In this document: positions 1-33,814 of the stretch, piece by piece
Layout of the letters: the number at the start of each line of letters is the position of its first letter
Position numbering within the stretch: the stretch's first letter is position 1
Notes under the pieces: generated by a model
The model's input: the letters and a program-made list of their open reading frames with translations, nothing else
Told to the model about the DNA's origin: nothing
Database searches by the model: none
NCBI GenBank assembly: GCA_030681615.1
Contig: JAUXSA010000120.1
Span: forward strand, 1-33,814
Length of the DNA stretch: 33,814 nt
Source: Bacteroidota bacterium
GTDB lineage: Bacteria; Bacteroidota; Bacteroidia; B-17B0; Aurantibacillaceae
Direction: 5' to 3'
Translations under genes and position numbers: made by a program

Positions 1-479
1 CCCCTTCATTAACACTTTGTCCGGGTATGAGCACTACATTAACAGCTAATTCAAGTGCTGGTAATTATACATGGTCACCTGGTGGACAAAATACCTCAGC
101 TATTACTGTTACACCGGCCATATCAACGGTTTATAACGTTGCATCTACACACAGTGTAGGTGGTTGTGTTACCAACACTAACGTAACTGTGTTTGTGGTT
201 GTATGTACAGGTATCGCTAAGAGTACTGTGATAGATAATAACACATTCATTTATCCAAATCCAAATAGCGGAAACATTAATGTTGTAATTGAGAATAGTA
301 ACGGAAGTTATGCGTTCGAGGTTCACGATCTTGCAGGAAGAGTAGTTTACAAAACTACTTTAAACAAGTCTGAAAGTGCTGTAAGCATTAAAGAATTAGC
401 TAATGGTATGTATACTTATAAAATTACTTCTTTAACAAGCAAAATTGCTATTAAAGAAGGTAAATTAATAAAAGAATAA
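1..479 (+). CDS. T9SS type A sorting domain protein, 3' end only (Ig-like repeat surface protein)
   Basis: The reading frame is open from the left edge (codons start at base 3), so the gene starts outside the window; the ATG at 27 is internal. The visible part begins with half of an Ig-like repeat (LCPGMSTTLTA...YTWSPGG...ITVTP...YNV), followed by a short linker with VCTG and a T9SS type A sorting domain starting at FIYPNPNSGN. The domain continues with the usual pattern of a VxDLAGRVV strand and an NGMYTYKI strand, and the protein ends with a basic tail. Such domains send proteins through the type IX secretion system to the outer surface, where the tail is removed or replaced by an anchor. 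The repeat and the VCTG linker closely resemble the end of the large adhesin at 19323-22388, so the two are probably paralogues. The function of the missing part cannot be judged. Confidence 0.85.
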   Translation, partial: PSLTLCPGMSTTLTANSSAGNYTWSPGGQNTSAITVTPAISTVYNVASTHSVGGCVTNTNVTVFVVVCTGIAKSTVIDNNTFIYPNPNSGNINVVIENSNGSYAFEVHDLAGRVVYKTTLNKSESAVSIKELANGMYTYKITSLTSKIAIKEGKLIKE

Positions 480-494
480 ACTACCTCAATTTTT

Positions 495-530
495 AAAAAG
501 GCGTTCCGGTAACCGGAACGCCTTTTTTGT
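495..530 (+). terminator. Rho-independent terminator
   Basis: A perfect 16-bp inverted repeat (arms 495-510 and 512-527, core GGCGTTCCGG / CCGGAACGCC) ends in a run of six T. It sits 16 bases after the stop of the T9SS gene and before gatB, so it isolates the two genes. The A-run on the left arm means it could also work on the other strand. Confidence 0.9.
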
Positions 531-541
531 TTTATTGGTAA

Positions 542-569
542 TTGGTTACAAGTAAAAATAGTATCTTTA
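542..569 (+). promoter_or_regulatory. Candidate gatB promoter (Bacteroidota type)
   Basis: TTG at 542-544 is followed after 17 bases by TATCTTTA (562-569), close to the phylum's TAnnTTTG -7 box. The predicted start of transcription leaves only a very short leader before the gatB ATG at 582. The spacing is slightly shorter than the usual 19-21 bases, so this is tentative. Confidence 0.35.
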
Positions 570-581
570 AAGCGCAAAATT

Positions 582-2033
582 ATGAGCGTTTACGATAAAT
601 ACGAAACCGTTATTGGTTTAGAGTGCCACATTCAATTGCTTACAAAAACAAAAATGTATAGTAGTGATGTTGCTGAGTATGGAGCACTGCCTAATACAAA
701 TGTTAGTGTTGTAACTTTGGGTCACCCGGGTACTTTACCCGTGGTAAATTCAAAAGCAATTGAATTTGCTGTAAAATTAGGCATTGCAGTAAATGCAAAC
801 ATTCGTGAAGAAAATCAATTTGCACGTAAAAATTATTTCTATGCCGATCTTCCTAAAGGCTATCAGATAACACAGGATAAAACTCCTATTTGCAATGGTG
901 GGTATATTGTAGCAAAATTAAAAGATGGCGCTACAAAAAAGATCAATCTCACCCGTATTCATATGGAAGAAGATGCAGGAAAAAGTTTACATGATATCGA
1001 TCCTTTTGAAACGTTGATAGATCTTAACAGGGCTGGCACACCTTTATTAGAAATAGTTACCGAACCAGATTTTAGAAGTGGGGAAGAAGCATACGCTTAT
1101 TTAACGGAAGTTAGAAAGTTAGTGCGTTATTTAGATATCTGTGATGGTAATATGGAAGAAGGATCTTTGCGTTGCGACGCGAATATTTCTGTAATGCTAA
1201 AAGGCGCTAAAGAATTTGGAAAAAAAGTTGAGGTAAAGAACATGAATTCGTTTAGAAATGTTCAACGCGCCATTGACTTTGAAATAAAAAGACAAATAGA
1301 TCTTATTGAAGCAGGAGAATTAATTGCAGGAGAAACAAGAAGTTTTGATGCCGTTAAAGGATCGACTTTTTCTTTAAGAAGTAAAGAGAACGCAAACGAT
1401 TACCGTTATTTTCCTGAACCAGATCTGCAACCGGTTTTTGTAACTCAGGAATATATTAACGAGATAAAAGCCAACATGCCAACACTGCCTGATGAGCTTT
1501 TTAATTTATATACAAAAAAATACGCTCTTACTGAATACGATGCTTTACAATTAATAGACCTTAAAGAAGTTGCTGCGTATTATAATAAACTGGTAACATT
1601 TACATCTAATTATAAAAGTGCAGCCAACTGGGTAATGGGTCCTGTTAAAGCATTTCTAAACGAAAGAGCTTTAACCATATCTGAATTTACATTAGACCCA
1701 AAAAAAATTGCAGAAATAATTCAACTTATTGATGAAGGAAAAGTAAGTAACGCAGCTGCGTCGCAAAGTATCTTTCCCGAATTAATGAAGGATCAGAATA
1801 AAACGCCTGAACAAATTGCCAAAGACCTCGATCTTCTGCAAAATAGTAATAGTAACGAACTGCAAGATCTTATTGATTCGGCACTTTCAAAATTCCCTGA
1901 AAAGATAACTGAATACAAAAATGGAAAAGTTGGTTTACTTGGTATGTTTGTTGGCGAAGTAATGAAATTAAGTAAAGGTAAAGCCGATCCAAAATTATTA
2001 AATCAATTAGTAAAAGAAACACTTGAAAAATAA
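582..2033 (+). CDS. gatB: Asp/Glu-tRNA(Asn/Gln) amidotransferase subunit B
   Basis: GatB is the tRNA-binding and kinase-like subunit of the GatCAB complex. It phosphorylates Glu-tRNA(Gln) or Asp-tRNA(Asn) and passes the intermediate ammonia made by GatA. The 483-residue length is typical. The N-terminus (YETVIGLECHIQLLTKTKMYS) opens the PET112/GatB catalytic core, with family motifs YADLPKGYQITQ (about 87-98) and DLNRAGTPLLEIVTEPD (147-163). The helical GatB/YqeY tail runs from about residue 330 to the end. gatA and gatC are not in the window, as is common in this phylum. It heads a closely packed forward run; the next gene starts 4 bases after its stop. Presence of GatB implies indirect amidation for Gln and/or Asn tRNA. 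Confidence 0.97.
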   Translation: MSVYDKYETVIGLECHIQLLTKTKMYSSDVAEYGALPNTNVSVVTLGHPGTLPVVNSKAIEFAVKLGIAVNANIREENQFARKNYFYADLPKGYQITQDKTPICNGGYIVAKLKDGATKKINLTRIHMEEDAGKSLHDIDPFETLIDLNRAGTPLLEIVTEPDFRSGEEAYAYLTEVRKLVRYLDICDGNMEEGSLRCDANISVMLKGAKEFGKKVEVKNMNSFRNVQRAIDFEIKRQIDLIEAGELIAGETRSFDAVKGSTFSLRSKENANDYRYFPEPDLQPVFVTQEYINEIKANMPTLPDELFNLYTKKYALTEYDALQLIDLKEVAAYYNKLVTFTSNYKSAANWVMGPVKAFLNERALTISEFTLDPKKIAEIIQLIDEGKVSNAAASQSIFPELMKDQNKTPEQIAKDLDLLQNSNSNELQDLIDSALSKFPEKITEYKNGKVGLLGMFVGEVMKLSKGKADPKLLNQLVKETLEK

Positions 2034-2037
2034 AAAT

Positions 2038-3168
2038 ATGTTTAAAACAATTAGCGCCATTGCTGTAATAGCAATTTTATCGGGTTGCGGCGAAACCAAA
2101 AGGAACGGTAATTTTGAATTGAAGGGAACTTTAAGCAATTCAAATGGCGAAACTATTTATTTGGAAAAGCTGATCAATCCTCAACCTGTTACTGTTGATA
2201 GTACTGTTATTGATGAGAAAGGCAATTTTGAATTCGTAAACTACACACCTAATATTGGCTTTTATCGTATAAAATTAAATCAGCAAAATTTTGCGATGTT
2301 GGTTTTAGATAGCAATGATAAAGTTAAAGTTACAGCTAACATAAAAGATCTTGGAAATACTTATAAAGTAGAGGGCTCACCTGAAACCGCTTTGTTTGTA
2401 GAGTATAACGATATTACCAAGAAAAAAAATATTCAAATGGATTCTTTGAACCAGGCTTTTCAGGCAATTGTGCAAACTATTAAAATGGATTCTCTTAAAA
2501 TGGATTCGTTAAGTAATATTTTTGAACAACCGTTTAATAGTATTATGGATGCTTACAACGCATCTATGGGAGAAAAGATCTTGAAAAACGCCGATAAATA
2601 CGCTTCGATGATAGCAATACAGGGAATGGAGCCGGATAAATATTCTGAGGTATATAAAAAATTAGATGATGGTCTGAACAAAAAATTTCCTTCAGATAAA
2701 GGTGTAAAGATCTTTCATGAAGTTGTAAATAAAATGCTGGCAACAACTATTGGGCAAGTTGCCCCTGAAATTGTTTTACCAACACCGGATGATAAAGAAT
2801 TGGCACTCTCATCTTTTAAAGGAAAAATTGTGTTGGTGGATTTTTGGGCTAGCTGGTGTGGGCCATGCAGAAAAGAAATGCCGAATGTTGTAAAAGCTTA
2901 TGCTAAATTTAAAGATAAGGGTTTTGAGATCTATGGTGTTTCGCTCGATCAGGATAAGACGCGTTGGGTTGAAGCCATTGCAAAAGATGGAATTACCTGG
3001 CCACAAGTTAGTGACCTGAAATACTGGGATAGTTACGCCGCTAAATTATACGCAGTTGAAGGAATTCCATACACAGTATTACTAGATAAAGAAGGAAAAA
3101 TAATCGCAAAAAATTTGAGAGGTGCTGAGTTAGAAAAGGCTATTGAAAAAGCAATAGCAGGAAAATAA
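2038..3168 (+). CDS. DUF4369 / TlpA-like thioredoxin lipoprotein
   Basis: A periplasm-facing thiol-disulfide oxidoreductase anchored as a lipoprotein. I prefer the ATG at 2038, giving MFKTISAIAVIAILSGC with the lipobox Cys at residue 17. A TTG at 2023 would overlap gatB and add five hydrophilic residues ahead of a complete signal. Residues about 22-130 look like the Bacteroidota DUF4369 domain (GTLSNSNGETIYLEKL... VDSTVIDEKGNFEF). A helical linker follows, then a TlpA/AhpC-TSA redoxin domain from about residue 238. The active site is FWASWCGPC (Cys274 and Cys277), and the cis-Pro loop is VEGIPYTVLLD. The substrate is unknown; family members reduce disulfides in exported proteins or cytochrome maturation. 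It lies between gatB and the M1 peptidase with no room for separate promoters. Confidence 0.9.
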   Translation: MFKTISAIAVIAILSGCGETKRNGNFELKGTLSNSNGETIYLEKLINPQPVTVDSTVIDEKGNFEFVNYTPNIGFYRIKLNQQNFAMLVLDSNDKVKVTANIKDLGNTYKVEGSPETALFVEYNDITKKKNIQMDSLNQAFQAIVQTIKMDSLKMDSLSNIFEQPFNSIMDAYNASMGEKILKNADKYASMIAIQGMEPDKYSEVYKKLDDGLNKKFPSDKGVKIFHEVVNKMLATTIGQVAPEIVLPTPDDKELALSSFKGKIVLVDFWASWCGPCRKEMPNVVKAYAKFKDKGFEIYGVSLDQDKTRWVEAIAKDGITWPQVSDLKYWDSYAAKLYAVEGIPYTVLLDKEGKIIAKNLRGAELEKAIEKAIAGK

Positions 3169-6100
3169 TTGTTGAACAAATTCATACACATAATAAACTT
3201 TGATCGCTGCAAATGGCTTGTGGCGATTTTTGTTATTAGCAATAATTTGTTTTCGCAACAAACTTATTTTCAGCAGGAAGTAAATTATAAAATTGATGTA
3301 ACTCTAAACGATGTTTCGCATACGATGCGCGCCACAGAAGAGATCCAATACATCAACAATTCTAATCAGTCATTAAATTATATTTATTTTCATCTATGGC
3401 CAAATGCTTACAAAGATCATTCTACTGCGCTTGCTACCCAATTGCTTCAACACAAAAAAACAGATTTTTATTTTTCTAAACCTGAAGAAAGAGGGTTTAT
3501 TGACAGCCTGGATTTTAAGGTAAATGGTAAAACCGTTCAATTAGAATTTGACAAAGAGAATATCGATATCTGTAAACTTATTTTAAACGAACCTTTAAGA
3601 TCATTAGACACAATAAAAATTACAACGCCTTTTTACGTAAAGATCCCGGATGCTAAATTCTCAAGATTGGGGCATACTGGACAGGCATATTTTATAACAC
3701 AATGGTATCCAAAACCGGCGGTATTTGATAATGATGGCTGGCATCAAATGCCTTACCTTGATCAGGGAGAATTTTTTAGCGAGTTTGGAAGTTTTGATGT
3801 GAAAATAACGTTGCCGAAAAATTATTTGTTATCTGCTACCGGCGATCGCATCGAAGCTGATGAGGAAGAGTATTTTTTAAATGAAAAAGTAAAAGAAACA
3901 CTGGATCGTATGGACAAAAGCGATTTCCGTGCAGAAGACATGGAGTTTCCTGCATCTTCAAAAGAAACAAAAACCATACGTTTTAAACAATTTAGGGTGC
4001 ATGATTTTGCCTGGTTTGCCGATAAACGTTTTAATGTGCTGCATGATCAGATAGAACTTCCGGCAACTAAAAGAACTATTGATACGTGGATATTTTTTAC
4101 AAATAAAAACTTTAACCTCTGGAAGAATGCGATAACGTATGTGAATGAGTCAACTATTTTTTATTCATATCTTAATGGCGACTATCCTTATAATCATGTT
4201 ACTGCAATTGATGGCACTATTATGGCTGGTGGTGGTATGGAGTATCCAAATATTACAGTTATTGGCGATATGAGCAATGAGTTCGATCTTGATGTGACCA
4301 TTGCGCATGAGGTTGGTCATAACTGGTTCTATGGTATTTTAGCAAGTAACGAGCGCGATCATCCCGGTATGGATGAAGGATTGAATTCATTTTACGAGAT
4401 GCGTTATATGCGTGCAAAATATCCCGATAAAAAAATATCAGATCTTATTGGTATTGATGAGAATTTGAATTTATTTGGGGTAAATAAAGTAGCCTACTGG
4501 CGCGAAAAGGAAATGGCTTATTTTATCTCCGCTAAATCAAGAACAGATCAACCAATCGAAATTCCTTCGCCAGATTTTACCGAATTTAATTATGGAAGTA
4601 TTGTATACAGCAAAACACCTGTTGTTTTTGACTACCTAATGGATTATATGGGCGAAGATAATTTAGATAAAGCTATGCAGTTTTATTATGAGCAATTTAA
4701 ATTCAAACACCCTTCTCCAAAAGATCTTTCAAAAACCTTGAACTTTTTTAGCGGCTTAGATCTTACCTGGTTCACATCACATTTAATTTCGTCAACCGAT
4801 AAGATCGATTATAAAATAAAAAGTCTCAAAAAGAATAAAGATGGAAGTTTCCAGATAAAAATAAAGAACAAAACAGGTATTGTTACACCGCTGAATATAT
4901 ATGGGTTTAAGGACAAAAAATCTGTAGGTTTAATTTGGTATAATGGTTTTGCTAAAGAACAAATAATAGAGTTCCCACCCATTGATGTGGATTATTTTAA
5001 GATAGATGGGTTAGACAAGATGCCGGATATAAACCGCAGAAACAATTATATACGTGCAAAAGGTTTGTTCAAAAAAATGAAGCCATTGCAATTTAATTTT
5101 TTAACCAAGTACGAAGACCCCCAAAAGATCCAGATCAATTATCTACCATTAATTGGGGGCAACCATTATAATGGTTTTATGGCCGGAGCAGCCATTCATA
5201 ATTTTGGACTGTACCAAAGAAGATTTGAATTTGCACTATCACCAATGTTTGCGTTTAAAACAAAGAGCCCTGTTGGTTTTGCGGAGTTTAACGTTAATTT
5301 TTATCCTAAAAAAGTTTTCCAGCAAATTACATTTGGAGCAAAGGCAAAATCTTTTTCTTACGACTTTTATAATGCCGAAATTAATAATCAGACTAATGGT
5401 ACAAACTATCAAAATCTTGTTTTTAATTTTTACAAAATTGCTCCGTATTTACAATTCCAGATCAAAAAGAAAAATGCTACAAGCCCAATTCACCAATACA
5501 TTACTTATACCAACAACAATTTATTTATAGATAGTTTAAATACTTCATTCAATCCGCAGGTCATAGCTTTTGTGCCTACTAAAAAAAACACATTCTCTTT
5601 TGTAAACCAATTAAATTATAATCTAAATAACAAACGGATAATAAACCCTTTTACTTTAAATGTGAATTTACAGCACACAGCCAGCATGGCAAAAATCTCA
5701 GCAACGCTGAATTATCAAATAACGTTTTCAAAAAAACAATTTGTTGATGTTAGATTATTTGCAGGTACTTTCTTAGCCGGTTCTTATTCTGAGCGCAGTT
5801 ATTATGCATTTAGAGCAAGTGGTTACAATGGATACCAGGATTATTTATTTGAAACAAATTTTATAGCCCGTAACGAATACAGCGGTTTTGGTTTTAGCCA
5901 GTTTGCCGACGTGGATGGCGCACTAAAAGTATGGACGCCTTTAGGACAATCTCCCGAGTGGCTTGTGGCCGTTAATTTAAAATCTCCAAGCATTTTTATT
6001 TTCCCTTTTAAAGTGTTTGCTGATATTGCCGTGTGTGATGGCAGGGCATTAAATAGCGAACCTTTTTTGTGGGACTTAGGTATAAACACACCAATAATAA

Positions 6101-6255
6101 AAGATGTAGTGGATGTTTACATTCCATTTCTTTATAGCGGCGATATTAAAAAAACTTTAGAATTGAATAATGTAAGAGGCATTAATACCGTTCGATTTAC
6201 AATTAATATTCATAAATTAGTCCCTAAAAATATAATAAAAGACAATTTTTTTTAA
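3169..6255 (+). CDS. M1 family metallopeptidase with C-terminal barrel-like domain
   Basis: A 1028-residue secreted zinc aminopeptidase-like protein. The only usable starts are TTG at 3169 (directly after the previous stop) or 3172; either gives a signal peptide with hydrophobic core WLVAIFVISNNLFS before QQ. The M1 N-terminal saddle domain covers about residues 35-300. The exopeptidase motif reads GGGMEYPN (Glu358), a variant of GAMEN. The zinc site is HEVGHNW (His380, Glu381, His384) with the third ligand Glu403 in GMDEGLN, exact M1 spacing. After about residue 650 the protein continues about 370 residues with alternating hydrophobic/polar strands and an aromatic-rich end (RFTINIHKLVPKN... 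NFF), resembling an outer-membrane beta-barrel. So the peptidase may be tethered to the outer membrane. The catalytic assignment is firm; the barrel is inference. Confidence 0.9.
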   Translation: MLNKFIHIINFDRCKWLVAIFVISNNLFSQQTYFQQEVNYKIDVTLNDVSHTMRATEEIQYINNSNQSLNYIYFHLWPNAYKDHSTALATQLLQHKKTDFYFSKPEERGFIDSLDFKVNGKTVQLEFDKENIDICKLILNEPLRSLDTIKITTPFYVKIPDAKFSRLGHTGQAYFITQWYPKPAVFDNDGWHQMPYLDQGEFFSEFGSFDVKITLPKNYLLSATGDRIEADEEEYFLNEKVKETLDRMDKSDFRAEDMEFPASSKETKTIRFKQFRVHDFAWFADKRFNVLHDQIELPATKRTIDTWIFFTNKNFNLWKNAITYVNESTIFYSYLNGDYPYNHVTAIDGTIMAGGGMEYPNITVIGDMSNEFDLDVTIAHEVGHNWFYGILASNERDHPGMDEGLNSFYEMRYMRAKYPDKKISDLIGIDENLNLFGVNKVAYWREKEMAYFISAKSRTDQPIEIPSPDFTEFNYGSIVYSKTPVVFDYLMDYMGEDNLDKAMQFYYEQFKFKHPSPKDLSKTLNFFSGLDLTWFTSHLISSTDKIDYKIKSLKKNKDGSFQIKIKNKTGIVTPLNIYGFKDKKSVGLIWYNGFAKEQIIEFPPIDVDYFKIDGLDKMPDINRRNNYIRAKGLFKKMKPLQFNFLTKYEDPQKIQINYLPLIGGNHYNGFMAGAAIHNFGLYQRRFEFALSPMFAFKTKSPVGFAEFNVNFYPKKVFQQITFGAKAKSFSYDFYNAEINNQTNGTNYQNLVFNFYKIAPYLQFQIKKKNATSPIHQYITYTNNNLFIDSLNTSFNPQVIAFVPTKKNTFSFVNQLNYNLNNKRIINPFTLNVNLQHTASMAKISATLNYQITFSKKQFVDVRLFAGTFLAGSYSERSYYAFRASGYNGYQDYLFETNFIARNEYSGFGFSQFADVDGALKVWTPLGQSPEWLVAVNLKSPSIFIFPFKVFADIAVCDGRALNSEPFLWDLGINTPIIKDVVDVYIPFLYSGDIKKTLELNNVRGINTVRFTINIHKLVPKNIIKDNFF

Positions 6256-7005
6256 GTGAGTAATAAAAAAATATATTTCGCATCCGATTTTCATTTAGGT
6301 GTTCCAACTTTAGAAAGTAGTCAGGAGCGGGAGAAAGCTATTTGCCGTTGGTTAGATCTTATTAAAGTTGATGCTGAAGAAATTTATTTTGTAGGGGATC
6401 TTTTTGATTTTTGGTTTGAGCATAAATATACTGTCCCTAAAGGTTTTACACGTTTATTGGGAAAGATCGCTGAGCTTACCGATTCGGGTATAAAAGTTAT
6501 TTTTTTTACCGGTAATCATGATCTTTGGATGCAGGATTATTTTATCAAAGAATTAAATGTTGTTATCCATCATCAACCCATTACAAAAGTGTATAACAAC
6601 AAAACTTTTTTTATTGGCCATGGCGATGGAATGGGGCCGGGCGATAAAGGATACAAGTTATTAAAGATCGTTTTTACAAGTAAATTATGTCATTGGTTAT
6701 ATTCACGCCTGCACCCAAATTTTTCTTTTTGGTTCGCCCGTTTTACAAGCAGAAGAAGTAGAATTACTACCGGCGATTCTGACGAAAAATTTTTAGGGAA
6801 TGAGAAAGAATGGCTATTTCTTTTTAGCAGAGAGTATTTAAAAGAGCATAAGATTGATTTTTTTATTTTTGGCCATCGGCATTTACCGCTTGAGTTGGAT
6901 GTAGATGGAAAAGCGAAGTATATTAATTTAGGCGAATGGATCAAATATAGAACCTATGCAGTATTTGATGGAGAGAAACTCTCACTTAATAAATTCGAAA
7001 AATAA
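6256..7005 (+). CDS. lpxH: UDP-2,3-diacylglucosamine diphosphatase (LpxH-type)
   Basis: A calcineurin-like metallophosphoesterase of lipid A synthesis. It hydrolyses UDP-2,3-diacylglucosamine to lipid X and UMP at the inner membrane surface. All metal-binding motifs are present: DFH (Asp11, His13), GDLFDFW (Asp48), GNHD (Asn87, His88), GHGD (His122) and GHRH (His207, His209). The 249-residue length fits the family. The start is GTG at 6256, directly after the TAA of the M1 peptidase; it gives the expected N-terminus SNKKIYFASDFHLG, with the metal motif 11 residues in, so no upstream start is needed. It is the last gene of the gatB run, and no strong terminator is visible in the 134 bases before ilvE. 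An LpxH relative with other pyrophosphatase activity cannot be excluded, but the GHGDG segment supports lipid A metabolism. Confidence 0.88.
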   Translation: MSNKKIYFASDFHLGVPTLESSQEREKAICRWLDLIKVDAEEIYFVGDLFDFWFEHKYTVPKGFTRLLGKIAELTDSGIKVIFFTGNHDLWMQDYFIKELNVVIHHQPITKVYNNKTFFIGHGDGMGPGDKGYKLLKIVFTSKLCHWLYSRLHPNFSFWFARFTSRRSRITTGDSDEKFLGNEKEWLFLFSREYLKEHKIDFFIFGHRHLPLELDVDGKAKYINLGEWIKYRTYAVFDGEKLSLNKFEK

Positions 7006-7090
7006 CAGTGTTTTAAGTGTTTATACCTAAATAAAGCCTATTCCTACTCAAAATATCGACCAAAACCCCCTTATTTATTGATGAAATTAT

Positions 7091-7120
7091 TTGCAAATTC
7101 AAAAATTTTATAGTTATTTG
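7091..7120 (+). promoter_or_regulatory. Candidate ilvE promoter
   Basis: TTG at 7091-7093 followed after 19 bases by GTTATTTG (7113-7120), which matches the downstream half of TAnnTTTG but not the leading TA. It ends 19 bases before the ilvE ATG. The rest of the 7006-7139 gap is AT-rich with no clear hairpin. Confidence 0.35.
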
Positions 7121-7139
7121 TTAAACAACATTATATTTT

Positions 7140-8204
7140 ATGATAAGCACAGCGAATATTCGCATTGATAAAATTGCGAAAAGTAGGGTTACAGATTACG
7201 ATGTAAACAATGTACCCTTTGGCAAATGTTTTAGCGACCACATGTTTGTTGCAGAATACGCCGACGGTAAATGGCAGAACGCAACCATTTGTCCATATGG
7301 CGATGTACCATTAAGTTATGCGATGAGCGCTTTGCATTATGGACAAGCTATTTTTGAAGGTATGAAAGCCTACAAAAATGATAAAGGCGAAGTTTCTTTA
7401 TTTCGCCCTCTTGAAAATTTTAAACGCTTAAATAAAAGTGCTGTTCGTATGTGTATGCCGGAAGTTCCGGAAGAAATATTTATGAATGGTCTGTTGGAAT
7501 TGTTACGTCTGGATTCTAGCTGGGTGCCAACGAGCGAATCGGGCAGTTTATATATCCGTCCGTTTTTAATTGCAACCGACGAAGCAATAGGCGTAAAGCC
7601 GAGCGAGACGTATAAATTTATTATTATTACTTGTCCTGCTGGTAAATATTATAGTGAGCCTATCAAAGTGGTGGTTGAAACAGATTATTTCAGGGCTGTA
7701 CATGGTGGGGTTGGTTTTGTAAAGGCTGCTGGTAATTATGGACGCAGTTTATATCCAACAAAATTAGCACAACAAAAAGGTTATCAGCAAGTGATCTGGA
7801 CAGATAGCGCCACGCATCATTTTGTAGAGGAAAGTGGAACAATGAACTTAATGTTTGTTATTGGTGATACATTATTAACACCTGCTTTAAGCGATACAAT
7901 TTTGGCAGGTATTACCCGTGATAGTGTAATTGCACTGGCAAAACACTGGGGCATGAAAGTGGAAGAAAGAAAAGTGAGTTTAAAAGAGGTTGCCGAAGCA
8001 TACGAAAGAGGCGACTTAAAAGAAGCTTTTGGTTGTGGCACCGCAGCAACTATTGCACAAATAGTTGGTATTGGCTTTGAAGGAAAAGATTTTGTCTTGC
8101 CTCCGGTTGAAGAAAGAAAATTCTCAACTAAAGTAGATGAAACGTTGAGGTTGATCCGTAAAGGAAAAGCAGAAGACACGTTGAACTGGATGATGAAAAT
8201 ATAG
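7140..8204 (+). CDS. ilvE: Branched-chain amino acid aminotransferase (class II IlvE)
   Basis: A PLP fold-type IV enzyme that interconverts Leu, Ile and Val with their 2-oxo acids using 2-oxoglutarate/glutamate. The 354-residue length and the sequence match the BCAT-II subgroup, related to eukaryotic BCAT, rather than the shorter E. coli type. Landmarks include ALHYGQAIFEGMKAYK in the N-terminal domain, the Schiff-base lysine Lys195 in GFVKAAGNYG, EESGTMNLMFV, and the PLP-phosphate loop FGCGTAATIAQI. The ATG at 7140 gives a normal family N-terminus. It is a single-gene unit: a candidate promoter lies upstream and an intrinsic terminator starts 23 bases after the stop. No other branched-chain synthesis gene is nearby. 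Confidence 0.96.
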   Translation: MISTANIRIDKIAKSRVTDYDVNNVPFGKCFSDHMFVAEYADGKWQNATICPYGDVPLSYAMSALHYGQAIFEGMKAYKNDKGEVSLFRPLENFKRLNKSAVRMCMPEVPEEIFMNGLLELLRLDSSWVPTSESGSLYIRPFLIATDEAIGVKPSETYKFIIITCPAGKYYSEPIKVVVETDYFRAVHGGVGFVKAAGNYGRSLYPTKLAQQKGYQQVIWTDSATHHFVEESGTMNLMFVIGDTLLTPALSDTILAGITRDSVIALAKHWGMKVEERKVSLKEVAEAYERGDLKEAFGCGTAATIAQIVGIGFEGKDFVLPPVEERKFSTKVDETLRLIRKGKAEDTLNWMMKI

Positions 8205-8226
8205 AGAGTAAATTTTATTAAATTTG

Positions 8227-8262
8227 AAAGCTGAGGATAATAACACTCAGCTTTTATTTTTT
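8227..8262 (+). terminator. Rho-independent terminator after ilvE
   Basis: A perfect 9-bp inverted repeat, AAAGCTGAG (8227-8235) and CTCAGCTTT (8246-8254) with a 10-base loop, is followed by a T-rich tract. It ends about 8 bases before the next start codon (8270), leaving almost no room for a separate promoter for the membrane protein downstream. Confidence 0.85.
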
Positions 8263-8269
8263 CAGGCAT

Positions 8270-10195
8270 ATGGTAATTAAATTTATAAAAGAACACAGCG
8301 TTTTTACTTTTATTTTATTTGCCTGTATAGTTCTTAGAGCAATACCTTTATTTGATTACCAGTTTACTTTAGATGAATTAAGTGGTATCGACAGGACACA
8401 TTTTAATTCATTTTCCGAACTTATTGAAAAAGGCGTTAAGATAGATGCTCACCCCGCTTTGATCCAGGTACTGATTTATTATCTCTCTCAATTTTTTGGT
8501 TACGCTAACTGGATAATTAAATTACCTTTTTTGTTATGCAGTTTTGGAGCTATCATCTATGCTTACTTTTTTTGTATTCGTAGTTTCTCAAAACAGGTTG
8601 GTAATATTTCGGCTGTAATTTTTAGTTTTTCGTTGGTGTTTGTTTTTTACGCTCCAATTGCCAGGATGTATATTCCCGGTGTGTTTTTTAGCATGGCATT
8701 ATTGTATTATTTTTTCGAGATCTTTTTTTTTAACAATACTAAAAAGAAAAATTATTTTTTTCTTGGGTTGTTTGCATTGCTTTCAGGACTTAATCAACAT
8801 GTGAATGCGCTTTTTGCATTTACTGTTTGTGCTTCGGGTGTCTTCTTTTTAAATAGAACTAATTTTAAAATTTATGCTATTACTTTAGGTTTAACCGTAT
8901 TAGCTTACCTGCCGCATTTGCCGGTAACACTTTATCAATTAAGTATTGGTGGCATTGGGTATGAGCAGGGAGGCTGGTTGCCAAAACCTGAACTTAGTTC
9001 TGTAATAGGTTTTTTTAAGATCCTTTTAGGCACAGGAAGAACTTATCTCGTCTTCTTAATTTTGATCATGGCTTGTTTTGTGTTGAACAAAAAAATTGCG
9101 TTCAATAAAAAGCAAATGTATCTATTGATCGTTTTTTTAGTAAATTTTTTAGTGGTGTATGTCTATTCTATTTTTAATGCGCCCATCTTTCAGAATTCGG
9201 TGATGTTGTTCTCAGGTGTGGGAATAGTTATACTGGTAAGCTCCATGTTAGATTTTAATAATAAGCTATATTTTAATTTAGCGATGGTAGTTATTGCCTG
9301 TGTATTGATCTTTAAGACCTATTATAAAAAAGATTATTATCACCAATGTGTAAAAACAGTTTTTGAATACCAATACGAAAGAACTTTTGAACACAAAAAA
9401 TCTTTTGGAAATGCCAATGTATATCCTATATTTTTTGATTCGGATAAAGTTATGGAAGGGATCTATTTTAAAAAATACAATGGTAATTTTGAATATAAAG
9501 GTTCGCAAGATTCAGTCACCTTTTCTGTTAAACGTTTTTCTGAATTTGTAGCTTCACTTAAAAGCGATTATTTGGTGTTAACATCGGCTTACCCTTTGTT
9601 TCAATCTATAGCATCAGATTATTATCCGTATTTGATAGAAAATGTGCAAACGCAGGCTATTAATTATAAACTCTATTCTAAAAGACCTGAAGATAAAAAT
9701 AAGGTTGTTGAAGGAGAGCATGTAATTTATTTTGCTAATTATTTTGATAAAAAAGACCTTACGTTTAAACAAAAGCCAAATACAGAAAACGGATCTTTTG
9801 TATTTTCTGTTGATTCTACAATGGAATATCCATTTGGCGCTGAAGTAGCATTAAATAAAATTACTTCAAAAGAAGGACAGGTTATAAGTTTAAAAACAAT
9901 TTTAAAGGCTGATAAAAAGATCAATGATGTTTTGGCCTGCATTTCTGTAACTGGCACTAAAAGAGGAGAGGATGCTATCTTTAATGCAAAATCTGCCGGT
10001 GAATTTGTAATGAAGCCGGACTCAACTGTCATTATTTACGTCGATAATTTTTGTGGCACAGAATATAAATACCGGAAAGACAAAGCAATTTGTGAGCTCT
10101 TTATTTGGAATCAGGCCCGCGAAAAATTTGTTATAAAGGATTTTGAACTTAGAACAATAGATTTCTGGCCTCAAAAATGGAATTTTTGGGAATAA
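8270..10195 (+). CDS. GT39-like (GT-C) polytopic membrane glycosyltransferase, putative
   Basis: A 641-residue membrane protein with about nine or ten predicted transmembrane segments in residues 10-355 and a soluble C-terminal part of about 280 residues. The first periplasmic loop contains TLDE (Asp35, Glu36) and, further on, KIDAHPALIQVLIYY (Asp59, His61). This matches the acidic-pair and D-x-HPP-like loop of GT-C glycosyltransferases (GT39/ArnT/PMT type), which use polyprenyl-phosphate sugars. The C-terminal region (TMEYPFGAEVALN... GQVISLKTILKADKK) looks beta-rich and may be a carbohydrate-binding or jelly-roll fold. Neighbours give no clue to the glycan made. It lies right behind the ilvE terminator. 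Convergent with the GNAT gene, whose stop lies 3 bases away. The fold class is fairly sure; the donor and acceptor are unknown. Confidence 0.72.
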   Translation: MVIKFIKEHSVFTFILFACIVLRAIPLFDYQFTLDELSGIDRTHFNSFSELIEKGVKIDAHPALIQVLIYYLSQFFGYANWIIKLPFLLCSFGAIIYAYFFCIRSFSKQVGNISAVIFSFSLVFVFYAPIARMYIPGVFFSMALLYYFFEIFFFNNTKKKNYFFLGLFALLSGLNQHVNALFAFTVCASGVFFLNRTNFKIYAITLGLTVLAYLPHLPVTLYQLSIGGIGYEQGGWLPKPELSSVIGFFKILLGTGRTYLVFLILIMACFVLNKKIAFNKKQMYLLIVFLVNFLVVYVYSIFNAPIFQNSVMLFSGVGIVILVSSMLDFNNKLYFNLAMVVIACVLIFKTYYKKDYYHQCVKTVFEYQYERTFEHKKSFGNANVYPIFFDSDKVMEGIYFKKYNGNFEYKGSQDSVTFSVKRFSEFVASLKSDYLVLTSAYPLFQSIASDYYPYLIENVQTQAINYKLYSKRPEDKNKVVEGEHVIYFANYFDKKDLTFKQKPNTENGSFVFSVDSTMEYPFGAEVALNKITSKEGQVISLKTILKADKKINDVLACISVTGTKRGEDAIFNAKSAGEFVMKPDSTVIIYVDNFCGTEYKYRKDKAICELFIWNQAREKFVIKDFELRTIDFWPQKWNFWE

Positions 10196-10198
10196 GAC

Positions 10199-10627
10199 TT
10201 ACAGATCTTTCGTCATTAAGTAATGCTGGATCAATCCCCACAATAAAAAAGATTTTTCTTTAATGCTGTAGCCATTACTTTTATAAAATTCAACTGCATT
10301 TTCTCTTGCCTGTAATTCAATTGTTTTCAGACCGAGTTCTTTTCCTTTTAATTCCAGGAACTCGACAATTTTTTTTCCTAAACCTTTTCCTTGCTGCGAA
10401 TCATCAACTGCCATAAAACGGATCTGACCAATTTTATTTTCATTCTCCTGTAACCTGCCACAAGCAACCACCGTATCATTATCTAAAATAAAAGCGTTGA
10501 TACTACTCTCTTCAATGTTATCGGTTCCGGTATCCCTCGGTTGATCCCATGGTTGTCGTAATATTTTATAGCGAAGGTCAATAATGGCCTCAATTTCTTT
10601 TTTATTGCTTGCTTGTTTTACGTTCAT
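10199..10627 (-). CDS. GNAT family N-acetyltransferase
   Basis: A 142-residue single-domain acetyltransferase. The acetyl-CoA binding motif A is visible as IRFMAVDDSQQGKGLGKKIVEFL, with the Q-x-x-G-x-G signature at residues 79-84. Motif B follows in LKTIELQARENAVEFYKSNGYSIKEKSF, where the ARENAVEFYKSNGY pattern is typical. The overall sequence resembles small GNATs of the ElaA/YjgM type, and the substrate cannot be told. Its ATG (10625-10627) overlaps the TAA stop of the CoA-transferase gene by one base (TAATG), so the pair is very likely co-transcribed and translationally coupled. That suggests, but does not prove, a functional link to acyl-CoA metabolism. Confidence 0.88.
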   Translation of the reverse strand: MNVKQASNKKEIEAIIDLRYKILRQPWDQPRDTGTDNIEESSINAFILDNDTVVACGRLQENENKIGQIRFMAVDDSQQGKGLGKKIVEFLELKGKELGLKTIELQARENAVEFYKSNGYSIKEKSFLLWGLIQHYLMTKDL

Positions 10628-11700
10628 TAGCTTAAAAATTTAAAAGCAATGCCTGATACATTTTTTAATTCGTTCTTTTTGTATGTAAATTTATTGACCA
10701 TTGCCTTTGCTTCAGGCAACTCAAATACTTCTTTTAGATCTCTTATCTTCCCAATTGGAATTTCGCGTTCCAAACATAATTTATAAAGGTCTTTAAAATT
10801 ATACTGCTTTATGTAATTATAAATGATGTGATATAATTGTATCCTGTTTTGCACCCTTAATTGATTGGTAGCATATTTTATATCTGTTGCCAATGATGGA
10901 AATTGCATCAGTTCACACAAATTTTTAAACTGCGCATTACTGCCAATAGCAAATGTTACCAACTGATTATCTTTTGTGTCGAACAATTCGCCGTAAGGTG
11001 CAATGTTTGGGTGTAAACTTCCCATAGCCTTTGGTAATTGTTTTGCAATTAACCAATTGGTAGCCTGGTTGGCTAACGATGCAATGGCGCTATCAAATAA
11101 CGAAACAGAAACGTGACAACCTTTTTTAGTTTTATAACGATTCAATAACGCAATTAAGATAGCTTCTTTTAACTGATGTCCTGCTAAAATATCTATTAAT
11201 GCAACCGGCATTTTAACGGGCTTGCTGTTTGGCTCGCCGTTCATGAACATAAAACCACTTTCGGCCTGTAAGATTAGGTCATAAGCCGTGCGTGGATTAT
11301 CATGACCAAAACCATTAATAGAAGCGTAAATTAATTGTGGATTTATTTTTGAAAGGGTAGGGTAATCTATTTTTAATTTTAGATCATCGCCACTTTTAAA
11401 ATTACCAATAATAATATCGGCTTCTTTTACCAGGTCGTATAACTTTTGTAATTGAGATGGAATTGTAATGTCTAAAAATAAAAATTCTTTATTTGAATTA
11501 ACACTCCAGAAATAAGCACTGGTATCTTCTTTAGGATCTTCTGTTTTTAATTTCCAACTGCGGGTAACATCGCCTTTTGTTTTTGGATTTTCAATTTTAA
11601 TAACTTTAGCGCCTAACTCTGAAAAAAAATGACCAACACTTGGGCCTGCAAGTACTGATGCCAGTTCAATTATATTAAGATCTTTAAAAGTGTCTTTCAC
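10627..11700 (-). CDS. CaiB/BaiF family (family III) CoA-transferase
   Basis: Family III CoA-transferases move CoA between carboxylic acids through an aspartyl-CoA intermediate, usually as interlocked dimers. The N-terminus (LNIIELASVLAGPSVGHFFSELGAKVIKIENP) is a classic family start. It continues with GDVTRSW and NSNKEFLFLDI (variant of the usual NRGK). The catalytic aspartate is Asp170 in MPVALIDILAGHQ, followed by GCHVSVSLFDSAIASL. At 357 residues it is shorter than many members (about 380-400), mostly in the C-terminal part, but appears intact. Candidate substrates cannot be read from sequence; alpha-methylacyl-CoA racemases belong to the same family, so racemase activity is an alternative. 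It is followed, with a 1-base overlap, by a GNAT gene. Upstream, a palindromic repeat separates it from pheT. Confidence 0.9.
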   Translation of the reverse strand: MKDTFKDLNIIELASVLAGPSVGHFFSELGAKVIKIENPKTKGDVTRSWKLKTEDPKEDTSAYFWSVNSNKEFLFLDITIPSQLQKLYDLVKEADIIIGNFKSGDDLKLKIDYPTLSKINPQLIYASINGFGHDNPRTAYDLILQAESGFMFMNGEPNSKPVKMPVALIDILAGHQLKEAILIALLNRYKTKKGCHVSVSLFDSAIASLANQATNWLIAKQLPKAMGSLHPNIAPYGELFDTKDNQLVTFAIGSNAQFKNLCELMQFPSLATDIKYATNQLRVQNRIQLYHIIYNYIKQYNFKDLYKLCLEREIPIGKIRDLKEVFELPEAKAMVNKFTYKKNELKNVSGIAFKFLS

Positions 11701-11715
11701 TGTAGATGTTTTTCT

Positions 11716-11792
11716 GCCGCAGATTGCACAAATTAACGCAGATTTTATTTTTTAGTTTATTCTTACTCTGTGTAATCTACGTAATCTGTGGC
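11716..11792. repeat. Imperfect palindromic intergenic repeat with 9-bp units
   Basis: The left arm (11716-11743) and the reverse complement of the right arm (11766-11792) align over about 27 bases with few mismatches. Both arms are built from a degenerate 9-base unit close to CACAGATTA: read on the minus strand the right arm holds CACAGATTA, CGTAGATTA and CACAGAGTA. It fills most of the 98-base gap between pheT and the CoA-transferase gene and ends 7 bases from the pheT stop codon. In pheT read-through RNA it would form a long hairpin without a good U-tract. Confidence 0.75.
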
Positions 11793-11798
11793 TAATTT

Positions 11799-14222
11799 TT
11801 AACGTAACTCAGCACCCAACTTCTCTTTGTAATTAGAAATTAATTTTTCCATTACAGCTTCAATTTGTTTATCGGTTAAAGTAGCTTCGTTATTTAATAA
11901 AGTGAAGCTTACAGCGTAAGATCTTTTATTACCTAATTTTTCACCTTCGTAAATATCAAAGAGGTTTACTTCTTTCAATAATTTCTTTTCTGTATTAAAA
12001 GCAAGTTCTTCTATTTGCTGGTATTTAACAGCTTTATCAATTAATAATGCAAGGTCACGTCGTACAGATGGGAATTTACTGATCTCTTCAAACTCCACTT
12101 TTTGTTTTGAGAATGTTTTTACCAAAGCATCCCAGTTAAACACGGCGTAATAAACAGGTTGGCCAATATCAAATGCTTTTAATTGCGCTTTTGAAACGGC
12201 ACCTAATTCAACCAATGGCTTTGTATTTACAATATAACTTAAACCGTAATCAAAATTTGGGTAAGTACTTTCAACACATTTATAATTAGCAATACCACAT
12301 TTTTGTAATAAATTATTTACTGCAGCTTTTAAGAAAGAAAGATCTGCTTTTTGATTCAAGTGAAATGGATTTTCAGAGAAAGCATTTCCGGTTACAAATA
12401 GGGTCAACTGTTTTTGTTCCGCGTATTTTGGAGCTTCTTTATCTGCAATAGAATAAGTTCTTCCGTATTCAAAAAATTTAAGATCTGCGTTTTTACGGTT
12501 AATGTTATAGGCAATTGCTTCCAACCCGCTAAATAACATATCGCCGCGCAACACATTAAGATCGTTACTTAACGGGTTCACAATTTTTACATTGTTATTT
12601 TCCGCAGGGTAATAAGTTTCCTTGGTTAAAGACAAACTCATGATCTCGCTAAAACCAAAACCTTCTAATAAAGATGCGGTTTTGTTTTCTACGATCACAT
12701 CATTATTTTTTGCCTCATTAAAAGCAGTATAAGAAATAGCTTTACTAACTTCTACATTGTTGTATCCGTAAATACGTAATACTTCTTCTATCACATCCGC
12801 TTCGCGCGTTACATCGGTCTTAAATCTGGGTACTAACAAAAGTAATCCATCCGATCCTTCAGAATCAACAGCAATTCCTAAATTGGTAATAATATTTTTG
12901 ATGGTTGCTCTATCAATTTCTTTTCCAATTAATGCATTACAATTTGTATAAGAAAAAGCAACACGATAAGGTTCTAACGCTTCAGGATAAATATCCAATA
13001 CGTTCATGCTTAATGAGCCGCCCGCAATTTCAGAAATTAAATTGGCAGCGCGCGTTAATGCAGTTACCGTCATATCCGGATCTGTTCCGCGTTCAAATCT
13101 AAAAGAAGCATCTGTTTTTAAGGCATGTTGTTTAGCAGTTTTGCGAATATAACCTGCGTCAAAATAAGCGCTCTCTAAAAATATAGAAGTTGTTTTTTCT
13201 GTTACACCACTTTCTAAGCCGCCAAAAATTCCGGCAATACACATTGGTTCGCTTTCGTTACATATCATTAGATCATTCGCTCGCAAAGTGCGTTCAACGC
13301 CATCTAATGTTTTAAATTTCTCGCCTTCTTTTGCTGTTCTTACAACAACTTTGTTTCCTTTTATTTTTTCAAGATCAAATGCATGTAAGGGTTGACCTAA
13401 TTCATGTAAAACAAAATTAGTAATGTCAACAATATTATTTATTGGGCGCAGGCCAATTGCTTTTAAACGGTTCTTTAACCAATCTGGACTATCGCTAACT
13501 TTTATGCCGCTAATTATTAAACCTGAATAACGCGGACAAGCTTCTTTATTTTCAACAACAACTTCTACTTTAGCAGAGTTGTTTGCTTCGGGTAACTGAT
13601 TTAAGCCGCTTAAATATAATTGATAATTGGCAGTATCTTTTACAGAGTTTACAATGGCAACAACATCACGCGCTACACCAAGGTGCGAAGCCGCATCGCT
13701 ACGGTTAGGCGTTAAACCAATCTCAAAAACAGTATCACTTTCAATTTTAAAATAATCGGCAGCAGGTAAACCGGTTTTTGTATCAGCAGGTAAAATTAAA
13801 ATACCATCGTGACTTTTTCCTAAACCAAATTCATCTTCGGCGCAAATCATACCTTCGCTTAGTTCGCCACGGATCTTTGATTTTTTAATTTCGAATGGTT
13901 CGCCTTCTGTTGGATATAATTTTGTACCAATGGTTGCAACAATTACTTTTTGTCCGGCTGCAACATTTGGTGCACCACAAACAATTGATAAGGGTTCTGC
14001 AGCGCCAATATCTACTTTGGTTAATTTTAATTTATCGGCGTCAGGATGTTTAATACATTCTAAAACATGGCCGACTATTAAACCTTTTAAACCGCCTTTT
14101 AAGCTTTCAAAACTTTCAACAGCTTCTACTTCAAGGCCTGATGCCGTTAAAAGGTCTGCCGTTTCTTGCGCAGAAATATCAATATTTACAAGGGTTTTAA
14201 GCCAGTTGAATGAGATCTTCAT
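11799..14222 (-). CDS. pheT: Phenylalanine-tRNA ligase beta subunit
   Basis: PheT forms the alpha2-beta2 phenylalanyl-tRNA synthetase with PheS and handles tRNA binding and editing. The 807-residue length is normal. Domains in order: N-terminal helix with MKISFNWLKTLVNI; EMAP/OB-fold tRNA-binding domain (about 42-150, GLIVGHVLECIKHPDADKL, CGAPN, SEGMICAEDE); B3/4 editing domain (about 215-385, with INNIVDITNFVLHELGQPLHAFD and GIFGG); B5 domain (about 405-480); catalytic-like core; and the C-terminal anticodon-binding FDX-ACB domain (about 715-807, EISKFPSVRRDLALLID). pheS is not in the window, so the two subunits are encoded apart. The ATG at 14222 gives the expected start. A candidate promoter lies in the 57-base gap behind it. 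Confidence 0.97.
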   Translation of the reverse strand: MKISFNWLKTLVNIDISAQETADLLTASGLEVEAVESFESLKGGLKGLIVGHVLECIKHPDADKLKLTKVDIGAAEPLSIVCGAPNVAAGQKVIVATIGTKLYPTEGEPFEIKKSKIRGELSEGMICAEDEFGLGKSHDGILILPADTKTGLPAADYFKIESDTVFEIGLTPNRSDAASHLGVARDVVAIVNSVKDTANYQLYLSGLNQLPEANNSAKVEVVVENKEACPRYSGLIISGIKVSDSPDWLKNRLKAIGLRPINNIVDITNFVLHELGQPLHAFDLEKIKGNKVVVRTAKEGEKFKTLDGVERTLRANDLMICNESEPMCIAGIFGGLESGVTEKTTSIFLESAYFDAGYIRKTAKQHALKTDASFRFERGTDPDMTVTALTRAANLISEIAGGSLSMNVLDIYPEALEPYRVAFSYTNCNALIGKEIDRATIKNIITNLGIAVDSEGSDGLLLLVPRFKTDVTREADVIEEVLRIYGYNNVEVSKAISYTAFNEAKNNDVIVENKTASLLEGFGFSEIMSLSLTKETYYPAENNNVKIVNPLSNDLNVLRGDMLFSGLEAIAYNINRKNADLKFFEYGRTYSIADKEAPKYAEQKQLTLFVTGNAFSENPFHLNQKADLSFLKAAVNNLLQKCGIANYKCVESTYPNFDYGLSYIVNTKPLVELGAVSKAQLKAFDIGQPVYYAVFNWDALVKTFSKQKVEFEEISKFPSVRRDLALLIDKAVKYQQIEELAFNTEKKLLKEVNLFDIYEGEKLGNKRSYAVSFTLLNNEATLTDKQIEAVMEKLISNYKEKLGAELR

Positions 14223-14239
14223 GTATTAAAATAAGATAA

Positions 14240-14271
14240 TAAAGGTAACTATAATATTGCAATTAGATCAA
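14240..14271 (-). promoter_or_regulatory. Candidate pheT promoter
   Basis: On the minus strand, TTG (14269-14271) is followed after 21 bases by TACCTTTA (14240-14247), near the TAnnTTTG consensus. It ends 17 bases before the pheT ATG. It has the same TAnCTTTA form seen in front of gatB and nadE. Confidence 0.42.
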
Positions 14272-14279
14272 TAAGAAAA

Positions 14280-15536
14280 TCAGGACAGTTTACTCAACGC
14301 TGATTTTAAATTGCTGATCACACCGCTCACATCTTCTATTTTACAAGTACCAACAGATAAACGATACCAACTCGAATCTGCCGATGCGCCAAATGCCGAG
14401 AATGGAACAATCGCTAATTTAGCTTCATCCAATAAATATTTTGTAATGTCGGATGTTGTTGCTAATGTTTTTCCATCTGCAGTTTTTTGTCCGTGCAAAC
14501 TAAACTGTACAGTTAAATAAATTGCAGCTTGTGGCGTAATAGCATTCACTTTATAACCCGCAGTTTTTAATTCCTGGAAACCTTTGTAAAAACCTTGTAA
14601 ACGTTTATCTATTCTTTCTTTTTGTTCAACTATAAACGCATCGTAAGTTTTTAGGTCGGATAAATATTTTGCGCTCGCCAGTTGTTCCGCTTTTGGTGCC
14701 CAGGCGCCTACATGCGTTAAAATAGCTTTCATTTTATCGATAATGAATTTTGGTCCCATGCTCCAACCAACACGTACGCCAGTTGCAGCAAGTGATTTAG
14801 AGATACCATCTACAAAAACAGTATAGTTTTTCATTTCCGGTCTTAAAGTAACAGGGTCGTAATGTTTAATATCACCAAAGGTCAAAGCCCAGTAAATCTG
14901 GTCATACATAAGGTATACAGGTTTCTGTGATGGATCACGTCTTTTATTTTCTTCTATGATCATATCGCAGATCTCTTCCAGACCTTCTTTTGTAAATACC
15001 GTTCCTGTTGGGTTTTGCGGCGAACAAAGCGCTAATAATGTTGCTTTGGAAATATGCGGTTTAATATCTTTTGCCAAGGGCATAAAATTTTGCCCAGGTG
15101 TAGCCTCAATAATAACTGGCTTTGCACCATTTAAATACGTGTAGTGATTGTTATTCCAGGATGGAACTGCAAATATCACTGTATCATCAGCATCTACCAA
15201 AGCCCTGAAAATGCTGTAAATAATGGGCCTTGCGCCACCCGCAATCAAGATCTCATCAGCTCTGTAATCTAAATTACCGCGCTGCTTTAATAGATTACTA
15301 ACGGCAACGCGTAGTTCAAGCATACCATCTGCAGCAGGGTAGTTGGTTTGGTTGGCGTTATAGGCCTCTATGATGGCCTCTTTTAATTCAACCGGAATAG
15401 GAAATTCATGAGGGTTAAAGTCGCCAATTGTTAAATTATAGATCTTTTCACCTTGTTTTATCTTCTCATTTACCTCACCGGCCAATTTTATAATTTCGGA
15501 CCCAATAATATTCTCTGCTAACTTAGAAACCTTCAT
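14280..15536 (-). CDS. PLP-dependent class I aminotransferase (aspartate aminotransferase-like)
   Basis: A fold-type I aminotransferase of 418 residues. The cofactor site is complete: NPTG (Asn175 in SPQNPTGTV), YDQIYW (Asp212), the Schiff-base lysine Lys247 in DGISKSLAATGVRVGW, and the phosphate-binding Arg255 nearby. Substrate-side features include NLTIGDFNPHEFPIP near the start and YRLSVG with Arg near the end for the alpha-carboxylate. It most resembles subgroup I-gamma aspartate or aromatic aminotransferases, but the exact amino donor is uncertain. ATG at 15536 is supported by a strong promoter 40-70 bases upstream. It is transcribed away from the LacI-type gene. That regulator may control it, but LacI relatives usually govern sugar genes. 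Confidence 0.9.
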   Translation of the reverse strand: MKVSKLAENIIGSEIIKLAGEVNEKIKQGEKIYNLTIGDFNPHEFPIPVELKEAIIEAYNANQTNYPAADGMLELRVAVSNLLKQRGNLDYRADEILIAGGARPIIYSIFRALVDADDTVIFAVPSWNNNHYTYLNGAKPVIIEATPGQNFMPLAKDIKPHISKATLLALCSPQNPTGTVFTKEGLEEICDMIIEENKRRDPSQKPVYLMYDQIYWALTFGDIKHYDPVTLRPEMKNYTVFVDGISKSLAATGVRVGWSMGPKFIIDKMKAILTHVGAWAPKAEQLASAKYLSDLKTYDAFIVEQKERIDKRLQGFYKGFQELKTAGYKVNAITPQAAIYLTVQFSLHGQKTADGKTLATTSDITKYLLDEAKLAIVPFSAFGASADSSWYRLSVGTCKIEDVSGVISNLKSALSKLS

Positions 15537-15575
15537 TTTACGCTGTTTTTCCCCCGTTTTTTTAATTTTAGGTTA

Positions 15576-15605
15576 CAAACCTATATTTATTTTATAAGTA
15601 TTCAA
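15576..15605 (-). promoter_or_regulatory. Aminotransferase promoter, Bacteroidota consensus
   Basis: On the minus strand TTG (15603-15605, within TTTG) is followed after exactly 19 bases by TAGGTTTG (15576-15583), a full match to TAnnTTTG. The predicted leader to the ATG at 15536 is about 30-35 bases. This is the best promoter in the window. Confidence 0.68.
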
Positions 15606-15644
15606 ATTAAATGTTGATATGTTAATTATTACTTCTTAACTTTA

Positions 15645-15767
15645 ATTTAGCCTAAATGGTCTATTTCCAGCAAACCCCCGTCTAAATCCTTTTAATTATC
15701 CTAAAATTTATTTAGATTTGTATAACAAAGGTATTAATTATGTGTTTTTTACCTTTTTAAATTTAAA
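15645..15767. promoter_or_regulatory. Palindromes in the LacI/aminotransferase divergent region
   Basis: Two perfect short palindromes lie between the divergent genes. ATTTAG and CTAAAT with one base between them span 15645-15657, and TTTAAATTTAAA spans 15756-15767, 11 bases before the lacI-type ATG. Either could be an operator for the LacI-type protein, but both are AT-rich and could arise by chance. The rest of the 242-base gap has no ORF or terminator. Confidence 0.3.
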
Positions 15768-15778
15768 GCCTTTTTATT

Positions 15779-16789
15779 ATGAAGAGATTGCAGTTAGAAG
15801 ATTTATCCAAGCAGCTTGGGTTTTCGAAGACACTTATTTCGATGGTGTTAAATGGAAAAGGAAATCAATATGGTATAAGTAAAAAAACGCAGGCAGAAGT
15901 TTTAGATGCCGTTGCGAAATTAGATTATACCCCAAACAAATTTGCAAAAGCATTGCGAACAGGGAAAAGTAATTTTATTGGATTGATCGTAGCAGATATT
16001 GCAAATCCATTCTATTCTAAAATAGCAAAGAACATTGAAGGTGTTCTTTTTGAGAAGAACTATAATTTAATGGTATGTAGTACCGATGAAAATGAAGAAA
16101 AAGAAAAACGTCTTGTAGAAATGATGATCAACCAACAAGGGGTTGACGGTTTAATTATTGCTTCTACATTTAAAGATTCTTCTTTTTACGATCAGCCAAG
16201 ATATTCTTCTATTCCAACAGTATTTATTGACCGTGTGTTACCGTTATTTAATACTAATTATGTGGTTATTGATAATTACGGCGGCGCACTCGAAATAATA
16301 AATCATTTAGCAGCTAAAGGCTGTAAAAAAAATGCCTGCTTCTCTATCACACCTTCTTTTATTAGTACTATCGAAGACCGTGTGAATGGTTACAAAGATG
16401 CTTTAACAAAAAATAAATTAAAATTCGACCCATCACTTTTACGTCCAATTAATTTTGAAAAGGTGCAAAGCGATGTGGAAGAAGCGATAACAGATCTATT
16501 AAAAACACAACCGGACCTTGATGCTATCTTTGCATTGAATAATAATATTGCTACTGCAATTTTGAATGTTCTAAAGAAAAAACAATTCGTAGAAAAAGGA
16601 AATAAAATAAAAATTGCCTGTTTTGATGACATTGACCTGTTTAATATTATTGACAGACCAATCATCTCTGTATCCCAACCTGTAGAAGAGATAGGGAAGA
16701 ACGCCTCATTATTGATCCTTGATATCATGGACGGAAAGCAAACCAATAAATCGAATATTGTGCTTTCTACAAAGCTAATTGAGAGGTAG
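15779..16789 (+). CDS. LacI/PurR family transcriptional regulator
   Basis: A 336-residue repressor-type protein. The N-terminal helix-turn-helix occupies about residues 4-24 (LEDLSKQLGFSKTLISMVLNG), and the hinge helix follows in KLDYTPNKFAKALRTGKSN. Residues about 62-330 form the periplasmic-binding-protein-like effector domain (IGLIVADIANPFYSKIAKNIE, GVDGLIIAST, IPTVFIDR, ACFDDIDL, ISVSQPVEEIGKNAS). The family binds palindromic operators as dimers and responds to a small ligand, usually a sugar or nucleobase. No sugar transport or catabolic genes are nearby, so it is an orphan here. The ATG at 15779 is preceded by a 12-bp palindrome. Its 3' end overlaps the convergent SprT-like gene by 23 bases. 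Confidence 0.92.
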   Translation: MKRLQLEDLSKQLGFSKTLISMVLNGKGNQYGISKKTQAEVLDAVAKLDYTPNKFAKALRTGKSNFIGLIVADIANPFYSKIAKNIEGVLFEKNYNLMVCSTDENEEKEKRLVEMMINQQGVDGLIIASTFKDSSFYDQPRYSSIPTVFIDRVLPLFNTNYVVIDNYGGALEIINHLAAKGCKKNACFSITPSFISTIEDRVNGYKDALTKNKLKFDPSLLRPINFEKVQSDVEEAITDLLKTQPDLDAIFALNNNIATAILNVLKKKQFVEKGNKIKIACFDDIDLFNIIDRPIISVSQPVEEIGKNASLLILDIMDGKQTNKSNIVLSTKLIER

Positions 16790-17423
16790 TTTCTGTATCA
16801 AATAACTCAACTTCAGTTAAGGGATTAAATAAATAAACAGTCCCACTTTTTAATTCAATACATTTAAATCTTTTCCTTACGCGTTCGCCTTTTTTAAAAA
16901 TGCGTTCGCCATTGTATAAAAATAAAGTGTTAAAAGGTAAGTGTTCTAAAAAAATAGTGCCACTATCCTCATCATGCAACTTCAAAGTACGTAATAATTG
17001 AATATCGCTACAGCTTGATGCCGCAGGGTTTTGAAGATATTTACGTAAGGCTGCAAAAACTTCTAATGGAAAAATATCTGTGCTCAAAAATGGCTGCATT
17101 AATTTCTGGAAATTTTTTTTCCATTCAATACCATGCGGATTAACAGAGTTTTTGTGTTCGTTATAAGTTACTAAATGCGCAACTTCGTGAACCAGTGTTA
17201 TTAAAAAAGCGTACCTGTTTAAATTATGATTGATGGTGATCGTATGATTTAAACCGGAGTGGGGCGACATGTAATCTCCCAATCGTGTTTTACGTTCTTT
17301 AGTTATCTTTAATTTAAAATCCAGGTCAATTATCCATTCGGCAATAATACCCACAGTTTCTTCGGGCAAATATTTTTTTAGTATTGCCGAATTGCGTTGG
17401 TATTGAAGAGCCCTTTGATCCAC
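16767..17423 (-). CDS. SprT-like zinc metalloprotease domain protein
   Basis: A 218-residue protein with the SprT-like zinc site HEVAHL (His79, Glu80, His83) and a third histidine in NPHGIEWK (His97). This arrangement is the one known from SprT/Spartan domains, which cleave DNA-bound proteins in eukaryotes and are poorly understood in bacteria. The C-terminal part (about 150-218) contains the pattern FLYNGERIFKKGERVRKRFKCIEL, without the zinc-ribbon cysteines of classical SprT. The start is GTG at 17423; no ATG fits upstream. It is divergent from nadE, whose candidate promoter overlaps its first codons. Its end overlaps the LacI-type gene by 23 bases tail-to-tail. The fold assignment is fairly firm; the role is unknown. 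Confidence 0.82.
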   Translation of the reverse strand: MDQRALQYQRNSAILKKYLPEETVGIIAEWIIDLDFKLKITKERKTRLGDYMSPHSGLNHTITINHNLNRYAFLITLVHEVAHLVTYNEHKNSVNPHGIEWKKNFQKLMQPFLSTDIFPLEVFAALRKYLQNPAASSCSDIQLLRTLKLHDEDSGTIFLEHLPFNTLFLYNGERIFKKGERVRKRFKCIELKSGTVYLFNPLTEVELFDTETTSQLAL

Positions 17424-17445
17424 GTGGTAAATTTAGTTATCTTTA
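17415..17445 (+). promoter_or_regulatory. Candidate nadE promoter
   Basis: TTG (17415-17417) is followed after 20 bases by TATCTTTA (17438-17445). Predicted transcription would begin about 45 bases before the nadE ATG. A second -7-like box, TAACTTTA (17470-17477), lies closer but has no well-placed TTG. The -33 box falls beside and inside the start of the divergent SprT-like gene. Confidence 0.4.
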
Positions 17446-17496
17446 GTATAAATAATTTACCTAAAGTTGTAACTTTACAAACAAATTTTAGTTAAA

Positions 17497-18273
17497 ATGC
17501 AGGCCAAACCCATAATAGACCATATTGTTAGCTGGTTAAAAAATTACTGTGAAGCCTCGGGCATGGATGGATTTGTGGTGGGTGTATCGGGTGGTATTGA
17601 TAGCGCGGTAACGTCTACTTTATGCGCATTAACCGGAAAAAGAGTAATCGTATTAAACCTGCCTATCCGCCAGTTTAAAACAGAATTTGCCCTTAGCAGC
17701 GAACACATTGCATGGCTAATGTCCAAATACAAAAATGTAGAAACTGCAACTGTAGATCTTAGCAACACACTGGAAAGTCTTGAAAAAACTTTTCCAAACG
17801 ATATACAGGATTTTTTAACAATGGCCAACACACGCGCGCGTTTACGCATGACAACGTTATATGCATTTGCAGGTCATAACCGATTATTAGTTGCAGGAAC
17901 AGGAAATAAAGTAGAGGATTTTGGAATTGGTTTTTTTACCAAGTATGGCGATGGAGGAGTAGATATTAGTCCAATTGCCGACCTATACAAAACAGAAGTT
18001 TATGCCTTGGCGAAAGAGTTAGGTGTTGTAGTTAATATACAACAGGCAAAACCAACCGATGGTTTATTTGATGATGGCAGAAATGATGAAGACCAGATAG
18101 GGGCGAGTTATCCCGAATTGGAATGGGCTATGGAGTACCTTGCAAAAAAAGAAACAACAGAATTAGACGCCCGACAAAAAGAAGTATTGCATATTTATAC
18201 AACAAGGCATAATGCAAACAAACATAAAATAAATGCTATACCTGTTTGCACAATACCACAAAATTTAAAATAA
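17497..18273 (+). CDS. nadE: NH3-dependent NAD+ synthase
   Basis: NadE catalyses the last step of NAD synthesis: ATP-dependent amidation of nicotinic acid adenine dinucleotide. The PP-loop ATPase motif SGGIDS is at residues 31-36. Further family motifs are NTRARLRMTTLYAFA, LVAGTGNKVEDFGIGFFTKYGDGGVDISPIADLYKTEV, and AKPTDGLFDD. At 258 residues there is no N-terminal nitrilase/glutaminase domain, so it should use free ammonia. The ATG at 17497 gives a normal start. It is followed 6 bases later by ybaB in the same direction, likely one transcript. Confidence 0.96.
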   Translation: MQAKPIIDHIVSWLKNYCEASGMDGFVVGVSGGIDSAVTSTLCALTGKRVIVLNLPIRQFKTEFALSSEHIAWLMSKYKNVETATVDLSNTLESLEKTFPNDIQDFLTMANTRARLRMTTLYAFAGHNRLLVAGTGNKVEDFGIGFFTKYGDGGVDISPIADLYKTEVYALAKELGVVVNIQQAKPTDGLFDDGRNDEDQIGASYPELEWAMEYLAKKETTELDARQKEVLHIYTTRHNANKHKINAIPVCTIPQNLK

Positions 18274-18279
18274 AATATC

Positions 18280-18585
18280 ATGTTTGGAAAAATGGGCGAT
18301 ATGCTGGGCAAACTCCAGGAGATGAAGCAAAAAGCTGACGAGATAAAAAGTAAACTCGATGGCATTACATTAAATGTTGAAGGTGCCGGTGGCGATATTA
18401 AAATTGAAATTACCGGTAACCGAAGAATAAAGAATATTAAAATTGCAGCAGCTTTACAACATGGCAGCAAAGAAGAATTGGAAGAACAATTAACAGTTAC
18501 GGTTAATAAAGCTATTGAAGCTGCCGATAAATTAAACGAAGAAGAAATGAAAAAAGCGGCCGGCGGTTTATTGCCCGGCTTATAA
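18280..18585 (+). CDS. ybaB: YbaB/EbfC family nucleoid-associated protein
   Basis: A small (101 residues) DNA-binding protein that forms tweezer-like dimers and bridges or coats DNA. The N-terminal helix MFGKMGDMLGKLQEMKQKADEIKSKL, the central strand segment VEGAGGDIKIEITGNRRIKNIKI and the C-terminal helix plus AGGLLPGL are typical. The gene follows nadE by 6 bases, so they probably share a promoter. In many bacteria ybaB sits beside recR or dnaX; neither is here. Directly after its stop comes the cloverleaf palindromic element. Confidence 0.93.
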   Translation: MFGKMGDMLGKLQEMKQKADEIKSKLDGITLNVEGAGGDIKIEITGNRRIKNIKIAAALQHGSKEELEEQLTVTVNKAIEAADKLNEEEMKKAAGGLLPGL

Positions 18586-18595
18586 ATTATTTTAA

Positions 18596-18717
18596 ACTGT
18601 CAGTTCGAGTGATTTTTCGCTTTGTCTCTTGCGAAAAATTGTATCGAGAACTTGATATCGATAAATGTCTTCTCGATACATCTTTTGCTCTCGCAAAAGC
18701 TTACTCGAAGTGACAGT
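18596..18717. repeat. Cloverleaf-forming palindromic intergenic element (122 bp)
   Basis: The outer arms 18596-18610 and 18703-18717 pair over 15 positions with one mismatch. Inside are three consecutive perfect hairpins: TTTTTCGC / GCGAAAAA (18613-18620, 18631-18638), TGTATCGAGAA / TTCTCGATACA (18640-18650, 18670-18680) and CTTTTGC / GCAAAAG (18682-18688, 18693-18699). Only a few bases stay unpaired at the junction. The sequence style (TTCGAGTG, TATCGAGAA) resembles dispersed palindromic repeats I recall from Bacteroidota genomes. It lies between ybaB and the gamma-carbonic-anhydrase-like gene. It has no reading frame and no tRNA features. Confidence 0.8.
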
Positions 18718-18755
18718 TGCTTAAAGAAAATTAAAAATTTTTAAAATAAACACCT

Positions 18756-19268
18756 ATGGCAACTATTTTACCCGTAAAAGGCATCTCCCCAAAATTAGGA
18801 GAAAATTGTTTTGTAGCCCCCAACGCCACTATTGTTGGTGATGTGGTAATGGGTAACGAATGCAGCGTTTGGTTCAACGCTGTTATTCGTGGTGATGTAA
18901 ATAGTATTCGCATTGGTAACAAGGTAAATATTCAGGACGGAGCAGTGTTGCATTGCACCTATCAAAAAACAAAAGTAAGTTTAGGTAATAATGTTTCTAT
19001 TGGTCATAATGCCATTGTACATGGCTGCACGGTGCATGATAATGTGTTAATTGGTATGGGCGCCATTGTAATGGATAATTGCGAGATAGGAAGTAACACT
19101 ATTATTGCTGCCGGTGCAGTTGTAACGGAAGGAACTATAGTGCCCAGTGGTTGTATATTTGCAGGTGTGCCCGCAAAAAAAGTAAAAGATATTTCGCAGG
19201 AATTGATAAACGGTGAAATTGACAGAATAGCAAATAATTATCTAATGTACAGCAGTTGGTTTAAATAA
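18756..19268 (+). CDS. Gamma-carbonic-anhydrase-like hexapeptide repeat protein
   Basis: A 170-residue left-handed beta-helix protein of the YrdA/PaaY/gamma-CA group. Hexapeptide repeats run from about residue 18 to 140 (FVAPNATIVGDVVMG, VSIGHNAIVHGC, VLIGMGAIVMDNCEIGSNTIIAAGAVV, GVPAKKVKDIS). The three zinc-ligand histidines of the family are present (His66, His84, His89). Members include true carbonic anhydrases, thioesterases and ferripyochelin-binding-like proteins, so the reaction is uncertain. The catalytic glutamates of archaeal Cam are not obvious. The ATG at 18756 fits the family start (ILPVKGISPKLGENCFVAPNA). A strong bidirectional terminator follows. Confidence 0.9.
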   Translation: MATILPVKGISPKLGENCFVAPNATIVGDVVMGNECSVWFNAVIRGDVNSIRIGNKVNIQDGAVLHCTYQKTKVSLGNNVSIGHNAIVHGCTVHDNVLIGMGAIVMDNCEIGSNTIIAAGAVVTEGTIVPSGCIFAGVPAKKVKDISQELINGEIDRIANNYLMYSSWFK

Positions 19269-19283
19269 AAATAAATTTAAAAT

Positions 19284-19319
19284 AAAAGCCCAAAAGAAAA
19301 TTTTCTTTTGGGCTTTTTG
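19284..19319. terminator. Bidirectional intrinsic terminator
   Basis: A perfect 17-bp inverted repeat (19284-19300 and 19301-19317, core AAAAGCCCAAAAGAAAA) has T-rich tails on both strands. It lies between the convergent gamma-CA-like and Ig-repeat adhesin genes and should end both transcripts. It is the only strong terminator among the convergent junctions in the window. Confidence 0.92.
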
Positions 19320-19322
19320 TTT

Positions 19323-22300
19323 TTAGTATTTAATGATCTTTAAATAGTCACCCTTATTTGTTTTTAAGATGTAGACACCATTTGCAAATTCATTGATCGC
19401 GATCGTATTTATTCCTTCACTTAGATCTTGTGAAAGCATTTTTTTGCCGGTCATATCCAGCAGATCTACTTTTATTTTTTCCGAACTTTCAATTGTGAAG
19501 TTTCCTGAATTTGGATTTGGATAAACAAATAGCTTAACAGAATTTGTTTTTTTTGGTTCTAACCCTGTGCAAATAGTTACGTTTTGTGTAAATACAAAAT
19601 TGGCAGAGCAACCCGCTAAATTTGTGCCGGTTACTGTATAATTGGTGGTGCTAAATGGCGCAACAATAATGCTTGATGTTGTTGCAGATGTATTCCATAC
19701 ATAATTGTTTGCACCGCTTGCAGTAAGTATGGCAAATTGTCCAACACAAAGAACAGGCGTATCGCTTGATATATTTACAAGCGGGGCTGCGTTTACAGAT
19801 ACCGTTGATATTGAGGTATTTCCTGATACACAGCCCTGAGCATTAGTTCCTGTTATAGAATAAGAAGTTGTTGCAGTGGGCGAAACAACAGAGCTGCCTC
19901 CTGAATAAGTGTAAGTAGCTGCACCACTTGCTGATATTGTAAACGAATTACCTGAACAAATTGATCCGCTGCTTGATGTAATTGTTGGTGTAACACTTAC
20001 GGTAACAGTTTTTGAAACAGTATTTTGACAGCCATTTAAATCCGTGCCTATAACTGTATAAGTTGTATTTACTGTTGGAGAAACTACAATACTTGTGGCG
20101 GTTGAAGTTGTGCTCCAACTATATGAATTAGCACCATTTACAGTAAATGTTACTGCTTGTCCGTTACAAATAGATAATGCACTATTGGTTACTGAAATTG
20201 TTGGCGAAGGATTAACTGTAACTGTTGAAAGGGCTGTATTACTCGCTACACAACCTTGTGCACTTGTTCCAGTAACAGAGTAGGTAGTATTTATAGTTGG
20301 AGAAACAATTGCGCTACCGCCTGAATAAGTATAAGTGTTTGCGCCACTGGCCACAATTGTAAACGATTTTCCGGAGCAGATCGTTCCGCTTGCTGCGCTA
20401 ATAGTTGGAATAGCATTTACTGTAATTGTTTTTGTGAAAGTTTTTTGACAACCGTTTACGTTTGTACCTGTAACTGTATAGGTTGTATTTACCGTTGGCG
20501 CAACAGAAATTGTATTTGTAGTTGCCGAAGTGTTCCAGGTATAAGTTGTAGCACCCGTTCCTGTTAAAATAACAGAGTTACCAATACACAAAGAACTTGC
20601 ACCGGTAATATTTACATTTGGTAAAGCATTAACAACAATTGATATAGTTTTTGTACTGCTGCAGGAAGCATCTGCACCAAATACTGTGTAGGTTGTATTT
20701 GCTGTTGGCGAAACTACTACGCTGTTGCCAATCATATTTCCGGGTGTCCAGGTGTAATTTGTAGAGCCGGTTGCTGTTAGGGTATTTGAATCGCCGGAAC
20801 AAATTGTATTATTTACAACCGCTGCAGTAATTGTTGGTGTTGTATTTACAGTAACATTTGCAATGGCTGTATTTAAGGATACACAACTATTATTTGAACC
20901 TGTAACGGAATAACTGGTATTAACTGCAGGACTTACTATTGCAGTTCCACTCGAAAAAGTATATGTAGTTGCACCTCCCGGAGTCATTGTAAACGATTGA
21001 CCACTGCAAATTGCACCACTATTAACTGTTATAGTTGGTGTTGAAACGACTGTTACAGTACTCGTTGCAATATTAGAATTATAACAGCCCTGAGCATCAA
21101 TTCCAATTACGGTATAGTTGGTTGTGGCATTAGGACTAACAGTTGCACTTCCTCCCGAAAAGGTATAATTGGTAGCACCGGTTGGCGTAATTACAAATGA
21201 GTTGCCCGAACAAATGGAGCCACTATTAACTGAAATTGTTGGCGCCCCATAAACAGTTGCTCCTAAAACAAAATCATAATTCAGGTGATAGCAATCATTT
21301 GTCGGAAATGAAATGGTTGCAGACTTTCCTCCCGCGGTTGAAGTTGTAAATGTTACTGCAAACGTTCCGCTGCTTGCCGGAGCAATGGAAGAAGGAGGTA
21401 AAGCTGTAACAGAGAATAATGAAGCGTTGGTTCCGGTAATGCTTGGCGTGCCAATGGTTAAAGCAGCTGTTCCGGTATTCTGTATGGTATAGATATGTGT
21501 TTTTGGAACAGAGTTAGTACACATGGGTGAAAAGCTTGTAAGATTTGTTGTGCTGGTGCTTGTAGCGCCATCAGATATATTGTTTCCATTTCCGTTAACA
21601 TTTATAATAGGGAGCTGGCAAGAAAAGCCTGAAATAACAGCGCCCGGAGAAATAAAATTAGAAGAGGATCCATTCAATGCCATGTTAATAATGTTGCCAT
21701 TATTTCCTCCAACTAAATTTGTTAAAGACGTAATTGAAGTGTTGTTTGCGGAGGCCAACCCCTGATTAAATTGATAATAACGCAGGAGTCCGGATTGCGG
21801 TAATGTTAGTTCGCAATTCATACGTGATTGTAAAACACAATTTGGTATCACGTAATTCCAAAGCCTCACTTCATCAATATCGCCATTAAAATATCTAACA
21901 TTGGTTTGAATACTGCCTGTGCACAGGTTAGCATTTGTATTTCTTGCATTGCTGCTTACCCCAGGATCTTGATAAGCCTCGAGTACACCATTAATATATA
22001 GCCACATTACACCATTTGGATTGGATGTAAACATGGCCGCCACATGTACCCAATTACCAGTATTTACAGCTGTTGTGGAGGTAATTGTCACATCGGGGTT
22101 CCCGGTACCAAAAGCTATTTTATTCCCAAGTAAGGATACACCATAATCATTTTGGGCTCCTCCTACTTCAGAATCAACAATACCATTACCCTGATACCAC
22201 TGAGTACCGGTTTGACCTGTTTGTGTTGTTCTCATCCAGAACTCAATTGTAAACGCTCCCATTGTTGAACCAGGAAATCTTACCTGGTCATCAACACCAT

Positions 22301-22388
22301 CAAAATTCATAGCAGCTCCCGGCTGACTTTTTAGGTTTAATGCAAATGCCGCTATAAATGTTATGGCAATAAATACTACTTTTTTCAT
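19323..22388 (-). CDS. LamG / Ig-like repeat T9SS surface protein (adhesin-like)
   Basis: A 1021-residue secreted protein. A signal peptide (KKVVFIAITFIAAFALNLKSQ) is followed by a LamG/concanavalin-like domain (about 25-185, MNFDGVDDQVRFPG, FTIEFWMRT, NWVHVAAMF, LYINGVLEAY, GDIDEVRLWN). A choice-of-anchor-D-like domain comes next (about 285-378, YTIQNTGTAALTIG). Eight tandem Ig-like repeats of about 70-75 residues start near 382; each has CSGxS or CIGNS early, then YTYSGGSA or YTWNTSATT, then VSPTxNTTYxVxG. The end is a T9SS type A sorting domain (FVYPNPNSGNF... NGVYILK). The role is probably adhesion or glycan binding at the surface; the ligand is unknown. The gene begins with ATG 186 bases downstream of the hybrid regulator on the same strand. 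Confidence 0.9.
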   Translation of the reverse strand: MKKVVFIAITFIAAFALNLKSQPGAAMNFDGVDDQVRFPGSTMGAFTIEFWMRTTQTGQTGTQWYQGNGIVDSEVGGAQNDYGVSLLGNKIAFGTGNPDVTITSTTAVNTGNWVHVAAMFTSNPNGVMWLYINGVLEAYQDPGVSSNARNTNANLCTGSIQTNVRYFNGDIDEVRLWNYVIPNCVLQSRMNCELTLPQSGLLRYYQFNQGLASANNTSITSLTNLVGGNNGNIINMALNGSSSNFISPGAVISGFSCQLPIINVNGNGNNISDGATSTSTTNLTSFSPMCTNSVPKTHIYTIQNTGTAALTIGTPSITGTNASLFSVTALPPSSIAPASSGTFAVTFTTSTAGGKSATISFPTNDCYHLNYDFVLGATVYGAPTISVNSGSICSGNSFVITPTGATNYTFSGGSATVSPNATTNYTVIGIDAQGCYNSNIATSTVTVVSTPTITVNSGAICSGQSFTMTPGGATTYTFSSGTAIVSPAVNTSYSVTGSNNSCVSLNTAIANVTVNTTPTITAAVVNNTICSGDSNTLTATGSTNYTWTPGNMIGNSVVVSPTANTTYTVFGADASCSSTKTISIVVNALPNVNITGASSLCIGNSVILTGTGATTYTWNTSATTNTISVAPTVNTTYTVTGTNVNGCQKTFTKTITVNAIPTISAASGTICSGKSFTIVASGANTYTYSGGSAIVSPTINTTYSVTGTSAQGCVASNTALSTVTVNPSPTISVTNSALSICNGQAVTFTVNGANSYSWSTTSTATSIVVSPTVNTTYTVIGTDLNGCQNTVSKTVTVSVTPTITSSSGSICSGNSFTISASGAATYTYSGGSSVVSPTATTSYSITGTNAQGCVSGNTSISTVSVNAAPLVNISSDTPVLCVGQFAILTASGANNYVWNTSATTSSIIVAPFSTTNYTVTGTNLAGCSANFVFTQNVTICTGLEPKKTNSVKLFVYPNPNSGNFTIESSEKIKVDLLDMTGKKMLSQDLSEGINTIAINEFANGVYILKTNKGDYLKIIKY

Positions 22389-22475
22389 AAGCTTAATTTT
22401 TTAATCTGTTTATTCTACAAAAGTGTAACAGAAATAAAAAAAAGCCGTTTACCATTGGTGCAATTATGTGTACTG

Positions 22476-22568
22476 ATGTTGCATCACTCTTATTACTTTG
22501 ATTTTCAGCAAATTAAAGCAATAACAAAAGAAGTTTTAAATGTTGCGGTTTTTAGAAAAAATGTTGCG
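22476..22568. promoter_or_regulatory. Phased ATGTTGC repeats upstream of the adhesin gene
   Basis: ATGTTGC occurs three times in the same orientation, at 22476, 22540 and 22561. The last two are part of the identical 10-mer AAATGTTGCG and start 21 bases apart, two helical turns; the first is 64 bases away, about six turns. The first also lies inside the interrupted palindrome TGATG-TTG-CATCA (22474-22486). They sit between the regulator stop (22575) and the adhesin ATG (22388). They could be binding sites for the regulator's AraC domain. The rest of this 186-base gap shows no terminator or clear promoter. Confidence 0.45.
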
Positions 22569-22574
22569 TGAAAA

Positions 22575-25199
22575 TTATTTTATCAGGTCGCTGGGTGCTT
22601 TTCCAAAGTGTTCGGTAAAGCTTTTAGAGAAATAAGACTGGCTGTTAAAGCCACATTGATATGCAATTTCGGTAACGTTACCCGAATTGGAAAGTAAAAG
22701 ATCTTTTGCTTTTTCGAGACGGATAATTCTTATAAAATGAGTGGTAGATAAACCTGTGATGGAAGAAATTTTGCGGTGCAACTGACTTCTGCTTATACAC
22801 ATTACATCCGCGAGTTCATTTACCGAAAAATCACTTTCAAGAATATGTTTATCTACCGCATCAACAATTTTTTTAAGGTATTCATCTTTTCCGGCAACAC
22901 GTTCTTTAAATAATTTTTCTTCTTTTTGTAGTGTTGTTGAATATTTAAGGCGATTGTTATTTAAGGTTTGCTGTGTGTTCTTAATTAACAGAACTAATTC
23001 CTCAGGATTAAAAGGTTTATTTAAATAAGCATCGGCACCCGAACTCATACCTTCTATTCTGCTTTGAGATGAAGTTTTAGCACTAAGCATAATTATAGGA
23101 ATGTGACTGGTTAGTTCTGACGCTTTTAAACTTTTTGTCATGCTTGTTCCATCTTCAACAGGCATCATCACATCTGTAATAATAATAGTTGGCAATAATT
23201 CGGTAGCTGTTTTAAAACCTTCATGGCCGTTAAAAGCTCGCATGGTTTTTATGTTTTCCTTATCTAAAATGCTTTTAATAAAATCGTAAATACCATTATC
23301 ATCTTCAACAATTAAAACAAAATCATTTTCTGTGATTTCATTTTCATTGAAGTTTGTTTGACTTTTAGCCGTTAATGCAACAGGTATATTAATAATAAAG
23401 GTTGTGCCTTTACCTGGCTCGCTTTCTACTTCAATTTTGCCAGCGAGGGCATTCATTAATTCTTTTACGATAGATAGGCCAATGCCAAAACCGGGTTTAT
23501 TTTTTTGAGACTCTGCCCTGTAAAAACGTTCAAATAAATTTTCTTTTTCCTTTTCACTTAAACCAATTCCTGTATCTTTTACTTTTACGCAAAGATTATT
23601 ATCCTGTAATAACATTTCCACTTCTACAGAACCTGATGGCTTATTATATTTAATGGCGTTTGAAATTAAATTATTGATTACTTTTTCATAAGCGTTTGCA
23701 GGAAAAGAAATAACTGCGGCTTCAATATTAGAGTTAAATTTTAATTGAATATTGTTTTTTGAAGCCTCTGTATTAAAATTAGCAATAAGGTCTTTTGTAA
23801 AAAGTATAATGTCGCCGATCTCCATTTTTACTCCAAAATCGTCGCGCTCTAATTTAGAGGCAAGTAACAATTCGTCAACCAAGGCTACAAGTTTATTTGA
23901 GTTTTGGCTGATCAATTCAAACTGATCTTTATTGTTTTCGTTTTGGAGATCTTTTTTGAGAACTGTTAAAGGTCCATGTATCAAGGTAAGAGGCGTTCTT
24001 ATCTCATGTACGATATTATGAAAGATCTTTGATTTGGCTTTTTCTAAATTTTCTTTTGCGCGTTTTTTAAGCCAGAAATAAATGGCAATGAATAAGAGTG
24101 ATAATGCTGTAATAATTGCAAGAAAAACGATCAGATTGTTTTTGTTCTTTTCTTTTTCTATAAAAAGCTCTTGTTGTTTTATGGTAAGATCTCTTTTTTC
24201 AATTTGATATTTTGATTCAAGATCGTGAACCAATCTTTCTCTTTCTTCGCTATAAATAGAATCTCGTAAAGCATTCTGTAAATTTTTAAACTCCAAGGCT
24301 TTTTTAAATTCATTTTTTTGTTCATATAATGAGCTTAATGTTCCATAAACATTTATTCTTTCTCCGTTTCTCGAAAGTTGATGCGTTAAAGCAAGTGCTT
24401 TTAATAAATTTGTTTCAGCTTTATCATATTGTTTTTTCTCGATATAAACATCACTAATATTTATGATCGCTGCTAAACGAAAAGGCTCATGTTCGGGTTT
24501 TGTGATCAATGAAATGTTTTTCGCATAATAATATTCTGCCGAATCAAGGTTCTTGAATTTAGATTCTAATAAATAAGCACTTCCCAGAGAGTTATAAAGG
24601 TTAGCAAGGATCTCAATATTATCAAAGCTTTTTAATTTTATTTCCGAATCTAGTAAAATGGAAATTGCTTCTTTAAAATTGCCCATACGTTGCATTACTG
24701 CTGCAATATTGCCATTAATAACGGCGTAATATAAAAGGTCTTTGTCTTTTAATTTAAGTTCCGCAGCCATTTTCATATAAGAAATAGCTTTTTCAAAATC
24801 ACCTAATTGATAAAGTACACTGCCAAACCCATTATAATAACTTGCCATTTGCCGCCGGTTATTTAATTTTTCGGAAAGCGGAATGGCTTTTAAGTAATAA
24901 TGCGCCGAGCTATCAAACTGTGAGAGATAAGAAAAACTTTCGGCTATTGTGCCGATAGATTCCGCAACTACTTTTTGATCATTTTTTGAGTAGGCAATTT
25001 GCAATGCCTGGCGACTCAATAAAAGTGAGGTATCAGGCTTAACCAGTTTAAAAAAAGTTGCCGCACGATTAAATGCAATTGCTTTTTCAATACCTGCCGA
25101 ATTTTGGATCTTTAAAAATAGAGAATCATTTTTTTGTTTTTGTGAAAAAACAAATAGGCTAAAACAAATGAGAATAATTATGAAAACATTTTTTTTCAA
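22575..25199 (-). CDS. Hybrid sensor histidine kinase / response regulator with AraC-type output (TPR sensor)
   Basis: An 874-residue one-protein two-component system. Order: signal peptide (MKKNVFIIILICFSLFVFSQ); periplasmic TPR-rich sensor (about 25-330); one transmembrane helix (356-377); HisKA with phospho-acceptor His398 in HNIVHEIRTPL; HATPase with N box NLISNAIKYN, DTGIGL and GFGIGLSIVKEL; receiver domain with Asp676 in TDVMMP; and an AraC-type helix-turn-helix at about 775-874 (ISRSQLHRKISSITG, IAYQCGFNSQSYFSKSFTEHFG). It resembles the Bacteroidota hybrid systems but has TPRs instead of the common propeller sensor. The start is TTG at 25199, three bases after the paaG-like stop, since no in-frame ATG precedes the signal peptide. 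The target is inferred to be the adhesin gene downstream or itself. Confidence 0.92.
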   Translation of the reverse strand: MKKNVFIIILICFSLFVFSQKQKNDSLFLKIQNSAGIEKAIAFNRAATFFKLVKPDTSLLLSRQALQIAYSKNDQKVVAESIGTIAESFSYLSQFDSSAHYYLKAIPLSEKLNNRRQMASYYNGFGSVLYQLGDFEKAISYMKMAAELKLKDKDLLYYAVINGNIAAVMQRMGNFKEAISILLDSEIKLKSFDNIEILANLYNSLGSAYLLESKFKNLDSAEYYYAKNISLITKPEHEPFRLAAIINISDVYIEKKQYDKAETNLLKALALTHQLSRNGERINVYGTLSSLYEQKNEFKKALEFKNLQNALRDSIYSEERERLVHDLESKYQIEKRDLTIKQQELFIEKEKNKNNLIVFLAIITALSLLFIAIYFWLKKRAKENLEKAKSKIFHNIVHEIRTPLTLIHGPLTVLKKDLQNENNKDQFELISQNSNKLVALVDELLLASKLERDDFGVKMEIGDIILFTKDLIANFNTEASKNNIQLKFNSNIEAAVISFPANAYEKVINNLISNAIKYNKPSGSVEVEMLLQDNNLCVKVKDTGIGLSEKEKENLFERFYRAESQKNKPGFGIGLSIVKELMNALAGKIEVESEPGKGTTFIINIPVALTAKSQTNFNENEITENDFVLIVEDDNGIYDFIKSILDKENIKTMRAFNGHEGFKTATELLPTIIITDVMMPVEDGTSMTKSLKASELTSHIPIIMLSAKTSSQSRIEGMSSGADAYLNKPFNPEELVLLIKNTQQTLNNNRLKYSTTLQKEEKLFKERVAGKDEYLKKIVDAVDKHILESDFSVNELADVMCISRSQLHRKISSITGLSTTHFIRIIRLEKAKDLLLSNSGNVTEIAYQCGFNSQSYFSKSFTEHFGKAPSDLIK

Positions 25200-25202
25200 A
25201 GG

Positions 25203-25979
25203 TCATTCCCCTTTAAAATTCGGTTTACGTTTTTCTAAAAATGATTTTACGCCTTCGTTATAATCGTAGCTGTTGGCACACTTAACTTGTATCTCGCCTT
25301 CTAAAGTTAATTGTTGTTGTAAATTATTTGTGGCGCTGGCATTTAATAAACGTTTTGTTTGACCAATTGCCAGTGTTGGCATAGCTGCAATGGTCGTTAC
25401 AAACTCCAACGTTTTTTCTGCTAACTCGGCATCTTCAAATAATTTATAAACCATGCCAAAACCTTTTGCGTCTTCGGCAGTTAATTTATCGCCGGTTATC
25501 ATCAACGCACTCGCTAATTGAAGGCCAACTAAACGGGGCAATGTAAATGTTCCACCGCTATCAGGTATCAAACCAATTTTAGAGAAGGCTTGTATAAAAC
25601 TTGCCGACTTGCCGGCCAATACTATATCACAGGCCAAAGCAATGTTTGCACCCGCACCTGCAGCAACGCCATTTACAGCGGCAATAATTGGTTTTTCAAT
25701 ATTGCGTATCCTTAAAATAATGGGATTATAATGTTCGTCAACAATACGTTTTATTCCTGGTCCGTTGGGGTCCATTGCTTCTGAAAGATCTTGCCCGGCG
25801 CAAAAAGCTTTTCCGGTAGCGGTTATAACAATAGCCCTAACGCTTTTATCTTTTTCTGCTTTATCTAATTCTGAAATTAAAGCTAAAGCCATCTCGCGAT
25901 TAAAGCTGTTAAATTTATCCGGGCGATTTAATGTTAAGATCAACACGTTATTTTTTTGTTCTGATAGAATGAGGCTCAT
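25203..25979 (-). CDS. Enoyl-CoA hydratase/isomerase family protein, PaaG-like
   Basis: A crotonase-fold protein of 258 residues. Motifs include LNRPDKFNSFNREM, FCAGQDL (about 59-65), the oxyanion-hole segment NGVAAGAGANIALACDI (103-119) and FSKIGLIPDSGGTFTLPRLVG with Asp140. The combination of AGQDL, AAGAGA and SKIGLIPDSGGT, with Asp instead of the second hydratase Glu, is very close to PaaG, the 2-(1,2-epoxy-1,2-dihydrophenyl)acetyl-CoA isomerase of phenylacetate breakdown. No other paa genes are in the window, so a general enoyl-CoA isomerase role is equally possible; I leave the symbol empty. It lies 3 bases before the hybrid regulator and is divergent from the BNR-repeat T9SS gene. Confidence 0.88.
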   Translation of the reverse strand: MSLILSEQKNNVLILTLNRPDKFNSFNREMALALISELDKAEKDKSVRAIVITATGKAFCAGQDLSEAMDPNGPGIKRIVDEHYNPIILRIRNIEKPIIAAVNGVAAGAGANIALACDIVLAGKSASFIQAFSKIGLIPDSGGTFTLPRLVGLQLASALMITGDKLTAEDAKGFGMVYKLFEDAELAEKTLEFVTTIAAMPTLAIGQTKRLLNASATNNLQQQLTLEGEIQVKCANSYDYNEGVKSFLEKRKPNFKGE

Positions 25980-26013
25980 ATATTCAATATTTTGTGGGAT
26001 AAAAATAATTAAA

Positions 26014-26035
26014 AAATACGTAGAATTGCGTATTT
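26014..26035. promoter_or_regulatory. Inverted repeat between divergent PaaG-like and T9SS genes
   Basis: AAATACG (26014-26020) and CGTATTT (26029-26035) form a perfect 7-bp inverted repeat with an 8-base spacer, 22 bp overall, in the 101-base divergent region. The size suits a dimeric regulator; no regulator is assigned. Confidence 0.35.
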
Positions 26036-26063
26036 AGATATTTACACAAGAGGAGTATTTTTG
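26033..26063 (+). promoter_or_regulatory. Candidate promoter of the BNR-repeat T9SS gene
   Basis: TATTTTTG (26056-26063) matches TAnnTTTG fully. The -33 position holds TTTA (26033-26036) with 19 bases between. It ends 17 bases before the ATG and overlaps the right arm of the AAATACG inverted repeat by three bases. Confidence 0.42.
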
Positions 26064-26080
26064 TTTAAAATTAATATCAA

Positions 26081-28279
26081 ATGAAAAAAATCTTATTCTC
26101 ACTATTATTTGCAGTTTCCTCTATAACTGCTGTTTCGCAAACAGGTCTTCATTTTCAATGGCATAAAGGAGGCGTATATGGCACCCCGTTCTTGTATGAT
26201 AAAGATACACTTATAAATATTTGCAGGGTAGGTTATAACGTCTCGAACCCAAATACTATAGGTATGCTAAACCCAAATACTTCTACATGGAATTATATGA
26301 CTTCACCAATAAGTCCATCTGTTTACCCCACTGTAATGATGAAGGATAGAATGAATGGAGCCATTTACACCAATACCAACAATTTTTATATTACCACCGA
26401 TGGTTGGCAAACGAGTACATTGCATACAACGCTGACAACTTTACCGTACGATGCAACAAAATTCGGTTATGTTAGTTATACAACCCCTTCTCCATATAAC
26501 CTGCAATTTTCTTCCAACGGAATTACTTGGACAAGTGTTACAACAATTACGAGCACACCTTATTTTGTAAAATCAGATAACAAACTTTTTGTATTGGACG
26601 GAAATAAACTTTTAACTTCTACAAACGGCGGTTCTTCATATTCAACCACAACTTATACTTCATCTTTTGGATCTGCAAAATTATATGCAGCCAATGATGA
26701 TACATTATTTGCAGCAGGCACTAATAGTTTTTACGCATCGTTTGATGGCGGTGCAACGTGGAATACTGGCTCTATGCCATCTCCAACATTACAGGTAATA
26801 ACCCTTGCGTGCAAAAATGGTAAAGAACTAATGTTGCACCTTACTACTCCTAACCTTTCACAAAAATCTTTTTATTATAGCAACAACAGCGGAACTACAT
26901 GGACATTAATTACTACACCAATTATTCCTTCAGGTGATGAGTTGTACGCAACTCGTAAATATTTTATGATCTATCCAACGTACAGATCGGTTGATGGAAC
27001 AAACTGGACACAGGATGTTTATCCAAAAGTAAAAACAGGGGCTATGGACCTTGATTTTAGAGGTAATGTAGGACTTGTAGGATTTGAGGATGGTTATTTT
27101 GCATACTCAGATAATAAAGGCGCAAGCTTCAAAATATTTTCAACGCAACTTGGTGCTGCCGAAGATATAATGGCTGTAAAGGTTTTACCAGGAAATAAAT
27201 TTATTGTTGGTGATAGAAAAGGATCGATCTTTGAAAGCTCTGATCTTGGCCAGACCTGGGTAACACGTTATTCAAACACGGTTTCAAATCTTAACGCACA
27301 AAAAATAATGTATTCACAAAACACAAATACAATTGTATGTGTAAGAGCAGGTCAACCACTTATGTCAGTAAATGGCGGAAGTTCTTATGTAGTAGTAAAC
27401 GTGGGTGGTGGCTCTCATACACAAGCGCAAAAACCTGTATCGGGCGATATGATAGATGTTGGCGGTTTATATACTGCACCAAACTATACTTTGTCAGCTT
27501 GGGAAATTAATAAAGTTAGTAACAGTGGTACTAAAACATTATTATCAACTATTACACCAACCGGCAATTTGGCTACAGAATATATTTTAGCGCTTCATAT
27601 GACAAATGATAATATCGGTTATTTTATTTCAAGAAATACATCGCCTTTTCAAATGCAGATCTATAAAACAACCGACGGTTGGCAGACTGTAGCACAAGTA
27701 TCGACTGTTTCCGGAGGATTCTCAAGCGCAAAGGTGCAGACCTTAGGTATGGATACAGTAATTATTAGTGGGGGTGGCAATGGTTGGGGCGCACTTTATT
27801 TTCTTTCTACAAATGGTGGCTTAAGCTGGAATACTGTTACTACTAATTTTACAAACCCGAATGCTAATCTTGGAAGCAGAATTTATCGTGCACATTTTTT
27901 TAATACCAGCGAATTTATGGCCCTTATTGGTGACCTTAACGGAACCGCCGCATTATCAGTAGGTGCGTATTTAAATACAAATGGAACAGGAGGCTCATCA
28001 AGCGTTGGTATTAAAGAAGTGAAGTTAACTTCAGTAGCAAATCATGTTAGTGTTTATCCCAATCCTGCATCTTCGGGGGTTACTATTAAAAGTGAAAATG
28101 AATTTACAAGAATTGAGATCTATGATCTTTCAGGAAAGTTAGTGAGCGAAAAAAACAGTGAGCCATTATTTCAATTACAAGTTGAAACAGAAAGTCTTAA
28201 TAATGGAATTTATTTAGTGAAAATTTATTCTGAAAAAGGAATTGCTGCAAGTGGTAAATTAATTATTGCAGGAAAATAA
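26081..28279 (+). CDS. BNR/sialidase-like repeat protein with T9SS sorting domain
   Basis: A 732-residue secreted protein. The signal peptide is MKKILFSLLFAVSSITAVSQ. The body is beta-rich with several BNR/Asp-box-like motifs (STNGGSSYS, SFDGGATWN, SNNSGTTWT, SSDLGQTWV, STNGGLSWN), as found in sialidase or photosynthesis-factor (Ycf48-like) propellers. True sialidase catalytic residues are not evident, so this is probably a non-catalytic propeller or a binding protein. The C-terminus (about 655-732) is a T9SS type A sorting domain (VSVYPNPASSGVTIKS... IEIYDLSGKLV... NNGIYLVKI). The ATG at 26081 gives the signal peptide directly. Its TAA stop abuts the stop of the convergent DUF1569 gene with no base between. 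Confidence 0.87.
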   Translation: MKKILFSLLFAVSSITAVSQTGLHFQWHKGGVYGTPFLYDKDTLINICRVGYNVSNPNTIGMLNPNTSTWNYMTSPISPSVYPTVMMKDRMNGAIYTNTNNFYITTDGWQTSTLHTTLTTLPYDATKFGYVSYTTPSPYNLQFSSNGITWTSVTTITSTPYFVKSDNKLFVLDGNKLLTSTNGGSSYSTTTYTSSFGSAKLYAANDDTLFAAGTNSFYASFDGGATWNTGSMPSPTLQVITLACKNGKELMLHLTTPNLSQKSFYYSNNSGTTWTLITTPIIPSGDELYATRKYFMIYPTYRSVDGTNWTQDVYPKVKTGAMDLDFRGNVGLVGFEDGYFAYSDNKGASFKIFSTQLGAAEDIMAVKVLPGNKFIVGDRKGSIFESSDLGQTWVTRYSNTVSNLNAQKIMYSQNTNTIVCVRAGQPLMSVNGGSSYVVVNVGGGSHTQAQKPVSGDMIDVGGLYTAPNYTLSAWEINKVSNSGTKTLLSTITPTGNLATEYILALHMTNDNIGYFISRNTSPFQMQIYKTTDGWQTVAQVSTVSGGFSSAKVQTLGMDTVIISGGGNGWGALYFLSTNGGLSWNTVTTNFTNPNANLGSRIYRAHFFNTSEFMALIGDLNGTAALSVGAYLNTNGTGGSSSVGIKEVKLTSVANHVSVYPNPASSGVTIKSENEFTRIEIYDLSGKLVSEKNSEPLFQLQVETESLNNGIYLVKIYSEKGIAASGKLIIAGK

Positions 28280-28732
28280 TTATACTCCAAACTGGCGCAA
28301 ATGGTGATCAAGATGTTTGGTTTGTAAAGCATCCCATTCTTCAATGCTCATCTCTCCAAAAAAAGGATGCGCCTTTTTGGTAATACCTTCCGGGCCATTC
28401 TTTTGGAATTTTTCCATTAGGTCGATCAGTGTTTTTTTCTCAGCATCAAAAACGCGTTTATCAACTATTTTTGCTTCTGCAAAAGTTGGGATGTTCTTTT
28501 TAAATTGAGGATCACGTAAAATGGATTTTCTTGCACTTTTTCCAAATAATAATTTTATTAGTGGATTTACTTTGGGTACAATTTTACCGGAAGCTATTTC
28601 TAAAGGTTTTTGGCAATGTGTTAACATTTGGGCTACATCCATTTTTCCCCATTCAGATCTTGATTGAGGTGTTAAACGATCCATACGCTGGACAAATTTC
28701 TTTACTGTTTCGCTATTAAAAAGGCTATCCAT
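28280..28732 (-). CDS. DUF1569 family protein (DinB-like fold)
   Basis: A 150-residue cytoplasmic protein that matches DUF1569, a member of the DinB/YfiT four-helix superfamily. The features are RMDRLTPQSRSEWGKMDVAQMLTHCQKPLEIASGK near the start and HPFFGEMSIEEWDALQTKHLDHHLRQFGV at the end. Histidines at conserved DinB-like positions (THC and HLDHHL) could bind a metal. The molecular function is unknown; superfamily members include thiol-dependent transferases. It converges on the BNR-repeat T9SS gene with abutting stop codons and diverges from the serine hydrolase gene. ATG at 28732 fits the family start. Confidence 0.85.
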   Translation of the reverse strand: MDSLFNSETVKKFVQRMDRLTPQSRSEWGKMDVAQMLTHCQKPLEIASGKIVPKVNPLIKLLFGKSARKSILRDPQFKKNIPTFAEAKIVDKRVFDAEKKTLIDLMEKFQKNGPEGITKKAHPFFGEMSIEEWDALQTKHLDHHLRQFGV

Positions 28733-28829
28733 AATTTTATTATAGCCAAATTACGCAACAAATCAGCTTTAAAGCAAAATTATTATTATGGTCTGTTAAA
28801 CTTTATTACTTTTAATTCGTCTAACATAT

Positions 28830-30128
28830 ATGAGAAAAATTTACTTTGGTTTTTTATTTGCATTTTGTCTTTCTTTTATAAACGCACAGTCGTTGTATTT
28901 TCCACCGTTAACCGGAACAGCTTGGGATACCATGTCGCCGCAAAGTCTTAACTGGTGTCAACAACGTATAGATTCTTTGTATAATTATTTACAAATAAAA
29001 AACACTAAATCTTTTATTATTTTAAAAAATGGAAAAATTGTGTTGGAAAAATATTTTGGAACATACACAATAGATTCAACATGGTATTGGGCATCTGCAG
29101 GTAAAAGTCTTACTGGTTTTTTAGCCGGCGTAGCGCAACAAAAAGGATTAATAAATATAAACAATCAAGTGTCTCAGTATATTGGTACTGGATGGACAAG
29201 TGCACCCTTAGTAAAGGAGAATTTAATTACTGTAAAAAATTTGTTACAAATGACAAGCGGTTTGGATGATGGGCCACCTTTGCCATGCGGTAATGAAGAT
29301 ACAGCAAAATCATGTTTACTATTTCAGGTTAATGCTGGCACACGATGGGCCTACCATACAGGAGCCTATAAAAAAACACAAGATGTAATTAGTGTTACTG
29401 CGGGACAATCTTATAATACTGTTACCACAAATTGGGTGAAAAGTAAAATTGGGATGGATGGTTTTTGGTTTCAGCAAGTTTATTACAGTAAGGCAAGAGG
29501 AATGGCTCGCTTTGGTTTATTAAATTTAAATAAAGGAATTTGGGCAGCAGATACTATAATGAAAGATTCTCTTTATTTTAAAGATATGGTAAACTCATCA
29601 CAAAATTTAAATAAAGCATACGGCTATTTGTGGTGGTTAAATGGTAAGAACGACTTTATGACTCCCGGTTCTCAAATTGTATTTCCAGGCACGTTAATGT
29701 CAAATGCTCCATTAGATATGTTCGCTGCTCTAGGAAAGAATGATCAAAAAATTTATGTTGTTCCAAGTCAAAAACTTGTAGTTATTAGGCAAGGAAATAC
29801 TGCCGGTGGATTTAATTTGGCAGCGTCGGCATTTGATAATGTGTTGTGGGATTATATAAACAAACTTGTTTGTAACACTGCATCAATAAAAGAAACAGAT
29901 CTTTCTCAAAAAATTTCAGTTTATCCTAATCCTGCAAAAGATCTTATTACAATTAAATCTGAAGTTGAATTAAGATCCGTTTTAATTACAAATTGCCTTG
30001 GCCAGAGTTTTGATGTAAAAATGATAAATAATTCAATAGATATTTCTCAACTAAAAAAAGGCTTGTATTTTTTAACGATCACTTCGTCAAATAATACAAG
30101 CCTTGTAAAGAAAATTGTGATCGATTAA
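28830..30128 (+). CDS. Serine hydrolase (class C beta-lactamase-like) with T9SS sorting domain
   Basis: A 432-residue secreted hydrolase of the beta-lactamase/penicillin-binding-protein-like group. Signal peptide MRKIYFGFLFAFCLSFINAQ. The catalytic SxxK motif is Ser89-Ala-Gly-Lys92 in WYWASAGKSLTGFLAG. The second motif is probably Tyr175 in WAYHTGAY, reading YxT instead of the usual YxN. VKNLLQMTSGLDDG is the standard segment after the active site in this family. The third motif (KTG or HxG) is not clear. Residues about 355-432 are a T9SS type A sorting domain (ISVYPNPAKDLITIKS... KKGLYFLTI), so the enzyme acts outside the cell. Likely an esterase or peptidase rather than an antibiotic-resistance enzyme. 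The stop overlaps the arginase stop by a few bases. Confidence 0.88.
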   Translation: MRKIYFGFLFAFCLSFINAQSLYFPPLTGTAWDTMSPQSLNWCQQRIDSLYNYLQIKNTKSFIILKNGKIVLEKYFGTYTIDSTWYWASAGKSLTGFLAGVAQQKGLININNQVSQYIGTGWTSAPLVKENLITVKNLLQMTSGLDDGPPLPCGNEDTAKSCLLFQVNAGTRWAYHTGAYKKTQDVISVTAGQSYNTVTTNWVKSKIGMDGFWFQQVYYSKARGMARFGLLNLNKGIWAADTIMKDSLYFKDMVNSSQNLNKAYGYLWWLNGKNDFMTPGSQIVFPGTLMSNAPLDMFAALGKNDQKIYVVPSQKLVVIRQGNTAGGFNLAASAFDNVLWDYINKLVCNTASIKETDLSQKISVYPNPAKDLITIKSEVELRSVLITNCLGQSFDVKMINNSIDISQLKKGLYFLTITSSNNTSLVKKIVID

Positions 30129-31078
30129 AAATCGTTACTTAATTGGTTGGTTGTTTTTTGAAGGATCTCAAAAGCATTTTCGGCCATTAAATTTTCCTTA
30201 TCTAATGTTGGATTTATTTCCACCATTTCAAAACAAACGATCTTTTTGCTACGCATGATATAATAGATGAGGTTACCGGCTTCTTTTTCAGTGATCCCAT
30301 TAGGTACAGGTGTGCCCGTTCCACTAGATATTCTTGAATCCATACTATCTACATCAAAGCTTACATATATAATGTCGCAATGATCGAGGTAGTTCAAAGA
30401 TTCAATGGCAACTCTTTCAACTGCTTTTTTGCGGATTTCCTGTAAATTAAATACTCTTACTTTATTCTTCTTAATTAAATGGTCTTCAGCTGGTTCAAAA
30501 TCCCGTAAGGCAATAAAAACAAGGTCATCATAGTTTATTTTGGGGCAAATCCCGCCTAAATTCTTCAATTTTTCCCAATATTCAACCGTTTCATCATCAG
30601 GTTTATTCATCTGTCTGTCTCGGTTATCTTCGGCCAAAACACAACATAAAGGCATGCCGTGCATGTTACCACTTGGGGTAGTGTAAGGACTATGAAGATC
30701 AGCATGTGCATCGATCCAAATCACTCCAAGCTTCTTATCCGGGTAGGCCATGCGTATCCCACTTATGGTTCCTAAGGCAGAACTATGGTCGCCGGCCAGC
30801 ACAATTGGCACTTGTTCGGCCTTTAATGTTTTCTGAATCTCTTTGGAAATACGCTCATTCAGGCTAAATATCCCTTTTATACGTTTAGCGTAATCGTGTA
30901 CAACGGGTTCCAATAAAAGATTGTTCTCATTAGGTATCTCAACCGATTTATAACGTTTAAAGAACGCACTACCAAAGTCTAAAGCCGCTATCTTAATGGC
31001 ATCAACTCCCATACTTGAACCTCGGGTACCTGCACCGATCTCACTCTTAACCTCAATAATTTTGATGGGTTTTATCAT
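30125..31078 (-). CDS. Arginase family protein (probable arginase)
   Basis: An ureohydrolase of 317 residues with a complete binuclear manganese site: His98 in GDHSSALGT, Asp123, His125 and Asp127 in WIDAHADLH, and Asp242 and Asp244 in SFDVDSMD. Glu287 in CFEMVEINP completes the active site. The substrate loop SGNMHGMP is the form found in arginases (arginine to ornithine plus urea) rather than agmatinases, but activity on a related guanidino compound cannot be excluded. It is divergent from arginine decarboxylase with a 97-base shared control region. The two enzymes compete for arginine, so the arrangement suggests joint regulation. The 3' end overlaps the serine hydrolase gene by 4 bases. 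Confidence 0.92.
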   Translation of the reverse strand: MIKPIKIIEVKSEIGAGTRGSSMGVDAIKIAALDFGSAFFKRYKSVEIPNENNLLLEPVVHDYAKRIKGIFSLNERISKEIQKTLKAEQVPIVLAGDHSSALGTISGIRMAYPDKKLGVIWIDAHADLHSPYTTPSGNMHGMPLCCVLAEDNRDRQMNKPDDETVEYWEKLKNLGGICPKINYDDLVFIALRDFEPAEDHLIKKNKVRVFNLQEIRKKAVERVAIESLNYLDHCDIIYVSFDVDSMDSRISSGTGTPVPNGITEKEAGNLIYYIMRSKKIVCFEMVEINPTLDKENLMAENAFEILQKTTNQLSNDF

Positions 31079-31108
31079 ATAATTTAACTTTTTATTAATA
31101 ATTAGCCT

Positions 31109-31139
31109 TACTTTTGTATAAAGTAAATCACTTACTTTA
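31109..31139 (+). promoter_or_regulatory. Arginase/arginine decarboxylase control region: -7 box and inverted repeat
   Basis: TACTTTTG (31109-31116) is a full match to the TAnnTTTG -7 box for the decarboxylase gene, although a clear TTG -33 box is missing. Directly after it lies a perfect inverted repeat, TAAAGTAA (31119-31126) and TTACTTTA (31132-31139), with a 5-base spacer. It covers the expected transcription start, a position suited to repression. Confidence 0.5.
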
Positions 31140-31175
31140 AATAATATTTAACCAAGTAACTATCTTGCATCTAAG

Positions 31176-32573
31176 ATGAATAACCAATACTCCAACCTTA
31201 TAAACCAGACATTTAACTTTCCACAGGAAGGTTTTGATGTGATAGACAACGAGTTGTATTTCAACGATATCCCATTAATGGATATCATTAAACAATATGG
31301 TACCCCCTTGCGTATCAGTTATTTACCAAAAATAAGCTCACAAATCCAAAAAGCAAAGCGTTTATTTAACGTTGCTATGGCTAAAGTAGACTATAAAGGC
31401 AAATATGTGTACTGTTATTGCACTAAAAGCTCACACTTTAGTTTTGTATTGGACGAGGTACTTAAAAATGATGTCCATATTGAGACTTCATCGGCATTTG
31501 ACCTAAATATTATCAAAGAGCAATTTCAAAAAAAGGCGTTAAGCAAAGATACATATATTATTTGTAATGGGTATAAGCGCCAAAACTACAAGCAGAATAT
31601 TGTAGAGTTAATAAATGAAGGTTTTAACGTTATCCCCGTTTTGGATCATTTAGATGAAATTGATCATTATAAAAAGTACAGCAAAGTTGATAATGTAAAT
31701 CTTGGTATAAGGATCAGCACAGAAGAAGAACCATCCTTTACATTTTATACTTCGCGTTTAGGTATTCGCAGCAGCGAAATAATGAATTTGTACAACGAAA
31801 AAATAAAGACCAACCCAAAATTCAGTTTAAAATTGTTGCACTTTTTCATTAACACGGGTATTAAGGATACGATCTATTATTGGACGGAATTAAACAAGTG
31901 TTTGCAAATTTACAAAGAGTTGCGCGCTGTTTGTCCAACGCTAGACTCGCTGAACATCGGTGGTGGCATGCCTATTCGCACTTCTTTAGGTTTTGAATAC
32001 GACTACGAATACATGATAGAGGAGATCGTTGAGCAGATAAAAGCATTTTGTAAACAGAACGATATTCCTGAGCCGGATATTTTTACTGAATTTGGTTCTT
32101 ATACAGTTGGAGAAAGCGGTGCAACCCTTTATTCAGTAGTAGATCAAAAGCAGCAGAACGACCGTGAGACCTGGTATTTTATTGACAGCAGTTTTATTAC
32201 CACATTGCCCGACACCTGGGGTATTAACCAGCGTTTTATTTTACTTGCCATTAATAATTGGGATAAGCCATACGGGCCGGTAAATTTAGGTGGCATGACC
32301 TGCGATAGTATGGATTATTACAATACAGAAGCACACACCAACCAGGTATTCTTACCTCTGATCGAAAAGAATCAAAAACAAGTACAGTACATTGGCTTCT
32401 TTCACACTGGCGCATATCAGGAGGCTTTAAGCGGCTATGGCGGCACACAGCATTGTTTGATACCTGCTCCAAAACATGTTTTAATTGATAAAGATGAGGA
32501 TGGAGAAATATCAACACGTCTTTTCGCAAAAGAACAAAGTTATAAGAGCATGTTAAAGATTTTAGGTTACTAG
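31176..32573 (+). CDS. Arginine decarboxylase-like PLP enzyme (fold III)
   Basis: A 465-residue fold-III decarboxylase of the alanine racemase/ornithine decarboxylase type, matching proteins annotated as arginine decarboxylase in Bacteroidota. It would convert arginine to agmatine plus CO2, the first step of one polyamine route. The PLP lysine is Lys84 in YCYCTKSSH; the glycine-rich phosphate loop is NIGGGMPIR; the C-terminal substrate cysteine motif is GMTCDSMDYY. It is much shorter than E. coli SpeA (about 650 residues) because the extra helical-bundle insert is absent. It is divergent from the arginase gene, which supports arginine as substrate. Diaminopimelate or other basic amino acid decarboxylation is the main alternative. 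I leave the symbol open because it is not orthologous in length to SpeA. Confidence 0.85.
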   Translation: MNNQYSNLINQTFNFPQEGFDVIDNELYFNDIPLMDIIKQYGTPLRISYLPKISSQIQKAKRLFNVAMAKVDYKGKYVYCYCTKSSHFSFVLDEVLKNDVHIETSSAFDLNIIKEQFQKKALSKDTYIICNGYKRQNYKQNIVELINEGFNVIPVLDHLDEIDHYKKYSKVDNVNLGIRISTEEEPSFTFYTSRLGIRSSEIMNLYNEKIKTNPKFSLKLLHFFINTGIKDTIYYWTELNKCLQIYKELRAVCPTLDSLNIGGGMPIRTSLGFEYDYEYMIEEIVEQIKAFCKQNDIPEPDIFTEFGSYTVGESGATLYSVVDQKQQNDRETWYFIDSSFITTLPDTWGINQRFILLAINNWDKPYGPVNLGGMTCDSMDYYNTEAHTNQVFLPLIEKNQKQVQYIGFFHTGAYQEALSGYGGTQHCLIPAPKHVLIDKDEDGEISTRLFAKEQSYKSMLKILGY

Positions 32574-32634
32574 TTTCAAGTTTCTGGTTTTTTGTTTCTC
32601 GTTTAACAAGAAACCCGGAACGACAAACATGAAA
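32574..32634. repeat. Imperfect 30-bp inverted repeat after the decarboxylase gene
   Basis: Arms 32574-32603 and 32605-32634 are separated by one base and agree at 22 of 30 positions; two of the mismatches can form G-T pairs. The arms are rich in GTTTCT / AGAAAC units. The element begins immediately after the decarboxylase TAG stop codon. It has no T-tract, so it is a poor classical terminator. It differs in sequence from the other two palindromic elements. The remaining 105 bases to mreB contain a TAACTTTA box (32710-32717) but no clear -33 box. Confidence 0.68.
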
Positions 32635-32739
32635 TTTACTTGTTAACTTCTTCTTTAAATCTTTCTTGGAAATGCTGTTTTTACATTAGCAACTGCCTTT
32701 CTTATTTTATAACTTTACAACTTATTCTTTATATTTTTT

Positions 32740-33762
32740 ATGGCTTTATTTGACTTCTTAACCCAGGATATTGCAATTGACTTAGGAACTGCAAACACAA
32801 TTATTATTCATAACGATAAAGTTGTTGTTGATGAGCCGAGTATAGTTGCAGTTGATAGAACTACGGGCAGAGTTATAGCTGTTGGTCGCCAGGCACAAAT
32901 GATGCATGGTAAAACACATGAGAATATAAAAACAATTCGTCCATTAAAAGATGGAGTTATCGCCGATTTCCAGGCTGCTGAAGAAATGATAAAAGGGATG
33001 ATAAAAATGATCAATCCCGGAAACCGTTTTTTTAAACCCTCATTGCGTATGGTAATTTGTATTCCAAGTGGTATTACTGAGGTTGAGAAACGTGCTGTTC
33101 GCGATAGCGCGGAGCATGCAGGAGCAAAAGAAGTTTATATGATCCACGAGCCTATGGCAGCTGCAATAGGTATGGGTATTGACGTTGAAGAACCAATGGG
33201 GAATATGATCATTGATATTGGTGGTGGTACTTCTGAGATCGCGGTAATTGCGTTAGGCGGTATTGTTTGTGATAAATCTACGCGTATTGCGGGTGACGAT
33301 TTTAATGCTAACATTGAAGAATACATGCGTCGCCAGCATAACATTTTAATTGGTGAGCGCAGTGCCGAAAGAGTTAAAATTGAAGTGGGTGCTGCTATGA
33401 CAGAGATCGACAATCCACCCGCAGATTATGCTGTACAAGGGCGTGACTTAATGAGTGGTATCCCTAAAGAAGTTTATATCAGTTATGTAGAGATTGCACA
33501 TTGTTTGGATAAATCAATTTCTAAAATTGAAGAAGCTATTTTGAATGCGTTAGAGATGACACCTCCTGAACTGGCGGCAGATATCTATCGCAAAGGTATT
33601 TTTATGGCCGGTGGTGGTTCGTTATTGAGAGGTTTAGATAAACGTATCTCTATGAAAACAAAATTACCGGTTCATGTGTGCGAAGACCCTCTTCGTGCCG
33701 TTGCGCGCGGCACGGGAATTGCACTTAAAAATGTTCATAAATTCCCTTTCCTTATCAAGTAA
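32740..33762 (+). CDS. mreB: Rod shape-determining protein MreB
   Basis: An actin-like ATPase that polymerises under the inner membrane and guides cell-wall synthesis in rod-shaped cells. The 340-residue length is standard. The N-terminus is MALFDFLTQDIAIDLGTANT, with phosphate-1 motif IDLGTANT (13-20), phosphate-2 motif IIDIGGGTSE (157-166, Gly161-Thr164) and adenosine motif FMAGGGSLLRG. HEPMAAAIGMGIDV and the GDDFN segment are highly conserved. The ATG at 32740 gives the usual start. mreC would be expected downstream; the last 52 bases of the window show no terminator and no start that I can support. It implies a rod-shaped or formerly rod-shaped cell. Confidence 0.97.
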   Translation: MALFDFLTQDIAIDLGTANTIIIHNDKVVVDEPSIVAVDRTTGRVIAVGRQAQMMHGKTHENIKTIRPLKDGVIADFQAAEEMIKGMIKMINPGNRFFKPSLRMVICIPSGITEVEKRAVRDSAEHAGAKEVYMIHEPMAAAIGMGIDVEEPMGNMIIDIGGGTSEIAVIALGGIVCDKSTRIAGDDFNANIEEYMRRQHNILIGERSAERVKIEVGAAMTEIDNPPADYAVQGRDLMSGIPKEVYISYVEIAHCLDKSISKIEEAILNALEMTPPELAADIYRKGIFMAGGGSLLRGLDKRISMKTKLPVHVCEDPLRAVARGTGIALKNVHKFPFLIK

Positions 33763-33814
33763 AAACCTTAAGCACATCGTAGCTTTAAGTAGTGATATCT
33801 TTTGTTTCACTCGC

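Follow-up and report, generated by a model that had tools for sequence, protein, structure and literature searches.

A head-to-head pair of tagged TCGAGT hairpin units is probably a non-autonomous REP-like mobile repeat of Bacteroidota and Actinomycetota

The structured spacer behind ybaB in a Bacteroidota bacterium holds two inverted copies of one hairpin unit of about 45 nt, as a side-by-side comparison of copies reveals, and its cloverleaf shape is not the underlying design. The element occupies positions 18598-18715 of the window, by which we mean the whole stretch of DNA analysed, 33,814 nt long and a complete contig of a 4.28-Mb draft genome. It lies between ybaB/ebfC (18280-18585, + strand; YbaB_DNA_bd, Pfam PF02575, E 3.2e-17) and a gene for a hexapeptide-repeat protein (18756-19268, + strand; Pfam Hexapep, E 1e-22), which we take to be gamma carbonic anhydrase-like. 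On balance, we favor reading it as a mobile, non-autonomous repeat of REP-like kind in which two GTCA-tagged hairpins stand head to head, probably recognised as folded single-stranded DNA. Its anatomy and mobility, as set out below, we hold with high confidence, whereas the single-stranded-DNA mechanism is offered as a tentative proposal.

Read 5' to 3', each unit consists of the tag GTCA, a doublet X2X1, the segment TCGAGT, a tip hairpin, TATCGAGA, and a closing doublet X1'X2'. In the window, the left unit (18603-18651, + strand; GT-TCGAGT-tip hairpin at 18611-18641-TATCGAGA-AC) is preceded by its tag at 18599-18602 on the same strand, and beyond a spacer at 18652-18668 the right unit follows the same design on the opposite strand (18669-18710, - strand; CT-TCGAGT-tip hairpin-TATCGAGA-AG), with its tag at 18711-18714 (- strand), which reads TGAC on the + strand. 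The two units thus form an inverted (HH) pair with tags outside. The lower stem of the unit is the variable doublet plus TC/GA, followed by G.A mismatches. The tip hairpin can have nearly any sequence, its arms being 8-46 nt long and most of them with a hairpin of their own, and TCGAGT and GTATCGAGA are conserved. The tag is well defined in low-GC hosts, where positions -6 to -3 are G in 291, T in 296, C in 293, and A in 263 of 305 units, preceded at position -7 by T or C in 290. High-GC hosts have a different tag, with G at -5 in 54 of 57 units and no GTC.

A prominent feature of the unit is that its doublet is free to change as long as it pairs with itself. Among 404 distinct units, X1 and X1' are paired in 393 and X2 and X2' in 370, as compared with 231 and 177 expected when partners are reshuffled, while the position adjoining the doublet is near chance (151 paired against 137 expected). 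With the units clustered to 100, the two doublet positions still pair in 95 and 90. The same holds in an alignment of 74 units, a hand cut of 90 random draws from the 152 units whose arms measure 14-24 nt, from which 16 were omitted, mostly as the second unit of a locus. Here 99.5% of the cells are paired, a value reached by none of 500 shuffles, and all four Watson-Crick types occur at the two pairs. Sliding the alignment lowers the paired fraction to 22-33% towards the 3' end and to 56-61% the opposite way, and the next pair outward is unpaired in 40 of 73 units. Covariation says little for high-GC hosts, since their doublet is almost always GG.

The first-pass annotation had described the element as a four-way cloverleaf whose intact stems suggest selection for structure or recent mobility. 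The fold itself is sound: on the + strand, positions 18595-18718 form a 16-pair outer stem that has one G.G mismatch and encloses three hairpins of 9, 11 (with five further pairs past a small bulge), and 7 pairs around a junction nearly without unpaired bases. The predicted RNA energy of 18590-18725 on this strand is -55.4 kcal/mol, as compared with -25.5 +/- 3.4 kcal/mol for 200 shuffles (z -8.9), and the minus-strand fold has a z of -7.0. The cloverleaf is also the more stable RNA fold of the whole strand (-53.5 kcal/mol, against -15.0 and -13.9 kcal/mol for the separate units), which speaks against our reading. However, selection for the cloverleaf is not supported, as the covarying pairs lie within each half-element and break it. 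When the ends of 145 full elements are compared, the end doublets differ in 106, and in these elements unit pairs are kept in 404 of 424 cases and cloverleaf pairs in 176 of 424. In the genome of the window, 18 strict full elements keep all 72 unit pairs and only 20 of the 72 cloverleaf pairs that the same bases could form. In particular, the X2 cloverleaf pair is formed in none of these 18 elements, although about 8 would be expected, and the G.G mismatch of the outer stem is informative because it sits at this very doublet position, where the ends are never complementary. What is preserved is thus the hairpin of every single unit, and a cloverleaf arises once two such units are paired in inverted orientation.

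The two ends also show an asymmetry in base type at X2. Across 115 elements of low-GC hosts, they are purine and pyrimidine in 68, both purine in 39, and both pyrimidine in 8, and in high-GC hosts purines occupy both ends in 27 of 30 elements; a founder effect is a possible source of this asymmetry. In several copies in the genome of the window, as well as at loci L002, L009, and L081, the tip-hairpin loops within one element are complementary (GCCTCTT/AAGAGGC). Such loops would allow a kissing contact, or their complementarity may reflect only the shared descent of the two units.

Several more familiar identities were dropped. A tRNA search of the window found none, which removes tRNA and tmRNA, and no Rfam family matches the window at its gathering threshold. 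A terminator scan gave no match at the element, so it is not a simple terminator, and plasmid or phage cargo was set aside as blastn at E 1e-5 returned no match. A terminator-like bidirectional hairpin does lie elsewhere in the window, at 19284-19317, where the hexapeptide-repeat gene and the Por-secretion-tail gene converge.

Beyond base pairing, the units share a structural code that is biased to one strand. With the doublet stem formed, the conserved CGAG segments oppose each other as C-G, G.A, A.G, and G-C, which gives tandem G.A mismatches. Tandem G.A in such a CGAG-facing-CGAG context forms stable sheared pairs, and sheared G.A pairs also occur in RNA. GNA triloops are a DNA-type loop. 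Tandem G.A recurs in the variable arms, in 68 of 363 as compared with 5.6 after shuffling and 4 on the opposite strand, and in the high-GC arms in 27 of 57 (0.8 shuffled, 0 opposite strand). Among the 12 mismatch pairs tried, A.G (15 against 6.0 shuffled) and A.A (22 against 9.5) show a weaker excess. GNA triloops are found in 93 of 306 low-GC arms (28 opposite strand, 37 shuffled) and in 18 of 57 high-GC arms (0 and 10, respectively), and GNRA tetraloops in 49 of 306 arms (22 and 19). With the arms clustered to 100, tandem G.A remains in 18, against 2.1 shuffled, 2.0 with swapped halves, and 3 on the opposite strand, and the longest perfect stem measures 5.5 against 3.5. Only a small excess of tandem G.A is seen in the 14 high-GC arms of this clustered set (7 against 3.0 with swapped halves), and their stems are no longer than with swapped halves. 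The bias to the unit strand, together with the DNA-type loops, points to folded single-stranded DNA, and these sequence patterns suggest that the unit is recognised in this form, though the enriched GNRA tetraloops would suit RNA as well.

That the element inserts can be seen from its absence in orthologous spacers at two sites. The locus of the downstream gene was fetched from 29 relatives; ybaB lies upstream on the same strand in 15 and is not within 1,500 bases in the other 14, and in all 15 that share this gene order the element is missing between the two genes. The ybaB spacer measures 170 bp here and 2-20 bp in 11 of the 15 relatives, including 10 bp in the nearest one, whose proteins are 97-98% identical; it is 71 bp in one relative and 444 bp with an apparent extra gene in another. 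In two more (97 and 101 bp; loci L279 and L280 of genomes G019 and G012), it is occupied by another repeat, of the CCACTAAG type, so more than one kind of insertion enters this spacer. A second element site was searched in eight relatives, two of which were not judgeable: the spacer is 120-124 bp here and 8-12 bp in four relatives, a fifth shows 48 bp of diverged sequence that lacks the element, and the last, G025 (L308), has a 356-bp stretch of other sequence in its place. No target-site duplication or exact end is readable at these sites, because the empty spacers have diverged. The suggestion of the first-pass annotation that the element is non-autonomous and REP-like is supported, with insertion at this locus in this lineage.

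The positions of the elements relative to genes bear on another explanation, namely that the element is a transcribed structured RNA, such as an mRNA 3'-end stabiliser, a processing site, or an attenuator, which is kept for its RNA fold. We regard this as unlikely, while granting that it has several observations on its side: the strong RNA fold of both strands, the place of the element between co-directional genes in the window, a median distance of 29.5 nt past the preceding stop codon among 38 elements that lie between tandem genes, the enriched GNRA tetraloops, and the fact that RNA, too, accommodates sheared G.A pairs. Nevertheless, the RNA fold of lowest energy is at odds with the covarying pairs, elements face both ways with respect to genes (9 versus 6), the orthologous spacer is empty of the element in every relative with the same gene order, and GNA triloops are enriched on the unit strand as well. 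A specific RNA or RNase-site role, as once proposed for this spacer, finds no positive support. Elements in the genome of the window are placed between tandem genes in 10 cases, between convergent genes in 4, and between divergent genes in none, with 4 at locus edges, and for the 86 elements of low-GC hosts the corresponding numbers are 19 tandem, 21 convergent, and 4 divergent. In high-GC hosts, 13 of 30 elements fall within a predicted frame of at least 100 aa, which may or may not be real.

To return to the mobile repeat that we favor, it is widely dispersed, in keeping with the initial view of it as a TTCGAG-type element. In the genome of the window, blastn finds it at 15 places, and its central palindrome occurs in 21 copies, as compared with none for the reversed control pattern. 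Of 395 genomes from the window's phylum, taken as Bacteroidota, 38 also contain the palindrome, although single matches there may be chance, and blastn matches were obtained in 17 of 60 genomes, the own genome included, and in 2 of 24 genera, with at most 14 candidates scored per genome. Counts of strict unit matches in 28 chosen genomes, for which reversed controls gave 0 or 1 per strand, amount to 43 in the genome of the window (reversed pattern 0), 113 in G035, and 672 in Rathayibacter sp. VKM Ac-2856. Among the matches listed, at least 118 stretches of named genomes, the hosts are mainly Flavobacteriia, other Bacteroidota bins, and Actinomycetota; the single matches listed in Sphingomonas, Roseomonas, Alphaproteobacteria, Chloroflexi, Fibrobacteria, and Dojkabacteria may be mis-binned contigs or chance. 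HH dimers predominate in the genome of the window, where the 18 strict full elements make 36 units as against 43 strict units counted, and this predominance refers to that genome only, as other hosts were sampled with a pair-selecting pattern. At L179, L188, L197, and L257, two to four near-identical elements form tandem arrays with a spacing of about 120 to 355 bp, so copies multiply locally too.

What moves these elements is a separate matter. The first-pass annotation had pointed to a REP-type Y1 transposase, and one may argue that the element is a REPIN moved by a Y1 TnpAREP/RAYT enzyme encoded elsewhere in the genome: it is a head-to-head pair of tagged hairpins, as REPINs are, its genome has two Y1_Tnp genes, and a Bacteroidetes TnpAREP subclass, 2.6, is described with atypical structures (PMC6006769; compared here by its text description only). 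We find this very unlikely. Both Y1_Tnp genes of the own genome (L016:1420-2010 on C27 and L017:1390-2130 on C63) have other palindromes on either side, of the types GCCACGACC..GGTCGTGG and GCTCC..GGAGC. By motif only, the L016 gene resembles subclass 1.2, which the available text of the same report describes as generally lacking typical terminal structures (PMC6006769). Y1_Tnp matches were obtained at 76 places in 25 genomes, the own genome with its two included, and 69 of these loci were fetched and scanned for units. An exact unit is present at only one, L132, a one-sided match at the locus edge, some 1.5 kb away from a Y1 frame that is broken by a stop. Relaxed units with one mismatch per half give 13 matches at the 69 loci as compared with 14 for the reversed control, which argues for no association between units and Y1 genes. 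Moreover, among 17 named element-bearing genomes examined, all with records of unstated completeness, Y1_Tnp has 5 and 2 matches in the two Flavobacteriia and none in the 15 of Actinomycetota. The REP-Y1 association was dropped on these grounds, and we infer that, for actinobacterial hosts at the least, the mobilising enzyme is of a kind other than the Y1 (IS200/TnpAREP) transposases. Among 740 predicted proteins around 151 element cores, no companion gene family occurs in more than 4 of 118 loci, the best cluster being an ABC ATPase near elements in 4. A classical MITE with terminal inverted repeats and a DDE transposase would account for the inverted ends TGTCA..TCGAGT and the insertion polymorphism in intergenic spacers, yet we find it very unlikely: the doublet makes the ends variable, and they change together with internal bases, which recognition of double-stranded ends does not predict. 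No target duplication is readable, as the empty spacers have diverged, and no gene family recurs beside the cores, though a MITE transposase need not adjoin its element.

The closest known kind of repeat is the CGTC-tagged REPs, which, in the available text of their description, combine tags outside, a hairpin body, presence in several phyla, and no associated transposase (Di Nocera et al. 2013, PMC3733652). All of these are shared by the element described here: its 5' tag in low-GC hosts is CGTC/TGTC, its dimers have tags outside, it has a hairpin body and occurs in several phyla, and neither the Y1 searches nor the neighboring gene families associate it with a transposase. The published set of tags (CGTC, TGTC, or CCTC) covers the low-GC hosts and none of the 57 high-GC units. 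However, the stem of CGTC REPs is given in that text as 8-9 bp starting with complementary AT and their loops as 4-5 nt, whereas the unit here has a free covarying doublet plus TC/GA and long, variable tips, carries the conserved TCGAGT and GTATCGAGA, and abounds in Actinomycetota too, with a differing tag. Since the stem and loop rules differ, we do not file the element as a member of the CGTC REPs and treat it as a variant of that kind. For CGTC REPs an unpaired tail, mostly CCA, is described in addition. Among the papers listed by motif letters or topic, and at the level of titles and abstract openings, there was no description of the TCGAGT unit. A CGTC-type family, CGTCATTGCGA..GCAAT, occurs in 25 of the 118 genomes searched from this phylum, the own genome included, with four copies there (C25:8019, C123:8084, C142:17291, and C183:36262), and by eye it resembles the TCGAGT units in its tag, lower stem, GA facing GA, and swappable tip. 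In G057, the two repeat types stand side by side (C1:791606-792895).

Two better known systems are alike in part. GTAG REPs and REPINs with a RAYT (TnpAREP) likewise consist of small hairpins that carry a tag, form inverted pairs, and sit in intergenic DNA, for the most part behind genes. In contrast, the foot of the unit here has no GTRG (GT[AG]G), its tag in low-GC hosts being GTCA, none of the 69 scanned loci has a Y1 gene flanked by units, and units abound in the 15 actinobacterial genomes that gave no Y1_Tnp match. IS200/IS605 ends, which are recognised as single-stranded DNA, share with the unit a strand-specific imperfect hairpin and a 5' tetranucleotide; they differ from the element here, which has no transposase gene and whose two hairpins are inverted, not on one strand.

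In the mechanism we propose, an enzyme or host protein would bind the unit while it is folded in single-stranded DNA, such as the lagging-strand template, and would read its shape and tag instead of a fixed sequence. The same factor would move the hairpin pair, which has inserted into short intergenic spacers, in the genome of the window close behind stop codons. A broader version, which we put forward with more doubt than the mechanism itself, is that TCGAG units and CGTC REPs form one superfamily of tagged hairpins that spans phyla and is moved as single-stranded DNA by an enzyme other than Y1, which reads its shape; sheared tandem G.A, GNA loops, and a self-complementary doublet would be the cues, leaving sequence and tip free to vary.

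In summary, the TCGAGT-unit family offers a larger and cleaner data set on how transposase-less CGTC-type REPs, as far as the available text describes them (PMC3733652), move. It combines unit matches that run into the hundreds in single genomes where Y1_Tnp has no match with empty sites that document insertion and a structural code that is testable in vitro, and the search for the mobiliser becomes a problem of co-occurrence and pull-down.
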